A DNA stretch of 64,000 nucleotides, taken from Arthrobacter crystallopoietes. Lineage in GTDB: Bacteria > Actinomycetota > Actinomycetes > Actinomycetales > Micrococcaceae. The stretch spans positions 682,001-746,000 of the forward strand of contig NZ_CP072014.1 in NCBI RefSeq assembly GCF_017603825.1. The letters are read 5' to 3'. The position numbers and the translations under genes were made by a program. This document shows positions 1 through 64,000 of this stretch, one piece after another. Each line of letters opens with the position of its first letter. Position 1 is the stretch's first letter. The notes under the pieces are model-generated. The model saw only the letters and a list, made by a program, of their open reading frames with translations, did not search any database and was not told the DNA's origin.

Positions 1-1
1 C

Positions 2-73
2 TACCAGATCCTGAGGCGGGGTACGTGCGAAATCCGGTTCCCGGCCAGCCTGGGCGGAGTCGGCATGTACTAA
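2..73 (+). CDS. C-terminal end of an unidentified protein (partial)
   Basis: The first bases read as an open frame of 23 codons ending at a TAA at 71-73, entering from outside the window. The tail ends in FPASLGGVGMY. Another frame also stays open across this stretch, so the assignment is weak. I do not recognise the family. The next 600 bases hold no convincing gene. Confidence 0.3.
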   Translation, partial: YQILRRGTCEIRFPASLGGVGMY

Positions 74-250
74 AGTCACCGCTGCCTGCTTTCTCTACTA
101 AAACGACAAACCGGGCAATCGCATCCCGCCTCGCCCGTTGAAACGGGTATATCAGCCGCCTCCGACGCTTTCCGCTGCTCCCGGTTGAGGGCACGAAAAA
201 CTAGAGACCGGATCGCGGTCTGTTGAGGGATACTCCGCAACGTTAGCCCT

Positions 251-519
251 CTATCCACACAGAACCAAGCGAGTTATCCACCGGCTCTGTGGATTAATTG
301 TGGATTAGGCGGCGTGTCTTGTGCACAGCCTGTGTGTACAACTGTGGATAACAAAGTTAACTTGCGAGTAACATGGCTCTGACCTGCGGAAACTTTTATT
401 CCCCTCTGTGGATTAAAAGATTTTCTGTGGACCATTCATCCACACCGCTCGTGTTGACAGATGCCTCACATAGCCCTACAAGCTGCTTATTCACGTCGTT
501 ATCCACAACGTTTTCCACG
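251..519. other. Cluster of DnaA boxes
   Basis: About ten 9-mers close to the DnaA consensus TTATCCACA lie within 270 bp, on both strands. Exact matches are at 499-507 (plus) and 343-351 (minus). One-mismatch or near matches are at 251-259, 274-282, 288-296, 299-307, 407-415, 426-434, 436-444 and 511-519. Short AT-rich stretches lie between them, around 390-425. This density is typical of a replication origin or a DnaA-titrating site. No dnaA, dnaN or rpmH gene is adjacent, and the nearby rpsF operon points toward the cluster, so a canonical oriC is uncertain. The rest of 74-670 holds no gene I can support. Confidence 0.7.
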
Positions 520-670
520 CGCGGACCGCAACGGTGTGCCCACCCTGCGCCACTGACGTGCGTCGTTACCCATCCGGCCTGAAAACGGAAAATCCCGCCC
601 CACTTTTAGTTGGCGGCAGTCTCGGGCGGAAGGCTGCTGCCCCTCTGGTTGTGCCCGTAGGATTGATCAC

Positions 671-1414
671 ATGGAGCTTTTCCTGATCCCTCTGCTGATT
701 CTGGTTGTCGTCGTTGTGCTCGGCCTGCTCCTGTTGAAAACGGCCAAACGCAGAGCCGCACCCACCAACGACGGCGGCGCAACCGGCCGCCGGCCCAACC
801 TGACTGCGGCGCCTGCTACCTCCAAGGAGCATTCCGAGCAGGCCAGCAGCCGGCTGAACCAGCAGCAGCACACGGCTGTCTACTCCGCTATCGCAAGGGG
901 TGATGCGCTGCGGGCGATCAAGGACTACCGGGCTGCGACCGGAGCCGGACTGCGCGAAGCCGCTGCCGCCGTCGCAAATATGTCCGCACACCCCCAGCCC
1001 TACACTCCCCCGCCAGGGCCCAAGCCGAAGGATGGTCCCGACACCGCCCAGCCGGAGTCGGTCGGCCCTACCGAGAGGAGCACCGCTTCAAAACCGGATA
1101 CTCCTCCTGAACCGCTCGCCACTCCGGAGTCAAGCGCCGCTGCCGACGCCTCGGCTGCCCGCGCAAGCGTCACTCCGGCCACGGGCTACCGTTACCGGGC
1201 CATCGTCTCCAAGGGCGATGAGATCAGGGAAATCGCGAGTACCCGGCTCAATGACGAGGTCTTTGCCAGGATCAGGGCGAGGGCGCTCGACGGCGACAAG
1301 GAAGCCGCGGTCCAACTGCTGATGGAACACTCGGACGCGTCCCAGCAGGAAGCATCCGGTTTTGTGGAACTCATCCACGACGAGCCCCCGGCCGGAGCCC
1401 CGGAAGGCCCCTGA
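671..1414 (+). CDS. Membrane-anchored protein with L7/L12-like segments
   Basis: This 247-residue protein starts with one strong N-terminal hydrophobic helix (about residues 3-23), followed by a basic stop-transfer stretch and a long Pro/Ala/Thr-rich linker (about 115-170). Around residues 70-100 is a segment with the pattern AIKDYRAATGAGLREA. It closely resembles the C-terminal domain of ribosomal protein L7/L12 (AI-x-x-x-R-x-x-T-G-x-G-L-x-E-A). The last 60 residues form a second helical segment that may be a degenerate copy. The topology suggests a single-pass protein with its bulk in the cytoplasm or outside; orientation is not clear. It may be co-transcribed with the DUF1801 gene 40 bp downstream. 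Function is unknown. Confidence 0.75.
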   Translation: MELFLIPLLILVVVVVLGLLLLKTAKRRAAPTNDGGATGRRPNLTAAPATSKEHSEQASSRLNQQQHTAVYSAIARGDALRAIKDYRAATGAGLREAAAAVANMSAHPQPYTPPPGPKPKDGPDTAQPESVGPTERSTASKPDTPPEPLATPESSAAADASAARASVTPATGYRYRAIVSKGDEIREIASTRLNDEVFARIRARALDGDKEAAVQLLMEHSDASQQEASGFVELIHDEPPAGAPEGP

Positions 1415-1454
1415 GCCCTTCTCGCGGAAGTCACCCATCTGACAGACTGCCCCC

Positions 1455-1892
1455 ATGGCTGAAAACAAGACTGCGCCCACCACTGAATCCGCCGACGACT
1501 TTGTGAATGCTGTGGAGCATCCCGTCCGGCGGGCGGACGCACAGGTGTTGCTGGACCTCTTCGAGGATCTGACGGGCCAGCCGCCAGTCATGTGGGGGCC
1601 GTCCATCATTGGCTTCGGCAGTTACCACTACCAATACGCCAGCGGTCGCGAAGGTGATGCTGCCGCCGTCGGTTTCTCCCCGCGCAAGGGCACCCTGGCG
1701 CTCTACGGACTGACCTATGCGCCCGGGTCAGCGCCGCTGCTGGAGGGGCTGGGCAAGCACAAGACCGGGGCGGCCTGCCTCTATGTCAACAAGTTGGCAG
1801 ACGTGGACCTCGCGGTCCTCAGGGCGCTGATCAGCCTCGGCTACAAACACATGACGACTGCGGTCCACGAGTCGCTGCAGAGCCGGTACTAG
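1455..1892 (+). CDS. DUF1801 (YdhG-like) domain protein
   Basis: A small soluble protein of 145 residues. The segment with TGQPPVMWGPSIIGFG, followed by GFSPRKGTLALYG and a C-terminal LGKHKTGAACLYVNKL, matches the DUF1801 fold (YdhG/YjbR neighbourhood), whose members are about 120-150 residues. The family has no settled biochemical role; some members are thought to act as small ligand- or metal-chaperone-like proteins. The start is the first ATG after a 40-bp gap from the preceding membrane protein gene, in the same orientation. The family call is good, the function open. Confidence 0.8.
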   Translation: MAENKTAPTTESADDFVNAVEHPVRRADAQVLLDLFEDLTGQPPVMWGPSIIGFGSYHYQYASGREGDAAAVGFSPRKGTLALYGLTYAPGSAPLLEGLGKHKTGAACLYVNKLADVDLAVLRALISLGYKHMTTAVHESLQSRY

Positions 1893-1967
1893 CCGGAGCG
1901 CAGTCAGAGGCTAATGGCGCAGGCACTGGATAAGGAGCGGCGCGAGGCCTAAGCGGCGGCACAGGGG

Positions 1968-2276
1968 CTAACCGGCGAGCAGCCATACCCACAGCCACAC
2001 CGGCGGCACGGCGCAGACAATCCCGAGGATCAGGCCGATTGCGGCCAGCCGGCGGGCATGGGTTCGCCGGGCGAGTGCGGAAACCGCCAAGGCCACGCCG
2101 CCCAGCGCGAACATGAGCACAGGCAATGCCACGAGCGGAGCCAGGATCAGTCCGGCTCCGCCGGTCGCGGCGGCGTAGATCAGGACCAGGACCAGCAGGA
2201 GCGCGGCGAGTCCCGACGAGACGAGCGCCCAGAGCGCGGTGCGGGAACGGTTCCGGGAAGTTTGCGCAGTAGCCAC
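1968..2276 (-). CDS. Small three-helix membrane protein
   Basis: The product has 102 residues: a short basic N-terminus (TSRNRSRT), then three hydrophobic segments at about 13-37, 42-66 and 78-99. An Ala/Arg-rich turn (ARRTHARR) separates the second and third. No motif assigns it to an enzyme family. This plan is common among small actinobacterial membrane proteins annotated as DUF4190-like or hypothetical. It is transcribed in the same direction as the PhzF gene upstream, 64 bp away, and could share its transcript. Confidence 0.65.
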   Translation of the reverse strand: MATAQTSRNRSRTALWALVSSGLAALLLVLVLIYAAATGGAGLILAPLVALPVLMFALGGVALAVSALARRTHARRLAAIGLILGIVCAVPPVWLWVWLLAG

Positions 2277-2340
2277 CCGTCTATTGTCCGGTGCAGGACC
2301 GCGGCAGGGCTAATCCGGCCCGGTGCAGCGCGTCTGGCCC

Positions 2341-3180
2341 TTACAGCTCCACCGTGCCGCGGATGACGGTCTGGACGTCGCCACCGACCCAAACGTCGCC
2401 CTCTTCGGCCCGGATGTACAGCCGCGCATCCCGGCCCAGCCTCGACCCCTGCCGAACGGTGTAGTTGGCCGGAGCGGCGCCCTCGCCGATGAGCCACTGT
2501 CCCAAGGCGGCGTTCAGGCTCCCCGTTGCCGGGTCTTCGGCAGGAACCGCTTCGAAGCCCATCAGCCCGCGTACCTCGAAACCGACCTCGCTGCCCGCCG
2601 GATAGGCCCCGATAAGCCCGACGCCGAAGGGCGAGAGAGCGGCATAGTCCGGCTCCACCTCGAGCACTGTGCGGGCATCGGTGAGCTGGAGTGCCTGCCA
2701 GCGGGGGCCGTTGTCCGCCCACTGATGACGAACGACGGCGGAGCGCTCCAGCCCCAGCGCGGCACAGATCCGGTCAACATTTTCCTCCGGCAGCTCACCC
2801 GTACGCACCCTTGGCGGAGCAGCGAAAGCCAGCCTGCCGCCGTCGTTCTTGAGGTTGATCAGACCGGCTTCGCATTCCTGGACGAGGCCTTCATCGCTGC
2901 GTGGACTACCGCCGTCCTGCAGCCAGACGGCGGCGCTGCCCAGAGTCGGGTGCCCGGCGAAGGGCAGCTCTTCGCTTGGCGTGAAGATCCGCACCCGGTA
3001 GTCTGCCCCGGGCTGCGTCGGCGGCAGCAGGAAAGTGGTTTCGGAGAGATTGGTCCAGTTCGCGAAGCGCTGCATTTGCTCGGCGGAGAGGTCCTCCGCG
3101 CCGGCGACCACCGCCAGCGGATTGCCGGTTCCGGGACCAGTGGTAAAAACATCAATCTGGGAAAACGCGTGGGTACTCAC
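2341..3180 (-). CDS. PhzF-family isomerase/epimerase-like protein
   Basis: At 279 residues this has the full length of the PhzF/diaminopimelate-epimerase-fold family. It begins with the typical IDVFTTGPGTGNPLAVV start and then carries the catalytic-glutamate segment NLSETTFLLPP (about 44-54). FAGHPTLGSA in the first half and the pseudo-symmetric DPATGSLNAALG in the second half are the family's two phosphate/carboxylate-binding loops. PhzF itself isomerises dihydro-hydroxyanthranilate in phenazine synthesis, but most homologues outside phenazine clusters have no proven substrate. No phenazine genes are nearby, so a general isomerase annotation is safer. Confidence 0.85.
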   Translation of the reverse strand: MSTHAFSQIDVFTTGPGTGNPLAVVAGAEDLSAEQMQRFANWTNLSETTFLLPPTQPGADYRVRIFTPSEELPFAGHPTLGSAAVWLQDGGSPRSDEGLVQECEAGLINLKNDGGRLAFAAPPRVRTGELPEENVDRICAALGLERSAVVRHQWADNGPRWQALQLTDARTVLEVEPDYAALSPFGVGLIGAYPAGSEVGFEVRGLMGFEAVPAEDPATGSLNAALGQWLIGEGAAPANYTVRQGSRLGRDARLYIRAEEGDVWVGGDVQTVIRGTVEL

Positions 3181-3239
3181 GTCCGTAGCCTACTCGGTGC
3201 GGCGGACCGATGGCCCTGCGCAGATCGACTTCGGACCGC

Positions 3240-4893
3240 TCAGCGTTCCGGGTGGAGGGTCTTGCTCCACAAGACGGTGCCCCGGGCATTGCGCAGGCTC
3301 ACCGTGAAGGCGTCGTCGCCGTCGAGCTCCACGTGGCCGAAGAACTGGGCCTCTCCGGACCGCGGCGACTGGTTGGTGTAGCCGGCCTGCGAAAACACCA
3401 CCTCCGGCCCGAAGGTCATGTCCATCTCGTTCGGCCCGAAACTGCCAGCGTTGATGGGTCCCGCGACAAACTCCCAGAACGGGTCGAAATCCTTGAACGC
3501 TGCCCGTTCCGGCGCGTAGCGGTGCGCCGCGCAGTAGTGGACATCGGCGGTCACCCATACGACGTTCTTGATGCGGTTGTCCTTGAAGGCTTTAAGCAGC
3601 CTGGCCAGTTCCAGTTCGCGGCCGAGCGGGGCGCCGTCGTTGTTGTTGGCAATGCTCTCCTGTGCCTTGCCGTCCGGAACGATGATGCCCAGCGGCAGGT
3701 CGGCCGAGATGACCTTCCACGTAGCCTTGGACTTTTTCACCTCGTGGATCAGCCACTGCAGCTGCTCCTCGCCGAGGATGCTGGTGGCCTTTTGCTCCAG
3801 CCCGGCGGTGTTTTCGCCCTTGTAGGTGCGCATGTCCAGCGCGAAAACGTCCAGTTGCGGCCCGCGTTCGATCTTTCGGTAGATCCGCGCCGGCTCGAAG
3901 CCTGTGGTGCCCTTCCTCGTGGCGCGGCTGTCGGTAATCGGCATGTACTCCTGCCAGGCCTGGCGGCCGCGGACGGCAAGCGTATCGATGTCGCGGACGG
4001 TGTAACGCGGGTCGTCGATGACCTCGCCGTGCCACCAGTTGTTGTGCGTCTCGTGGTCATCCCACTGGGCGATTACAGGCACCTCCGCGTACATGGCGCG
4101 AAGATTTGAGTCCATCATGTTGTAGCGGTGGCGGCCACGATATTCGTTCAGGGTTTCGGCGACCTTGGAGACCTCTTCGGTGACCAGGTTCTTCCAGATC
4201 CGGCCGTCCGGCTCCACGACTTCCGTTGAGATGGGCCCGTCGGCGTAAATCGTATCGCCGCAGTGGATAAACAAGTCAGGGCGGGTCTCGTGCATGGCCC
4301 GGTAGCCGAGCATGCCGCCGATCTCTTCGTTGATGCCGGTGATTATCTGTATGGCCGGCTGTGTCTCCGGTCCAAACGAAGCTCTGGCCTCGTTGGGGCT
4401 GGGGGCCCCGGCCCAACGCACCCGGCCCGTCCGGCGTCGTGAAGGAACCATGGACAACCTCGCCCGGCACACCGCGTTCATCCTCGAAGCGCAGCGACAA
4501 CTGGAACCGGCTGCCGGAGGGCAGGTTGCGCGCGTCGATCTTCGCGGTGAAGTCCGACTCCTCGGTGGCCCAGCCGCTGCGCAGCACGCGCTCGAAGGCA
4601 CCCTTGCCACGCAGGACGCGGCCGTCATCGTCGGTTGTGCGCAGAGCGGCGATCAGCCGGCCGGGGCCGGAGGCGCGGGACCAAAGGACCGCGGACCTGC
4701 TGGTGACATCGCCGGTGGCAATACCGCTGGGCAGCGTCAGCCGCTTGCGGACCAGCGGAACGCCACCGGCCGAAGGACGGGAAACGGCCGACGCCGGCGC
4801 GGCACCGGCGTCGGCGACGGTTCCGGCTGCGGCGACGGTGCCGGCTGCGGCGAAGGCACCAAGGACAAGGGAACGGCGGGAAATTTCAGGCAT
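3240..4893 (-). pseudogene. phoD: PhoD-type alkaline phosphatase, apparent frameshift
   Basis: The two halves lie in different frames. The N-terminal half starts at the ATG at 4893 with a twin-arginine signal (SRRSLVLGAFAAAG) and runs to SFVWTGDTAG near 4360. The rest continues in another frame as IITGINEEIGGM and GYRAM to the stop at 3240. The second half has the metallophosphoesterase motifs of PhoD: HCGDTIYADGP, WDDHETHNNWW and VWVTADVHYCAAH. A single-base deletion near 4350-4360 explains the break; together the halves would give about 550 residues, normal for the family. PhoD enzymes are exported, Ca/Fe-dependent phosphodiesterases/monoesterases used under phosphate limitation. This is either a true pseudogene or a sequencing error. 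Confidence 0.75.
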
Positions 4894-4996
4894 GGCCCTA
4901 CTGTGAACGGGCGGTCTGACGCACTGGTTGCCTGGGTGTGAACGTACGGTAAGCGTCCAGCGACGGGACCATGAGCCGGTACGCCCAGACATGACA

Positions 4997-5029
4997 AAGG
5001 ACCTCCACCCGAGAGGGGCAGAGGTCCTT
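4997..5029 (-). terminator. Intrinsic terminator of the rpsF-rplI operon
   Basis: A perfect 9-bp inverted repeat (AAGGACCTC at 4997-5005 and GAGGTCCTT at 5021-5029) with a 15-base loop lies about 50 bases past the rplI stop. Read on the minus strand, the stem ends in a short T-rich run. It would end the ribosomal transcript before the phosphatase gene. Confidence 0.7.
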
Positions 5030-5079
5030 CAGCAAAATGTCCGGTATCACCGCACGCGGCTCAACCAATCATCGGGCTA

Positions 5080-5529
5080 TTAGCCTGCAACGACCTGGAG
5101 GTCGATGACAGCGGCTACGTCCTCGTGCAGACGGACGTTGGCCTGGTACTTGCCAACCGACTTGATGTGCTCAGGCAGTTCAACCTTGCGCTTGTCGATG
5201 GCGCCCAGACCTGCAGCCTCAACGGCTGCTGCAACGTCTGCGGGCTTGACGGTACCGAACAGGCGTCCGGACTCGCCGGCCTTGACGGTCAGCTTGACCG
5301 GCTTGGCGGACAGGGACTGGGCCTGAGCCTGAGCATCTTCCAGGGAAGCGTGCTCGCGGGCTGCGCGGGCAGCCTTGATGGACTCAACCTGCTTCTCGCC
5401 GCCCTTGGACCAGGCCAGAGCGAAGCCGCGGGGCAGAAGGTAGTTACGGGCGTAACCGTTCTTTACCTCGACGACGTCACCTGCGGTACCGAGACCGGTT
5501 ACTTCGTGGGTCAAAATGAGCTTTGCCAT
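5080..5529 (-). CDS. rplI: 50S ribosomal protein L9
   Basis: The product is 149 residues, normal for bL9. It begins [14 protein letters not shown] and has the N-terminal rRNA-binding core with [13 protein letters not shown] (about 27-39), a long central helix (about 40-80), and the C-terminal domain with [11 protein letters not shown] and [11 protein letters not shown]. The start is the ATG at 5529, preceded by an AGGAG box about eight bases upstream; an in-frame upstream ATG would add 21 residues that do not belong to the family. bL9 sits at the base of the L1 stalk and limits frameshifting. It is the last gene of the operon and is followed by the terminator. Confidence 0.97.
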
Positions 5530-5554
5530 GTTTGTACTCTCCTCTTCGCTTCGC

Positions 5555-5794
5555 TTAGCCGCGGCCAGCGCCGGAGTAAGGCAGCAGAGCAACTTCGCGG
5601 GCGTTCTTGATTGCCAGTGCGATCTTGCGCTGCTCCTGCACGGTTACACCAGTAACGCGGCGGGCGCGGATCTTTCCGCGGTCGGAGATGAACTTGCGCA
5701 GCAATGCTACGTCCTTGTAGTCGATGACGGTGACGTCAGCGGCCTTCAAGGGGTTGGACTTTGGTTTGGGCTTACGGAGTTCAGCCTTAGCCAT
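5555..5794 (-). CDS. rpsR: 30S ribosomal protein S18
   Basis: The product has 79 residues, the normal length for bS18. The core [18 protein letters not shown] followed by [17 protein letters not shown] is diagnostic; the basic N-terminus precedes it. bS18 pairs with bS6 on the 30S platform, and the genes for both lie in this operon. An AAAGGAG box precedes the ATG by about six bases. rplI starts 25 bases after the stop. Confidence 0.97.
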
Positions 5795-5854
5795 CGTGGA
5801 GCTCCTTTATCTAGTGGAGCCCGCAGAACGTTTCTGCGGGATGGGGTGTTTTGT

Positions 5855-6412
5855 TTAGAAGGGCGGTTCGTTGGAGTCAGGACCGTTGCCCCAGCCGCCG
5901 GCGTTGCCGCCGCCTGCCGGCGCGCCCCAGGGGTCATCCTGAGGTGCGGACTGCGGAGCGGATTGCGGTGCTCCCCAGCCCTGGTTCTGGTTTCCGCCGA
6001 AGCCACCGCTGTTGCCGCCGCCGAAGCCGCCCTGGCCACCGCCGGAGCGCTGGGTGCGGGTGACCTTTGCGGATGCATAACGCAGCGAGGGGCCGATTTC
6101 GTCGACCTCAAGCTCCATCACGGTGCGCTTTTCGCCTTCTTTGGTCTCATAGGAACGCGACTTCAGTCGCCCCTGAACGAGCACGCGGGTGCCCTTGGTC
6201 AGGGTCTCGGCGACGTTCTCTGCAGCCTCACGCCATACCGACGCGCGGAGGAACAGGGTTTCCCCGTCCTTCCATTCGTTGGACTGGCGGTCAAAGGTCC
6301 GCGGCGTGGAAGCAACGGTGAAGTTTGCTACTGCCGAGCCTGACGGAGTGAACCGGAGTTCCGGATCGTTGGTGAGATTACCAACGACGGTGATTACGGT
6401 TTCGCCTGCCAT
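5855..6412 (-). CDS. ssb: Single-stranded DNA-binding protein
   Basis: The 185-residue product begins [21 protein letters not shown] and carries an OB-fold over about residues 1-115 ([34 protein letters not shown]). A Gly/Gln/Asn-rich linker and the acidic tip DSNEPPF follow; the tip recruits replication and repair partners. The actinobacterial type is somewhat longer than that of E. coli. The gene sits between rpsF and rpsR, as in most bacteria, with GGAGG just upstream of the ATG. It coats single-stranded DNA during replication and repair. Confidence 0.97.
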
Positions 6413-6508
6413 ACTGCCTCCTGATGTCCTGATCCGCGGATTGTTGATGTCCGCGGTTCTGCGTTCTGAAGAGTGGAGCCGGTGGGGCTCCGAAGATCAA
6501 AGCTGAAA

Positions 6509-6814
6509 TTACTCAGCGGAGATCTTCTGCTCCTCCGGGCGGATGATCTTGGTGCGCAGGATGGTCTCGTTCAGACCAAGCTGACGGTCAAGCTCAGCTG
6601 CGGTTGCGGGGGTAGCGGTGAAGTTAACCACTGCGTAGATGCCTTCGGACTTCTTCTTGATGTCGTAGGCAAGACGGCGGCGTCCCCAGATGTCGACCTT
6701 GTCGACGGTGCCACCGTCGGTGCGGATGACGTTGAGGAACTTGTCGAGCTGAGGCTCTACGGTACGCTCTTCGACCTCGGGGTCGATGATTACCATCAGT
6801 TCATAAGCACGCAT
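6509..6814 (-). CDS. rpsF: 30S ribosomal protein S6
   Basis: At 101 residues this is a typical bS6, starting [16 protein letters not shown]. It has the central [19 protein letters not shown] that packs against bS18. The AAAGGAGGTGG ribosome binding site is strong. It is the first gene of rpsF-ssb-rpsR-rplI, and the promoter should lie in the roughly 250-bp gap 6815-7067, where I could not define it. In mycobacteria this operon is followed by dnaB and lies near the origin. Confidence 0.97.
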
Positions 6815-7067
6815 TGTGAACCCACCTCCTTTGGGCTAGACGGTCACGGTATTTCCGTAACAGGAGGTTCTATTGCGTTGTCCGGCCGCAGAACCACCGC
6901 AGACTCTTTTTAGGTGTTTTGGTTATTCTCACAGAAAAAAGCCGGTGGCAACGCCAGCACAGACTCATCAAGCTTACCGGACAGGTGGGCCGGGGAGTTA
7001 ATCCGCGGATTGGCGCCGTTCCAGGCCCGGCTTCGGCGCGGCTGTCTAGTCCTCCACAGCCGGTCGG

Positions 7068-7484
7068 TCAGCGGCCGGGCAGGCCCGAAACGTCGACCAC
7101 TTCGCAGCGCTGGACCCACCATTTCTCGCAACCGACCGTGACGACGGCGGTGCCGGCGTCTCCGTAGCCGGTGTCGAAGTCCGTGGTGACCTCTACGACG
7201 GACAGCTGGTCCAGCTTCTCGATCCGGGCCGCGTGCTTGATCTCGTAACTGCTCAGGAGCTGGCCGTCCAGATAGGCGGTGGCGCTGATCTTGGACTGTT
7301 CGGTGGCCGAGTTCAGGAAGGCCAGGTGGTTCATCACCACCACGGCGAGCACCGCCACGACGGCGAGGGCCACAAACGTGAAACCCAGGGCGGCGGCAAG
7401 GTTGCGGCCGACCGAACGGGTCTTGCCCGCGGCGGATTCACCGTCTTCCTCGTGGACCCGCTCATCCAGCTCTTCCAGATTCAT
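7068..7484 (-). CDS. Hypothetical single-pass membrane protein
   Basis: This protein of about 138 residues has an acidic N-terminus (EELDERVHEEDGE), one transmembrane helix around residues 30-55 (AAALGFTFVALAVVAVLAV) and an outside domain of about 80 residues. The outside domain has two cysteines (GCEKWWVQRCEVVDV) that could form a disulfide. The ATG at 7484 is chosen; an in-frame GTG at 7496 would add four residues. It precedes the rpsF operon in reverse and shares no gene pair with it. I recognise no family. Confidence 0.7.
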   Translation of the reverse strand: MNLEELDERVHEEDGESAAGKTRSVGRNLAAALGFTFVALAVVAVLAVVVMNHLAFLNSATEQSKISATAYLDGQLLSSYEIKHAARIEKLDQLSVVEVTTDFDTGYGDAGTAVVTVGCEKWWVQRCEVVDVSGLPGR

Positions 7485-7572
7485 GTCCCCCAACACCTCT
7501 TCCAGTAGAAGGCCACCTTATCCCGGGACCGGCGCGAAGTGGATGGGAAAAGTCGGGGAACACCGGCGAAGG

Positions 7573-8316
7573 TCAGTAATCCAGTCCCTGGCTCGGGACC
7601 ACCAGGCCTGTCTCGTACGCATAGACCACGGCCTGCACCCGGTCACGCAGGTGCAGCTTGCTAAGGATCCGGCGGACATGCGTCTTCACCGTGGCCTCGG
7701 AGAGGAAGAACTTATGCGCGATCTCGGCGTTGGACAGCCCCTCGGCGATCGCGGAGAGCACTTCGCGCTCCCGCGGCGTGAGGTCATCGAGCAGCGGATC
7801 GCGCTGCGGCGCCAGGGCGGGGCTGGCATCCTGCGGGAGTGCCCGGACGTAGGTTTCCAGCAGGCGCTGCGTTACCCGCGGAGCCACCACGGCGTCCCCG
7901 CTGGCCACTAGCCGCACGGCGTGGACCAGCTCGTCCGGCGCCACGTCCTTGAGCAGGAACGCACTCGCCCCGGCCTGCAGCCCGGCAAAGGCATATTCGT
8001 CTAGATCGAACGTGGTGAGGATAATGATCCGGGCACACAGTCCGGCCGCGGTGATCTGCCGGGTGGCCTCGATACCGTCCAGCACGGGCATGCGCACATC
8101 CATCAGCACCACGTCCGGCTCCAGCTTCCGGACCAGTTCCAGCGCTTGTGCGCCGTTGGACGCCTCGCCCGCGATCTCGACGTCGTCCTCGCCTTCGAGG
8201 ATCAGGCGGAATCCCATGCGCAGCAGCGGCTGGTCATCGACCAGCAGGACCCGGATGGGACCGCGCTGTGCCGCCGGCTTCGTTGCTTCAGTTGGTTCCG
8301 CGCATTCCTCAGCCAT
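7573..8316 (-). CDS. NarL/LuxR-family response regulator
   Basis: The 247-residue protein has a receiver domain (about 21-140). It carries the acidic pair DD in VLLVDDQPLL, the phospho-acceptor Asp73 in VVLMDVRMP, and the conserved Thr/Lys late in the domain (LLKDVAP). The C-terminus is a LuxR HTH (LTPREREVLSAIAEGLSNAEIA, then EATVKTHVRRILSKL). The start at 8316 overlaps the kinase stop by eight bases (ATGGCTGA), so translation of the two is coupled. An in-frame start farther upstream would sit inside the kinase gene. It probably controls the ABC exporter genes of the same operon. Confidence 0.92.
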   Translation of the reverse strand: MAEECAEPTEATKPAAQRGPIRVLLVDDQPLLRMGFRLILEGEDDVEIAGEASNGAQALELVRKLEPDVVLMDVRMPVLDGIEATRQITAAGLCARIIILTTFDLDEYAFAGLQAGASAFLLKDVAPDELVHAVRLVASGDAVVAPRVTQRLLETYVRALPQDASPALAPQRDPLLDDLTPREREVLSAIAEGLSNAEIAHKFFLSEATVKTHVRRILSKLHLRDRVQAVVYAYETGLVVPSQGLDY

Positions 8317-9568
8317 GTGCAGGCTCCTCCCCCGGCCAGTACAACGTTGCTTCAACCATCCAACCACCATTGGGACGCGGGCCGCAGTCCACCGTGCCGT
8401 GGTAAATCGCGGCGCGTTCCCGCATGCCGGTAATGCCCTGCCCTGCGCCCAAGGACTTCACCGGCGCCGGGGCATGCCCGTCGTCGGTTACCCGGATGTT
8501 GACCACCGAGCCCGCGCGGGTGATGTCGACCTTGACCTCGCTCAGTCCGCGGGCATACCGCAGCACGTTGGTCAGTGACTCCTGCACAATCCGGTACACG
8601 GTCAGCTTGAAGTTCCGGTCCTCCGGCAGCACCGGCCCGCTGGTCACCACGCGCAGCGGCAGACCGGCGGCGCGGAAGCCCTCGATCAGCTCCATCAGCT
8701 CGCTCCCGGCCGGCTCCAAGGGTGCGGCTGCCTGGGCGTCGTCGCGCAGCACGCCCAGCACCCGGCGCATGTCGGCGAGCGCGGTGCGGCCGGTCACGGA
8801 GAGCTGGTCGAGCACGTCCGCGGCCCGCGCCGGATCCCTTTTAACGACGACGGCGGCGCCATCGGAGAGCGCGATCATCACCGACAACGAGTGGGCCACC
8901 ACGTCGTGCATTTCGCGTGCGATGCGGGTGCGTTCGTTGGCTGAGGCCAGCAGGGCATTGTCGGCGGCCCAGCGGCGCAGCTCCTCTTCGTGCTGCCGGT
9001 CGCGCCTGATAGTGATCCCGATGCCGGCGGCAATGACATTGAACAACATGATGACGACGCCGGAGATCAGCCCGATGTAGGGCGGCAGCTCTCCGGAGGC
9101 GATGCTTTCGGCGATTTCGGCGGGCATGCTGAAGCCCATGGCAACCAGCAGCGGGGCCCCGGCGAGGACGGCCGCCACCAGCGCGTGCAGTGCCCGGACG
9201 GTGGTGGCGACGGTGTAGACGGCCAGCCACATGCCGATGGAGCTGCTGCCGGTACTGGTGAACAGCACGGTCAGCACGTCCCCGACGACCACGGCCGCCA
9301 GCACCAGCCAGGGGAAATGCCGGCGGAACACCAGCGCCGTGGAGGCGCCCAGCAGCAGGATCAGCGGCAGCCATTCGCCGATGCCGATGCTGTAGATCGC
9401 GTTGCCCAGGCCGAACAGGAAGTTGGCCACGACCAGCAGCCAGTCCATCGCCACTGGGTGGGCATGGAAGTAGCGACGGAAAGGCCCCCGCCGTTTGGAA
9501 GATATCTCAGCGAAGGAGACGGCGGCCGTTCGCTCCGCCGCCTCCCTCGCTGAAGTCTGTGTGCTCAT
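8309..9568 (-). CDS. Sensor histidine kinase (HisKA_3 type)
   Basis: The 419-residue kinase has an N-terminal membrane module with about five to six helices (residues 40-185). A HisKA_3 dimerisation segment follows with His221 in RIAREMHDVVAHSLS, then an HATPase_c domain with N-box NVLRYA, DDG and GQGITGMRER. There is no large extracellular sensor loop, so it most likely senses an intramembrane cue or the neighbouring ABC transporter. It is translationally coupled to the response regulator and follows the ABC permease gene by 22 bases. The four genes from 11454 down to 7573 form one operon. Confidence 0.92.
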   Translation of the reverse strand: MSTQTSAREAAERTAAVSFAEISSKRRGPFRRYFHAHPVAMDWLLVVANFLFGLGNAIYSIGIGEWLPLILLLGASTALVFRRHFPWLVLAAVVVGDVLTVLFTSTGSSSIGMWLAVYTVATTVRALHALVAAVLAGAPLLVAMGFSMPAEIAESIASGELPPYIGLISGVVIMLFNVIAAGIGITIRRDRQHEEELRRWAADNALLASANERTRIAREMHDVVAHSLSVMIALSDGAAVVVKRDPARAADVLDQLSVTGRTALADMRRVLGVLRDDAQAAAPLEPAGSELMELIEGFRAAGLPLRVVTSGPVLPEDRNFKLTVYRIVQESLTNVLRYARGLSEVKVDITRAGSVVNIRVTDDGHAPAPVKSLGAGQGITGMRERAAIYHGTVDCGPRPNGGWMVEATLYWPGEEPAHG

Positions 9569-9590
9569 GCTGGTGAGCTTATCCCCGGGC

Positions 9591-10436
9591 CTAGACGTCC
9601 CGGCTCTTGGTGGTCACCGCGGCCGCGGCGAGCAGGACCGCGGTCCAGGCTGCCATCACCAGCCCGCCCTGCAGCTGGGTCAGGTCGCCGTCGGCAATTT
9701 CCAGCGCGAGTAGCTGGCGGCCGGCGTTGGAGGGCAGGTAGGGCACCACGCCGTCCTGGATCCAGTCGAACTGGAGGATGCTCGCCACAATGGGCAGCAC
9801 CAGCAGCAGGGCCACCAGCGTGACGATCCCGCCGGCGCTGTTGCGCAGCAGCGACCCCAGGGCCAGACCCATCAGGGCGACCAGCGCCAGGTAGACACCG
9901 GAGAGCAGCAACGACTGCACGAAGTTCTCCACGTCCAGCCCGTAATCCAGTCCGTAGCTGGCCAGGATGGGCTGGCTGAGGAAATACGTGGCGAAGCTGG
10001 AGACAATACCGACGACGGCGGCTACCGCAGCAACGACGACGGCCTTGGCTGCCAGCGGGGAAAGGCGGCCCGGTACGGCGGTCATGGTGGAGCGGATCAT
10101 GCCGGTGGAGTATTCGGAGGCGATCAGCAGCACGCCCAGGGCGCCGATGATCAGCTGGCCGAAGTCGATGCCGCCGGTGGCCATCATGTAGAGCATGGAC
10201 TCGTCCATCCCCATGGCCGCCGGGTCCTGCCCGCTTTCGCGGATGGACTCCATGCCGGAGCCCATGCCCCAGGCGCCGAGCAAGCCGATGCCGATCATCA
10301 CGAGAATCGTGGTGGCCAGCAGGATCCAAGTGGAGCGCAGCGTGGTGAACTTGATCCACTCCGAGTGCAGGGACCGGACGAAGTTTACGCCGCTGCCGGT
10401 GGCGTGGGCCGGCTTGTTCATGGTTGCAGTGCTCAT
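9591..10436 (-). CDS. ABC-2 type transporter permease
   Basis: The product has 281 residues and six predicted transmembrane helices. The arrangement is that of ABC-2 (DrrB/CcmB-like) exporter permeases: a short cytoplasmic N-terminus (SLHSEWIKFTTLRST) leads into TM1 and a large loop (about 60-85), followed by the remaining helices. SEWIKFTTLRSTW is a signature-like start of actinobacterial permeases of this group. The ATPase gene is four bases upstream. With the two-component genes downstream, the set resembles peptide- or lipid-linked antibiotic detoxification modules; the exported compound is unknown. Confidence 0.9.
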   Translation of the reverse strand: MSTATMNKPAHATGSGVNFVRSLHSEWIKFTTLRSTWILLATTILVMIGIGLLGAWGMGSGMESIRESGQDPAAMGMDESMLYMMATGGIDFGQLIIGALGVLLIASEYSTGMIRSTMTAVPGRLSPLAAKAVVVAAVAAVVGIVSSFATYFLSQPILASYGLDYGLDVENFVQSLLLSGVYLALVALMGLALGSLLRNSAGGIVTLVALLLVLPIVASILQFDWIQDGVVPYLPSNAGRQLLALEIADGDLTQLQGGLVMAAWTAVLLAAAAVTTKSRDV

Positions 10437-10440
10437 GGCC

Positions 10441-11454
10441 TTACTTTCCTTCCCGGCCGGTGCCCGCGGGGGCCAGCTCGGCCGGCGGTGCCGGTTGTTC
10501 CGGCAATCCTGTCTGCCCTGGCTGCGCTTGCTGTGGGGTCTGGGTGTCGATGTTCTGCGAGTGGTATTCCACTTCGTCCTTGGTCAGGTCCATGTAGACC
10601 TCTTCCAGCGAGGCCTGCAGCGGGGTCAGTTCGTAAACCAGCACCTGCTGTTCCAAGGCGGTCCGGGCGATGTCGCGGGGGTCCACGCCGGTGATTTCCA
10701 GCAGCGCCGTGTCGCGGGTGTCCACACTGACGCCGGGAGCGGCGAGCGCACGGATCAGGGCCTCCGGGTTGTCCGTACGGACGCGCGAGCGCACCTGGTT
10801 CTGGCTGTTGAGGAAGTCCTGCATGCTGGCATCGGCAATGATCTTGCCGCGGCCGATCACCAGCAGGTGGTCCGCGGTCTGCGCCATTTCGCTTATCAAG
10901 TGCGAGGAGAGGAACACGGTGCGCCCTTCGGCAGCGAGGGAGCGCACCAGGTTGCGGACCCAGAGCACGCCTTCGGGATCAAGCCCGTTGACGGGCTCGT
11001 CCAGAATGATGGTCTGCGGGTCCCCCAGCAGCGCGGCGGCGATGCCCAGCCGCTGGCCCATGCCGAGCGAGAAGCCGCCCACCCGCTTCTTTGCCACGGC
11101 GCCGAGGCCGGTCAGTTCGATGACCTCCTGCACACGCTTCGTCGGGATCCCGTGCGTGGCGGCCATGGCACGCAGGTGGTTGTAGGCGCTGCGGGAGCTG
11201 TGGACCGCCTTGGCGTCCAGGAGCGCGCCGACTTCGCGCAGCGGCGCCTTGTGCGCGGCGTAGTGCTTGCCATTCACTTTGACGTTGCCGTTGCTGGGCC
11301 GGTCCAGACCCATGATCATGCGCATGGTGGTGGACTTGCCCGCGCCGTTCGGGCCAAGGAAGCCGGTGACTTTGCCCGGCTGCACGGTGAAGGAGATGCC
11401 CTGCACAGCAGGTTTCTTGCCGTACACCTTGACCAGGCCGTGTGCCTCGATCAT
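10441..11454 (-). CDS. ABC transporter ATP-binding protein
   Basis: In 337 residues this has a full nucleotide-binding domain: Walker A GPNGAGKST (about 36-44), signature FSLGMGQRLGIA, Walker B TIILDEPVNGLD and the switch His in LSSHLISEM. A C-terminal extension (about 215-337) ends in a Pro/Gln-rich tail, typical of DrrA-like exporter ATPases. It is the first gene of the exporter/two-component operon. The 180-bp gap upstream of 11454 must hold the promoter. It drives export together with the permease. Confidence 0.92.
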   Translation of the reverse strand: MIEAHGLVKVYGKKPAVQGISFTVQPGKVTGFLGPNGAGKSTTMRMIMGLDRPSNGNVKVNGKHYAAHKAPLREVGALLDAKAVHSSRSAYNHLRAMAATHGIPTKRVQEVIELTGLGAVAKKRVGGFSLGMGQRLGIAAALLGDPQTIILDEPVNGLDPEGVLWVRNLVRSLAAEGRTVFLSSHLISEMAQTADHLLVIGRGKIIADASMQDFLNSQNQVRSRVRTDNPEALIRALAAPGVSVDTRDTALLEITGVDPRDIARTALEQQVLVYELTPLQASLEEVYMDLTKDEVEYHSQNIDTQTPQQAQPGQTGLPEQPAPPAELAPAGTGREGK

Positions 11455-11634
11455 GTCTGCCGTCCTTAAAGTTTGGGGTTGCGGGCGTAAGAAGATTCCC
11501 GCACCAACTACGCTACGGGGCGGGGACGTCGGCGTAACCGCACTGCAGGATGATCTTGGCCGCGGCCCGCGTAGTCCTTGAGGATTACAGGGCCGTCCGC
11601 GGGAGGCCGGCCAACGGTCTGGACCGTTTTCGCC

Positions 11635-12819
11635 TTAACGCCGGACGGGCTCCTGTTCGCGCGCGGCGGGGGCGGTCAGCAGCGAGGCGACCATGAGCAC
11701 GGCCACCGCGAGCAGGGCGTTCCGGATGCCCACATGCTCACCCAGGAAGCCGAGGAACGGCGGGCCGGCCAGGAACGCGACATAGCCCAGGGTGGAGACC
11801 ACCGAAACGCGCTCGGCGGCGAAGGCCCGGTCATCGGCCGCCGCGGACATCCCCATCGGGAAGCCCAGCGCGGCACCCGCGCCCCAGAGGACCGCGCCGA
11901 AGACGGCAAGCGGCACCCCGGGGGCGAGGACGAACACCAGCAGGCCCACCAGCGCCGTCGTCATGCTCACCCGCAGCACCAGGACGCGGCCCCAGCGGTC
12001 GATGAACCGTCCGCCGACCAGCCGCAGCAGTGTCATCGAGGCCACGAAGATCCCGAACAGCACCGCGCCGATGGCCTCGGACGCGCCCAGCCCGACCACG
12101 GTGGCCTGGGCGATCCAGTCGTTGGCGGCGCCCTCCGTCAATGCCGCACCCAGCACCAGCACACCGATCAGTACGGTGCGCGGTTCCCGCCAGGCGGCGA
12201 ACTTGCCGCGGCGCGGTGCGCCGTCGTCGTCGTTAGGTTGTTCCGGCGCGTGCGGCAGGAAGTATCTGGGCACGGTGAGGACGGCGACGGCCACCAGCAC
12301 GGCCATGAACAGCAGATGCACCGCGAGCTGGATCTGGAGGACGGAGAGCGCCGCCCCGATCATCGCGCCGACGAAGGCGCCCAGGCTGAAGGCGGCGTGG
12401 AACTGCGGCATGATGGTGCGCAGCAGGCGGCGCTCGACGTCGGCCCCCTCGATGTTCTGCGCCACATCCCACCACGCGACGCCGACACCGTAGACAAACA
12501 AGGCCGCCGCGGCCCCGGGGACGGAGCCCGCGAAAAGCGCCATGGCCAGTCCGACGGCGGCGACTGCCGCCACGGTGCCGCCCGCGCGAACGGTGTTGGC
12601 CGTGCCGATGCGCGCCGAAATCGGACCGGCAAGGGGCAGCGAGACCACCGAGCCCAGCCCGAGTGCCAGCAGCAGGGCCCCGATCTGCCCGGCGGAAATC
12701 TGCAGGGCGGAGGCGGCGGCGGGAATCCGGGCGGCCCAGCTGGCGAAGACCAGTCCGTTCAGCCCAAAGATGATGAACGTGGCGTACTTGGCGCCGGCAA
12801 CGGAACCGGGCTGCCTCAT
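11635..12819 (-). CDS. MFS transporter
   Basis: The product has 394 residues with about twelve transmembrane helices. The N-terminal GLNGLVFASWAARIP and the PLAGPISARIGTA motif-A-like loop between TM2 and TM3 resemble the YbjJ/FucP-like branch of the major facilitator family. No substrate can be read from the sequence. The ATG overlaps the stop of the ABC-F gene by four bases (12816-12819), so the two are co-translated. Pairing with an ABC-F protein would fit a drug- or stress-related role. Confidence 0.87.
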   Translation of the reverse strand: MRQPGSVAGAKYATFIIFGLNGLVFASWAARIPAAASALQISAGQIGALLLALGLGSVVSLPLAGPISARIGTANTVRAGGTVAAVAAVGLAMALFAGSVPGAAAALFVYGVGVAWWDVAQNIEGADVERRLLRTIMPQFHAAFSLGAFVGAMIGAALSVLQIQLAVHLLFMAVLVAVAVLTVPRYFLPHAPEQPNDDDGAPRRGKFAAWREPRTVLIGVLVLGAALTEGAANDWIAQATVVGLGASEAIGAVLFGIFVASMTLLRLVGGRFIDRWGRVLVLRVSMTTALVGLLVFVLAPGVPLAVFGAVLWGAGAALGFPMGMSAAADDRAFAAERVSVVSTLGYVAFLAGPPFLGFLGEHVGIRNALLAVAVLMVASLLTAPAAREQEPVRR

Positions 12820-14498
12820 CGCTGGCGGACCACGCGTTCTTCGTCCCAGACCGGCGCGTCGCTCTCGTAGACCTTGCCGTCGGAACCGAAAACCAGGAAG
12901 CGGTCGAAACTGCGGGCGAACCAGCGGTCGTGGGTGACCGCGAGGACCGTGCCCTCGAACGCATCGATGGCGCGCTCGAGCGCCTCGGCCGAGTGCAGGT
13001 CCAGGTTGTCCGTGGGCTCGTCGAGCAGCAGCAGGGTGGCGCCGGAGAGTTCCAGCAGCAGGATCTGCAGCCGGGCCTGCTGGCCGCCGGAGAGCGAGTC
13101 ATACTTTTGCTCCGCCTGCTGCGCCAGCCCGTAGCGGTCCAGCACGGCGGCCGCTGCTTCCCGGCCCAGGCCGGAGCGGTGTTCGTCGCCGCGGTGCAGG
13201 ATGTCCACCAGGGTGCGGCCGAGCAGGTCGGGGCGGACATGGGTCTGCGCGAAGAAACCCGGCCGGATCCGGGCGCCGAGCTTGACGGTACCGGTGTGCG
13301 GAACCTCGGCAATCTCGACCTCGGAGACCGGCAGGTGCTCCTTCTCCGGATCAGTACCGCCGCTGGCCAGCAGTCGCAGGAAGTGCGACTTGCCCGAGCC
13401 GTTGGAGCCGAGCACGCCGACGCGGTCGCCGAACCAGATCTCGGTGCTGAACGGCTTCATCAGGCCGGTCAGCTCCAGCTTGCTGGCGACGATGGCGCGC
13501 TTGGCCGTGCGGCCGCCCTTGAGCCGCATGTGCACGTTCTGCTCGATCGGCACCGCCTCCGGCGGACCGGCCTCGAGGAACTTCGCCAGCCGGGTCTGAG
13601 CCGCGTGGTAGCGGTTGGCCATGTCGGAGCGGAAGGCAGCCTTGTTCTTGTACATGTTGACGAGTTCCTTGAGCTTCACGTGCTCCTCGTCCCAGCGCTT
13701 GCGCAGCTCCTCGAAGCGGGCATTGCGGTCCGCGCGCGCCTGCAGGTAGCTTTCGAATCCGCCGCCGTGCACCCAGGCGGTGGCGCCGAGCGCACCCGGT
13801 TCCAGCGTGACGATCCGGTTGGCGGCGTTGGCCAGCAGCTCCCGGTCGTGGCTGACGAAGAGCACGGACTTTTTGGATTCGTTCAGTTTGCCTTCCAGCC
13901 AGCGCTTGCCCGGCACATCCAGGTAGTTGTCCGGCTCGTCGAGCAGCAGCAGCTCATCCGGGCCGGAGAACAGTGCCTCGAGGACCAGGCGCTTCTGCTC
14001 GCCGCCGGAGAGGGTCGACGCCGCGCGGTGCTGGGCGCGGTCAAAGGGAATCCCGAGCGCGGCCATGGTGACTTCGTCCCACACAGTTTCCAGCTCGTAA
14101 CCGCCGGCGTCGCCCCAGTCCGCGATCGCTTGGGCGTAGCGCATCTGGGTGGGCTCGTCGTCGTGCTCCATCATGGCCAGTTCGGCCGAATCCACTGCCT
14201 TGGCGGCGGCCGCGAGGGCAGGGGGCGCGGCGCCCACCAGCAGGTCCCGCACCGTGGTGTCGTCCCGGACCTGGCCGACGAACTGGCGCATGATGCCCAT
14301 ATTGCCGGAACGGCTGACGCCGCCCTCGTCCGGGGTCAGGTCACCGGCGATGATGCGCAGCAGGGTGGTCTTGCCGGTGCCGTTCGGCCCGATGAGAGCG
14401 GTTTTGGCGCCGTCGCCGACCTTGAAGCCGACGCCGTTGAGCAGCTGGCGTCCGTCGGAGAGGAAGAAGTCAATATTGGTCACGTCAAGATGGGCCAC
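12816..14498 (-). CDS. ABC-F family ATPase
   Basis: The protein has 560 residues with two nucleotide-binding domains and no transmembrane helices. Walker A sites are GPNGTGKTT and GSNGSGKSH, signatures are TLSGGEQKRL and SLSGGQQARL, and Walker B sites are LLLLDEPDNYLD and LLLLDEPTDNLD. A linker of about 80 charged residues (ARADRNARFEELRKRWDEEH region) links the domains. ABC-F proteins act on the ribosome, either in translation control or by dislodging antibiotics. The second Walker A ends in KSH instead of KST/KTT, an unusual change. A large inverted repeat lies about 95-150 bases upstream of the start. Confidence 0.92.
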   Translation of the reverse strand: MAHLDVTNIDFFLSDGRQLLNGVGFKVGDGAKTALIGPNGTGKTTLLRIIAGDLTPDEGGVSRSGNMGIMRQFVGQVRDDTTVRDLLVGAAPPALAAAAKAVDSAELAMMEHDDEPTQMRYAQAIADWGDAGGYELETVWDEVTMAALGIPFDRAQHRAASTLSGGEQKRLVLEALFSGPDELLLLDEPDNYLDVPGKRWLEGKLNESKKSVLFVSHDRELLANAANRIVTLEPGALGATAWVHGGGFESYLQARADRNARFEELRKRWDEEHVKLKELVNMYKNKAAFRSDMANRYHAAQTRLAKFLEAGPPEAVPIEQNVHMRLKGGRTAKRAIVASKLELTGLMKPFSTEIWFGDRVGVLGSNGSGKSHFLRLLASGGTDPEKEHLPVSEVEIAEVPHTGTVKLGARIRPGFFAQTHVRPDLLGRTLVDILHRGDEHRSGLGREAAAAVLDRYGLAQQAEQKYDSLSGGQQARLQILLLELSGATLLLLDEPTDNLDLHSAEALERAIDAFEGTVLAVTHDRWFARSFDRFLVFGSDGKVYESDAPVWDEERVVRQR

Positions 14499-14591
14499 CG
14501 TTACAGTGTGTCACTTCCGGCGGGCGACTTAGACATTGCACAGGTTCGGCCGAAGTGGCGCGCGTCACGCGGCGGAAACGGCGCCGGACAG

Positions 14592-14648
14592 ACGAAATGG
14601 CTCAAAGTCAGGCCTCCCCAAGAGCCAACTCACTTCGAGCCATTTCGT
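14592..14648. repeat. Long inverted repeat upstream of the ABC-F gene
   Basis: The arms of 17 bases (14592-14608 and 14632-14648) match at 16 positions, including a perfect 12-bp core ACGAAATGGCTC, around a 23-base spacer. The repeat lies in the 485-bp divergent gap 14499-14983 and about 95 bases upstream of the ABC-F start on the minus strand. It has no T-run after it. It could be an operator or a leader hairpin. I see no gene in the rest of this gap; the promoter for the gene at 14984 must be in it. Confidence 0.6.
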
Positions 14649-14983
14649 ATCTGCAGCCGCGAATATCCAGTGCTATGCACCGCAGCCGGGTCTCCCCAGC
14701 CGCCCCCAACGGACTAAGCTGCTGCCGGATCCGGGCCGGTTTCCCGTTCCGCTTCCAACACAATCAATTGTGCTCAGCCATGGAGCGTTTGACCAGCGAT
14801 AACCACCCCAGTTAGGAAAAGCTAGGGTGGCTGTGGTTCGGCACGGTCCCGCCGCGGAGGCCGGAAGCGCCGTGGCTGCCGGTGGGTGCGGGCATGCCCG
14901 TACCCTGCGCGGCAGTTTATCGTTACATTTAAGAGAGCAGCTTCGCTCCGGCCCAGCGAGCGTCACCCATCCCAGGAGGAGCC

Positions 14984-15385
14984 ATGGAACCGAGAGCCAT
15001 CGAAGGCGACAAGGCCACCCTGGAGCTCACCCAAGACGGGATCCTGAACCTGCGGTGGACCGAAGGGGTGCGGATCGAAGCCGAGGACGCCCACGCTGCG
15101 ATGCGGGAGGTCAACAACCTCTCCGGCACCAACGAGCATCCGATGCTGGTTGACATGGCGACCACGCAGTCCGTGAGCCGAGGTGCCCGTGCGGTCTTCT
15201 CGATTCCCTGCGCCGCCAACCGGATAGCGCTGCTGGGCAGATCCGCCGTGGACCGGGTGATCGCGAACTTTTTCCTCGGCGTGCACACCCCGCCGTGCCC
15301 CACGCGGTTCTTCAATTCCCGGTCCGAAGCCATGGCCTGGCTCGCTCAGGGGCAGGACACGAATCACGACGGCGCCGCTGGCTGA
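14984..15385 (+). CDS. STAS/DUF7793-like small protein
   Basis: The protein has 133 residues, no membrane helix and no signal peptide. The pattern LRWTEGVRIEAEDAHAAM, then PMLVDMATTQSVSRGAR, followed by ANRIALLGRSAVDRVIANFF and a late EAMAWL matches the STAS/SEC14-like DUF7793 group. This group is common in Arthrobacter and related genera. The role is unproven; a regulatory, phospho-switch-like part has been suggested by fold. GGAGG lies just before the ATG. The neighbour on the other strand is the giant LuxR gene. Confidence 0.75.
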   Translation: MEPRAIEGDKATLELTQDGILNLRWTEGVRIEAEDAHAAMREVNNLSGTNEHPMLVDMATTQSVSRGARAVFSIPCAANRIALLGRSAVDRVIANFFLGVHTPPCPTRFFNSRSEAMAWLAQGQDTNHDGAAG

Positions 15386-15425
15386 AGCCGCTGCTCCGCA
15401 GGCTGAACGAGTGCCCAGTCCGCGC

Positions 15426-18269
15426 TTATTCGCGGGTGTCGACGAGGCCGGCGAGCGCCTTGCGCGAGGAGATGCCCAGCTTCGAGAAGGACCGGGACAG
15501 ATGCCACTCCACGGCCTTGATGGTGATGAACAGTTCCGCGGCGATCTGGCGGTTGGTCATGCCCTTGGCAGCCAGCGAGCAGACGCGGGTCTCCGCGGCC
15601 GTCAGGCGGTCCGCCTTGTTCTCCGCGATCAGCGGCAGCCGCGCATCATGGGCGGCCAGCAGTTCGGTCATGCGCCGCGCCACCGAGGCCGCGCCGATGC
15701 GGTTGCCCAGCACCAAGGCCTTGCGGCCTGCCGCCAAAGCCTCCTGCCGGTGCGCTGACAACATTTCCGCGTCCTCCCCCGCAAGGCAGATCTCGGCCAG
15801 ATCCGCCAACGCGAGTGCCTGGTCGTAGCGCCCCTCGTTCGCTTCCAGCAGGCCGATGGCCTCGCGGAGCATCAGCACGGCGGTTTCCGGTGGCTGCGCG
15901 AGCGCCGCTACCCGCAGCGTCATGCCGGTCAGCCGGGGCGCACCGAAGGCACGGACCTTCTCCAGTGCCTCTTCGGCCACCGCCGCGGCGTACTCCCTCT
16001 GGCCCAGCCGGACCGCGCTTTCCACCGCACTCCGGGTCCAGGCACTCAAGGTGGGTCCAAGCCCCACGGCCAGGTCCATTGCGGCCGTAAAGTGTTCCAG
16101 CGCGGACTTGTGGTCGCCGTGCGCCGCCAGCACGGTCCCGTGCAGCTGCAGCGCCATCGCTTGGACCAGCGGAACCCGTTTTTCTTCCAGCGGGACCTTG
16201 GCCAGCAGGGCATCCGCTGCCTCCAGGTCATCGCGCGCGATGTAAACACTGGCGAGCACGAACGCGGCCACTTCAATGTAGGTGCGCCAGCCGGCGTCCG
16301 CCGCGCGCATACTGGCTTCCAAGTCCACCTGCGCCAACCGCAGCCGGCCGCGGTTCAGGTGGATGGACCCACGGCAGTAGGCCAGGGTGGCGTGCGCCAT
16401 CAGTGACGATTTGGCCCGCGCTTCGGCAATGGCTGCGTCCAGCAGCTCCAGGGCTTCCGCGTCCCGTTCGGCTCCGTTGAGGGCGCCGGTCAAGAAGTTT
16501 ATGATGCTGGACTCTGCCCCGTTTTCGGACAGGATGAGCCCGCCGGCGTAGCCCCGGACCGCCAGCTTCCCGCTGTGCGCAGCGTCCGTGCCGCTGATGG
16601 TCAGGCGCAGAGCCTCTTGCGCCAGCAGCAACCGGTCCCCCGGTCCGTCCTGGGACGGATCCTGGTTGAGGATTCCGGCGAGCTCCGTCGAATACTGCGA
16701 GGCGATCTGCAGTTGCTGGAAGCCAGCACCCGACGCCAGCGCAATCACCCGCCGTCGTAAATCGCCATGGTCACCCGGGTCGTTTTCCAGTTCCTTCAGC
16801 GCCTTGCCGAAGCACTCCGAGGCTCGTTCCACCTCGTTCATGTCGTAGAGCACTTCCGCGTGGCCGACCAGCAGCTCCACCCGGCGGACCGTTCCTTCGG
16901 TCAGTTCCAACGCGTCCTCGGCGAGCCGCGCTGCGGTTTGCGAATCGCCTGCGCCCTGATGCGCGTAGGTGGCCTCGATCAGGAGCTCCTGCCGCAGGCG
17001 GTCCGGCAGGGTGGACTCCTGCAGGGCCCGGTCGGCCAGCTGGGCGGCGAGAGCGTAGGCACCCTGGCGTCTTGCCTGCGCCGCAGCGGCCAGCAGGATC
17101 CGGGCGCCGTCCTCGTCACCGTCCGGCAACGTCTCCAGCAGATAGTTGGCGATCAGGGCAGGCTGTGCGCCTTCGGCCATCAGGACGCCGGCCGCGCTAC
17201 GGTGCAGGGATGAAACCTCTTCCTCGCCCAGATCCGCCAGCAAGGCTTCCGCCACGAGTGCATGCTGGATGGCAGGCCGCGGCTTCACCGAGGCCAGAAA
17301 CCGCTCTTCCTCCAGCCTGGCCAACGACTCGTTCAATTCCGCGGTCCGCAGGTCCAGCATGGCCTTCAGCCGCGCAATGCTGGCGTCCACGCCGAGAACG
17401 ACGACGGCGCCGAGCACGTTTCGGTCCAGCGCCCCGAGCCGGTGCAGCCGGCCGCGCAGCACGGCGGCCTCATTGAGCGAGGCTTCGGCGGGCTGGGCCA
17501 GCGGATGGTCCCGCTCCAGTAGTTCATGGATGAAGAACGGCACTCCGCCGCTGGCGGCCTGGACGCGTGCCGCGTTGACCTGCGCGTGGCTTTCCTGCCG
17601 CTCCAGAATCCAGTTCTCAATGGCCTTCTGGCTCAGCGGCTCCAGCTGCCAATGCAGGGGGACACTGGTGGGAACGTGAGGATCGTGGTCCGAAATCCTT
17701 TCCCCTTCCAGCAATGCGCTTGTGTCGATGCCTTCGGGATGTTCGGCGCCGGGTCCGGTCCGGACGCCTCGCAGCAGGAGCACTGGAACGTCGATCAGCA
17801 GGCTGCCGATGTCAAGAAGGGCACCGAGGGAGAGTTCGTCGAGCCACTGGGCATCATCGACGACGGCGATGACGGGCCGGTCCTGGCTCCGCGAGCGCAG
17901 CACCCACGAGGCCGAATAGCTCAGGGCGCCGCTCTGGGCCGGAACGCCGGTGGTGGTCAGGAACTTGTGCAGCAGCGCGCCCTGGCCGTCAAAAGGCGGC
18001 GCGTCCGCGGGCAGCCGCTGGGCAAGCGGGGCAAACCACTGCCACAGCATGGCACCGGGCAGCTGCCGCCGGGCATCCCCGCGGGCCCGCAGGATCTTCC
18101 AGTCACGGGCTTGGGCATCGCGGCAGATTTCGTCCAGCAGCGAGGTCTTGCCGATCCCCGCCGGTCCGCTGACCGTCAGCTCCGTGTTGCGTCCGGACGC
18201 GACAGTGTCCGCGAGGGTCCGCCACTGAGCAAGTTCGCGGTCCCGACCGAATAACCGTGTCTGCCCCAT
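15426..18269 (-). CDS. Large ATP-binding LuxR-family (LAL/MalT-like) regulator
   Basis: At 947 residues this is an LAL-type regulator. An N-terminal AAA/STAND ATPase has Walker A SGPAGIGKTS (about residues 35-44) and Walker B-like VIAVVDDAQWLDEL. A long helical, TPR-like middle (about 330-870) follows, then a C-terminal LuxR HTH (LTAAETRVCSLAAKGMTNRQ, IKAVEWHLSRSFSKL). Such proteins bind a ligand through the helical part and activate transcription. It lies alone between converging neighbours, so its targets cannot be read from context; the FAH-family gene next to it is one candidate. Confidence 0.9.
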   Translation of the reverse strand: MGQTRLFGRDRELAQWRTLADTVASGRNTELTVSGPAGIGKTSLLDEICRDAQARDWKILRARGDARRQLPGAMLWQWFAPLAQRLPADAPPFDGQGALLHKFLTTTGVPAQSGALSYSASWVLRSRSQDRPVIAVVDDAQWLDELSLGALLDIGSLLIDVPVLLLRGVRTGPGAEHPEGIDTSALLEGERISDHDPHVPTSVPLHWQLEPLSQKAIENWILERQESHAQVNAARVQAASGGVPFFIHELLERDHPLAQPAEASLNEAAVLRGRLHRLGALDRNVLGAVVVLGVDASIARLKAMLDLRTAELNESLARLEEERFLASVKPRPAIQHALVAEALLADLGEEEVSSLHRSAAGVLMAEGAQPALIANYLLETLPDGDEDGARILLAAAAQARRQGAYALAAQLADRALQESTLPDRLRQELLIEATYAHQGAGDSQTAARLAEDALELTEGTVRRVELLVGHAEVLYDMNEVERASECFGKALKELENDPGDHGDLRRRVIALASGAGFQQLQIASQYSTELAGILNQDPSQDGPGDRLLLAQEALRLTISGTDAAHSGKLAVRGYAGGLILSENGAESSIINFLTGALNGAERDAEALELLDAAIAEARAKSSLMAHATLAYCRGSIHLNRGRLRLAQVDLEASMRAADAGWRTYIEVAAFVLASVYIARDDLEAADALLAKVPLEEKRVPLVQAMALQLHGTVLAAHGDHKSALEHFTAAMDLAVGLGPTLSAWTRSAVESAVRLGQREYAAAVAEEALEKVRAFGAPRLTGMTLRVAALAQPPETAVLMLREAIGLLEANEGRYDQALALADLAEICLAGEDAEMLSAHRQEALAAGRKALVLGNRIGAASVARRMTELLAAHDARLPLIAENKADRLTAAETRVCSLAAKGMTNRQIAAELFITIKAVEWHLSRSFSKLGISSRKALAGLVDTRE

Positions 18270-18339
18270 CTTTCGATCCTACGGCCGCACCAGGACATTT
18301 ACGACGGGGCGGACCGAAAGTGACAATACGGACGCCGGA

Positions 18340-19167
18340 TTAACCCGCCGCCGGCTCCGCGACGCATTTGTTGCGCAGCTCGCCGATTCCCTCGATCCGG
18401 GTCACGAGTTCGGCGCCGACCGGAATCCACTCACGGGGCTTGCGGGCCAGGCCGACGCCGGCCGGGGTGCCGGTGGCGATGATGTCGCCCGGTTCCAAGG
18501 TCATGAACTCGCTGATGTAGGAGACCAGCTTGGCGCAGGAGAAGATCAGATCCGACGTCGTGCCGGACTGTTTCATGACGCCGTCCAGCTCGCACTCCAC
18601 GGCCAGGCCGTCCTCCGGGTCGATTTCGTCCGCCGTGACGACGACGGGGCCCACCGGCGTCATCCGGTCCCAGTTCTTGCCCTGGAACCACTCGGACGTC
18701 CGGCCCTGCCAGTCGCGCACCGAGACATCGTTCATTACGGTGTAGCCCAGGATGGCGTCCTTGGCTGCGGCCTCGTCCACTTTGCGGATCGTCTTGCCGA
18801 TCACGATGGTCAGCTCGGCCTCCCAGTCGATCTTGCGGCTGGCTTCGGGCATCTGCACGTCATCGCTGGGACCGACCAGCGCGTTGTGCATTTTGGTGAA
18901 GATCGTGGGGTGCTTCGGCACGTCCTGCCCGACTTCTTCGGCGTGTGCGTAGTAGTTCAGCCCGGCGCAGAGGATCTTGCCGGGGCGCAGGATGGGCGTG
19001 TCCAGGTCACCCGCAGCCGGTTCCTGCCCTGCTTCGCCGGCAAGGGTGCGCCAGTCTTCGCGCAGCAGGAGCTCGCCGACATCCTTGGCCGGAAGGAAGG
19101 TGGTTGCACCGTTCTCCTGCCGGAACGCCTGCGTTGTCCCGTTCCGCCGTACTGTACCCAGTCGCAT
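18340..19167 (-). CDS. Fumarylacetoacetate hydrolase-family protein
   Basis: The product has 275 residues. An N-terminal lid domain of about 65 residues precedes the FAH catalytic fold: CAGLNYYAHAEE, DWEAELTIVIGK with the metal-binding Glu, NDVSVRDWQ with Asp, and the late GDIIATGTPAGVG. Members hydrolyse or decarboxylate 2-oxo acids from aromatic catabolism (FahA, HpaG, acylpyruvate hydrolases). The ATG at 19167 follows a strong AGGAGGT box; an in-frame start 138 bases upstream adds non-homologous sequence. Substrate unknown; no other pathway gene is adjacent. Confidence 0.87.
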   Translation of the reverse strand: MRLGTVRRNGTTQAFRQENGATTFLPAKDVGELLLREDWRTLAGEAGQEPAAGDLDTPILRPGKILCAGLNYYAHAEEVGQDVPKHPTIFTKMHNALVGPSDDVQMPEASRKIDWEAELTIVIGKTIRKVDEAAAKDAILGYTVMNDVSVRDWQGRTSEWFQGKNWDRMTPVGPVVVTADEIDPEDGLAVECELDGVMKQSGTTSDLIFSCAKLVSYISEFMTLEPGDIIATGTPAGVGLARKPREWIPVGAELVTRIEGIGELRNKCVAEPAAG

Positions 19168-19379
19168 CCATACCTCCTGCGGGCAGCTGCACACCGCCGT
19201 CGTCCATTGTATTTGCGGGTGATGCCCGCTCCTCCGCACAATATATCGCTTTCGCACGGAAGCCCTGCAGGAAGCGGCCGGGCCCGAACGATAACGGGTC
19301 GACAAGATTTTGCGCCTGCCGGGTCCAAAAACGGCCGGGAGGGTTCATAATGGTCCAACTCGGTGACAGGAGGGCCGTC

Positions 19380-19631
19380 ATGTTATTCCTTTCGACCTCA
19401 GAAGCCCTGCTCTGGCCGCAACTGAGGAAACTGGAACCGGGACAACGTATGCGTCTTCGCCGCGGCGTCGTGATCGGGCGGGCCCGGGACGGGAGGGCTT
19501 ACCTGGACGGGGCCTTCCGAATGCTGGTAACCGGCCCGTCTGCCGAACCTTGCGGCCCCTGGTGCCGGCTCGGCTCGGTGGCCGAAGCCGGCGTGCAGGA
19601 GGATGATTCGCAGGACGCGCGGGCGTCCTAA
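19380..19631 (+). CDS. Small hypothetical protein
   Basis: An 83-residue ORF begins at the ATG at 19380 with the strong ribosome binding site GGAGG seven bases upstream. It starts MLFLSTSEALLWPQ and has a basic central part (RLRRGVVIGRARDGRAYLDG) and an acidic end. No signal peptide, membrane helix or known motif is visible. It lies between the start of the FAH gene and the end of a response regulator. The strong ribosome binding site and the charge pattern support translation; function is unknown. Confidence 0.5.
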   Translation: MLFLSTSEALLWPQLRKLEPGQRMRLRRGVVIGRARDGRAYLDGAFRMLVTGPSAEPCGPWCRLGSVAEAGVQEDDSQDARAS

Positions 19632-19660
19632 CCGTCATCCTCGTTCCGGCGCCGCGCGAG

Positions 19661-20320
19661 TCAGCCCGAACGGACAATACGGCGTTTGATGGCCTCGGCA
19701 ATGGCGGCGGTGCGGTTCTCCACGCCGAGCTTGGCGTAAATATGCACCAGATGGGTCTTGACGGTGGCCTCGGAGATGAAGAGCTTGCGGGCAATCTCCT
19801 TGTTCGGCATGCCGGTGGCCAGAAGTTCCACCAGCTGGACCTCGCGGGCGCTGAGCGCGGGCTCGGGGTTGCGGATCCGGCCCATCAGGCGGGCCGCGAC
19901 TTCGGGGGCCAGCGCCGTCCGGCCGGCCGCGGCGGCGAGGACGGCTTCGCGGATCTGCTCCGGCGGGGCGTCCTTGAGCATGTAGCCGGCGGCTCCGGCC
20001 TCCACGGCGGCGAGGATGTCCGCGTCGGTATCGTACGTGGTCAGGATGAGGACCGGCGGGGCGGCCTTTCCGGCGTCGCCGTTGGCCTTGATGCGCGTCG
20101 TCGCGGTCACCCCGTCCACGCCGGCGCCCATCTGCAGGTCCATCAGCACCACATCGACGGGCTCACCGAGGGTGGCCAAGCGGTCGAGCTCCTCCAGCGC
20201 GGCAGCCCCGTCCGAGGCCTCGGCCGCCACGGTCATGCCTTCGAAGTCAGAGAGCATGGCGCGCAGGCCGGCGCGCACCACGGGATGGTCATCGACCAGC
20301 AGAATCCTGATCCCGCTCAC
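19661..20320 (-). CDS. NarL/LuxR-family response regulator
   Basis: The 219-residue product has a receiver domain with DD at 10-11 and phospho-acceptor Asp61 (VVLMDLQMG), and a LuxR HTH from about 150 (LSAREVQLVELLATGMPNKE, then EATVKTHLVHIYAKLGV). Its start overlaps the kinase stop by four bases (20317-20320), so the pair is translated together. The divergent ABC exporter (21780-23625) is the likely target, as in other actinobacterial kinase/FtsX modules. Confidence 0.93.
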   Translation of the reverse strand: MSGIRILLVDDHPVVRAGLRAMLSDFEGMTVAAEASDGAAALEELDRLATLGEPVDVVLMDLQMGAGVDGVTATTRIKANGDAGKAAPPVLILTTYDTDADILAAVEAGAAGYMLKDAPPEQIREAVLAAAAGRTALAPEVAARLMGRIRNPEPALSAREVQLVELLATGMPNKEIARKLFISEATVKTHLVHIYAKLGVENRTAAIAEAIKRRIVRSG

Positions 20321-21603
20321 CCCCGCTCCTCCCCCGGGCCGGTCCGCAGCGGCAGCCGGATGGCCACCACCGTTCCCTCACCGGGCGCGGATTCCAGGTC
20401 GAGCCGGCCGTTCAGCGCGGCAACCCGTTCGCGCAGCGTCAACAGCCCAAAGCCACCGCCGCCGTCGTACTTTGAAGGATCAAACCCCACGCCGTCGTCG
20501 TAAATATCCAGTGTCACGTCCTCGTCCAGAAACCCCAAAGTGACGACGGCGGTGCGCGCCTTCGCGTGCGCCAGCACGTTCGCCAGGCTCGCTTGCGCCG
20601 CCCGGAGCAGCGTGACCTCATACGGCGCGGGCAGCCGGACGCTGTCGCCGTCGAGGTTAAAACGGCAGCGCAGCTGGTCCCCGCGCGCCGCGGCCTGCCG
20701 CTCGGTGGCCGAACACAGCCGGACCAGGCTGTCGGCCAGGGCGCTGGCGCCGTCCTCGCGCGGTTCCAGTTGCGGGGAGGACAAACCGCGGATGAAGCTG
20801 CGCGCCTCGGCCAGGTTTTCCGAGGCCGTGGACTGGGCCAGCCGGATGCGCTCGGCCGCCGTCGTGGTGTCGCCGGCATCCAGCGCATTAGCGGCACCGC
20901 GCGAAACGAGCACAATGCTGGACAGGCCTTGGGCGAGGGTGTCGTGGATTTCGCGGGCGAGCCGGGCGCGTTCGGCGAGCACCCCGGCGTCGTGCTGGGA
21001 TTGGGCCAGCTCGGCGCGGGTCCGGCGCAGCTCGGCGAGCGCACGGCGCTGGTTCTCGCCATCGAGATACAGGGCCCGGTAGGCCATGGCCATGAACACG
21101 GCGAACACGGCCCCCACCATCGGACCGATCAGCATCGCCGGCTCCAACCAGCCGTTGTGCCACCACTGGGACAGGATCACGACGCCGGTCAGCATGGCGA
21201 CGGCGAACACGGCGTGCGCGGTTTTGAGCACGTGCAGGTGCAGAAAGAAGAGCGGGAACGCCAGCCAGACAAAGTTGCCGCTGACCGCCGCGAGCGCCAC
21301 CCAGAGGACGGTCACCAGCGCCAGCCAGGCCGCCCCGTAGCGGCGCGGATCCGGGCCGGTCCCGGTGGTGCTGTGCCGCTTCTCGACGATCGTTCCGGCG
21401 AGGTAGACCCCGGCCAGCAGGAGTCCCAGCAGCAGGGCCAGCCAGCTCAGCGGTGCGTGCGGGGCGTTGATCAGTGTCAGCACCACGGCGAAGGCGAGCA
21501 GACCCGCGAAGCCGGTGTGCAGCCCGATCCGCAGCACGCGCAGCACCAAGGCACCGGCCGACGGCTGGACGGGTCCGGGCGCGGGCTCGGTCGGGACAGA
21601 CAT
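20317..21603 (-). CDS. Sensor histidine kinase (HisKA_3 type)
   Basis: The product has 428 residues with an N-terminal membrane domain of five to six helices (about 25-190) and no large external loop. A HisKA_3 segment follows, with the phospho-acceptor His in ARLAREIHDTLAQGLSSIV. The HATPase domain has NVLAHAKA, YDDGVGFD and GGFGLLTLRERV. The ATG at 21603 (MSVPTEP) is preferred, because the in-frame extension lacks homology features. It is separated by about 175 bp of divergent promoter region from the FtsX gene. It probably senses an envelope stress handled by that transporter. Confidence 0.92.
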   Translation of the reverse strand: MSVPTEPAPGPVQPSAGALVLRVLRIGLHTGFAGLLAFAVVLTLINAPHAPLSWLALLLGLLLAGVYLAGTIVEKRHSTTGTGPDPRRYGAAWLALVTVLWVALAAVSGNFVWLAFPLFFLHLHVLKTAHAVFAVAMLTGVVILSQWWHNGWLEPAMLIGPMVGAVFAVFMAMAYRALYLDGENQRRALAELRRTRAELAQSQHDAGVLAERARLAREIHDTLAQGLSSIVLVSRGAANALDAGDTTTAAERIRLAQSTASENLAEARSFIRGLSSPQLEPREDGASALADSLVRLCSATERQAAARGDQLRCRFNLDGDSVRLPAPYEVTLLRAAQASLANVLAHAKARTAVVTLGFLDEDVTLDIYDDGVGFDPSKYDGGGGFGLLTLRERVAALNGRLDLESAPGEGTVVAIRLPLRTGPGEERG

Positions 21604-21779
21604 GCTCCCAGCGTAGCCACCACTCGGGCAGCGGACATCAACCATTCGACTGACTGGGGAATCAACCTTCCGCCCGCCGGGGATCAACCGCTTCCGCGAT
21701 GTGCCCGCGCGGCTTCCGCGAAAGGCTGGATACAGCTGCCGAACGGCGGCCCAGTACTCCACCGAAAGAAGGAAACATC

Positions 21780-22880
21780 GTGTTTTTGGCACTGCGGGAC
21801 ATCCGGTTCGCGAAGGGCCGGTTCGCCCTGATGGGAACCGTAGTGGCCCTCATTACCCTGCTGCTGGTCATGCTCTCCGGCCTCACGGCAGGCCTGGGCA
21901 ACCAGTCCATCTCCGCCATCGCCGGGCTGGCTCCGGCGGCCAACACCGTGGCATTCGGCGCGCCGGCAGGAAACGAGGCGAAGGCTTCCTACACAGAGTC
22001 GCAGATCTCGCGCGACGAGCTTGACGCCTGGCAGCAGGCGGACGGAGTGGAGCATGCCGAGGCCTTCGGCATCGCCCAGACCCGCTTCTCCGCCGGCCGC
22101 ACCACCAACGTGGCGGTTTTCGGCGTCGAGCCCGGCGGCCGGCTGGCCCCCGCCCCCGTGGCGGACGGGACGGTGGTCCTCAGCCAAACCATTGCGGACG
22201 ACTTGGGCGTTGCCGCCGGTGATCCGGCGGAAGTGGGCGGTCGGCAGCTGCTGGTCTCCGCCGTCGTCGACGACCAGTGGTACTCCCACACGCCGGTGGT
22301 CTGGACCTCGCTGGCGCAGTGGCAGAAGGTAGCCCATATTAACGACGGCGGGGCCGCCGACGGCCCGATCGCCACCGCCGTTGCAGTGCAACTGGCGGAC
22401 GGGGATCCTGCCGGACCCGCCGCGGCCACGGGAAACGAATCCGCCGGCACCGTGACCACTTCGGTCGCGGGCTCCTTCCAGGCACTGGGTTCCTACAAGA
22501 GCGAGAACGGCTCACTGCTGATGATGCAGGGCTTCCTCTACGGAATCTCGGCGCTGGTGATTGTCGCTTTCCTGACCGTCTGGACCATCCAGCGGACGCG
22601 CGACATTGCGGTGCTCAAGGCGATGGGCGGCTCGGACGGCTACCTGCTGCGTGACGCGCTGACCCAGGCCGCGATCGTCCTGGTTGCCGGTGCCGCCGTC
22701 GGTGGGAGCGTGGGTGTTCTGGGCGGCTACGTCGCTGCCCAGGCCGCACCTTTCCTGCTCACCGCGGCCAGCACCGTGCTGCCGATCGCCGGCATCGTGC
22801 TCCTGGGCATGGCCGGCGCCGTCGTCGCGGTCCGCCGCGTGACCAAGGTGGATCCGCTGACCGCCCTCGGCGGCAACTGA
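21780..22880 (+). CDS. FtsX-like ABC transporter permease
   Basis: The 366-residue product starts at GTG 21780, preceded by GAAGGAA; upstream in-frame codons add no homologous sequence. It begins FLALRDIRFAKGRFALMG, the conserved entry to MacB/FtsX-type permeases. TM1 (about 15-40) is followed by a large external domain of about 200 residues. Three C-terminal helices (about 260-350) follow, with WTIQRTRDIAVLKAMGGSD in the coupling loop. With the ATPase 52 bases downstream it forms an exporter or a mechanotransmission complex at the membrane. Confidence 0.9.
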   Translation: MFLALRDIRFAKGRFALMGTVVALITLLLVMLSGLTAGLGNQSISAIAGLAPAANTVAFGAPAGNEAKASYTESQISRDELDAWQQADGVEHAEAFGIAQTRFSAGRTTNVAVFGVEPGGRLAPAPVADGTVVLSQTIADDLGVAAGDPAEVGGRQLLVSAVVDDQWYSHTPVVWTSLAQWQKVAHINDGGAADGPIATAVAVQLADGDPAGPAAATGNESAGTVTTSVAGSFQALGSYKSENGSLLMMQGFLYGISALVIVAFLTVWTIQRTRDIAVLKAMGGSDGYLLRDALTQAAIVLVAGAAVGGSVGVLGGYVAAQAAPFLLTAASTVLPIAGIVLLGMAGAVVAVRRVTKVDPLTALGGN

Positions 22881-22932
22881 ACCCCGCGGCCTCCCCGGCA
22901 CCTCCCTCCACCCTCCAGCTAAGGACGACCCC

Positions 22933-23625
22933 ATGACTGCAGTACTGAACCTCGTCAACACCACCCTCGAGTACCCGGACGGTGACGCCACGGTCACCGC
23001 CCTGGACAGCGTCGACCTGTCCGCCCGGGCCGGCACCATCACCTCGTTGGCCGGGCCGTCCGGCTCCGGCAAGTCATCCTTGCTCGCCGTCGCCGCCACA
23101 CTGATCCGGCCGACGTCGGGAGTCGTCCTCCTCGACGGCGTCGACACCACGGCCCTCTCCGCGCGGGAAACGGCCGTCCTGAGGCGTGAAACCATCGGCA
23201 TTATCTTCCAGCAGCCCAACCTGCTGGCATCGCTGACCGCCGTCGAGCAGTTGCAGATCGCGGAGCACCTGCGCGGCGGATCGCCGAAGAAGTCGAAGGC
23301 CCGGGCTCTCGAGCTGCTGGACGTGGTGGGCCTCGCCGATTCTGCAGGACGGCGGCCGCATCAGCTCTCCGGCGGGCAGCGCCAGCGGGTCAACATTGCC
23401 CGCGCCCTGATGGGTGAACCGAAGCTGTTGCTGGTGGACGAGCCGACGGCGGCGCTGGACCACGAACGCTCCGAGGCGATTGTCCGGCTGCTGGTCCGCG
23501 TTACCCGGGATTTCAAGGTGGCCACGGTGATGGTCACCCACGATACGGAGTACATCCCGCTGACCGACGCCGTCGCCACCATGCGCGACGGCCGGCTCAC
23601 CGCACTGGAGCAAGTCGCCGTTTGA
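22933..23625 (+). CDS. ABC transporter ATP-binding protein (MacB/LolD-like)
   Basis: The 230-residue single NBD has Walker [10 protein letters not shown] (about 39-47), Q-loop IFQQPNLLASL, signature HQLSGGQRQRVNIARAL, Walker B LLLVDEPTAALD and the switch His in MVTHDTEYI. Length and motifs fit the LolD/MacB partner of FtsX permeases. It follows the permease gene and shares its transcript. The nearby two-component system probably regulates both. Substrate is unknown; antimicrobial peptide or lipoprotein handling is typical. Confidence 0.92.
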   Translation: MTAVLNLVNTTLEYPDGDATVTALDSVDLSARAGTITSLAGPSGSGKSSLLAVAATLIRPTSGVVLLDGVDTTALSARETAVLRRETIGIIFQQPNLLASLTAVEQLQIAEHLRGGSPKKSKARALELLDVVGLADSAGRRPHQLSGGQRQRVNIARALMGEPKLLLVDEPTAALDHERSEAIVRLLVRVTRDFKVATVMVTHDTEYIPLTDAVATMRDGRLTALEQVAV

Positions 23626-23695
23626 CACCTGACGCTCTACTGTCAATGTGAGTCACTCCTTTCCGATGTGCCGATCCGCAAGAACAGGGAGGCCC

Positions 23696-24889
23696 ATGAG
23701 CACCGTCGTCCATTCCGCCCGCCGCATCACCGGCGGGGAGATCGTCGCCGGCGCCTGGGTGCTCCTCGAGGGCGGCCGAATTTCCGCTGCCGGCACCGGC
23801 AGCTGGTCCGCAACCGGTGCCGGTCAGGAGGTTGCGGGGATTCGGGAGGTCGACGCCGCAGGCGCCTATCTGGTGCCGGGGTTCGTAGATATGCACTGCC
23901 ATGGCGGCGGCGGTGGGTCATTTGACGACGGCGACACCTCCCGCGGCCCGCTCACGCACCTGGCGTACGGGACCACCAGTCTCCTCGGTTCGCTGGTCAC
24001 CAATCCGCTCGACCGCCTGGAGGCCACGCTGCGCCGGCTGGTCGCGGACGCTCCGGGTGACGGGACGCTGAAGGGCTTCCACCTCGAGGGACCGTTCCTT
24101 GCCGCCAGCCACTGCGGCGCCCACAATCCAAGCTTCCTCGCGCCGCCCACGGTTGAAGCCGTGGACCGGCTCGTGGAGGCCGGCGGCGGCCTACTGCGGC
24201 AGGTGACCATCGCCCCGGAGCTGGACCCCTGTTTTGCTGTCATCCGGAGACTGGTCGACCACAAGGTGGCGGTCGCCGTGGGGCATACGGACGCGGACTA
24301 TGACACGGCCCGCGCTGCTTTCGACGCCGGCGCCAGCATCCTCACCCATGCCTTCAACGCCATGAACGGCTTGCACCACCGCGCACCCGGCCCCGTGGCC
24401 GCGGCGTTCGATTCGCCCCACGTCACGCTTGAAGTGATCCCCGACGGGCACCATGCCCATGATTCGATGCTCCGGATGGCGTTTCACGCCGCCCCGGGCC
24501 GGGTTGCCCTGATCACCGACGCCATGGCGGCGGCGGGCTGCGGGGACGGCACCTACCATCTTGGTTCGCTTCCGGTTGAAGTGAACGACGGCGTTGCCAG
24601 GTTGCCCCACGGAGGCCCCATCGCCGGCAGCACGCTCACCATGGATGCAGCGCTCCGGCGTGCCGTCGCGGCAGGAATCCCGCTGCCGGAGGCCGTCGCC
24701 GCAGCCACCTCGGTGCCCGCCCGGGCCACCGGTCTTGACGGCGATGGCGCAGGAAGCCTTGGCGTAAGGTCGGCGGCAGATCTGATTCTGCTCGACCGGA
24801 ACCTGCGGCCGCACCGGATTTGGCAGGCGGGAGAAGAGCTGCCGGGAACAAAGGGTCAGGGCCAGCAGGACCAACCATCCCGAATCTGA
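23696..24889 (+). CDS. nagA: N-acetylglucosamine-6-phosphate deacetylase
   Basis: The enzyme has 397 residues. It carries DMHCHGGGG (metal-binding His pair), FHLEGPFL (metal Glu), VGHTDADYDTARAA with GASILTHAFNAM (His ligands), and the catalytic Asp in ALITDAMAAAG. It removes the acetyl group from GlcNAc-6-P, the first step of amino-sugar recycling. The ATG at 23696 follows GGGAGG; the upstream in-frame ATG at 23648 adds 16 residues without homology. No nagB or PTS gene is adjacent. Amino-sugar recycling could feed the nonulosonate operon 4 kb away, but that link is speculative. Confidence 0.92.
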   Translation: MSTVVHSARRITGGEIVAGAWVLLEGGRISAAGTGSWSATGAGQEVAGIREVDAAGAYLVPGFVDMHCHGGGGGSFDDGDTSRGPLTHLAYGTTSLLGSLVTNPLDRLEATLRRLVADAPGDGTLKGFHLEGPFLAASHCGAHNPSFLAPPTVEAVDRLVEAGGGLLRQVTIAPELDPCFAVIRRLVDHKVAVAVGHTDADYDTARAAFDAGASILTHAFNAMNGLHHRAPGPVAAAFDSPHVTLEVIPDGHHAHDSMLRMAFHAAPGRVALITDAMAAAGCGDGTYHLGSLPVEVNDGVARLPHGGPIAGSTLTMDAALRRAVAAGIPLPEAVAAATSVPARATGLDGDGAGSLGVRSAADLILLDRNLRPHRIWQAGEELPGTKGQGQQDQPSRI

Positions 24890-24934
24890 GGGATCCTGGC
24901 GGGCAGCGCAGCTCCAAGACCTACCCAGTCGCAG

Positions 24935-26380
24935 CTACGGTCCCAGCGCGGGCATCGGGAGCCCGAAGTCTTCCTTCAACGCCAGCCGGGCGGCGTGGTA
25001 GCCGGCCATGCCATGTACGCCGGGTCCAGGCGGCGTTGCGGCCGAACACAGATACACCCCGTCGAGCGGCGTCTTCCACGGTTTGGTGCCGAGCACGGGC
25101 CGGGCCAGCAGTTGCGTGATGTCCACCGCGCCGGTGCCGAAATCCCCGCCGACATAGTTCGGGTTGTACTGCTCATATTCCGCAGCGGACATACTGTGCG
25201 AGGCAACAACGACTTCGGAAAACCCGGGCGCGGCCGCCTCGAGCTGCGCGGTGATCACGTCCGTCATATCGCGGGTGGAGCCTTGCGGCACGTGGCAGTA
25301 GGTCCACAGGACGTGCCGTCCGGCGGGTGCCCGCGTGGCATCGAAAACGCTTGGCTGGGAGACCAGGACAAAGGGCTTTTCGGAGTGCCGTCCGCGGGCA
25401 ATGTCCTTCTCCGATGCCGCAACCTGTTCCCGGGTTCCGCCGAGATGGATCGTTCCGGCGCGGGCCAGTTTGGCGTTGGCCCACGGAACGGGATCGGACA
25501 GAATAAAGTCCACCTTGCCGGCGCCTGGGCCGTACCGGTAGGAGATCAAGGACTTGGCATAGCCGCGCGGCAGCCGTCCGCCGGCCAGCCGGACCAGCTC
25601 CTGCGGCGAGGTGTCCAGTAGCACGGTCCGGGCATCGGTCAGCTCCGCGAGGGAATTCACCCGGTGGCCGGTGACCAGCTTGCCGCCGTGGTTCTTCAAG
25701 TCGCGGACCAGTTCGTCGACGATGGCCTGCGAACCACCCACGGGCAGCGGGTACCCCACGGCGTGCGCCAGCGAGCCGAGCATCAGGCCGGCTCCGGCAG
25801 CCACCGGCCGCTGCAGGCCGCCGGGCGTATGGGCCATGACGCCGGACAACAGTGCAGGCGCAAGGTATTCCTTGAAGCGCATATTCCAGGCGGGACTCCC
25901 CTGCTCCAGCGAACGCAACCCGTACCGCAGCGCCGAAACCGGATGGCGGGGAAGCCGCAGCAGCTGGTTCATGGTCAGATCCAGCACGTTGCGGGAATGC
26001 GTGACCAGAGGCTCCATCAGCGAGCGGAAAGCCTGGCCATCGACGCCCAGTGCGTGGGCGGTGCGGTCCAGGTCCCGGTAGGCAAACGCGGCCTTCGCGC
26101 CGTCGATGACGTGCGAATAGGAGATGTCCGGGGTAATGAGCTCGACCCGCTCTGCCAGCCCGAAGTCCCGGAAGAACGGCGCCGCCACCGCCATCGGGTG
26201 TACCGCGGAGCAAACATCATGCCAGTGCCCGGGTTCCATCAGTTCGGTCGTGCGGGCACCGCCGCCGGGTGTGGCACCGCCCTCGAAGACGGTGACCTTC
26301 AGCCCGGCCCGCGCGAGGATGACCGCCGCCGCCAGTCCGTTCGGCCCGGCTCCCACCACGGCCGCATCGGGAAGTGACAT
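24935..26380 (-). CDS. FAD-dependent oxidoreductase (phytoene-desaturase-like)
   Basis: The product has 481 residues. The N-terminal dinucleotide-binding motif AAVVGAGPNGLAAAVILA is followed by the family's GGGARTTELM segment. The FAD-binding C-terminus ends in VYLCSAATPPGPGVHGMAGY. The arrangement matches the NAD(P)/FAD-dependent oxidoreductases of the CrtI/PYROXD2 group common in actinobacteria. The substrate is unknown: no phytoene synthase or other carotenoid gene is nearby. The ATG at 26380 follows GGAG. It converges with nagA and lies 24 bases after the GT87 gene, so the two may be co-transcribed. Confidence 0.87.
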   Translation of the reverse strand: MSLPDAAVVGAGPNGLAAAVILARAGLKVTVFEGGATPGGGARTTELMEPGHWHDVCSAVHPMAVAAPFFRDFGLAERVELITPDISYSHVIDGAKAAFAYRDLDRTAHALGVDGQAFRSLMEPLVTHSRNVLDLTMNQLLRLPRHPVSALRYGLRSLEQGSPAWNMRFKEYLAPALLSGVMAHTPGGLQRPVAAGAGLMLGSLAHAVGYPLPVGGSQAIVDELVRDLKNHGGKLVTGHRVNSLAELTDARTVLLDTSPQELVRLAGGRLPRGYAKSLISYRYGPGAGKVDFILSDPVPWANAKLARAGTIHLGGTREQVAASEKDIARGRHSEKPFVLVSQPSVFDATRAPAGRHVLWTYCHVPQGSTRDMTDVITAQLEAAAPGFSEVVVASHSMSAAEYEQYNPNYVGGDFGTGAVDITQLLARPVLGTKPWKTPLDGVYLCSAATPPGPGVHGMAGYHAARLALKEDFGLPMPALGP

Positions 26381-26403
26381 GTACGCTCCGCCTTCCTGCC
26401 GGA

Positions 26404-27861
26404 CTACCGGCTGCCGATCCGTGAACGCCATCTGTGAACAGCGTAGCCGTCCAGCACCAGCACGTCGCCGGAACGGTCGAAGGGGCCGCCCTGCGGATCG
26501 TCGGTCTCCAGCCGGCGGACCGGATCGTGCTCGGGGTGCAGGATGGACCGGACAACCTTGTACGCGATGTATGCCGTCGCTGCTATATGCGCAAGGACGG
26601 CCAGCACATAGTAGGCGCCGTCGATATTGTGCTCCGGCGCCCCGCCGCTGGTGAACTGCCCCAGGTACATCCAGACGGCCCACCAGTGAAGAAGTTCGAC
26701 GAACTGCCAGACGAGAAAGTCCCGCCAGCGCGGGTAGGCGAGCGCCGCCAGCGGAATCAGCCACACCACGAATTGCGGGGAGTACACCTTGTTGGTGAGC
26801 ACCAGGGCCGCCACGATCAGGAACACGATGGACGCCAGCCGCGGGCGCCGCGGGGCGGACAACACCAGCAGCGCGATCCCGATACAGGCAAGCAGGAACA
26901 GCACCAGGGACGCCCTGTTGATGAACTCCGGCCCCAGCTGCGGCAGCCCTTGCCCCTGCACCGTGGTGTTGTAGGCGTACCAGATCGAGGAGTAGCCGGC
27001 CTCGCGGTCGCGGCTGAACCCCAGGAAGAAGGCCCAGCCGGCAAAGTCCGCCAGCATGAAAGGCAGGTTGACGGCCAGCCAGGTTCCCGCCGCGGCGGCG
27101 GTAGTGACCACCAGCGGGCGGTACTTCCCGGTCCGGATGGCCAGCAGCAGCACGGCGCCCAGGATCAGCAGCGGGTAGATCTTCATGGCGGTGCCCAGCC
27201 CGATGAACACGCCGGCCAGCACCAGGCGTCCGCGGGCGAAGGACAGCATGGCGAGCGCCGCCAGCATGGCCGCCCAGAGATCCCAGTTAATGGTCCCGGC
27301 CACCACGATCCCGGGCGCCAGCGCCACCATCGCGGCATCCCACGGCCTGCGGTGGCTCATCCTCGCGGTCGCAATCACGGTGATGATCCAGACCACGGCG
27401 ACCAGCGTCGCATTCACATCGAAGTAGGCCAGCGAGCGTTCCGCCGACACCCCGGAGCCGGGAACCAGCAGCGCCGTCACTCCCGCCAGCAATCCCATCA
27501 GCACCGGGTACTCGAAGACACCGCCCGGGGTCAGGAACGGGAACATGCCCTCCGCAAGCCCGCGGGTTTCGAACAGGACGGGCCAGTCCGAGTAACAGCC
27601 CATGTAGAAGTAGTCCGGCAGTACCCAGCCGGCCACGCGGCAGGGCGTTTTGACCAGCACGGAGAGCAGCGCCGCCAGCGTGGTGAGCACAATCAACACG
27701 CGTTCCGCCTTGAAGAAGCCCGGCTCCACAATCCCGGGGGCGGTCCGGTGTCCCAGCGGGCCGCCGATCAGCTCGGTGAACCGGCGCAGCAGCGGATCGT
27801 TGCGGCTGGGCACCACGATGCGCAGCGGCAATCTGCGTCTCGCTGGGCGGAACCGGGGCAT
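26404..27861 (-). CDS. GT87 (DUF2029) membrane mannosyltransferase
   Basis: The product has 485 residues and about ten transmembrane helices. The large first periplasmic loop (VLPDYFYMGCYSDWPVLFE) contains the acidic residues of GT-C enzymes. DUF2029/GT87 members use polyprenol-phosphate-mannose to extend mannans and related glycolipids outside the membrane. The N-terminus PRFRPARRRLPLR is basic, so it lies in the cytoplasm. Mycobacteria have a homologous gene between ponA1 and rpsF. That matches the gene order here in reverse and suggests origin-proximal synteny. Confidence 0.87.
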   Translation of the reverse strand: MPRFRPARRRLPLRIVVPSRNDPLLRRFTELIGGPLGHRTAPGIVEPGFFKAERVLIVLTTLAALLSVLVKTPCRVAGWVLPDYFYMGCYSDWPVLFETRGLAEGMFPFLTPGGVFEYPVLMGLLAGVTALLVPGSGVSAERSLAYFDVNATLVAVVWIITVIATARMSHRRPWDAAMVALAPGIVVAGTINWDLWAAMLAALAMLSFARGRLVLAGVFIGLGTAMKIYPLLILGAVLLLAIRTGKYRPLVVTTAAAAGTWLAVNLPFMLADFAGWAFFLGFSRDREAGYSSIWYAYNTTVQGQGLPQLGPEFINRASLVLFLLACIGIALLVLSAPRRPRLASIVFLIVAALVLTNKVYSPQFVVWLIPLAALAYPRWRDFLVWQFVELLHWWAVWMYLGQFTSGGAPEHNIDGAYYVLAVLAHIAATAYIAYKVVRSILHPEHDPVRRLETDDPQGGPFDRSGDVLVLDGYAVHRWRSRIGSR

Positions 27862-27970
27862 GGCACCAACAGTACTGGCCGGTTCTGGTTAACAAAACGT
27901 TGGCTATCGATAACCTCCCCTTAACCTTAGGCACCCCGTCCGGCTACCCCGGCTCCCTACGGTGGCTTCA

Positions 27971-29194
27971 ATGAGCACCACCGATCCCCAAGAAGTTCTG
28001 GTTGTGATCCCTGCCCGCGGCGGTTCAAAAGGGATTCCGTTCAAGAACCTGAAGCCAGTTTCCGGCCGTTCCCTCGTGGCCCGCGCCGTGGAAGCCGCCC
28101 GCAGCACACCGCTGGTCACCGACGTCGTCGTCAGCACGGACTCCGCCGACATCCGGTTCGAGGCCGAGCGTTTCGGCGCCCGCGTTGTTGAACGTCCGGC
28201 CGATCTCTCCGGCGACACCGCCACCAGCGAATCCGCCGTCCTGCACGCCTTGGACGCCCTCGACCAGGAGTTCGGCACCCGCCCGGTCGTCACCGTACTG
28301 CTGCAGTGCACCTCCCCCTTCATCGATCCCGCCGACCTCAATGAAGCGGTCCGCAAGGTTCTCGACGGCGAGGCGGACGTGGCGTTTTCGGTTGCCGAGA
28401 ACCACAACTTCCTCTGGACCAAAAACGACGACGGCGCCGTCACCGCCGTGGGCCACAGCGCGGACTTCCGTCCCCGCCGGCAGGACCGCGAGCCCCAGTA
28501 CCGGGAGACCGGCGCGTTCTACGCCATGCTCACCGAGGGCTTCACCGAGCGCCGGCACCGTTTCTTCGGCCGGCTGGACCTGCAGGTGGTGCCCGCCGAG
28601 CATGCCATCGAGGTCGACTCGCTCGAAGATCTGGCGCTCGTCCAGGCGATGGCTGCCCCCGCCGAGGCCACCGCCGTTGACGTCGATGCCCTGGTGATGG
28701 ATTTCGACGGCGTCCACACCGACGACCACGCCTTCGTCAACTCCGAAGGCGAAGAGTTCGTCCGCGTCAGCCGCGGCGACGGCATGGGCATTGCCCGCCT
28801 GCGCAGGGCCGGAGTGCCCCAACTGATCCTCTCCACCGAGACAAACCAGGTGGTGACCGCCCGGGCCAACAAGCTCGGCATCGACGTCGTCCAGGACGTC
28901 AGGGACAAAGCCGAAGCAGTCTCCGAATGGATGGCTGTGCGCGGACTTGATCCCGAACGCGTTGCCTTTGTCGGCAACGACGTCAACGACCTGCCCGCCA
29001 TGGGCAAGGTCGGTTGGCCCGTGGCCGTGGCGGACGCCCGGTCAGAGGTCAAGGCGGCAGCGCGCATCGTGCTGTCGCACAACGGGGGTGAAGGGGCGGT
29101 CCGCGAAATTTGCGAACTCGTCCTCGCCGCCCACACGGCCGCCGCGACCGGCAGCCGGAACGCAATTGCAGAAATGACAGAAAGAGCCTCCTGA
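27971..29194 (+). CDS. CMP-nonulosonate synthetase fused to a HAD phosphatase
   Basis: The fusion protein has 407 residues. Residues 1-225 are an acylneuraminate cytidylyltransferase: IPARGGSKGIPFKNLKPVSG (nucleotide loop), LLQCTSPFIDP, and REPQYRETGAFYAM. Residues 233-400 are a KdsC-like HAD phosphatase: MDFDGVHTDDHAF (DxD nucleophile), STETNQVV, and FVGNDVNDLPAM. The domain order is like that of vertebrate and some bacterial CMP-sialate synthetases. The HAD part should dephosphorylate a nonulosonate-9-phosphate, the first domain then making the CMP sugar. A GTG at 27962 is an alternative start. The stop overlaps the neuB-like ATG by one base. Confidence 0.88.
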   Translation: MSTTDPQEVLVVIPARGGSKGIPFKNLKPVSGRSLVARAVEAARSTPLVTDVVVSTDSADIRFEAERFGARVVERPADLSGDTATSESAVLHALDALDQEFGTRPVVTVLLQCTSPFIDPADLNEAVRKVLDGEADVAFSVAENHNFLWTKNDDGAVTAVGHSADFRPRRQDREPQYRETGAFYAMLTEGFTERRHRFFGRLDLQVVPAEHAIEVDSLEDLALVQAMAAPAEATAVDVDALVMDFDGVHTDDHAFVNSEGEEFVRVSRGDGMGIARLRRAGVPQLILSTETNQVVTARANKLGIDVVQDVRDKAEAVSEWMAVRGLDPERVAFVGNDVNDLPAMGKVGWPVAVADARSEVKAAARIVLSHNGGEGAVREICELVLAAHTAAATGSRNAIAEMTERAS

Positions 29195-30099
29195 TGACTA
29201 CCGAAACCACTCTCCCCACCGGCGCTCCGGCACCCGTCGCTATCGGTGACGTTCAGGTCGGCGCAGGCCAGCCCGTCTACGTAATCGGCGAAATCGGCAT
29301 CAACCACAACGGCGACATCGAGATCGCCAAGCAGCTGATCGACGTCGCTGCCGCCGCCGGTGCCAACGCCGTGAAGTTCCAGAAGCGCACCCCGGAAATC
29401 TCCACCCCGGCCGACATGCGCGACAAGATGCGTTCCACCCCGTGGGGCGAAATGACTTACCTGGACTACCGCTACCGCGTCGAGTTCGACATGCCCATCT
29501 ACCAGAAGCTGATCCAGCACGCCGCCGACAAGGGCCTGCACTGCTTCGCTTCGCCGTGGGACGTTCCCTCCGTGGCCTTCATGGAAGAGGCCGGCGCGCT
29601 GACCCACAAGGTTGCTTCCGCTTCCGTTACCGACATCGAGCTGCTCACCGCCCTGCGCGAAACCGGCAAGCCGATCATCCTCTCCACTGGCATGTCCACC
29701 ATCGAGCAGATCGACAAGGCCGTGGAAACCCTCGGGACCGATAACCTGATCCTGATGCACGCCACCTCCACCTACCCGCTGCCCCCCGAAGAGGCCAACC
29801 TGCGCATGATCACCACGCTGCAGGAGCGCTACCAGGTGCCCGTGGGCTACTCGGGCCACGAGCGCGGCCTGCAGATCTCCCTGGCCGCCGTTGCCCTCGG
29901 CGCGGTGACCGTAGAGCGCCACATCACCCTCGACCGCACCATGTGGGGCTCGGACCAGGCATCCTCGCTGGAGCCGAAGGGCCTCGAAGCCCTGGTCCGC
30001 GACATCCGAATCCTCGAAGATGCCATGGGCGACGGCGTCAAGCAGGTCTTCCCGGGCGAGCTGGCCCCGCTGTCCCGCCTGCGCCGAGTGGATGCATAA
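29194..30099 (+). CDS. NeuB-family nonulosonate synthase lacking the SAF domain
   Basis: The product has 301 residues. A NeuB TIM barrel covers about 25-285, with VYVIGEIGINHNGDIEIAKQ, AVKFQKRTPE, KVASASVTD, ILSTGMST and VPVGYSGHERGL. It condenses phosphoenolpyruvate with a hexosamine or mannose(-6-phosphate). Typical NeuB enzymes run to about 345 residues with a C-terminal antifreeze-like SAF domain that covers the partner's active site. Here the protein stops at LAPLSRLRRVDA, just where that domain would begin. Sialate, legionaminate and Kdn substrates are all possible. The start overlaps the upstream stop by one base. Confidence 0.9.
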   Translation: MTTETTLPTGAPAPVAIGDVQVGAGQPVYVIGEIGINHNGDIEIAKQLIDVAAAAGANAVKFQKRTPEISTPADMRDKMRSTPWGEMTYLDYRYRVEFDMPIYQKLIQHAADKGLHCFASPWDVPSVAFMEEAGALTHKVASASVTDIELLTALRETGKPIILSTGMSTIEQIDKAVETLGTDNLILMHATSTYPLPPEEANLRMITTLQERYQVPVGYSGHERGLQISLAAVALGAVTVERHITLDRTMWGSDQASSLEPKGLEALVRDIRILEDAMGDGVKQVFPGELAPLSRLRRVDA

Positions 30100-30105
30100 G
30101 TACCT

Positions 30106-31077
30106 ATGAACAAGCCATTACTGAGTGTCATCGTTCCTGCGAAAGATCAGGCCCCTTTCATCCGCGATTCGATGACCAGCCTGATGCGCCAGTTCGATGA
30201 CCCCTCGGTAATGGAGATCATCGTGATCGACGATGGTTCCACCGACGGGACCGGGGAGTTGGCAGCGGCCTTCACCAGCCAGCTCCCCGGCCTGAAGATC
30301 CTCCGGAACGAGACCGCCCACGGCGTGGCCACCGCCCGGAACCATGGCCTGGACGAGGCAACCGGCCGCTACATCACCTTCCTGGATCCGGATGACTGGT
30401 ACGCCCCCGGCCACCTGCCCAGGATCACCACGGAGATCGAGCAGCTGGGCGTGGACTTCCTCCGGGTCGACCACATCCGCCACACCAACGGGATCCGCAC
30501 CATCCACAAGGCTCCGCAGGCCCGCCGTGGGGTCCGGCTGAACCCGCGCGACGATATTGCCCCGTACAACCTCTCCACGATGGTGGACTACCCCTTCCCG
30601 CCCTTCGGGATTTTCGACGGCGGACTCAAGGACGCGGGCCTGCTCCACTTCCTCGACGGCCGGCAAACCGCCGAAGACCGCCCTTGGGTCTGGCGGCTGC
30701 ATCTGAAGGCCGAGTCCTATGCCGTGAGCACCCAGCTGGGCGCCTTCTACCGCCGCGGCGTGTCCAGTTCGCTGACCCAGGTCTTCGACCGCCGCCAGCT
30801 GGACTTCCTGCCGTGCTTCCAGGAGGTCTTCCGCCTCGTCGCCGAAGACCCGGAGCCGGAGCGCTTCTGGCCCAAGGCGGCCCGCCAGTTCCTGGCCATC
30901 GCCTGCCACCAGCTCAAACGCGCCGAACAGATGGACAAGCACTATCTGGGCGAGCTGCACACCGGCATCCGGGCTACGCTGGACACGCTGCCGGAACATG
31001 TGTCCGAGGAGAGCTTGGCGCTGCTCGACCACAAGCGCCGCCAGCTGATCAAACCTGCACTTCGGAGCGCCGCATGA
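30106..31077 (+). CDS. Glycosyltransferase family 2
   Basis: The product has 323 residues. The GT-A fold starts LLSVIVPAKDQAPFI and continues with VIDDGSTDGTGEL and ATARNHGLDEATGRYITFLDPDDW. The DPDD motif binds the divalent metal and nucleotide-sugar. The C-terminal third is not matched to a known acceptor class. The enzyme is cytoplasmic and probably adds a sugar, or the nonulosonate, to a growing glycan. It follows the neuB-like gene by six bases, and the next gene overlaps its stop by four bases. Confidence 0.88.
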   Translation: MNKPLLSVIVPAKDQAPFIRDSMTSLMRQFDDPSVMEIIVIDDGSTDGTGELAAAFTSQLPGLKILRNETAHGVATARNHGLDEATGRYITFLDPDDWYAPGHLPRITTEIEQLGVDFLRVDHIRHTNGIRTIHKAPQARRGVRLNPRDDIAPYNLSTMVDYPFPPFGIFDGGLKDAGLLHFLDGRQTAEDRPWVWRLHLKAESYAVSTQLGAFYRRGVSSSLTQVFDRRQLDFLPCFQEVFRLVAEDPEPERFWPKAARQFLAIACHQLKRAEQMDKHYLGELHTGIRATLDTLPEHVSEESLALLDHKRRQLIKPALRSAA

Positions 31078-32459
31078 AAGAGCTTTTTGTCGTCTCAACG
31101 CTGTACCAGTGCATTTCGCTGGCAGCGGCCATCGATAGCGGCCGCCTCCCGGAGCGCGGCGCCGAACGTATCCTCGTCCTGACCAACAGCGCCCTGATAC
31201 CGGAAGTTTCCGTTCCGTTCCACGAGTCCGCGGGCTTTACCGAAGCGGCTGCCCGCTTCGACCGGACGGTGGATCTGAGCGAGCTGCTCTGGCCGCGACG
31301 GCCCGGCCAGTTCAACCCGCGCGGCGAGGAACTCGATATCTGGGAGCGCCTGCTCCGCGGGAAGTGGGAGCTCGGCGACGGCCCGCTGCACCTGTATGTG
31401 GAGTCCATCCAGGTCAATCCCGCCGTCGCGCTGTGCCGGATTTTTGCCAGCGCCACGATTTCCGTCCACTCCGACGGCCTGATGAGCTACGGCCCCACCC
31501 GGAATCCGCTGCCGCGGGACCTGGCCCAGCGGCTGGACTCGCTGCTGTACGTGGATCTGGTGCCCGGCCTGATCCCCCAGCTGCTGCGCGAGCACAACCC
31601 GCAGCTGGTTCCGATCGACGCCGCCGCCTTGCGCCGCGGCATGGCAGAACTCGCCGAAGCACTGCCCGAGGAAACCGAGGGACCGGCCGCACTGGCAGGA
31701 ACCCCGGAAGCCAACGCGGACGACGGCGAACCCGCTGCCGGCGGCACTGCCCTGATCCTGGGCCAGTACCTCTCCGAGCTCGGCATCCTCTTCACCGAAG
31801 AGGAAATCGAGCTGCACCGCGACATGCTGCAGAAGGCAACGGACCGCGGCATCCGGCACTGCATTTTCAAACCCCACCCGAGCGCAGGCCCGGGCGCGGT
31901 GACCTCCATCCAGGCCGCCGCCGTCGAACTCGGCCTGGACCTGAAGGTCATGACCTCCACCAGCCCGGCGGAAGTGGTCATGCAGCGGCTGCGGCCCGAG
32001 CTCGTGGTCAGCTGCTTTTCCACCGCGCTGATGACGGCCAAGTACCTCTTTAACATCGACGCCGCAGCCGTGGGAACCGAGATCCTGCTGGAACGGCTCA
32101 CGCCATACCAGAACAGCAACCGCATCCCGGTGACCATCATCGATGCGCTCCTCGAGCAGGGCTACACCGCCCCGGCCGAGCAGGTGCCGGGCGAGAACAC
32201 CGCGCCGCTGCAGCAGCTGGTGGAAGCCGTGTCCTACTGCATGCAGGCCGAGACCCTGGAAGTCGCCCGCGACAGCGCGGTTTCCTTCCTGCACCAGGCC
32301 CAGCACACGTCCGACATGCGTTACTTCAAACGCCGCCGGCTCACCAAGCTGGGCCTGCCCGGCGCCCTGCCCGGACGCCAGGTCCTGCTGCCGCTGGGCC
32401 GGGTCCGCCGCGTGGGACGGCGGGCCGCCAAGCGTGTCCTGACCGTACTGGGCAAATGA
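31074..32459 (+). CDS. Polysialyltransferase-like glycosyltransferase
   Basis: The product has 461 residues, starting MKELFVVSTLYQCISLAAAI. Late in the protein it has the HP motif in CIFKPHPSAGPG and a serine motif in LVVSCFSTALMTAKYLF. These are the two signatures used for bacterial polysialyltransferases and other GT-B sialyltransferases (GT38/GT52/GT80 neighbourhood). A Glu-rich stretch sits near 190. It should use a CMP-nonulosonate donor made by the first two gene products, on the cytoplasmic side. ATGA overlaps link it to both neighbours. The acceptor is unknown, and the assignment is by motif. Confidence 0.7.
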   Translation: MKELFVVSTLYQCISLAAAIDSGRLPERGAERILVLTNSALIPEVSVPFHESAGFTEAAARFDRTVDLSELLWPRRPGQFNPRGEELDIWERLLRGKWELGDGPLHLYVESIQVNPAVALCRIFASATISVHSDGLMSYGPTRNPLPRDLAQRLDSLLYVDLVPGLIPQLLREHNPQLVPIDAAALRRGMAELAEALPEETEGPAALAGTPEANADDGEPAAGGTALILGQYLSELGILFTEEEIELHRDMLQKATDRGIRHCIFKPHPSAGPGAVTSIQAAAVELGLDLKVMTSTSPAEVVMQRLRPELVVSCFSTALMTAKYLFNIDAAAVGTEILLERLTPYQNSNRIPVTIIDALLEQGYTAPAEQVPGENTAPLQQLVEAVSYCMQAETLEVARDSAVSFLHQAQHTSDMRYFKRRRLTKLGLPGALPGRQVLLPLGRVRRVGRRAAKRVLTVLGK

Positions 32460-33487
32460 CGCAGGCCATGCTTCCCTTGCAACAAGTGGCCCGGCCGCGC
32501 TTTGGCCGGGCAGCGGTCTGGGCGGAGTCCCCGCTACAGCTGCTCAGCGCCGTCGAAGCCCACGGCGCCGGGCTGCTGGGCCGCGAAACGACCATCCATC
32601 CACGCGGTGACGCCATCGGCATGAACGCCACCCTGGCCTCACTGATGGAACAGGTTCCGGCCGGCGTGCACTTCGCCGCGCCGACCTCGACCATCCCGCC
32701 GCTGCGGCAGCCAGGGCTGGACCGCTGGGTGATCGGCGACGCCTACTCGGGCAAGGTCCAGACCGAACTGCTCCGCGGCGCCGGCGGCAAAGAGGTTGTC
32801 ATTCTCGACGACGGACTGGCCACCCTGAAACTGCTGGCCACCCTGGTCCGGGACCGGCCCACTCCGTTGATCCGGCCGCGGGCTACCGCCCGTGCCTCAC
32901 GGAAGGCTCTGGGCCTGGCCAGCTGGTGGGCGCTGCGCCGGCTCGCCAGCCAGGGCAGGCTCCTGGTATTCACCGCGCTGCCCGTCCCCGCGGCACTGGA
33001 AACGAAGTTCCGGGCTCTGGGCGGCCACCTGGAGCGGCACAAATTTGAGTGGCTCGGCACCCAGCCGGTCACCGAGACCATCTACGAACCCACGGTGGTG
33101 GTCGGCTCCGCGATGCCGGCGGACGGGCTGATCCGCGCCGAGCCCTACGTGGACTGGGTCCGGTCCCTGACCGAAGACGGCCCCGTGGGCTACTTCCCGC
33201 ACCGCCGGGAAACTCCCGAGGTGCTGGCCGCCCTCGCAGAACACCCGCTGATCACCGTGAACGAGCACACCATCCCGGTGGAAATGCGCCTGCGCGGACT
33301 GCGCTCCAACCAGACCGTGCGCGCCCTGCCGTCCACGGTGCTCGCGTCGCTGCGGCTCATTCTGGCTCCTCATGCGGTCCCGCTCAAGGGCCAACCGGTG
33401 CCGGTCGACTGGTGGATGCCGGGCACCACGCAGGAACTGCGCCGGCACCTGAGCAGCTCCCTCGAAGACGGTTTGGGTGCGGCATGA
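32456..33487 (+). CDS. Putative glycosyltransferase of unknown class
   Basis: The product has 343 residues. The entry AAVWAESPLQLLSAVEAHGAG resembles the opening of GT52-like lipooligosaccharide sialyltransferases. Later FPHRRETPEVLAAL and ALPSTVLASLRLIL resemble the HP and serine motifs, but are altered (P-H-R instead of H-P). It is placed with translational coupling on both sides, between a polysialyltransferase-like protein and a DUF6716-like protein. That supports a role in the same glycan. The fold call is inference. Confidence 0.6.
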   Translation: MTQAMLPLQQVARPRFGRAAVWAESPLQLLSAVEAHGAGLLGRETTIHPRGDAIGMNATLASLMEQVPAGVHFAAPTSTIPPLRQPGLDRWVIGDAYSGKVQTELLRGAGGKEVVILDDGLATLKLLATLVRDRPTPLIRPRATARASRKALGLASWWALRRLASQGRLLVFTALPVPAALETKFRALGGHLERHKFEWLGTQPVTETIYEPTVVVGSAMPADGLIRAEPYVDWVRSLTEDGPVGYFPHRRETPEVLAALAEHPLITVNEHTIPVEMRLRGLRSNQTVRALPSTVLASLRLILAPHAVPLKGQPVPVDWWMPGTTQELRRHLSSSLEDGLGAA

Positions 33488-34779
33488 GCGGCATCGAGCC
33501 CGGCGGCATGGCCTACACCGCGGCTGGCGCCGTGCCCGGGCAGCCGCGACGGGTCCGGCACAAAATCGTGGCCGTGGCAGACAGCGATTCCTACCTGAAA
33601 TTCGCCTGCGCCACGCTCGATGCCCTCGGCCCGGAATGGGACCGCGAGGTCCTGCTGGTCCGCTCCCCCATCGCGCCGACGCGGGAGCAAACCACCGCGG
33701 CAGTGGCCGGCACCTTCTGCGCCGGAATTACGACGCCGGTGATTCCCGCCTCAGGCTTGCGCGCCGCCTTGGCGGATGCCGACGTCGTACTTGCTGCAAC
33801 CACCGGTCCCGTGGCCGAAGAGGTTTACCTGCACGCCAGCCGGCTCACCCCGCGGCCGGCCCTGGTGTCGGGCCTGCCCGGCGTGGCGTTCCCCGCCACC
33901 GAAAAGGCGCTGCGGTTCCGCTCGCTGGGCGACGCGTTCATCACCCACAGCCATGCCGAATGCCGCGCGTTCAGTGACCTGGCCGATCAGCTCGGCCTCG
34001 AACAGCGCGTCCTGGTATCCCGGCTCCCCTTCCTAAAATCGCCCGCGCGGCCGGAACCGGTGGAAGTACCCCTGACCCAGGTGGTCTTCGCTCCGCAAGC
34101 AAAAGTCCCCGTCCTGAAGGACGAGCGCGTCGCCATCCTGCAGGCGCTTGCGGCACTGTCGCGCCGCAGCGGCTACCGCGTCCGGGTGAAGCTGCGGGCC
34201 TGGGCCGGCGAACCGCAAACGCATCTGGAGCAGTACCCGTTCGATACGCTGTGGGGCGAACTGGTCGCCTCCCGTGCCGTGGCCGGCCACGAACTGGAAT
34301 TCTGCACCGGCTCCATGGCCGAACAGCTGGTGCCCGGCACCGCCATGGTCACCGTCAGTTCCACGGCCGCCCTGGAAGCGATCGACGCCGGACTGCCGGT
34401 GCTGATCCTGTCCGATTTCGGCGTCAATGAAGACATGCTGAACCGGGTGTTCGTCGGCTCCGGGCTGCTGGGCACGCTGGCTGATCTGAAGGCCGGGCAC
34501 TTCTTCCATCCGGAGGCCACCTGGCTGCGGGACAACTACTTCCACCGCCAGACCGTTCCGTTGGCGGACCTGCTGGCGACCTTCGCCGGCCGTGCCCGCG
34601 CGGGGAAACTGACCGTGGACGCGGACCGGCTCGCCGCCGCCAAAAAACGCCGCTGGCGGCTGCGGATCCGTACCGCGCTCCCGATGCCGGCGCTCAAACT
34701 GATCCGCAAACTGCGCAACGTCCAGTCGGAACAGACTATGGGAAACACTGCCCGGAGCTCGGGCCAACAGCCCGCCTGA
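33484..34779 (+). CDS. DUF6716-like putative glycosyltransferase
   Basis: The 431-residue product starts MSGIEPGG at an ATGA overlap. The core KIVAVADSDSYLKFACATLDAL and TVSSTAALEAIDAGLPVLILSDFGV resemble the DUF6716 family. That family is seen in actinobacterial nonulosonate clusters and looks like a GT-B fold with a nucleotide-binding serine/threonine loop. The C-terminal 60 residues are very basic (RRWRLRIRT, ALKLIRKL) and could bind the membrane or an anionic glycan. It is the last gene of the operon. Catalytic function is not proven. Confidence 0.65.
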   Translation: MSGIEPGGMAYTAAGAVPGQPRRVRHKIVAVADSDSYLKFACATLDALGPEWDREVLLVRSPIAPTREQTTAAVAGTFCAGITTPVIPASGLRAALADADVVLAATTGPVAEEVYLHASRLTPRPALVSGLPGVAFPATEKALRFRSLGDAFITHSHAECRAFSDLADQLGLEQRVLVSRLPFLKSPARPEPVEVPLTQVVFAPQAKVPVLKDERVAILQALAALSRRSGYRVRVKLRAWAGEPQTHLEQYPFDTLWGELVASRAVAGHELEFCTGSMAEQLVPGTAMVTVSSTAALEAIDAGLPVLILSDFGVNEDMLNRVFVGSGLLGTLADLKAGHFFHPEATWLRDNYFHRQTVPLADLLATFAGRARAGKLTVDADRLAAAKKRRWRLRIRTALPMPALKLIRKLRNVQSEQTMGNTARSSGQQPA

Positions 34780-34791
34780 GACCGGCACCCA

Positions 34792-34822
34792 CCCGCCGGC
34801 ACAGCCGAAGCCGCCCGGCGGG
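34792..34822. terminator. Possible bidirectional terminator
   Basis: An 8-bp perfect inverted repeat (CCCGCCGG at 34792-34799 and CCGGCGGG at 34815-34822) with a 15-base loop lies in the 53-bp gap between two converging genes. It has no T-run, so its action is uncertain. Confidence 0.35.
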
Positions 34823-34832
34823 AGTTGCGGAG

Positions 34833-37067
34833 TTAAGCGGAGACCGGGAAGCGCTCCCAGACCCGGTGCTTCGCGAGCAGTTCGGCAATGCCTTCCAGCA
34901 CCGCGGGACCATCCCCAATAACGACGCCGGGTGCGTCCTCGGGTATGCCGGCTGCGGCAAGGGCGTGGGCAACGTGGTCCCAGCCGCCGATCGCCTTAGC
35001 ATGGCGGTATGCCTCGGCCAGCATCATGCTGACCCGTGGATCCACCTCGGGATGGCCCGTCGGATCGCCCGCCTTCGCATCCCGTCCGGCGGCCGCATCC
35101 GCCCCGGGCGCCGCTGAACCAGCCACGAGGATGGCGTCGAACTCCACCGAACGTGTCGTCAGGTAGGTCCGCTGCACGGTCAGTCCCCCGGACAGCTTGC
35201 CGCCCTTGGGCGCGATGATCAGCGGGACCATGCCGGCGGCTTGAATAGCCTTGCGGGCCGTTGCCAATGCTTCCTGGTCGCTGTTGTCGTCGGCAATAAT
35301 GCCCACTACCCGTCCGGCTAGCGGCCAGGACTTGCCCAGCTGGGACAGCGCGGGGCTCGGCTGCACATCGTCTTCCGGCATGCTGGTAGACGCGGGCGCC
35401 GGCAGTCCCAGGCCCTCGGCCACCTTGGCGCAGAGTTCGCCGTCGATATTTGCCAGTGCCTGCAACTGGCGGATCCGGACGTTCTCCTCGTAGCATTTGC
35501 CCAGTTCGAAGGTGTAGCCCTGGATGACATGGTCCTGCTCCACCGGGGTCAGGGACCTGAAGAACAGCCGGGCCTGGCTGAAGTGGTCCTCGAACGACGC
35601 CGGAGATCCGCGGAGTTTCATCGACGCCGGCAGTTCCTGCGGCACCTCGATGTAGGCGCTCATGTCCTCGCCGGCCAGGAACGGGCAGCCGCCGTCGAGC
35701 GAATTCGGCCGGTAGGGGGCCACCCCGCCGTGCACCGCGGTCTGGTGCATGCCGTCGCGGAACATGTCATTCACCGGAGCATGCGGGCGGTTGATCGGGA
35801 TCTGAGCGAAGTTCGGCCCGCCGAGCCGGCTGAGCTGGGTGTCCAGGTAGGAGAACAACCTCGCCTGCAGCAGCGGGTCATTAGTGACGTCGATGCCTGG
35901 AACCAGGTGGCCCGGGTGGAAGGCAACCTGCTCGGTTTCGGCGAAGAAGTTGGTGGGGTTGGCGTTCAGGGTCAGTGTGCCGATGGTCTGCACCGGGGCC
36001 AGCTCCTCGGGCACAATTTTGGTTGGATCCAGCAGATCGATGCCCTCGAACATCTCGTCCGGAGTGTCCGGGAAGGTCTGGATGCCCAGCTCCCACTCCG
36101 GGAAGGCGCCGGCCTCAATGGCATCAGCGAGGTCGCGCCGGTGGAAGTCCGGATCCGCACCGTTGATCATTTGCGCTTCTTCCCACACCAGCGAATGGAT
36201 GCCCTGCTTCGGCTTCCAGTGGAACTTCACCAGGGTGGTCTCGCCCGCCGCGTTCTGCAGCCGGAAGGTGTGGACCCCGAAGCCCTCCATGGTCCGGAAG
36301 GAACGCGGGATGCCCCGGTCAGACATCTGCCACATGACGTGGGCTTGGGCTTCGGTGTGCAGCGAGACGAAATCCCAGAATGTGTCGTGCGCGCTTTGCG
36401 CCTGCGGGATCTCGCGGTCCGGATGCGGCTTGGCCGCGTGGACGATGTCCGGAAACTTGATGCCGTCCTGAATGAAGAAGACCGGGATATTGTTGCCCAC
36501 CAGGTCAAAGGTGCCCTCATCCGTGTAGAACTTGGTGGCGAACCCGCGGGTATCGCGCACCGCGTCCGCTGAACCACGGGAGCCGACCACCGTGGAGAAC
36601 CGGGTGAAGACCGGCGTCTCGACGCCGGCGGCCAGGAAGCCGGCCTTGGTCACCCCGGCGGCCGCGCCGTTGGCTACGAAGACGCCATGCGCCCCGGCAC
36701 CACGGGCGTGGACCACCCGCTCCGGAATCCGCTCGTGGTCAAAGTGCATGATCTTTTCGCGCAGGTGGTGGTCCTGCAGCAGGCTGGGTCCGCGCGGTCC
36801 GGCCTTCAGGGAATGGTCCGTATCGTACAGCCGGGCACCCTGGGCTGTGGTCAGATAGGCGCCGCTCTGGCTGTTGGCGGCCTTCTGCGCTCCCGTCGGC
36901 GTTCCGGTCGGGGACACCGTTTCCGGCGCGTCTTGGTCAGGCTTCGGCGGCAACGGACTCTGCGGCTCGGTCCGTTCTTCCACTGCCGGCGGCTCCACCG
37001 CGGGAACTCCGGGAATGGGCACGTCGTTGGCGGCCGTAGTGCTTTCGGGCGTGCTCTTCTCAGCCAT
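34833..37067 (-). CDS. katE: Large-subunit catalase (HPII type)
   Basis: The product has 744 residues, the long form. An N-terminal Pro/Glu extension (about 1-70) is followed by the catalase core: active His in [14 protein letters not shown], Asn in [11 protein letters not shown], and proximal heme Tyr in [17 protein letters not shown]-terminal DJ-1/PfpI-like domain covers about 590-740 ([14 protein letters not shown]). It breaks down hydrogen peroxide in the cytoplasm and is usually a stationary-phase or stress enzyme. It is divergent from the topoisomerase gene, with promoters in 37068-37210. Confidence 0.95.
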
Positions 37068-37210
37068 GCTGGTACTCCAATTCGTTGAAGTTGCAGCCCT
37101 GCCGTTTCAGGGCTCTTTTGCCCACCCTACTAAAAATAGTAAGCAAGCTGAATAATATGGTGGAGAAGCGGTTTTATGCCGCACGTAGTGCCGACCAGAA
37201 AGGAGCCGCA

Positions 37211-38215
37211 GTGACGCTTCAGCAGGAGAAACCTGCCCGCAAGCCCCGGCTGCGGCGCATCAACTGCAACGGCCCGGGGATCACCCGCCGCCGTTACGGC
37301 AAAGGCTACAGCTACCGGGCCGCGGACGGCAGCAAGATCACGGACGCGGAAACGGTGGAGCGGATCAACCAGCTCGCCATCCCGCCCGCTTGGCGCAATG
37401 TCTGGATCAGCCCGGTCCCCAACGGCCACATCCAGGCAACAGGAATTGACGACGCCGGCCGGCGGCAATACATCTACCATCCCCGCTGGCGCGAACTGAA
37501 GGACCGCGAGAAGTTCGACCGCGCCCTGGACTTCGGCGACGCCCTGCCCAAGGCGCGCCCCGCCATTACCAGAATCCTGCGCTCGGAAGGACCCTCGGAA
37601 CAGCGCGCCTACGCTGCCGCCTTCCGCCTGATCGAGGATGCGGGGCTGCGGATCGGCAACGAGGAGTATGCGCAGACCAACGGTTCCTTCGGCGTCACCA
37701 CTATCCAGATCCGGCATTTGCGGGTCCGCGGCTCAGTTATCGAACTGGATTTTCCCGCCAAGAGCGGACAGCAGTGGACTGGCAACATCGAGGATCCGGA
37801 CCTGGCCGAGGCACTCAGACCCCTGCTCAAAAACCGCGGACCGGACGAGCAGGTCTTGGGCTACTTCGACGACGACGGCGAATTCACGCCCATTAGCAGC
37901 GCGGGCCTGAACGACTTCATCCGCGAACAATGCGGGGAGGACTTCACCGCCAAGGACTTCCGGACCTGGCAGGGCACCGTGGCTGCTGCCATTGCGCTGG
38001 CAGCCCACCCGCCGGAACACAGCAGCCCCACCGCCCGGAAGAAAGCTGTGGCCGCTGCCATGCGCGACGTCGCCGAGCACCTGGGCAACACCGCCACCAT
38101 CGCGCGCAAGTCCTACGTGGATCCGCGCATCATCGACAGGTTCATGAACGGAGAAACGATCGACGCCAACACCTACCGTGCCGCTGAACGGTCCCTGCGC
38201 GAACTGGTTACCTGA
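37211..38215 (+). CDS. Type IB DNA topoisomerase (poxvirus-like)
   Basis: The product has 334 residues. The GTG at 37211 follows AAAGGAG at good spacing; the longer frame upstream is unlikely to be translated. The catalytic parts are YIYHPRWRELKDREKFDR (N-terminal domain), the Arg/Lys residues of EGPSEQRAYAAAFRLIED, RTWQGTVAAAIAL, and the nucleophilic Tyr in ARKSYVDPRII near the C-terminus. It relaxes supercoils by nicking one strand through a 3'-phosphotyrosine. Bacterial copies are often found near stress genes such as catalase and LigD, as here. Confidence 0.9.
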   Translation: MTLQQEKPARKPRLRRINCNGPGITRRRYGKGYSYRAADGSKITDAETVERINQLAIPPAWRNVWISPVPNGHIQATGIDDAGRRQYIYHPRWRELKDREKFDRALDFGDALPKARPAITRILRSEGPSEQRAYAAAFRLIEDAGLRIGNEEYAQTNGSFGVTTIQIRHLRVRGSVIELDFPAKSGQQWTGNIEDPDLAEALRPLLKNRGPDEQVLGYFDDDGEFTPISSAGLNDFIREQCGEDFTAKDFRTWQGTVAAAIALAAHPPEHSSPTARKKAVAAAMRDVAEHLGNTATIARKSYVDPRIIDRFMNGETIDANTYRAAERSLRELVT

Positions 38216-38230
38216 GCGGAAGGAGTAAGG

Positions 38231-38623
38231 ATGGAATTCCAGCAGATAATGGAGACCGCAGGCAAGGCGGTGGACGCCGCGGGCGTGGTGGCCATCGTGC
38301 TGGGTGCGGCGGTTTCCACGGGTTTGGCAGCGGCCGACTGGCTCCGCGGCCAGCGAAACACGGTCTATGAAACCTACCGGCGCCGTTTGGGACGCTCGAT
38401 CCTGCTGGGCCTCGAACTGCTGGTGGCGGCAGACATCATCCGAACCGTAGCCGTCACTCCCACCTTCCAATCCGTCGGCGTCCTCGCCATTATCGTCCTG
38501 ATCCGGACCTTCCTCAGTTTCTCCCTCGAACTGGAGATCACGGGGCGCTGGCCCTGGCAGAAGCGGTCCCCCGAAGATCTGGACCGTTCGGAGGGGCAGA
38601 CCGCTTCGCCCCGTAAGTCCTAA
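38231..38623 (+). CDS. DUF1622 membrane protein
   Basis: The product has 130 residues and three predicted membrane helices (about 15-35, 55-75 and 80-100). The RRRLGRSILLGLELLVAADI centre and the IIVLIRTFLSFSLELEITGRWPW end are the conserved DUF1622 core. Function is unknown. It starts 15 bases after the topoisomerase stop, after an AGGAG-like box. It is probably co-transcribed with it and with the small genes that follow. Confidence 0.85.
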   Translation: MEFQQIMETAGKAVDAAGVVAIVLGAAVSTGLAAADWLRGQRNTVYETYRRRLGRSILLGLELLVAADIIRTVAVTPTFQSVGVLAIIVLIRTFLSFSLELEITGRWPWQKRSPEDLDRSEGQTASPRKS

Positions 38624-38666
38624 GTGTTGATACGGTGAGCACAGAAACCGCAAGGAGGCTTAGGAG

Positions 38667-39092
38667 ATGGTCCGGCGCAGATCCTGCACCCGCGCAGCCA
38701 CGGTGGGCACCGCCGTCGTTCTTGGGGCAGTGGCTTTGACCGGCTGCTCCAGCCTGAACCCGGGTACCGACGATGCGGCGAAGACGGCGCAGGAGTTCCA
38801 TTCGGCGGTTGCCGCCGGCGATGGCGAAACGGCCTGCAATCTCCTCGCCCCGTCTGCCGTGGAGGAGTTGGAAGACGGCGCCCCCGGTGCCTGCTCGGAC
38901 AAGCTGCTGGAACTGGTGATCCCCGGCGCCTCACAGGTCACCGACAGCAAGGCCTACGGCAGCAACGCCCAGGTACTGATGGACCAGGACACGGTTTTCC
39001 TGACCCGTTCCGGCGACACTTGGAAGGTCACGGCGGCCGGCTGCACACCGCAGGGTGAAAGTCCGTACGACTGCGAAGTGAAGGGCAGCTGA
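38667..39092 (+). CDS. Secreted lipoprotein of unknown function
   Basis: The product has 141 residues with a signal peptide (basic MVRRRSCTR, hydrophobic core) ending in the lipobox LTGC at about 24-27. The mature part resembles small SnoaL/DUF4878-like folds (AKTAQEFHSAVAAGDGETAC and a late GDTWKVTAAGC). Four cysteines in the mature part (ACNLL, ACSDK, AGCTP, DCEVK) could form two disulfides. It sits on the outer face of the membrane. GGAGG precedes the ATG. The next gene, a 27-residue peptide, starts two bases after its stop. Confidence 0.75.
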   Translation: MVRRRSCTRAATVGTAVVLGAVALTGCSSLNPGTDDAAKTAQEFHSAVAAGDGETACNLLAPSAVEELEDGAPGACSDKLLELVIPGASQVTDSKAYGSNAQVLMDQDTVFLTRSGDTWKVTAAGCTPQGESPYDCEVKGS

Positions 39093-39093
39093 T

Positions 39094-39177
39094 ATGCGCT
39101 GGGCCTTCTGGATCTGCCTCGGTGTCATCGCCGCCGGCCTGCTGTACATGTTCGTGATCGGTGTGATGGCCCGATGA
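39094..39177 (+). CDS. 27-residue single-helix membrane peptide
   Basis: A tiny ORF begins MRWAFWICLGVIAAG and continues through a hydrophobic stretch (LLYMFVIGVM) to AR. Almost the whole peptide forms one membrane helix. The ATG is one base after the TGA of the lipoprotein gene, and its own TGA overlaps the next ATG (ATGA at 39174-39177). That translational coupling is the main support for it being real. No family is known to me; it may assist the DUF6766 protein. Confidence 0.6.
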   Translation: MRWAFWICLGVIAAGLLYMFVIGVMAR

Positions 39178-39851
39178 AGCACAACCCCTTTATCACTAAC
39201 GGACTGAGCATAGGCTTCGGTCTGCTCTTCCTGTTTTCGCTGGTTGGGCAGGCGTTCTCCGGGCTCGCCTACTACAACGAGCAGCAGGTGGCATCGCAGC
39301 TGGACGAGATCGGCCTCCTGCAATACGTCACGTCCTCCAGTTTTGTGGTTGACGTCGCGGAGAACTGGCAGTCCGAGTATCTGCAGTTCACGCTGCTCAT
39401 CCTGCTGGCGGTCTGGCTGGTGCAGAAGGGCTCACCCGAATCGAAGGAGATCGACAAGCGCGGCAGACAGTCCGACAAGGAACAACTCGTGGGCCAGTTC
39501 GCCAAGCCAAATTCCCCCAAGTGGGCGAAGGCCGGCGGCTGGCGGACCGCGGTGTTCTCCAACTCGCTGGGCCTGGTAATGGGTGCTATTTTCGTTGGGT
39601 CCTGGCTGGTCCAGTCCGTTGCCGGCTTCAGCGCCTTCGCCGAGAGCCAGCTGGCAAACCTTCAGGATCCGGGCACGTGGAGCGAGTATTTGGGCTCGCC
39701 CGAATTCTGGAACCGCACCCTGCAGAACTGGCAGTCCGAGTTCCTGGCGGTATGGTCTATGGTGATCCTCGCGGTCTATCTGCGCCAGCGCGGTTCGCCG
39801 GAGTCCAAGGCCGTGGGCATGCCGCATGACAAAACCGGAGCGAGTAACTGA
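39174..39851 (+). CDS. DUF6766 membrane protein with internal duplication
   Basis: The product has 225 residues and four predicted membrane helices. Two halves repeat one pattern: ENWQSEYLQFTLLILLAVWL then QKGSPESKEI, and QNWQSEFLAVWSMVILAVYL then QRGSPESKAV. Each is preceded by a helix and an outer loop. This duplication is the mark of DUF6766. The role is unknown; members are frequent beside catalase and other stress genes in actinobacteria. It is translationally coupled to the small peptide. Confidence 0.85.
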   Translation: MKHNPFITNGLSIGFGLLFLFSLVGQAFSGLAYYNEQQVASQLDEIGLLQYVTSSSFVVDVAENWQSEYLQFTLLILLAVWLVQKGSPESKEIDKRGRQSDKEQLVGQFAKPNSPKWAKAGGWRTAVFSNSLGLVMGAIFVGSWLVQSVAGFSAFAESQLANLQDPGTWSEYLGSPEFWNRTLQNWQSEFLAVWSMVILAVYLRQRGSPESKAVGMPHDKTGASN

Positions 39852-40032
39852 TCCTGGGGCGGCTGGCCCGCTCCAGCTGGTCCCGAATCGGACGAATTAC
39901 CCACCGCCCTATAACTCGCTGTCCGTCACAGGAATGTTACGTCGCGGCCGATGGTTGAGTGACAAAGTAGAATAGGCAAGTTGCCCGCCCCCGGCGTGGC
40001 GGCTAACAGACTTGTATTTTTGAAGGAGAACC

Positions 40033-41118
40033 GTGGCAGAGAACCCCATCAGGGTAGCGATCGTTGGCGTTGGTAACTGTGCGGCCTCGCTGGTGCAGGG
40101 CGTGCAGTACTACCGGGACGCGGATCCGGATTCGACCATTCCCGGCCTGATGCATGTGCAGTTCGGCAAGTACCACGTGAACGACGTCGAGTTCGTTGCC
40201 GCGTTCGATGTGGACAGCAAGAAGGTCGGGCTGGACTTGGCCGACGCCATCGGCGCGAGCGAGAACAACACGATCAAGATCGCCGATGTCCCGGCCACGG
40301 GCGTGACGGTCCAGCGCGGCCACACCCTGGACGGCCTGGGCAAGTACTACCGCGAAACCATCGTCGAATCCGACGACGAGGCCGTCGACATCGTGGCGGA
40401 GCTGCGCGCGGCGAAGGTCGATGTGCTGGTCTGCTACCTGCCGGTCGGTTCCGAGGCCGCGGCGAAGTTCTACGCCCAGTGCGCGATCGACGCCGGCGTG
40501 GCGTTCGTCAACGCCCTGCCGGTGTTCATCGCGGGGACCAAGGAATGGGCGGATAAGTTCACCGCCGCCGGTGTCCCGATTGTCGGCGATGACATCAAGA
40601 GCCAGATCGGCGCGACCATCACGCACCGGGTCATGGCGAAGCTGTTCGAGGACCGCGGCGTGACCCTGGACCGCACGTACCAGCTGAACGTCGGCGGGAA
40701 CATGGACTTCAAGAACATGCTCGAGCGGGACCGGCTGGAGTCGAAGAAGATCTCCAAGACCCAGGCCGTGACCTCCAACGTCGAGGCGGAGCTGCACGCC
40801 GACGATGTGCACATCGGCCCGTCCGACTACGTGGCCTGGCTCGATGACCGCAAGTGGGCCTTCGTCCGGCTCGAGGGACGCAACTTCGGCGACGCCCCGG
40901 TGTCGCTGGAGTACAAGCTCGAGGTCTGGGACTCCCCGAACTCCGCCGGCGTGATCATCGACGCCGTGCGCGCGGCGAAGATCGCCCTGGACCGCGGGGT
41001 CGGCGGCCCGATCCTGTCGGCGTCGAGCTACTTCATGAAGTCCCCGCCCGAGCAGTACAACGACGACATCGCCCGCGACAAGGTCGAAGCCTTCATCCGC
41101 GGCGACGTCGAACGCTAA
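40033..41118 (+). CDS. ino1: Inositol-3-phosphate synthase
   Basis: The product has 361 residues, a length typical of the actinobacterial enzyme. It starts at GTG 40033 with GGAG upstream. [18 protein letters not shown] is the NAD-binding motif; [15 protein letters not shown] and [12 protein letters not shown] are the family's active-site segments (Lys and Asn residues). It converts glucose-6-phosphate to 1L-myo-inositol-1-phosphate in the cytoplasm, feeding phosphatidylinositol, mannosides and mycothiol. The gene is monocistronic and followed by a terminator. Mycobacteria also keep ino1 near rpsF. Confidence 0.96.
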
Positions 41119-41168
41119 AACACTCGCACCTGGCAGCCAGGGGAACCCCAGCATCCCCAGGGCACTTT

Positions 41169-41205
41169 GAAGGTCCGGACCCGCCACCGCGCGGTCCGGG
41201 CCTTC
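41169..41205 (+). terminator. Terminator of ino1
   Basis: A 13-base inverted repeat with one mismatch, GAAGGTCCGGACC (41169-41181) and GGTCCGGGCCTTC (41193-41205), has an 11-base loop. It lies 50 bases past the ino1 stop. Only a weak T-rich stretch follows. Confidence 0.6.
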
Positions 41206-41272
41206 GACGTTTCCTGCACTTGCCTATCTGCCTCCCCGCCTGCCTCTGTGCCCTGCTTGCCTGCCGCGAGGG

Positions 41273-42019
41273 TCAGGAAAACGGCGTAACGGGCCTCTCG
41301 AGCCGTTCGCCGTCGACCACCAAGTCCACGCGCTCGTTGTAGAAACTGAGCAGGCCGCGGATCTTCGGATTCTCAGGAATCGGTTCGGCGTAGCTCCACA
41401 CGATGTCCGGCTCAAGCTGGCCGCCCGCACGGACCGACCAGTACCGTGCGCGGCCTTTGTAGGGGCAGGTGGTGGTTTTGGTGCTCGGCTCCAGCATCCC
41501 GGTGCGCACATCTTCGAACGGCAGGTAGTAGCGGATCGGCAGATGCGTCTCGAAGAGCAGGAGCGGCCGGATACTGTTCGCAATCTCTTCGCCACCGATG
41601 AACACCTGCACGCGCCTTGAACTGTGCAGCGTGTCCACGCGCTTATAGGGATCGCGGGCGTGCACGAAAACCTGTTCGTCCTCCTCATACCAGTCCAGCT
41701 GTCGCCAGGAAAAAGTCACGTGGCCTGCGAGCGCGGCCAAGTTTCCGGTCGGTTTCTTGTGGGACCAGGCGGCACTTTCGGCCCGCTTCCTCCCGGACTG
41801 GACGGTCCACCGGCTGCCGGCCCCGGAACCGGAGCCCGGCACTTCATCGGTCAGCGCACCGGGGACAACGTCTTCCCGAGGCACGTAGTAGGTAGGCAGG
41901 CTGCCTGGCCCGTAATGCACCAGCAACTGCGCGCGGGTGCTGTCGGCCACCAGTTCATTGCCCAGCCGCACCCGGATCCGGCGCTGGGTAGGTTCTACAA
42001 AAGGCTCTGGAATCTCCAT
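41273..42019 (-). CDS. Protein with two DUF427 domains
   Basis: The product has 248 residues and two DUF427 domains in tandem (about 15-125 and 135-240). Each has the pattern of a beta-tent fold: STRAQLLVHYGPGSLPTYYV, and SIRPLLLFETHLPIRYYLPF, TCPYKGRARYWSV. The second copy keeps the CPYKG loop; the first has AAWSHKKP in its place. Function is unknown, and it is presumed cytoplasmic. The start is divergent to the acyltransferase gene, with only 49 bp between them. Confidence 0.85.
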   Translation of the reverse strand: MEIPEPFVEPTQRRIRVRLGNELVADSTRAQLLVHYGPGSLPTYYVPREDVVPGALTDEVPGSGSGAGSRWTVQSGRKRAESAAWSHKKPTGNLAALAGHVTFSWRQLDWYEEDEQVFVHARDPYKRVDTLHSSRRVQVFIGGEEIANSIRPLLLFETHLPIRYYLPFEDVRTGMLEPSTKTTTCPYKGRARYWSVRAGGQLEPDIVWSYAEPIPENPKIRGLLSFYNERVDLVVDGERLERPVTPFS

Positions 42020-42068
42020 GCTGCATCTTACTGCTCAGCCCTCGAACCGGTCTTGGTAGATTGGGCCT

Positions 42069-43187
42069 ATGGCCGAACCTGTCCAGCCTGCCGGCCAACC
42101 GGAATCCACCGAACCGGCCCCGGCAGCGATGCCTACCAGGGCGCGCAACTACGCACTGGACCTGCTCCGCATCGTCAGCATTGTGGGCGTGGTCGCTATC
42201 CATTCCTTCGGCGAACTGGCCGGTGACGACAGCGCCCGCAACCGGCCGGATTGGATTCCGGCGGCCGTCATCGACATCGCGTTCATCTGGGTGGTCCCGG
42301 TCTTCGTGATCATCTCCGGCACGCTCACTCTGGCCCCGCGCGCCCACGCGGCTGGCGCCGGCGACTTCTACCGCAAGCGCGCGCTCCGGCTCGTACCCGC
42401 GCTGATCTTCTGGCACCTGGTCTACATTTTCGTGGGCCGCTCGATAATCCTCGAACGCGAACTGAACCCGGCCGAAACCCTCGCCGATGTCTTCAACACC
42501 TCGGTCTACCCGCACCTGTATTTCCTCTGGCTCATCCTCGGCCTGTACCTCGCGGCCCCTCCCCTGGCGCGATACTTGCACAGCTTCAGCCTGCGGACTG
42601 CCGGAATAACGACGGCGATGGTGCTGGCTGTGATTATGCTTCTCTTCATGGCCCAGGCCGCCAGCATCCAAGCCGAGCTCGGGTGGCAGTACCCCTGGAA
42701 CATGCTGACCCAGTGGTTCCCGTACCTGGGTTACTTCATGGCCGGCTGGGTCCTCGCCCAGGTGAGGATCAGCAAACGCACCGCGGCCCTGCTAGGAGGC
42801 GTCGCCGTCGTACTTTCGATCTTCAACATCTGGCACTGGATCAACCAGGACTCGACGCCGGTGCTGAACATCATCACGCCGTCCAGCTACATCGGCCTCG
42901 GCGTGACACTGGCGGCGCTATGCATCTTCACGTCCGTGTTCCACCTGCTCAAGGACTGGCACCCAGGACCACGGCTGGCACAGTTCATCCTGGCACTGTC
43001 GAGCGCGGCCTTCGGCGTCTTCCTGTGCCACTACCTGATCCTGACCTGGCTCACGTTCAAGGTCCTCGGCGAAGACGTGCAACCGACGCTGGCCACCATG
43101 ACCTTCAAATTCACGGTGGCCACCGCCGGCGCCTTCATCCTCTCCTACACCGCCCTGAGAATCCCCTGGCTGCGGAAAGTTTTCTGA
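42069..43187 (+). CDS. Acyltransferase-3 family membrane protein
   Basis: The product has 372 residues and about ten transmembrane helices. It opens NYALDLLRIVSIVGVVAIH, with the first conserved Arg and His of the acyltransferase-3 family; YRKRALRLVPALIFWHLVY carries the R-x-x-R segment. Such proteins O-acetylate exported glycans from the membrane. It might modify the nonulosonate polymer, though the gene lies 8 kb away. The 3' end (from 42850) is duplicated at 60896. Confidence 0.87.
   Translation: MAEPVQPAGQPESTEPAPAAMPTRARNYALDLLRIVSIVGVVAIHSFGELAGDDSARNRPDWIPAAVIDIAFIWVVPVFVIISGTLTLAPRAHAAGAGDFYRKRALRLVPALIFWHLVYIFVGRSIILERELNPAETLADVFNTSVYPHLYFLWLILGLYLAAPPLARYLHSFSLRTAGITTAMVLAVIMLLFMAQAASIQAELGWQYPWNMLTQWFPYLGYFMAGWVLAQVRISKRTAALLGGVAVVLSIFNIWHWINQDSTPVLNIITPSSYIGLGVTLAALCIFTSVFHLLKDWHPGPRLAQFILALSSAAFGVFLCHYLILTWLTFKVLGEDVQPTLATMTFKFTVATAGAFILSYTALRIPWLRKVF
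42850..43187 (+). repeat. Direct repeat, left copy (acyltransferase 3' end)
   Basis: The last 340 bases of the intact acyltransferase gene recur in the same orientation at 60896-61230, with roughly nine of ten bases the same by eye. The two copies border the region 43.2-60.9 kb. Confidence 0.8.
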
Positions 43188-43339
43188 ACAGTTGACCCGC
43201 CCCATACCTCCGTGTGTAGCCGAAACTGACCGTAATGAGCGAAGGCCTTTCGCGACCTCTAAGGCAGGAGGATCGTGCGATAAACGGTTCTCCTGAAAAT
43301 CATGCTTCCCCGGCCGCAACCGTAATTGGGGAGAACACT

Positions 43340-43453
43340 TTGGCGGACCTGTTCGATCCTCTGGTCCTTAACAACCTGACGCTGCCGAGCCGCGTGCTCA
43401 TGGCACCCTTGACCCGTAGCCGGACAGGGGTCGCCCGGATCCCCAACCCGCTC
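43340..43453 (+). pseudogene. N-terminal fragment of an old-yellow-enzyme-type reductase
   Basis: A 38-residue stretch reading DLFDPLVLNNLTLPSRVLMA then PLTRSRTGVARIPNPL is the typical start of OYE-family NADH:flavin oxidoreductases (alkene reductases). Homology then stops abruptly, and no barrel follows. It is a remnant at the left border of the accessory region. The remainder of 43188-43922 shows no gene I can support; its base composition looks mixed. Confidence 0.6.
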
Positions 43454-43922
43454 AGGTGCGTTTTGCGCGCAGCCGTGCAGGCAACTCAAAGATTCCGGGT
43501 CGAGAACCGGTCGAATTCGCATCGGATGCTATTCGCCGGACTCCGGCAATCGGGAAGACATAATCTATGTTTCGGCGAAATAAAATGTTTAGTCAGAAGG
43601 GGGTTCAGGTAGAAATCTCCTAGCGTCCACCCGCCCGCTTGCGGGTTGGATGCAGCTGCGTGGGTGGTTCGAATGGAACTGTAATAGACGAGTTGCTGCC
43701 CAGGCCGAAACTCCGACAACGTCCCACCGTCCTGTTGACTGTGTGGCTACGGCAAAGAGCAGCGGGATATATCTGGCTGTTAGACCCATTTCGGCGCGTC
43801 GTTTAGTTATGTCAAGTCGAGATCAGGGGCCGGGTACTGGGTCCGCCCAGGCTGGGTCCGACCCCCATCCGGGTTTATCCCCGACGGCAAGGCGGTACCC
43901 ACTAGGCCCGGCGCAAGCCTCG

Positions 43923-45131
43923 TTAGGCTGGAACAACTCTCACGGGAATGGACTCCCAGCCGCGGAGGGTGTTGTGCAGGTAGGGCACCGCGTCGCCGGC
44001 AGGTTCGATGGCCTTGACCCGCGTGGCGAGCGTGGTCAGCAGCACATCCATTTCCAGCCTGGACATCGGTTGTCCGACGCATTGATGGATTCCCATGCCG
44101 AACCCCAGATGGCCACCGGCTGGGCGTTCGATGTCATACTTGTCCGCATCGCCGCCCCATCGCCGCGGGTCTCGGTTGGCTGCGCCGACAAACACCGCGA
44201 GTTTTTCGTCTGCTGGGATTCGGATCCCGTGGAAATCAATGTCCCTGCTGGTGGTGCGGTAGAAGGACTGGAACGGCGATTCCAGCCGGAAGGCTTCGTC
44301 TATGGCGAACTTAGTCAGTCTGGGGTTCGCATGCACCTTTGACCATTCGCCGGGGTGTACGGAGAGTAGCTGCATGACGTTACCTATCGAGAAGATGGTG
44401 GTGTCCAGGCCTGCAGACAACATGGCCCGTACCAGGAGGGCGGCCTGATCGGAGCTGATCTCCCCTCTGTCCGCGCAGTCCCAGATTTGCTGGCCCAGAC
44501 TACCCTCTGCCAGTTTTTCGCGTGCGCAATTCGCCATCGCCCATTCGTTGGTGCCCTGGCCCATGCGGAAGTATTCCTTCGCCCGGTCATCGTGGGGGCC
44601 GAACGTGCTGAAGTTCATTGCACCCAAGGCCAGGAGATTTTCTGCACGGCCCTCGCGGGGAATGCCTACGGCGTCGCCGAACACCCGCAGCGGGAATACT
44701 TCAGCGAAGTCTTTCGCAGCATCGAAGTGCCGCAGGTCGAGTATGCGGTCGACAAGTTCGTCTGCGAATTGCTGGAACTGGCCTCGAAGTGAGCGCATGC
44801 CGCGCGGTGAGATGACACTTCCCATGGCTTGGCGCATGGTGGTGTGGATTGGCGGGTCGGACTCCATGATGCCCTGGGCACGCCAGGATTTCTCGTGATG
44901 CAGATTCTTGGGACCGGCGCCGGCGCTGGATATGAATGTGGAGTAGTCCTCGAGGATTTCCTTACATACATCAAAACGTGTAAAGGCAGGAACTCCGTAT
45001 CGCTCGAGCCAGACGGCCGGGCCTGCGTCGCGCATCCGGGTGAAAAGCGGGTACGGGTCTCTCAAATTGTCGTCAGAATAAGGATCTTCCGTGAAGACGG
45101 GGGCGGTTGCCGTGGACAAATCGAGTGCCAT
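43923..45131 (-). CDS. Cytochrome P450, CYP199-like
   Basis: The product has 402 residues. It has the I-helix LSAGLDTT, ExxR (DEAFRLESP), and the heme-binding GFGMGIHQCVG with the Cys ligand. Long segments (LLVRAMLSAGLDTT, GAANRDPRRW, NTLRGWESIPV) closely match my recollection of the CYP199A group. Those enzymes oxidise or O-demethylate para-substituted benzoates and cinnamates. The ATG at 45131 follows GAGG; an in-frame ATG 36 bases upstream is unlikely. It needs a ferredoxin and reductase; the product at 53299 is the nearest candidate. It is divergent from the IclR gene. Confidence 0.9.
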   Translation of the reverse strand: MALDLSTATAPVFTEDPYSDDNLRDPYPLFTRMRDAGPAVWLERYGVPAFTRFDVCKEILEDYSTFISSAGAGPKNLHHEKSWRAQGIMESDPPIHTTMRQAMGSVISPRGMRSLRGQFQQFADELVDRILDLRHFDAAKDFAEVFPLRVFGDAVGIPREGRAENLLALGAMNFSTFGPHDDRAKEYFRMGQGTNEWAMANCAREKLAEGSLGQQIWDCADRGEISSDQAALLVRAMLSAGLDTTIFSIGNVMQLLSVHPGEWSKVHANPRLTKFAIDEAFRLESPFQSFYRTTSRDIDFHGIRIPADEKLAVFVGAANRDPRRWGGDADKYDIERPAGGHLGFGMGIHQCVGQPMSRLEMDVLLTTLATRVKAIEPAGDAVPYLHNTLRGWESIPVRVVPA

Positions 45132-45300
45132 GAGTGCCTCACATGTCGATGGGGAGCTGGACTCCAAACAACGTAACGGCGCGGACTCACACGGCTAAAT
45201 TCCATTCTCGCAGTGCAAGAATGCGAATTGTCGTGATTCGAGATCTGATGGAGCATCGTAGTGTTGCATGGCTCACACGAGATAAGTCAGGAGGATGAAG

Positions 45301-46083
45301 GTGTCATCGTTTGAACGTGGTCTGAAGATTCTTGCTGAAATTGCAACCTGTGGGGACGCGACAGTTGATGCCGTTGCGACCCGTCTCGGCATCCCGCAAA
45401 GCACGACATACAGATATTTCAAGACCCTTAAGGAGCATGATTTCGTTCAAGAAGACGACGGACGCTACCGGCCGGGCCGTGCCCTGCTGGAAATGAGCGG
45501 CCGCAACCATTCACAATCGCTTCTGGCGGATATCGGCACCGCAGTCCTGAAGAGCATTGTTGACGAGGTGGGAGAAACCGCCGTCATGGTGATTCGGGTC
45601 GGGACCCAAGGTATGTGCCTTCGACGCGCGGAACCGGACAAGTCCCTGAAATACAGCTTTGCCGTGAACGAACTGCTCCCTTTGCATGCCGGTGCCGGCC
45701 AGCGCATCCTGCTTGCCTGGGCTCCGCCCGACGTCGTCCGGCAGGTCCTCGAGCGCGACCTGCCCCGCTTTACAGAGAACACCCTCACGGCTCAACAGAT
45801 CCAGGCCAGCCTGCCTCACGTGCGTTCAGCCGGCCGACTGGTTTCGCGGGGTGAGCTGGACGTTGGGTCGCTATCCCTTGCCGTGCCCGTGTTCAGCCGC
45901 GGCGAAATAGTCTGCTCATTGAATATTGCAGGACCGGAGACCCGGTGCGGTTCCAAGTCCTGGATAAGTTCGGCCTTCAACGTTATGGAGGAGGCGGCAC
46001 GGTGCCTCACTTCGTCGCTGGAATCCGCCACGAGTTTCCAATCAAGTAGGGAGATACTGAATGAACACAGGTACGCTGGCTGA
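45301..46083 (+). CDS. IclR-family transcriptional regulator
   Basis: The product has 260 residues with an N-terminal winged HTH (SFERGLKILAEI; VAATRLG-like VATRLGIPQSTTYRYFKTL) and an IclR ligand-binding domain (GTQGMCLRRAEPDKS, LPLHAGAGQRILLAW). The GTG at 45301 is preferred: AGGAGG ends six bases before it, while the ATG at 45295 touches the box. IclR regulators control aromatic and amino-acid catabolism by binding a pathway metabolite. Its position next to the P450 and lyase suggests it governs both. The end overlaps the lyase start by about 20 bases. Confidence 0.9.
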   Translation: MSSFERGLKILAEIATCGDATVDAVATRLGIPQSTTYRYFKTLKEHDFVQEDDGRYRPGRALLEMSGRNHSQSLLADIGTAVLKSIVDEVGETAVMVIRVGTQGMCLRRAEPDKSLKYSFAVNELLPLHAGAGQRILLAWAPPDVVRQVLERDLPRFTENTLTAQQIQASLPHVRSAGRLVSRGELDVGSLSLAVPVFSRGEIVCSLNIAGPETRCGSKSWISSAFNVMEEAARCLTSSLESATSFQSSREILNEHRYAG

Positions 46084-47758
46084 GACCCAGACCGTCCTCA
46101 TCGGCATGGATCCGTCCTCGGTGGAGGACTTGATCCAGGTAGCCCGGCACCGTCGTCCGGTCGCACTCGACCCTGCCGTCCTTGAACGCATGAAGCCGAG
46201 CCAGCAGTGGCTGGACGGAGTGGTCGACGGAATGCAGGCGGACACTGATACGCCGCCTATCTACAGCATCAACACCGGCTTCGGGTCGCTGGCCGGCCGC
46301 CAGGCCTTCGCCGACCCCTCGGATGCGGCCGAACTGTCACGCCGGCTCGTCCTTTCCAACGCCTCCGGTGTCGGCCGGTATGTCGACGAAGAAGTTGTGC
46401 GCGCAACCATGTTCATCCGCGTCGTCAGCCTGACACAGGGATACTCGGGTGTCCGCGGCAACATTGTCACGCTGCTGGTCGACATGCTCAACCACGGCGT
46501 CTATCCGGCCATCCCCGAATACGGATCCCTCGGAGCCTCAGGCGACCTGATCCCCCTGGCCCACATCGCCATCGTGATGACCCGTTCCCACATCGGCGAA
46601 GACGACGAGCTGGATTCCGGCGAAGCGTTCCTCGACGGCAAGATCGTCAGTGGAATAGCAGCCATGGCCAGCGCTGGCCTGGACCGGCTGCCACTGGGTG
46701 CGAAAGATGGTCTCGCACTGCTTAACGGGACTTCCTTCTCGTGTGCGCAAGCTGCATTGGCGCTCTTTGATGCGCAGAACCTCTTGGAGACAGCGCAGGT
46801 CACCGCGGCCATGACCATCGAGTCGCTCATGGGATTCGGTGATGCGTTCATCGCCGAACTGCACGAGGCCCGCGGCCAGAAAGGGCAGATCGCAGTGGCG
46901 GCCCGGCTGCGCGAACTTCTGGCGGGCAGCACGCTGGTCGATGGCAATGCTTCCACAGACCCGGTCCGCCAGCCACCTCAGGACGCGTATTCCCTACGTT
47001 GCATACCGCAGGTCTTTGGTCCCATCAAGGAAACCCTGGACTTTGCAGCCGGCATTATCAACAACGAAATTAACGCGGCCACCGACAATCCGTTGATCTT
47101 CCCTACGCTCCCGGACACCCGGAAGCTCAAGGCCGTCTCCGGCGGAAACTTCCACGCCGAGTACGTCGCCTTCGCCGCGGACTTCATTTCGATCGTCGTC
47201 ACCGAGATCGGCAACATCACGGAACGCCGCTTATTCCGTCTGGACGACGGCAGCCTGAACCGCGGATTACCTGACATGCTCGTGGCCAGCGAACAGGTCG
47301 GCATGGACTGCGGCTACATGCTCCCCCAGTATCTGGCTGCGGCGCTGGTTTCGGATTCGAAAACTCTCTCTCACCCGGACAGTGTGGACTCTATCCCTAC
47401 GTGCGCCAACCAGGAGGACCATGTCTCCATGGCTAATAACGCCGGTCGGCATGCCCGGCAGATAGTTGCCAACATCGAGACGGTAGTCGGCATCGAGCTG
47501 CTAATGGCGGCCCAGGCCATTGAACTGCGGCTGGGCCTGCCCGAAACCGCCGGGACTCCGGGGCCTGCCAGCGCCGCAACGGTCGACCTCCTCCGCAAAA
47601 GTGCATCGGCCGATGGGCGGAGGATCGATCACTTGCGCCGTGACGTGGTGATGTATCCGCGCGTTCGAAAGGCTGTGGAGCTAGTGCACAGCGGAGCCGT
47701 CGTGGATACCGCCAATACTGCCGTAGCCGGGACCTTTGAGCGGAATTCGCTCCAATAG
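46061..47758 (+). CDS. Aromatic amino acid/histidine ammonia-lyase family (MIO enzyme)
   Basis: The product has 565 residues. The MIO-forming triad Ala159-Ser160-Gly161 is in GSLGASGDLIPLAH. The catalytic Tyr68 is in IYSINTGFG, and the later EYVAFAADF and QEDHVSMANNAGRHA are family motifs. The pair that sets ring selectivity is Ser99-Asn100 (RLVLSNASGVG); HutH enzymes have Ser-His there, TAL His-Leu, PAL Phe-Leu. It would remove ammonia from an aromatic or imidazole-like L-amino acid. It overlaps the IclR gene and is followed by an amino-acid importer. True hutU/hutH remnants lie elsewhere, so this is probably not the ordinary histidine route. Confidence 0.87.
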   Translation: MNTGTLAETQTVLIGMDPSSVEDLIQVARHRRPVALDPAVLERMKPSQQWLDGVVDGMQADTDTPPIYSINTGFGSLAGRQAFADPSDAAELSRRLVLSNASGVGRYVDEEVVRATMFIRVVSLTQGYSGVRGNIVTLLVDMLNHGVYPAIPEYGSLGASGDLIPLAHIAIVMTRSHIGEDDELDSGEAFLDGKIVSGIAAMASAGLDRLPLGAKDGLALLNGTSFSCAQAALALFDAQNLLETAQVTAAMTIESLMGFGDAFIAELHEARGQKGQIAVAARLRELLAGSTLVDGNASTDPVRQPPQDAYSLRCIPQVFGPIKETLDFAAGIINNEINAATDNPLIFPTLPDTRKLKAVSGGNFHAEYVAFAADFISIVVTEIGNITERRLFRLDDGSLNRGLPDMLVASEQVGMDCGYMLPQYLAAALVSDSKTLSHPDSVDSIPTCANQEDHVSMANNAGRHARQIVANIETVVGIELLMAAQAIELRLGLPETAGTPGPASAATVDLLRKSASADGRRIDHLRRDVVMYPRVRKAVELVHSGAVVDTANTAVAGTFERNSLQ

Positions 47759-47823
47759 TTTTCCGAAATTATTACGGAAAAGGAATTGCGCGGTCCTCCA
47801 ATTCATATTAAGGCGTATCGCGA

Positions 47824-47848
47824 GGGCTTATGAACCTTTCATAAGCCC
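47824..47848 (+). terminator. Hairpin after the lyase gene
   Basis: A perfect 11-bp inverted repeat (GGGCTTATGAA at 47824-47834, TTCATAAGCCC at 47838-47848) with a 3-base loop is followed by TTCTTC. It is a good intrinsic terminator or a palindromic operator. The rest of the gap 47759-48108 is AT-rich and must contain the promoter of the importer operon. Confidence 0.6.
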
Positions 47849-48108
47849 TTCTTCTGCCGCATCACCATCAAAGAATAGTGGTTCCACCCTGTGACGTAGC
47901 GGAGGCATCCTCCCCCGCTAGCGCTACTTTGCGCCCGAAAATCGAACGACATGCGCCGAAGAACTAAGTTTTAATCACTAGCATCCTTTCCCTTGTGGAA
48001 TCACTATTTACTTTCTAGGCTGTTTCCCAGCTCGTTTGAAAAAGGTTTCTAACCAACACACAAAATAGCTTCATTGTCAGGCTTTAAACATAGCTAGGAG
48101 CAAAATAA

Positions 48109-49026
48109 ATGATCTCATCAGCTGTTTTTAAACGTACTTTTAGCGTCGCCGCGTTCGGATTGGCAACTTCCCTAGCATTGGCGGGTTGCTCAGGTTCAGC
48201 CGACGCCAACGCAGAATCCGAAAGCAGCGCCGCCGCAGCGGCCGGAGCGAAGGCACCCTTGTTCTCCGAGCTGCCTCAGTCCATCCAGGAAGCCGGCACA
48301 ATCAATGTCGCCAGCAATGTGGAGTATCCGCCGTTCGAATCCTTCGACACTGACGGAACCACGATCGTCGGCATTGATCGGGACATCGCTGACGAACTGG
48401 AGAAGCAGTTCGGAGTCACCCTGGAGTTCAACAACATTGCCTTCGACGCCATCATTCCCGGATTGGAATCCGGCCGCTACGACATGGCGATGTCGGCCAT
48501 GTCGGACACCGTGGAACGGCAGAAGAAGGTTGACTTCGTCGACTATTTCTCGGCTGGCGGAGGAATCATGACTGGTACGGCCAACGCGGAAACCATCAAG
48601 ACCTTGGACGACCTATGCGGCAAGGCTGTCGGAATTGTGAAGGGTACTACGGAGGATGCCGACGCCGCCGAGCAGTCGGCCAAATGCCAAGCCGCAGGCA
48701 AGGCTCCGCTGAAGGTAACGGTGTTCGCGGGCCAGAACCAGGCGGTCCTCGCGCTGCAGAGCGCAAGGACCGATGCGTTCCTGGTCGATTCGACATCAGG
48801 ATCCGTCATTGCAGCCGGTTCCAAGGGCCAGCTAGTACAGGGGCCGCGCTACCAGGATCTCGCTTTCGGCATCGTCTTCCCCAAGGAAAGCGACCAGTTG
48901 ACGGAGGCCGTGCAACTGGCCATGGCCGAGATCAAAGCGAACGGGGCGTATGACCGGATCCTGGCTGACTACGACATGGCCGACCATACCGTGGACGATT
49001 TCCCGATCAACGGAGTCACCGAATGA
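48109..49026 (+). CDS. Amino-acid ABC transporter substrate-binding lipoprotein
   Basis: The product has 305 residues, with a signal peptide and lipobox ALAGC (about 24-28). The family-3 binding-protein fold follows: TINVASNVEYPPFESFDTD, GIDRDIADELEK, LESGRYDMAMSAMSDT, and DAFLVDSTSG. It binds an amino acid outside the cell and delivers it to the permease. The ligand cannot be read; the cluster suggests the lyase substrate. Its stop overlaps the permease start by four bases. Confidence 0.92.
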   Translation: MISSAVFKRTFSVAAFGLATSLALAGCSGSADANAESESSAAAAAGAKAPLFSELPQSIQEAGTINVASNVEYPPFESFDTDGTTIVGIDRDIADELEKQFGVTLEFNNIAFDAIIPGLESGRYDMAMSAMSDTVERQKKVDFVDYFSAGGGIMTGTANAETIKTLDDLCGKAVGIVKGTTEDADAAEQSAKCQAAGKAPLKVTVFAGQNQAVLALQSARTDAFLVDSTSGSVIAAGSKGQLVQGPRYQDLAFGIVFPKESDQLTEAVQLAMAEIKANGAYDRILADYDMADHTVDDFPINGVTE

Positions 49027-49979
49027 ACCGGCCCACTGACGCCGGGCCCGCCGACGACCTGCCAATCCTTCCGGCCAGGTACACCGGACGGTGGGTAGCA
49101 GCCGGGGTGGTCCTGGTCGCCGTCGTTCTCTTGGTCTATGCGGCCTTCACGAACGAGCGCTTCCAGTGGAACGTCGTTGGTCAGTACCTCTTTGCCCCGC
49201 AGGTCCTGACAGGCTTAGGCAGGACACTGATGTTGACCGGCATAGCCATGGCCATCGGTGTGCTGCTTGGCATCCTCGTAGCCGTCTGCAGAATGTCCAG
49301 CAACCCCATCCTGTCCTACTCAGCGTGGGCCTATTCCTGGTTCTTCCGGGGCACTCCGCTGATGGTGCAGCTGCTCTTCTGGTTCTTCATGGCTGCGCTC
49401 GTTCCCACGATCGCCCTCGGCCTGCCGTTCGGACCAAGCTTTTTCGAAATTGAAACCAACGCCATCATCTCCCCGTTTACGGCAGCATTGCTGGGCCTGA
49501 GCCTGAATGAGGGCGCCTACATGGGCGAGATTGTCCGCTCCGGAATCAGGTCCATTCCGAAGGGCCAGACGGAGGCTGCCCAAGCCATCGGCATGTCGCG
49601 GGCACAAAACATGCGGCGTGTGGTCCTGCCCCAGGCGATGCGGGTGATCATCCCGCCAACAGGCAATGAAACGATCGGCATGCTCAAATACACGTCGCTG
49701 GTCATCGTCATCGGCTACGGGGAACTGCTGACGTCGGTTTCGATCATCTACTCGCGGACATTCGAGACGATCCCGTTGCTGATTGTCGCTGCCATCTGGT
49801 ACCTCGCCGTCACCGCGGTGTTGTCCATAGGCCAATATTTCGTCGAGCGGCACTTCGAACGAGGCTTCTCCCCCATCCGTCCTGCCAGGGAAGGGCGGAT
49901 TACAAGCCGCCCGGCTGGCGTGCACGTTTCCGCGCTGCCTGCCGCTGTCCCCGCCGTCGAACTGGAGAGACTCAAATGA
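49023..49979 (+). CDS. Amino-acid ABC transporter permease
   Basis: The product has 318 residues, five to six helices, and the HisMQ-type EAA loop ([22 protein letters not shown]). The N-terminus has a variable cytoplasmic part. It transports the amino acid with the ATPase and the lipoprotein. The ORF has a long C-terminal tail of about 40 residues ([14 protein letters not shown]) beyond the last helix. The ATGA overlap with the ATPase gene couples translation. Confidence 0.92.
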
Positions 49980-50743
49980 ACGATCCGATCGTCAGTGCCA
50001 GGCAAGTGCGCAAGTCCTTTGGCCACGTCGAGGTCCTCAAAGGCATCAACATGGATGTGAAGGCGGGTGAAGTCGCATGCCTACTCGGTCCCTCCGGCTC
50101 GGGCAAGAGTACCTTCCTGCGCTGCATCAACCATTTGGAAAAGATCGACGGCGGCCAGCTATGGGTGCAGGGTGAACCCATCGGCTACCGCCGGATCGGC
50201 AACCGGCTGCGCGAACTAAAGGAGCATGAAACCTCCCGCCAACGCGCTTCCGTGGGTATGGTCTTCCAGCAGTTCAACCTCTTCCCCCACCGCACCGCCT
50301 TGGAAAACGTCATTGAAGGCCCTACCGTGGTCCAACGGCGCCGCCGGGCAGCAGCCATCGAAGAAGGCATGGCCCTGTTGGAACGGGTCGGTCTGGCGGA
50401 CAAACGCAATCACTATCCGGGCCAGCTCTCCGGCGGGCAGCAGCAGCGGGTTGCGATTGCCCGGGCCCTCGCGCTCAAGCCCACCGTGATGCTTTTCGAC
50501 GAGCCGACGTCCGCCTTGGACCCGGAGCTCGTCGGGGAAGTACTGGACGTCATGGTCTCGCTGGCCGCATCCGGAATGACCATGATCGTCGTCACCCACG
50601 AAATGGGCTTCGCCAAAGAAGTCGGTGATGTTGTCCACTTCATGGCCGATGGCTGCCTCGTTGAAAGCGGCGATCCCCGGCAAGTGCTCGAAGACCCCAG
50701 GGAGGCCCGAACCCAGGCCTTCCTGTCCAAGGTGCTGGCATGA
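49976..50743 (+). CDS. Amino-acid ABC transporter ATP-binding protein
   Basis: The product has 255 residues. Walker A is [10 protein letters not shown]-loop [12 protein letters not shown], signature [16 protein letters not shown], Walker [16 protein letters not shown], and switch VVTHEMGF. Closest in kind to GlnQ/HisP/ArtP polar amino-acid ATPases. It is the last gene of the importer set; the hydroxyacid oxidase gene begins 62 bases later. Confidence 0.94.
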
Positions 50744-50805
50744 ACCCGGGAAAGGTGTAGAGCCATGATGGTCCTAACGCCTGGCTGCGCTGCGGCGGCT
50801 GCCGC

Positions 50806-52080
50806 ATGAAACTCACTCAAGCCCTAAGGCTGGTCTCGGTTAAGCTCCCCACAGGTTCGTCGGTTGAACGGGCGATGTCCCGGTGCCACACCGTCGAGGA
50901 CCTGCGGCAGCTGGCAGCGCGAAGACTGCCACTGCCGGTGATGGAGTACATCGACGGCGGAGCCGACGGCGAACTCAGCCTGGCCAACAATAGCGCGGCC
51001 TTCGAACGCCACCGCTTCATTCCCGTTGCACTAGCTGATGTCAGTACAACGGATACCAGCACCGGGTTCCTCGGTCGGCGCGCGGCCGCGCCGCTGGGCT
51101 TCGCACCCACCGGCTACACCCGAATGGTCAGGACCGAGGGCGAACCCGCAGTGGCCCGCGCCGCTGCTGCCGCGGGTCTGCCCTATGTGCTCTCCACGAT
51201 GGCTACCACCTCACTGGAGGAGCTGGCAACCGGGCCGACTGCCGAAGCGGAACGCTGGTTCCAGCTCTACGTCTGGAAAGACCGGGCCCGGGCCCACGAG
51301 CTTGTCCGCCGTGCGGCCGCGGCGGGTTATCGGGTTCTCGAAATAGCAGTGGATACCGCAGTTCCCGGCAACCGGCTGCGGGACATCCACAACGGATTCA
51401 CCATTCCGCCGCGGCTCACGCCGGCAAGCTTGCTGGAAATCGGGACCAAGCCCGGATACTGGATGCGGATGCTCCGCGCTCCCGCCTTGGAATTCGCCAA
51501 TGTCTCCGACAGCGCCGGAAGCAATGCTTTGACTATCGAGAACATCGGCTCACAGTTCGACCCGGGCGTGACGTGGAGCGATCTGGCGGAGCTGCGTGCG
51601 ATCTGGGACGGGGACCTGCTGTTAAAAGGCCCGATCAGTCCGGCCGATGCCGTCCTTGCACGCGACCTCGGAGTTGACGGAGTGCATCTGTCCAACCACG
51701 GCGGCCGTCAATTGGACCGCACCATTGCCCCCGCCGATCTGATCAACCCGGTTCGCCGGGCCGTCGGCGACGACTTCGCCATCGTCGTTGATTCAGGTAT
51801 CCGGCACGGTGCAGACATTGCCACCGCGATCGCTCTGGGTGCAGACCTGGCCATGATCGGCCGCCCGTATCTGTGGGCGCTGGCAGCCGCCGGTGAACCC
51901 GGCGTCGCGTACTTGGCTGACCTCCTTGTTGGCCAATTCCGCCGCACCATGCAACTGCTCGGAGTCGCCAGCGTCGATGAGCTGCGACGCCGAGGCATGC
52001 AGCTTCTCGATGAAGAGCCCGTGCTTCCCCGGCCCCATACACCCGGAGAAATCCCCGGATTGCTCCTGCCCCAAGCATGA
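50806..52080 (+). CDS. FMN-dependent 2-hydroxyacid oxidase/dehydrogenase
   Basis: The product has 424 residues. The TIM-barrel family signature SNHGGRQLD carries the catalytic His and Arg; [20 protein letters not shown] (Lys binding FMN) and [19 protein letters not shown] complete the FMN site. Lactate, glycolate and mandelate oxidases belong here, so it oxidises a 2-hydroxy acid to a 2-oxo acid. The N-terminus is about 20 residues longer than needed; the ATG at 50875 is an alternative start. With the neighbouring aminotransferase it could interconvert a 2-hydroxy, 2-oxo and amino acid. Confidence 0.88.
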
Positions 52081-52097
52081 CAGCGGAAGGAAACGAC

Positions 52098-53258
52098 ATG
52101 AGCACGAATACGGCCAGCCCCCTGCCGCCGCTGGAACCGCCTGCCCCTCGGGGCACCAACCGCGGTACAACCGGCCCGTCACCACGGCCAGGAATTGCCA
52201 TGCTGCCTGGATACTCTCGTTCAGCGGGTAAGGCGAGTGTCCGCTGGATTGCCTCATCCAACGAACTGCCGGTTCCACCGTCGCGTGCGGTCCAGGATGC
52301 GGTCGCGGCGGCTGCTGCCGACGCCAACCGCTACCCCAGTCTCGCAGGTGACAATCTCGTGGCGGCCGTGGCCGGGAGACTAGGACTTGAGCCCGGCCAG
52401 GTGGTCGCAGGAGCCGGATCGCTTGCCCTGCTCCAACTGCTGCTCACCACCTACACTGGCAGCGGTGATGAAGTCATCTACGCCTGGCGCAGCTATGAAG
52501 CGTACCCGATACTCGTCGGAGTCACCGGCGCTGCAGCCGTTGAAGTACCCCTCACCAGCGCTACCCGGCACGATCTGAACTCAATGGCCGCCGCTATAAC
52601 AACAGCCACCCGGGCCGTGATCGTCTGCTCGCCGAACAATCCAACAGGAACAACCATCGACCACGAAGAGTTGATGGACTTCCTTAACCGGGTACCAGCG
52701 CAGGTGCTGGTGATCCTGGACGAGGCATACCGGGAATTCTCCTTAACCGAACACGACAGCACACACCTCTTGAAGAAATATGCCAACCTGGCTGTCCTGC
52801 GGACCTTTTCCAAGGCATACGGCTTAGCCGGACTCCGGGCAGGGTATTTGGCAGCCAGCCAGGATATAGCGGCGAACTTGCGGCGCGCCGCCCCACCTTT
52901 CCCGCTCAGCCGGGTGGCTGAAGCAGCCGCTATTGCCGCTTGGAACGAACCCGACGCGACCGCACAGACCATCTCGCGCATCGTGGACGAGCGCCGCTAT
53001 CTAAGTGCACAGCTGCGCAGCCGGGGTATCGAGGTGCCGGAAAGCGGAGGGAACTTCGTGTGGATCCCCGCCGGCGACCGCGCCCTGGAACTGGAGGCCG
53101 CCTGCCTGGCCCAGTCCGTTTCGGTCAGAGCATTCGACCGCGAAGGAGTACGCATCACTCTGGGCGAACACGGCGCAACAACGGCAGTACTGGCCGCAGT
53201 TGATTCCATGGGCGCGGCTGTCCATACAACCAGCGGCACCCTTTGCACGCTGACTTAA
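52098..53258 (+). CDS. Class I/II aminotransferase (HisC/Pat-like)
   Basis: The product has 386 residues. The PLP-binding Lys is in TFSKAYGLAGLRAGY, with IVCSPNNPTGT and the Asp/Tyr in VLDEAYREF-like ILDEAYREFS. The group includes histidinol-phosphate and aromatic aminotransferases. The ATG at 52098 has GGAAGGA just upstream and is preferred over the overlapping ATG at 52077. In this pathway it should move an amino group between an aromatic amino acid and its 2-oxo acid. The reductase follows 40 bases later. Confidence 0.88.
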   Translation: MSTNTASPLPPLEPPAPRGTNRGTTGPSPRPGIAMLPGYSRSAGKASVRWIASSNELPVPPSRAVQDAVAAAAADANRYPSLAGDNLVAAVAGRLGLEPGQVVAGAGSLALLQLLLTTYTGSGDEVIYAWRSYEAYPILVGVTGAAAVEVPLTSATRHDLNSMAAAITTATRAVIVCSPNNPTGTTIDHEELMDFLNRVPAQVLVILDEAYREFSLTEHDSTHLLKKYANLAVLRTFSKAYGLAGLRAGYLAASQDIAANLRRAAPPFPLSRVAEAAAIAAWNEPDATAQTISRIVDERRYLSAQLRSRGIEVPESGGNFVWIPAGDRALELEAACLAQSVSVRAFDREGVRITLGEHGATTAVLAAVDSMGAAVHTTSGTLCTLT

Positions 53259-53298
53259 ACACCGGCATCCGCCTGCTAATTTGTCTGAGGAGAACGAC

Positions 53299-54264
53299 TT
53301 GAAAACCCCGTTGAACAGCGAATTTTTCGATGTAGAAGTCACCGAGACCGAACCTGCGTCCGATTCCATACTGGCGCTGCGGCTTGAACACCCTCGCGGT
53401 GAGGCGCTGCCCTCATGGGAGGCTGGCGCCCATGTGGACGTCATGCTGCCCAACGGCCTGCTGCGCCAATACTCGCTCTGTTCCCGGCCAGAGGATAGCT
53501 TTTGGCGTCTCGGCGTACTGCGGGAGCCGCAGGGACGCGGCGGATCCGCCTGGATACACGACGAACTGCGACCCGGTACCAAATTGCAGGTGCGCGGTCC
53601 CCGGAACAACTTCAGTCTGGACGCTGCACCACGGTATCTCTTTATTGCCGGCGGAATCGGTATCACCCCAATCCTGCCCATGATCCGGCAAGCCGAGGCG
53701 GCAGGCGCGGACTGGAAACTCATCTACCTGGGCAGGAGCCGTACGTCCATGGCGTTCCTGGAGGAACTTGTTGTTTACCACGACCGTGTCCACATCCACA
53801 CGGACGATGTGTCCGGGCTTTTTCCGCTTGAACCGCTCCTCGATGGGCTGGACGCGTCCACCCATGTCTACGCCTGTGGGCCGGGACCGCTGCTGAATGC
53901 CCTCGAGAAACTGACCGGGGACTGGCCAGGACCTAACCGCTACCATTCCGAGCGGTTCGTCTCCCGCCCGGCTACCGACTCCGACTGCAAGACATTGGAC
54001 ACGGAGTTCAGCGTAGAAACGGCAGACGGCACAGAGATCCTGGTCCCCCCAGGCACTTCAGTTTTGGAAGCGCTGCTGGAAAGTGGCATACCCGTTCTTA
54101 ATTCATGCCGCGAAGGCATCTGCGGCACTTGCGAAACCCCGGTGATCTCCGGGGAGATCGACCACCGGGACAGTCTACTGTCAGGGGAAGAACGCCAGGC
54201 GGGGGACACCATGATGATCTGTGTCTCGCGCTGCTTCGGCAAGCGCCTGGTACTAGACATTTAG
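53299..54264 (+). CDS. Phthalate-dioxygenase-reductase-type electron transfer protein
   Basis: The product has 321 residues and a TTG start at 53299 after GAGGAGAA. Domain order is FMN-binding (RQYSLCSRPE), NADH-binding (FIAGGIGITPILPM, ACGPGPLL), and a C-terminal plant-type [2Fe-2S] ferredoxin (SCREGICGTCE, and a later Cys in ICVSR). It passes electrons from NADH to an oxygenase. The P450 at 43923 is the only oxygenase nearby. P450s usually use a separate ferredoxin, so this pairing is an inference. Confidence 0.9.
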   Translation: MKTPLNSEFFDVEVTETEPASDSILALRLEHPRGEALPSWEAGAHVDVMLPNGLLRQYSLCSRPEDSFWRLGVLREPQGRGGSAWIHDELRPGTKLQVRGPRNNFSLDAAPRYLFIAGGIGITPILPMIRQAEAAGADWKLIYLGRSRTSMAFLEELVVYHDRVHIHTDDVSGLFPLEPLLDGLDASTHVYACGPGPLLNALEKLTGDWPGPNRYHSERFVSRPATDSDCKTLDTEFSVETADGTEILVPPGTSVLEALLESGIPVLNSCREGICGTCETPVISGEIDHRDSLLSGEERQAGDTMMICVSRCFGKRLVLDI

Positions 54265-54732
54265 ACCTCCCCGCAGCGACTCCGACACGGCTGGACAGGG
54301 CGGAAACCGATTCCTAGCTTCTATGGTCCTGCCACCCGAAGACTTCCACCAGCTCAGCGATTTCCTCACGTGACCGGCTGAAGGACCTGCCGGCACCGAG
54401 CCGATCCGGGCCGATCCGGGCCGAACCTTACAGCTCGCAGACCATTTTTTCCTGTGAGAATCGGATCCGGTCCGCCGATAGGAATGGTCAGTCAGCGTTC
54501 GAGGAATACACCTTCAGATAATCACGAGGTCTGGTATGCCCAGACCGTGCACGGCCTTCGGGGGCGGGTGCAAGGCTCATCCAAACCTCGCCCGCGACGC
54601 GCTGGGGAACGCCGTCTCCGCTATGGCACCCATACTTCGTAGAGGAGCCGGAGTGCTAACTGCTTATGAGGGCAGTTTCGCCTCGCGTCACATAGAATTC
54701 GGCGCCCCGGCTCAGCGCCGTTCTCGCTTCAT

Positions 54733-54915
54733 TCAGCATTCGCCCGTGGTGAAGGAAGGCGTGGAGCACACCGCCAAACTCTTCCAGGCGTGTGGAACCT
54801 TCTGCTCGGCGAGTATCCTGGTGACTTCCTCCACTTTGCCTGTCCGAATGACCTGTCCGTCCCTGAGGATTTGGACACTCCATCTATGGAGTTCTTCCCA
54901 GTTGTCGAGGGGCAT
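54733..54915 (-). CDS. Possible small ORF or remnant
   Basis: A 60-codon frame begins MPLDNWEELHRWSVQIL with AAGGAAAG about nine bases upstream. Its first 45 residues look protein-like, with an amphipathic pattern; the tail looks random. It may be a short gene or a truncated one. It lies in the 750-bp gap 54265-55017, which otherwise holds only a short tandem repeat of GCCGATCCGG near 54400 and no gene I can support. Confidence 0.3.
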   Translation of the reverse strand: MPLDNWEELHRWSVQILRDGQVIRTGKVEEVTRILAEQKVPHAWKSLAVCSTPSFTTGEC

Positions 54916-55017
54916 AGCTGTGCTCTTTCCTTGGAATTATCCCTCATCGGGGAAATTGTCGTTGGCAAGGGGCAGGTACGGCATGGAACCGGCCTGCACT
55001 GCCGCTCTTCAGAACAA

Positions 55018-56226
55018 TCAGGCGTGCGTTGTTACAACGGCTTGGGCCGAGCGGGCGTGGCGAAGTTCGGTGAGATGGTCAGTGAGCTGTTGGTTCCTTG
55101 CGACATCGGCCACCGTGAGGGCTAGGGCCTTGGCACCGTCGATCATGGCGGTGTCTCCGGTCTGTGAAACAGCGGCTTGGGCAAACTCGATGGTGTGCGG
55201 CACGGCGTCGCAGTTAGCAAAGGTGATACACGGGTGGATGGCGGGTAGGAACTGGGAGATGTTCCCCATGTCCGTGGATCCGCTGCCCATGCCGCCGGTT
55301 GTTTCCAAGGTGTAGCCGAGCTGCTCAATGTTGTTGTCCCAGTAGGCGGCGATATCGTCGTGCTGACGCATCGGGGCGTAAGGAATCTCGGTCTGCTCAA
55401 TCACAACCTGGCAACCGGTTGCGATGGCAGCGCCTTCCAGACAGGACCGGACACGGGCGCTGGCGTCCAGCCAGTCATCTTCGTCGAAGGCCCGTATTTC
55501 GACCTGCAGGTTCGTTTTACCGGGAATGATATTCGTAGCCGCACCCCCGCTGACGACGAACGAGGCGACCACCACAGTGGGCTTGAGCTGCTGGCGCAAC
55601 AGACCGAGCGCAACCTGTGCCAACGTCGCTGCATCGCCCGCGTTGACTCCTTCGTGGGGTGCCGCCGCTGCGTGGGCAGTGCGACCGGTGAAGGTCACGG
55701 CCAGATGCTCATAAGCCTGCGTACGGAAAGATGCACAGGGCGTCTGCGCTCCGGTAGCGCCGTGCACCATGAGGGAGAAATCGGTGTCGTCCCAAGCTCC
55801 TCGCTCGAGCATAAGGATCTTACCGCCGCCCTTTTCTTCTGCCGGAGTGCCGAGGAGCTTAATGCGCAGATTAAGTTCCTCGGCTACCGGTTTGAGGGCC
55901 AGAACCGCGCCCACCGCAGCTCCGGCAATTACATTATGGCCGCAGGCATGGCCGATCCCGGGCAGCGCGTCGTACTCGGCAAGCACCGCCACAGTGCAAT
56001 CACCGTTGCCATATACCGCTTCGACGGCAGTGGGGAGCCCGTAGGCGCTCCGTGTGACGTCAAAGCCGTTGTTCTCCAAAACGTCGGCTATCTCGGCTGC
56101 GGCATGGAACTCCTCGAACGCGAGTTCTGGGCGGTTACCGATGCTCTTGCTCAGCTCGATCAATAAGTGGCTGCATGTCTCTACTGTTCGGATGATGGTT
56201 GCACGGATGTTCTGGTTTGCGTTCAT
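55018..56226 (-). CDS. M20-family amidohydrolase (AbgB-like)
   Basis: The product has 402 residues. ALPGIGHACGHNVIAGAAVG carries two metal-binding His residues, and LLGTPAEEKGGGK the Glu ligand and catalytic Glu. A lid domain covers about 180-290, with VTFTGRTAHAAAAPHEGVNA. Members cut an amide from N-acyl amino acids or p-aminobenzoyl-glutamate. The neighbour is an MFS transporter 39 bases upstream in the same direction. Together they would take up and hydrolyse an N-acyl conjugate. The substrate is unknown. Confidence 0.9.
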   Translation of the reverse strand: MNANQNIRATIIRTVETCSHLLIELSKSIGNRPELAFEEFHAAAEIADVLENNGFDVTRSAYGLPTAVEAVYGNGDCTVAVLAEYDALPGIGHACGHNVIAGAAVGAVLALKPVAEELNLRIKLLGTPAEEKGGGKILMLERGAWDDTDFSLMVHGATGAQTPCASFRTQAYEHLAVTFTGRTAHAAAAPHEGVNAGDAATLAQVALGLLRQQLKPTVVVASFVVSGGAATNIIPGKTNLQVEIRAFDEDDWLDASARVRSCLEGAAIATGCQVVIEQTEIPYAPMRQHDDIAAYWDNNIEQLGYTLETTGGMGSGSTDMGNISQFLPAIHPCITFANCDAVPHTIEFAQAAVSQTGDTAMIDGAKALALTVADVARNQQLTDHLTELRHARSAQAVVTTHA

Positions 56227-56265
56227 GTGGTTCTCCTCAATTCGTGTCTGGTACGTGGATGTTCT

Positions 56266-57738
56266 CTACCGCCGCGCAGCCGCCTCCTCGACGAGCTCAA
56301 ATTCTGCCTCGGCATGCACCGCCGCCGGGGGCCGTGAGATGAAAACGGCACAGACGGCGCCAGCGACATTCAGTGCGGCAAAGACCATCCAGATGATCTG
56401 AAAGGCCTGCATCGAAGGTGCTGTGTTCCCTGAAGACGTACCGGCAGAAGTGACCAGCAGGGTGGTAGATGCGACAAATGCACCGGCGAGGGAACCACCG
56501 ATGGTGCGGGCGGTGTTGTAGACCCCCGACGCTGAGGCTGGCGCCGCAACCGGCGCCCGCTCGATGACCACACCGGGCAGTACCCCCAACACCACACCCA
56601 TACCTATTCCACCGATTGCCAGCCAGAGCGTAAACAGCAGAACCGAGGAAGGCACAAACGCCATGCAGACCAACGCGGCGGCGGAAAGCAAGCAGGCAAG
56701 GACAAGAGCCCGGCTGCGTCCCAGCACCTTTGCAAGGAGGAAAGATGAGAAGGAACCAAGAGTAAGACTTCCGGCTGATACAGCGAGAACAATGCCCACA
56801 CCTGTAGTAGAAAGTCCGGCACCGTAACCCGTTACTGCGGGGTTTGCGCTTAGGAACAACACGGGCGGAGACTGGTTGCCGAACATCGTGACCGCTACCA
56901 GGAAGCCAATAAATATTGGGTTTCCCAGATGAGAGGAGCGGATCGCCGGAAGGTCCACAAGTGGGGATGGTGCCCGGCGTTCCACGCGTAGGAACAGCAC
57001 GAGCGCGAGAATCCCGACCACCAGGGGGATGAGCGCATGCTCAGACAGCCAGCCGCGCTGAGGCGCTTCGGACAGGCCATACATCACACCCACGAGCCCG
57101 GCACCGAGCAGCGCAGCACCTTTCCAGTCGATCATCCTGCTGGCGTCGGGCCGGCCTTCGGGCACGAGCACTCGCACAAGCGGCACGAACAACGCGATGC
57201 CCAACGCGGGAATCAACTGCACCCAGAGAAGCGACCCGATCACGTCCATCGCGACCCCGCCCAACACGCTTCCGGCGGCAACCCCGAACGTAAGCGCACC
57301 TACCATCAATCCGATGTCCTTGTTGGCCGACTTCTGACGGTGCGCTTTCAACAGTGCCATTGCCAGTGGCAGAAACGCAGCCACAGGGCCTTGGACTGCG
57401 GCGCCGAGCAGAACGAACGCAAATGCCGGTGCGAAGGCGACGAGCAATGATCCTGCAGCGGCAAGAGCCACGGAAACGACCAGGAGCCGCTGTTGCCCGA
57501 ACCGGTCCCCCAGCATCGCGATAAGCGGAACGGAAACCGCCGATGACAGCAGGCCCACGGCAAGGACCCAACTGGTGGCCCCGCCGGGCACTTGGAAGAC
57601 GCGCCCGATCTCGCCCAGCAGCGGCACAATCCAGCCCTGTACAAGACCTGAGAAGAACTCCAGTGCAACAAGGACCGGTACGAACAATCGAATGCTTGCG
57701 GCCGTCGTCGTGGACGCCCGCCCCCTGGTCGAACTCAT
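56266..57738 (-). CDS. MFS transporter of the EmrB/QacA (14-helix) type
   Basis: The product has 490 residues and about fourteen helices. GDRFGQQRLLVVSVAL is the motif between TM2 and TM3; the C-terminal half has the extra helix pair of the DHA2 group. It may export a product or import the M20 substrate. The ATG at 57738 follows GGAG; an upstream in-frame start adds 26 residues. It is divergent from the Lrp gene, which probably controls it. Confidence 0.88.
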   Translation of the reverse strand: MSSTRGRASTTTAASIRLFVPVLVALEFFSGLVQGWIVPLLGEIGRVFQVPGGATSWVLAVGLLSSAVSVPLIAMLGDRFGQQRLLVVSVALAAAGSLLVAFAPAFAFVLLGAAVQGPVAAFLPLAMALLKAHRQKSANKDIGLMVGALTFGVAAGSVLGGVAMDVIGSLLWVQLIPALGIALFVPLVRVLVPEGRPDASRMIDWKGAALLGAGLVGVMYGLSEAPQRGWLSEHALIPLVVGILALVLFLRVERRAPSPLVDLPAIRSSHLGNPIFIGFLVAVTMFGNQSPPVLFLSANPAVTGYGAGLSTTGVGIVLAVSAGSLTLGSFSSFLLAKVLGRSRALVLACLLSAAALVCMAFVPSSVLLFTLWLAIGGIGMGVVLGVLPGVVIERAPVAAPASASGVYNTARTIGGSLAGAFVASTTLLVTSAGTSSGNTAPSMQAFQIIWMVFAALNVAGAVCAVFISRPPAAVHAEAEFELVEEAAARR

Positions 57739-57850
57739 AATTCTCTGCTCCTCACACCACACCACCCCTTGGCGGTGATCCAGATTACAGTGACATAAGG
57801 ATTGGCGACCGCGCACAATATGATGAAACTCTTTTGATTTGAGGGGCTTG

Positions 57851-58855
57851 ATGAAGAATTCTCATCCTGACGAGACGGATTTGAAGATTATTAATGCTCT
57901 CCAAATCGAACCAAGGCTGCCGTGGACGTCTTTGGCCAAGGTGATCGGCGTCGATTCGGTGACACTTTCCCGGCGTTGGGACCGCATCTCCGCCGACGGC
58001 GCGGCATGGATCACAGCCATGGCAACCGGGCATTATCGCAGCATCGCGCTCGTGGAGGTGCAGTGCCACCCCGGACAGGTACTCACCACTGCCAAACAGG
58101 CAAGCCTGGATCCAGCTATCCATTCTATTGATCTCACAAGTGGACTCCGGGACATGGTCATTACGCTGTCCACCCGGGACGATGAAGAATTGGCCGACTA
58201 CATCCTCGTCCGGCTGGGAAAGCTGCCCGGCGTCCGGGCGATCCGCACCTACATCGTCAATTCTCCGTTCAAGCTGGGACACCAGTGGACGTTGCGCGCC
58301 TTGACCCATGAGGAGGCCGAACGCATTCCGCGGTACCGTCCGCCGAGGACCGCCGCAGCAAAGATCGTTCCACCGCAGCTCGTAGCCCCGATCGTCAGCG
58401 CGCTCGAAAAGAATGCCCGCGCTACCAACGCCGAGCTATCCGGAATACTTGGCATCAGCCCCCAGCGGGTGAGCGACTCCATTGCCACGATGAGGATGCA
58501 GGGGGTGCTGGAACTCAGGGTGGACATTGCCCAGACGCACTCGAACTGGCCGGTTGTCACCTGGTACTTCCTGCAGGTCCCAAGCTCAACCTTGACCACC
58601 GCAAACAAAGCTCTGCTCAGCATGAACGAGGTACAGTTCGCGGGAGTCGCAACAGGCCAATACAACCTCATTGTGGCGCTAAGCTCACGCAGCAGGTCGG
58701 ACACGCTGGGACAGGAAACGGAGCTCGAGCGGCGACTGCCCGGCGCCCGGATTGTGGATAGGTCCATGGTGATCCGGGTATATAAGCATCTGGGGCACCT
58801 GCTCAACTCCTCGGGCCGCGCTACTGGAGAAATCATTAGCCTGAGCCGCCCCTGA
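57851..58855 (+). CDS. Tandem Lrp/AsnC-family regulator
   Basis: The product has 334 residues, about twice the usual 150 for Lrp. Two HTH-plus-effector halves follow each other: DLKIINALQIEPRLPWTSLA and ALEKNARATNAELSGILGIS, each followed by a RAM/ACT-like part. The first start (57839) is four codons upstream; the ATG at 57851 has GAGGGG before it. It probably responds to an amino-acid-like ligand and regulates the divergent MFS/M20 genes. Confidence 0.87.
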   Translation: MKNSHPDETDLKIINALQIEPRLPWTSLAKVIGVDSVTLSRRWDRISADGAAWITAMATGHYRSIALVEVQCHPGQVLTTAKQASLDPAIHSIDLTSGLRDMVITLSTRDDEELADYILVRLGKLPGVRAIRTYIVNSPFKLGHQWTLRALTHEEAERIPRYRPPRTAAAKIVPPQLVAPIVSALEKNARATNAELSGILGISPQRVSDSIATMRMQGVLELRVDIAQTHSNWPVVTWYFLQVPSSTLTTANKALLSMNEVQFAGVATGQYNLIVALSSRSRSDTLGQETELERRLPGARIVDRSMVIRVYKHLGHLLNSSGRATGEIISLSRP

Positions 58856-59474
58856 CGACAACTTCCGCCTAACACTGCCCTTGTCAGGACTGCCTTCATC
58901 GAAAGGGCGGCAAGTTTCATCCCGCTAAAAGTGAGGAACGGTCCCAGGAGCTTGGGAGGCGCCGGGCGCTCACGAACTGTCCATCAAGCCCCTCGCATAG
59001 CATGCGAGGCCCAGCTATCAATGACGCCAACCGTCAAGGACCTTGCTCTAGTAGGGCGGCACACGCCAAGAAGTACCCGCATCAGCTCTCGGGCGACCCA
59101 TTGCATCGGGGCTGCAATGGTGTCCCGCCTGCTGACCGAAGGCGTTGCAGCCGGCTGATCGATTGAGAAGTCTCAGTCGCGTGTGTCCGCAAATCAGCCC
59201 GGTTTTGAGAAAGCTGGTCATGAAACCCGGGCACTGGCCGCGGTGATCACCTTCAGAATTGGGCACCCGTTCCACACATTGTCCCTCGCCTGTTCGGGTG
59301 GAAGAGCTTGCGCAACAGAATATGCCTAGGTCAAGCGGGATGCCCACTTGCACGATCTCGGTCGGCAGAAATAGCGGGTCAACGACGGCGCCACCAAGGA
59401 CGAACCTGGGTCCGGGACTACCGTGGCAAAGTGGTCGGCTTCACCGGCGATCCGTCTCTCGCTCCCGAGTGCCG
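58856..59474. other. Gene-poor stretch with decayed remnants
   Basis: No intact gene is visible in this 620-bp stretch. One short frame near 59060-59100 reads AKKYPHQLSG, similar to the region before an ABC ATPase signature, and then breaks. Other parts look like noise after decay. I assign nothing here. Confidence 0.5.
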
Positions 59475-59687
59475 TGGAGATGCCGTGGAGATGCCGTATA
59501 CCGGAGTATCTGACTGTGCCAGCATCTGACTGTGCCAGCGCGTCCACATGGGCCCGACCCGGGCCACCTCTTCGCGGGCATCAGACGAGAGTTCCACGTG
59601 GGCCCCGTTACGGGCCGCGGCAATGACGGCGTCGGCGGCGGCACCGGAAGTGCCCAGGACCACGGTGGCAAGCTGTGCCGTTGTCAT
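59475..59687 (-). pseudogene. hutH: 5' fragment of histidine ammonia-lyase gene
   Basis: A start MTTAQLATVVLGTSGAAADA, then VELSSDAREEVARV and a later SDTPVYGIST, resembles the first 70-80 residues of HutH (the VYG-x-STGFG region). Two short tandem duplications break it: a 16-base unit around TGGCACAGTCAGAT, and an 11-base unit GGCATCTCCAC. A base deletion before the first keeps part of the frame. The rest of the gene, including the MIO site, is absent. It begins two bases past the hutU stop. Confidence 0.65.
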
Positions 59688-59689
59688 AG

Positions 59690-60814
59690 TTATTTTCCTT
59701 CGTTCATCGGGATCCGGACGCCACGCTCGGCAGCTACGTCGACGGCACGCTCGTAGCCGGCGTCGGCATGACGGATCACTCCCACGCCCGGATCGTTGGT
59801 GAGCAGGGCGGTGAGCTTGGCCGCTGCGAGCTCAGTGCCGTCGGCCACGGAGACCTGGCCGACATGGATGGAGCGGCCGATACCGACGCCGCCGCCGTGG
59901 TGGATGGAGACCCAGGTGGCGCCGGAGGAAGCAGCGGTCAGCGCGTTCAGCAGCGGCCAGTCGGCAATCGCGTCGGAACCGTCCGCCATGGATTCGGTCT
60001 CACGGTACGGAGAGGCCACGGAACCGGAATCCAGGTGGTCACGGCCGATCACGATCGGCGCCGAAACCTTGCCCTCGGCCACAAGCCGGTTGAACAACAG
60101 CCCGGCCTTCTGGCGCTCGCCGTAGCCCAGCCAGCAGATACGCGCCGGCAGGCCCTCGAACTCGACGTGCTCCTGCGCGGCGTCGATCCAGCGGTGCAGA
60201 TGTTCGTTCTCGGGGAAGATCTCCTTGATCGCCTCGTCCGTAACGCGGATGTCCTCCGGATCACCGGACAGCGCAACCCAGCGGAACGGACCCAAGCCCT
60301 CGCAAAAGAGCGGACGGATGTAGGCGGGGACGAAGCCGGGGAACTCGAACGCGCGGTCGTAGCCGCCCAGGCGCGCCTCGTCGCGGATGGAGTTGCCATA
60401 GTCGAACACCTCGGCGCCGGCGTCCTGGAACTCCACCATCGCCTGCACATGGCGGGCCATGGAGACCTAGGCCTTCTTGGTGAAGACCACCGGATCCGCT
60501 TCAGCCTCGGCATGCCAGTCCTCGACAGCGATGCCTTCGGGCAGGTAGCTCAACGGGTCGTGGGCGGAGGTCTGGTCCGTGACCACGTCCACGGCCAGCT
60601 CGCCGGCCTTGTGCCGGCGCAGGATCTCGGGGAAGACTTCGGCGGCATTGCCGACGAAGCCAACGGACAGTGCGCGCTTGTCGGCCTTGGCAGCCAGCAC
60701 CTTTGCGATAGCGGCGTCGAGGTCGGTCTCAACCGCATCCAGCTAGCGCTTGGAAGCGCGGCGGCGCAGGCGCGTCTCGTCGACGTCGACAATCAGGCAC
60801 GCGCCGCCGTTCAG
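59690..60814 (-). pseudogene. hutU: Urocanate hydratase, truncated and with two amber codons
   Basis: One reading frame from LNGGACLIVDVDETRL to the stop at 59690 covers the last 374 codons of HutU (full length about 550). It includes [45 protein letters not shown] and [20 protein letters not shown] codons interrupt it at 60743-60745 (in ASKR-stop-LDAV, normally a Tyr) and 60467-60469 (in FTKKA-stop-VSMARH). No frameshift is present. The first third is missing; the upstream side joins an unrelated 80-bp stretch and the acyltransferase fragment. HutU hydrates urocanate in histidine breakdown. Confidence 0.85.
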
Positions 60815-60895
60815 CCGACGTCGCGCTCGTTCGAGGCCGACACCACCGCCCCCTGGTGCGTCCGGAATCGCCGGCAACACGCGGGAGGTGGACTT

Positions 60896-61230
60896 ACTCG
60901 ACGCCGATGCTGAACACCATCACGCCGTCCAGCTACAACGGGTTCGGCGTAATGCTGGCGGCGCTGTGCATCTTCACGTCCGTGTTCCACCTGCTCAAAG
61001 ACTGGCACCCGCGCCACGGCTGGCACAGTTCATCTTGGCAATGTCGAGCGCCGCCTTCGGCGCCTTCCTGAGCCACTACCTGATCCTGACCTGGCTCACC
61101 TTCAAGGTCCTCGGCGAAGACGTGCAACCGACGCTGGCCACCATGACCTTCAAGTTCACGGTGGCCACCGCCGGCGCCTTCATCCTCTCCTACTCAGCTA
61201 AGAATCCCCTGGCTGCGCAGGATTTTCGAA
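60896..61230 (+). pseudogene. Broken second copy of the acyltransferase 3' end (right direct repeat)
   Basis: The stretch repeats 42850-43187 in the same orientation, with about nine of ten bases equal by eye. Translation gives TPSSYNGFGVMLAALCIFTS in one frame and LAQFILAMSSAAFGAFLSHY in another, so one base is lost near 61005. It has no start, and the end (PLAAQDFRN) diverges. It marks the right border of the accessory region and adjoins the MFS gene. Confidence 0.85.
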
Positions 61231-61237
61231 ACGGGGC

Positions 61238-62575
61238 CTATTTCATCCCGGCCAAGTCCTGGGTGCGGCCTTCCTTGGTCAGCAGGATGGCTACGGCTGC
61301 CGCAATGAAGGCGACGATCCAAACGGAACCAAGCAGTGTGAGGCTGCCGCCCCCGATCACGAGCAGGCCAGCGGCGATTGCGGGCGTGAAACCGGCGCCG
61401 AAAGTAGAGGCGCTCTGGTAGGACAGGGAGGCCCCGGTGTAACGGACACGGGTGGGGAACAGTTCGGCGGTGAAGGCACCGAAGGGTCCGAAGATCAGGC
61501 CCTGCAGGGCTTGGCCCAGCACCACAGCGACGGTGAAGCCCACTACGGTGCCGCTGTCCACCAACCAAAGAATCGGGAAGGCGCAGAGGGCTGCGGCGAT
61601 AACACCGGTGAGCATAACCGGCTTGCGACCGAACCGATCGCTGAGGCGGGCGCCGATCATGGTGGTGATGACCATACCGAAGGCAGCCAAAGCCTTGGCG
61701 TTGAGGACACCTGTTTTGTCCGCGCCGGCATCGACGGCGTAGGAGACCGCCCATACGGTGACCATGCCCGCGATTGTGTAGACGCTCGTTCCGGCAATGA
61801 TGCCCAAGACCAGGTTTTTCGGATGTTTGGTCAGGACCTCAGTCAGCGGAATTTTCTTTGAATCCGCTTTCGCCTCCAACTGCTGGAACAGCGGAGTCTC
61901 GCTGACCTTCAGCCTGATGACCAGGCCGACGGTCACCAACACGATGCTGATCAGGAACGGAACCCGCCAACCCCAGGCCAGGAACTGGCCATCCGGCAGC
62001 AGCGTGAAGAGACTGACGGCCAAAGTCGCCAGCAGGGCACCCGCCGGCGCACCCATATTGGCGAAACTCGCTGCGAAGCCGCGCTTCTTGTCAGGCGAGT
62101 GTTCCAGTGCCATGAGCATGGCGCCGCCCCATTCGCCGCCGACCGCCAGACCCTGAACCACGCGCAACGTGATGAGCAGGATGGGTGCAATGACGCCGAT
62201 CTGCGCGGTTGTAGGCAGGAGTCCGATCAACGTCGTTGCCACGCCCATGGTCATCATGGAGACGATGAGCACGGTTTTGCGGCCAACGCGGTCACCGAAA
62301 TGGCCGAAGATCGCGCCGCCCAAGGGGCGGGCAACGTAGCCGGCGGCCAGTGTTCCGAAGGAGGCAAAAGCTGCCATGCCCGGGCCGAGATCGGTGAAGA
62401 AGACCTGTCCGAACACGATGGCCGCGGCTGTGGCGTAAAGCAGGAAGTCATAGTATTCGATGGCACTACCGATGAAGCTGGAGGCAAGAATCCTCCGCAT
62501 GTGCTTAGTATTCAGGCTCTCATTGGCTGGAGCCTGATGGCGGGTGTCCATACTGGGTGTCGTCGTCATCGTCAC
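61238..62575 (-). CDS. MHS-family MFS transporter (ProP-like)
   Basis: The product has 445 residues and twelve predicted helices. It has the motif EYYDFLLYATAAAIVFGQVF, typical of the metabolite:H+ symporter family, the TM2-TM3 loop GHFGDRVGRKTVL, and the later SDRFGRKPVML. Members take up dicarboxylates, proline/betaine or shikimate. The ATG overlaps the stop of the metallo-beta-lactamase gene by four bases (62572-62575), so the transporter and the hydrolase act together. Substrate is unknown. Confidence 0.9.
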   Translation of the reverse strand: MTMTTTPSMDTRHQAPANESLNTKHMRRILASSFIGSAIEYYDFLLYATAAAIVFGQVFFTDLGPGMAAFASFGTLAAGYVARPLGGAIFGHFGDRVGRKTVLIVSMMTMGVATTLIGLLPTTAQIGVIAPILLITLRVVQGLAVGGEWGGAMLMALEHSPDKKRGFAASFANMGAPAGALLATLAVSLFTLLPDGQFLAWGWRVPFLISIVLVTVGLVIRLKVSETPLFQQLEAKADSKKIPLTEVLTKHPKNLVLGIIAGTSVYTIAGMVTVWAVSYAVDAGADKTGVLNAKALAAFGMVITTMIGARLSDRFGRKPVMLTGVIAAALCAFPILWLVDSGTVVGFTVAVVLGQALQGLIFGPFGAFTAELFPTRVRYTGASLSYQSASTFGAGFTPAIAAGLLVIGGGSLTLLGSVWIVAFIAAAVAILLTKEGRTQDLAGMK

Positions 62576-63642
62576 ACCTTTTCTGCAGTAGCGAGGGAAG
62601 GAACAGCGTCCCGGGCAAAGGAGATGATCTCCAGATCGTCCGGAACGTAAACCGGGCCGGCAAAGGTTTCTTCGGCCCTGCGCCAGACCGCCGGATCAGC
62701 GGTTCCCGGTACAAGATGGTGAAGGGCGAGCGCACGGGCCCCGGCGCGGGTGGCTATTTCGCCGGCCTGCCGGGGACTCGTGTGCGACTTATGGTGGTGA
62801 TCCACCGAGGCTTGCGCAATCGCCGGCTCTTCATGGGCATAGGCTTTCTCCACCCAGCCGAAGTCGATAGCCTCGTGCATCAAGAGGTCCGTGTCCTCTG
62901 CTAATCGGACCAGATTGTCGCACGGTGCGGTATCCCCGGAAATGGTCACTGAGCCGCCTGCAGTGTCGAAGCGGAAGGCATAGGCAGGAGCGATCGGTGG
63001 ATGCCTGACCAACGTTGCCGTCACCGTCACGAGTTCATCGCGGTAAATTTCGAAGGGTTCCATGTCGGGAGTCGGGTCGGCGTTCGGATGGAAGCCTGCG
63101 GAGTCCGGCACCACAATGTCCTCGGCCTGAAAATATTTCAGGGGTGAGGGGCGTAGAGAATCAATGACCCGGTCGTTGACGTCCGTGGAGTATGCCCGAA
63201 ACAACGTCTCCACCATCTCGCGCGTGCCCAAGGTCGGATTTTCCGGAAACAGCGGCTCGGGCGCGGTGGCGGCACGAGGCGAGGGAAGCGGAAGCATGCC
63301 ACGGTTGCCGGGCCCCAGAATCTTGATGGGCCGTTGGGCCGGGTCCACGATGTGCAGGAACCCGAAAACCGTCATGCTGGCCAAATCGATGGTGTGGTCC
63401 GAATGCAGATGGGTCAGGAACATCCCGCGGATCTGTGGGATCTCGATACCGGCCATCATCAGCTGCCGGCCCACACCATGGCCCATGTCCACCAAGTACG
63501 CCGCCTCGCCGACCATCACCGCGGTTGCAATACCGGAACGTTCGCCCTGCCCGGCCCCCTTCCACCAGCGGGGGCCACCAGCAGTGCCTAAAGCAACGAC
63601 ATGGGGCTTCAACTCATGTGTCGGCACAGTCTCAGTAGTCAT
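62572..63642 (-). CDS. Metallo-beta-lactamase-fold hydrolase
   Basis: The product has 356 residues. FLTHLHSDHTIDLASM is the H-x-H-x-D-H zinc motif; VTISGDTAPCDNLVRLA and LMHEAIDF hold the remaining ligands, followed by a late LALHHLVPG. RNase Z, arylsulfatase AtsA and similar hydrolases share this plan. The ATG at 63642 has GGAGG five bases upstream; a start 45 bases upstream adds non-homologous residues. It should hydrolyse a compound imported by the coupled symporter. The LysR gene is divergent and likely controls both. Confidence 0.88.
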   Translation of the reverse strand: MTTETVPTHELKPHVVALGTAGGPRWWKGAGQGERSGIATAVMVGEAAYLVDMGHGVGRQLMMAGIEIPQIRGMFLTHLHSDHTIDLASMTVFGFLHIVDPAQRPIKILGPGNRGMLPLPSPRAATAPEPLFPENPTLGTREMVETLFRAYSTDVNDRVIDSLRPSPLKYFQAEDIVVPDSAGFHPNADPTPDMEPFEIYRDELVTVTATLVRHPPIAPAYAFRFDTAGGSVTISGDTAPCDNLVRLAEDTDLLMHEAIDFGWVEKAYAHEEPAIAQASVDHHHKSHTSPRQAGEIATRAGARALALHHLVPGTADPAVWRRAEETFAGPVYVPDDLEIISFARDAVPSLATAEKV

Positions 63643-63756
63643 GGGTCCTCCAGCAAGTAGGCAACGTTCGTCGCAGGTTCTGGACATTAACTATGGAAAG
63701 GATCACAATTTTTGTAAATCACAAGTAAATCAAAATTAATTTAAGGTGAGCTAATA

Positions 63757-64000
63757 ATGCAGATAACCCTCCGTCAGCTGGAGTATTTTCTAGCCGTAGC
63801 GGATCTGGGCTCCGTCAGCGCTGCGGCCCGGCGTTGCCACGTCTCTCCGGGAGGTCTGTCGCTGGCTCTGAATGATCTTGAGGCCGGTCTCGGCGTACAG
63901 CTGATGTTGCGGCGAAAAGCCAAAGGCGCAACTCTGACGTCCGCCGGCCGTTGGGTAGCGGAGCGGGCGCGTTCCATTGTGACGGACGCCGGAGAGCTTC
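63757..64000 (+). CDS. LysR-family transcriptional regulator (partial)
   Basis: The first 81 residues are seen before the window ends. MQITLRQLEYFLAVADLGSV, SAAARRCHVSPGGLSLALND and LEAGLGVQLMLRR are the typical LysR winged HTH. AAGGTGAG precedes the ATG. The divergent gap to the hydrolase gene is AT-rich (63660-63756) and likely carries the LysR binding site. Confidence 0.92.
   Translation, partial: MQITLRQLEYFLAVADLGSVSAAARRCHVSPGGLSLALNDLEAGLGVQLMLRRKAKGATLTSAGRWVAERARSIVTDAGEL

Follow-up and report, generated by a model that had tools for sequence, protein, structure and literature searches.

N-tau-methylhistidine arises as an end-product when actin and myosin are turned over. Mammals excrete it largely unchanged, therefore microbes must finish its breakdown, and a bacterial pathway for N-tau-methylhistidine degradation was reportedly described by Beliaeva, Atac and Seebeck in 2022. 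Two further described systems are close to the locus analyzed here: the canonical Hut pathway of histidine degradation (HutH, HutU, HutI and HutF/HutG), and the para-methoxybenzoate O-demethylases PbdA/PbdB of Rhodococcus jostii RHA1 and CYP199A4.

We analyzed a window of 64,000 nucleotides from the soil bacterium Arthrobacter crystallopoietes (NZ_CP072014.1). The first-pass annotation had placed a P450, an IclR regulator, an MIO lyase, an importer, an FMN oxidase, an aminotransferase and a reductase together at positions 43923-54264. Assignment of domains with Pfam/NCBIfam models confirmed this set as nine complete ORFs, all intact:

43923..45167, minus strand: CYP199-type cytochrome P450, candidate N-demethylase (PF00067; 366 bits to structure 9g9q, PbdA)
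45295..46083, plus strand: IclR-family regulator, divergent from the P450 (PF01614, PF09339)
46061..47758, plus strand: HAL-like MIO ammonia-lyase, proposed N-tau-methylhistidine ammonia-lyase (PF00221, 530 bits; Ala-Ser-Gly MIO triad; Asn100 at the HAL His83 position)
48109..49026, plus strand: polar amino-acid ABC importer, lipoprotein substrate-binding protein (PF00497, SBP_bac_3, 108 bits; lipobox LAGC by eye)
49023..49979, plus strand: polar amino-acid ABC importer, permease (PF00528; TIGR01726, 69 bits, cutoff 42.2)
49976..50743, plus strand: polar amino-acid ABC importer, ATPase (PF00005; GlnQ/EhuA-like, under those equivalog cutoffs)
50806..52080, plus strand: FMN-dependent 2-hydroxyacid oxidase/dehydrogenase, proposed to convert methylimidazole-lactate to -pyruvate (PF01070, FMN_dh, 403 bits)
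52077..53258, plus strand: HisC-like aminotransferase, proposed to convert the keto acid to the amino acid (PRK03321, 384 bits, cutoff 374)
53281..54264, plus strand: PDR-type reductase, proposed P450 electron donor (PF00970, PF00175 and PF00111)

The listed start codon of the P450 gene is TTG, and the ATG at 45131 was judged likelier by eye. The IclR regulator scored 114.5 bits on the PcaR/PcaU subfamily model, under the cutoff of that model. The label of the importer was corrected to a single permease gene. An Rfam search of positions 40000-64000 gave no match at the gathering threshold, and a scan for promoters and terminators found no more sites than in shuffled sequences.

A locus of 21.7 kb in Arthrobacter sp. 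SF27 (L003), whose lyase is 97% identical to that of the window, shared a single block of nucleotide homology with the window. The block corresponded exactly to positions 43944-54264 with 90.8% identity, and no further part of the SF27 locus aligned. Similar clusters were present in dozens of genomes, and much of the gene set was found again in other loci, where a GlcD-like FAD dehydrogenase replaced the FMN oxidase (L007 possessed both). The grouping of the nine genes is therefore not by chance. The lyase is rare, because wider sampling at E<=1e-170 found it in 1 of 347, 5 of 342, 2 of 343 and 2 of 394 genomes, already known genomes counted in.

The lyase had been labeled simply as an MIO ammonia-lyase. 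The PF00221 match supports that label, which can be sharpened to HAL-like: the protein was nearest to HAL and passed PRK09367 (535.6 bits, cutoff 524). It did not pass the hutH equivalog model TIGR01225 (514.5 bits, cutoff 539.15), and passed none of the TAL/PAL models (245-296 bits, cutoffs 519-1000) or the aminomutase models (160-335 bits, cutoffs 501-1250). Its selectivity pair is Ser-Asn; the pair is His-Leu in tyrosine-lyases and Phe-Leu in phenylalanine-lyases. The first Ala of the MIO triad was present in all 43 cluster lyase rows. The position of HAL His83, which was His in all 30 canonical HAL rows, was occupied by Asn in 42 of the 43 cluster rows and by Asp in L035. According to PMC11432326, the substitution H82L abolishes the activity of Geobacillus HAL on histidine. 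Asp at the HAL Glu414 position was also considered as a mark of the cluster and was dropped, as 6 of the 30 canonical HAL rows have Asp too. Judged from these sequence features, the lyase is a HAL paralogue, not an aromatic ammonia-lyase.

Related loci were divided into two types. The 52 raw rows comprised 26 with the P450, 20 with a urocanase and 6 with neither. When copies and the outgroup L043 were removed, and the window and later-found loci were added, 50 distinct loci remained: 25 with the P450 (window included), 20 with a dedicated urocanase, none with both, and 5 cut by contig ends. A lyase of the same clade and a diverged urocanase shared one locus in 19 distinct cases, and lay about 27 kb apart in L018. 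HutU, HutI, HutF and HutC genes were found beside the lyase in relatives, and all four were over their equivalog cutoffs in L017, the locus tested. The alternation was also checked genome-wide. No CYP199-like P450 was found at E<=1e-90 in 12 of the 13 urocanase-type genomes, while the same search recovered the P450 in five of five P450-type controls; the 13th genome (L024) had one P450 of another CYP199 group, 90% identical to L186. Twelve full-length cluster urocanases formed a single clade with 100/100 support in a tree that drew a long-branch warning.

These paralogues accompany ordinary histidine degradation genes. At least two HAL-family genes and a canonical-type urocanase were present in all 33 relatives checked. 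Urocanase copies numbered two to three in 13 of 13 urocanase-type genomes and one in 17 of 20 P450-type genomes, and the extra copies of the P450-type L003, L014 and L016 were canonical-type. The genome of the window has a hutH elsewhere, one hutU (C1:2719026) and a canonical-type urocanase remnant in the window; a dedicated urocanase paralogue with the lyase was not found in it.

The identification of the P450 as CYP199-like held. Its first 18 structure matches scored 327-366 bits and included 9g9q (CYP199, 366 bits), CYP199A4 (337 bits) and variants, and the next match was CYP267B1 at 153 bits. The equivalents of PbdA Arg84, Arg236, Phe173 and Phe176 were kept in 26, 27, 27 and 27 of 27 cluster P450 rows, copies counted. 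The complete carboxylate triad Arg84/Ser87/Ser237 was absent: Arg was found in 26 of 27 rows, with Gly at Ser87 and Ala at Ser237 in all 27. Ser237 to Ala and Val288 to Phe were common to all 23 other CYP199-like P450s compared, and the Gly/Ala/Phe residues were dropped as cluster-specific marks after this comparison with control P450s. The reductase, previously called phthalate-type, agrees with that name: it has a flavin, an NAD and a C-terminal 2Fe-2S domain, arranged as in PDR. Its homologue was present in 25 of 26 P450 rows; the exception, L011, stops at the contig end. There is another P450 group (57-61% identical) whose members are located close to canonical hutH in the absence of a lyase of this kind; as the best tree places it among the cluster P450s, the cluster P450 type may have other roles. 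This second CYP199-like P450 near canonical hutH looked linked to hut, but its next neighbours in the genome of the window encode threonine dehydrogenase and glycine C-acetyltransferase.

We consider it fairly probable that the unit takes up and breaks down a histidine with a substituted ring, its 2-hydroxy acid, or both, via P450 N-demethylation to urocanate; the likeliest such histidine is N-tau-methylhistidine. The exact substituent and the order of steps that we infer from the gene set are as follows. The importer would take up the substituted amino acid and/or the 2-hydroxy acid, and the FMN oxidase (in relatives, the GlcD-like 2-hydroxyacid dehydrogenase) and the HisC-like aminotransferase would convert the hydroxy or keto acid to the amino acid. 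Deamination by the HAL-like lyase would yield N-tau-methylurocanate. With electrons from the PDR-type reductase, the P450 may then take off the methyl group oxidatively as formaldehyde, and the resulting urocanate would enter the ordinary hutU (Hut) pathway encoded elsewhere on the chromosome. In relatives without the P450, the methyl group would be carried through the steps of the dedicated urocanase and HutI, and HutF would release it as methylamine. The earlier proposal of import and deamination thus stands as to one catabolic unit, probable import of an amino or hydroxy/keto acid, an acrylate product and the imidazole option, and is not supported as to an aromatic substrate.

In idealised planar geometry, the distance from the methyl to the carboxyl carbon is 7.1-7.5 A for the N-tau isomer and 4.4-5.3 A for the N-pi isomer, compared with 6.4 A in 4-methoxybenzoate and 8.6-8.8 A in 4-methoxycinnamate. 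The N-tau methyl falls between the two references, which favours N-tau-methylhistidine. In L015, L016 and L022 the next genes after the reductase encode an S-(hydroxymethyl)mycothiol dehydrogenase (formaldehyde dehydrogenase) and an MBL-fold hydrolase; the L015 dehydrogenase scored 644 bits on TIGR03451 (cutoff 512.9). Against this assignment, such a dehydrogenase adjoins only 3 of 25 P450-type loci, all in Nocardioidaceae, and two of the three PbdA carboxylate-binding residues are altered in the P450 (Ser87 to Gly, Ser237 to Ala). No formaldehyde dehydrogenase was found among the annotated neighbours of the window unit, and the single TIGR03451 gene over the cutoff in this genome is away from it. 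The distance between the urocanase set and the lyase in L018 was also counted against methylhistidine.

Another ring-substituted histidine would follow the same pathway logic, with the P450 removing or oxidising a different group: 2-thio- or S-methyl-histidine, anserine-derived N-pi-methylhistidine or a larger N-alkyl derivative. Specialised forms of the lyase and the urocanase, present in addition to the canonical enzymes, point to no more than a substituted imidazole; the sequence does not fix the substituent, and a different distal group, at C2 or N-tau, would agree with these facts too. Four cluster urocanases were scored with NF058531, the model for S-methyl-thiourocanate hydratase, and reached 620-676 bits. 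These scores, however, were under the 880-bit cutoff and not above those of two canonical urocanases (694-696 bits), and a role as S-methyl-thiourocanate hydratases was rejected on this score. A methyl at the N-pi position is closer to the carboxylate than the sites known to be demethylated by CYP199 enzymes, and the formaldehyde dehydrogenase genes at three loci favour a methyl group. We regard a different substituent as rather unlikely. Salvage of unmodified imidazole-lactate or imidazole-pyruvate to histidine and urocanate, with an unrelated job for the P450, is improbable: the hydroxyacid oxidase, HisC-like aminotransferase and HAL-like lyase would suffice for it, but all 33 genomes checked have another HAL-family gene as well as a canonical-type urocanase, the HAL His83 position is lost in the lyase, and a diverged urocanase branch stands in for the P450 in other loci. 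Catabolism of tyrosine, O-methyltyrosine or cinnamate, which the first-pass annotation had suggested and which would suit the demethylation of para-methoxybenzoates by CYP199 enzymes (PMC11530827), is very improbable and was discarded on the neighbours and the lyase type, because same-clade lyases share loci with a diverged urocanase, HutI and HutF, the lyase has neither aromatic selectivity pair, and Pfam/NCBIfam found no ring-cleavage or CoA-ligase gene among the nine.

If the assignment to N-tau-methylhistidine is true, the genes for its breakdown are named and a sequence marker for the trait is available, an N-methylated imidazole joins the lignin-type methoxy acids as a substrate of CYP199 demethylases, and one oxygenase pair in place of a three-enzyme branch makes a natural experiment. 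The chances are about even that there are two exchangeable ways through one substituted urocanate, a methyl-tolerant hydrolytic HutU/HutI/HutF route with late methylamine release and an oxidative route in which a CYP199-lineage P450 and reductase lead to core Hut, that the P450 is a natural enzyme for an N-methylimidazole acrylate, and that the lyase clade marks degraders of methylhistidine from animal muscle. No description of this gene set, or of a P450 acting on methylurocanate, was found among the matches listed from open-licence literature (titles and abstract starts); as open-licence papers only were covered, this is weak evidence of novelty.

Compared with canonical Hut, the unit uses the same MIO lyase family and is proposed to share the urocanate end route, whereas its lyase is paralogous, with Asn at the His83 position, and it adds an importer, hydroxyacid oxidase, aminotransferase, P450 and reductase, with hutH and hutU elsewhere in the genome. 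The hydratases of S-methyl-thiourocanate and thiourocanate (NF058531, NF058530) are likewise specialised urocanase paralogues, and the cluster urocanases tested were under both cutoffs. The P450 shares the CYP199 type with PbdA and CYP199A4, retains the Phe pocket and the two arginines close to the carboxylate, and has, as PbdA does, a flavin/iron-sulfur reductase; it differs in having Gly/Ala/Phe for PbdA Ser87/Ser237/Val288 and in its proposed reaction, the N-demethylation of an imidazole acrylate instead of an O-demethylation. The pathway of Beliaeva et al. presumably concerns the same substrate class, and the gene content of the urocanase-type relatives, namely lyase, diverged urocanase, HutI and HutF, agrees with a Hut copy that tolerates the methyl group. 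The window, compared with that work by its title only, has no dedicated urocanase, HutI or HutF, and has the P450 and reductase instead; by that title, the P450 branch looks new beside the longer dedicated urocanase route.

The window covers 682,001-746,000 of a 4.38 Mb genome in a single contig. ORF and domain analysis of the window revealed nine complete genes in 43,923-54,264, in the following order:

CYP199-type P450, first gene, divergent from the others
IclR regulator, second gene
HAL-like (histidine-ammonia-lyase-like) MIO lyase, third gene
polar amino-acid importer, three genes
FMN 2-hydroxyacid oxidase
HisC-like aminotransferase
PDR-order reductase, last gene

The GC content was 0.59-0.64 in 42-54 kb, compared with 0.66-0.70 in 8-36 kb. 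The nearest named relative for the nine-gene cluster was Arthrobacter sp. SF27, whose 21.7 kb locus shared 43,944-54,264 with the window at 90.8% identity, while the rest of that locus gave no alignment to the window. Because the alignment was confined to this block, we kept the borders drawn in the first-pass annotation, and its extent suggests that the unit may have moved whole between genomes. Just downstream, outside the shared unit, 55018-58855 encodes an M20 amidohydrolase, an MFS transporter and an Lrp/AsnC-type regulator.

A search for relatives of the window lyase retrieved 43 loci from Actinomycetota and Pseudomonadota, Alphaproteobacteria predominating within the latter. The lyases were about 61-97% identical to that of the window, except for two distant ones, L043 (41%) and L045 (39%), which were excluded from counts. 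The clade is rare: within the window's family, 14 of 197 genomes gave a match of at least 68% and two others one of 42% only, and a cluster-type lyase was present in two of 394 genomes from its class, the own genome being counted both times. In the lyase tree, a branch with 100/99 support separated the clade from 12 canonical HALs.

Forty-three cluster lyases (window counted; L019 and L056 are one genome) were aligned with 30 canonical HALs, namely 29 relatives and the own-genome gene. At the position of Pseudomonas HAL His83, Asn was found in 42/43 cluster lyases (Asp in L035) and His in 30/30 canonical ones. The Glu414 position was Asp in 42/43 cluster lyases and also in 6/30 canonical rows, so that in this alignment only the Asn change is distinctive of the two. 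A further 19 columns differed at the 93% level, including four in which the canonical rows have gaps. In Geobacillus HAL, histidine activity was abolished by H82L and by E411D, according to PMC11432326.

The clade lyase was accompanied in one set of loci by the P450 and reductase, and in the other by a urocanase and, contig permitting, HutI and HutF. In the one locus tested (L017), urocanase, HutI, HutF and HutC all scored above equivalog cutoffs. Among 52 rows (42 first-scan loci and 10 fetched regions), 26 had the P450, 20 the urocanase and six neither. One of the urocanase rows was the outgroup L043, whose urocanase grouped with canonical ones. Of the rows with neither, L018 carried clade-type HutU, HutI and HutF (89%, 82% and 78% identical to those of L017) about 27 kb upstream of the lyase, and L023, L026, L035, L039 and L041 were cut by contig ends. 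Among loci fetched later, a Streptomyces megaplasmid (L188) had the HutU set without P450; another Streptomyces (L198) and a near-copy of L015 (L197) had the P450 pair without HutU. After removal of copies (L130, L136, L137, L139, L197, L199), the tally was 25 P450-type loci (window counted), 20 urocanase-type, none with both and five contig-cut; the nearly identical L030 and L036 were counted separately, L044, visible in part only, was counted as urocanase-type, and these loci are related by descent rather than independent events. The flanks compared reached at most about 10 kb on either side, and L018 shows that members of the set may be located beyond them.

In whole-genome searches with an E-value threshold of 1e-90, 12 of the 13 urocanase-type genomes yielded no CYP199-like P450, and the P450 was recovered in 5/5 P450-type genomes used as positive controls. 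The P450 of the 13th (L024) was only 50% identical to the window's and 90% to a P450 of another CYP199 group (L186). The P450 label changed four times on the best lyase tree, strongly supported branches forcing only one change, and Micrococcaceae as well as Streptomyces include loci of both kinds; thus branch exchange probably, though not provenly, happened more than once.

Each of the 33 genomes tested carried two or more HAL-family genes and one or more urocanases, with one of canonical type in every genome (30 by tree; L003, L010 and L019 by BLAST). Urocanase-type genomes had two urocanase matches (11/13) or three (2/13), and 17/20 P450-type genomes had one. The second urocanase of the P450-type genomes L003, L014 and L016 was of canonical type, the two in SF27 (L003) being partial copies close to contig ends. 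These numbers are expected if the P450 branch delivers urocanate to the ordinary pathway and the other branch uses its own urocanase. Twelve full-length cluster urocanases formed one clade (100/100, in a tree with a long-branch warning) and were separated from 32 canonical-type rows by 54 fixed differences; seven of these form an added C-terminal tail, and some others fall in the HHGGG loop. Four tested cluster urocanases were ruled out by model cutoff as S-methyl-thiourocanate or thiourocanate hydratases.

The window itself holds a decayed canonical-type urocanase remnant (59705-60853, minus strand) with internal stops, antisense to the mechanical ORF 59768-60913 and 87% identical to own-genome hutU over residues 166-547. 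It is followed, in a different frame, by what looks by eye like a truncated HutH N-terminus, which was not among the tblastn matches.

As described in PMC11530827, CYP199A enzymes demethylate para-methoxybenzoates, the Rhodococcus P450 PbdA uses a cognate reductase, and CYP199A4 N-demethylates para-substituted benzoates at significantly lower rates. Cluster P450s kept the arginines near the carboxylate (26/27 and 27/27) and both pocket phenylalanines (27/27), and did not keep two serines of PbdA carboxylate binding. The Ala and Phe changes were shared by 23/23 other CYP199-like P450s compared and the Gly by 11/23, so the pocket residues speak for planar carboxylates in general rather than specifically for the proposed substrate. 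In idealised planar estimates, the N-tau methyl lies 7.1-7.5 Å from the urocanate carboxyl carbon, a value flanked by those for the site of demethylation in 4-methoxybenzoate (6.4 Å) and 4-methoxycinnamate (8.6-8.8 Å); the N-pi methyl lies at 4.4-5.3 Å. N-tau-methyl is the best-fitting candidate substituent.

Independent support for demethylation came from L015, L016 and L022, where an S-(hydroxymethyl)mycothiol dehydrogenase gene directly follows the reductase, together with an MBL-fold hydrolase, which we take to be an actinobacterial formaldehyde disposal pair. The L015 dehydrogenase scored above the TIGR03451 cutoff (644 bits), and those of L016 and L022 were 92-96% identical. The pair was absent from the other P450-type and the urocanase-type loci searched.

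The own genome encodes a second CYP199-like P450 (G000:C1:2708977-2710158; L178:8977-10149, minus strand; 60% identical) about 5 kb from canonical hutH, as do five other same-genus genomes (L180-L184). In the own genome it neighbours threonine dehydrogenase and glycine C-acetyltransferase genes; it has no clade lyase beside it and fell among cluster P450s in the best tree, not firmly. A third (G000:C1:1319400-1320611; L186:9409-10611; 50%), adjoining a PDR-type reductase homologue (46%), is perhaps a benzoate-type demethylase.

In the proposed pathway, the lyase would act before the P450, an order suggested by lyase conservation and the P450 family's preference for aryl acids. The P450 would then convert the substituted urocanate to urocanate for the ordinary Hut pathway. 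In the urocanase branch, the chemistry predicts that the N-tau methyl would leave as methylamine at HutF, which fits the dedicated HutU, HutI and HutF copies. An FMN hydroxyacid oxidase relative was present in 11/42 loci (some only 38-44% identical) and a GlcD-like FAD dehydrogenase in 16/42, L007 and some others having both; with the aminotransferase, these enzymes would turn 2-hydroxy and 2-keto forms of the pathway's imidazole compound into the amino acid.

Among urocanase-type loci, seven from Pseudomonadota had a TRAP transporter (L030, annotated DctP/DctQ/DctM; L025, L028, L029, L032, L036 and L040, by similarity), and their flanks had no window-type ABC substrate-binding protein or permease. 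Six actinobacterial ones (L019, L024, L034, L131, L132, L133) had an M20 hydrolase of carbamoylase/allantoate type, annotated in L024, perhaps for the N-formylglutamate step.

A literature search confined to open-licence papers found no paper on the P450 branch. We regard the kind of pathway as already known and the P450 branch as a candidate variant of it.
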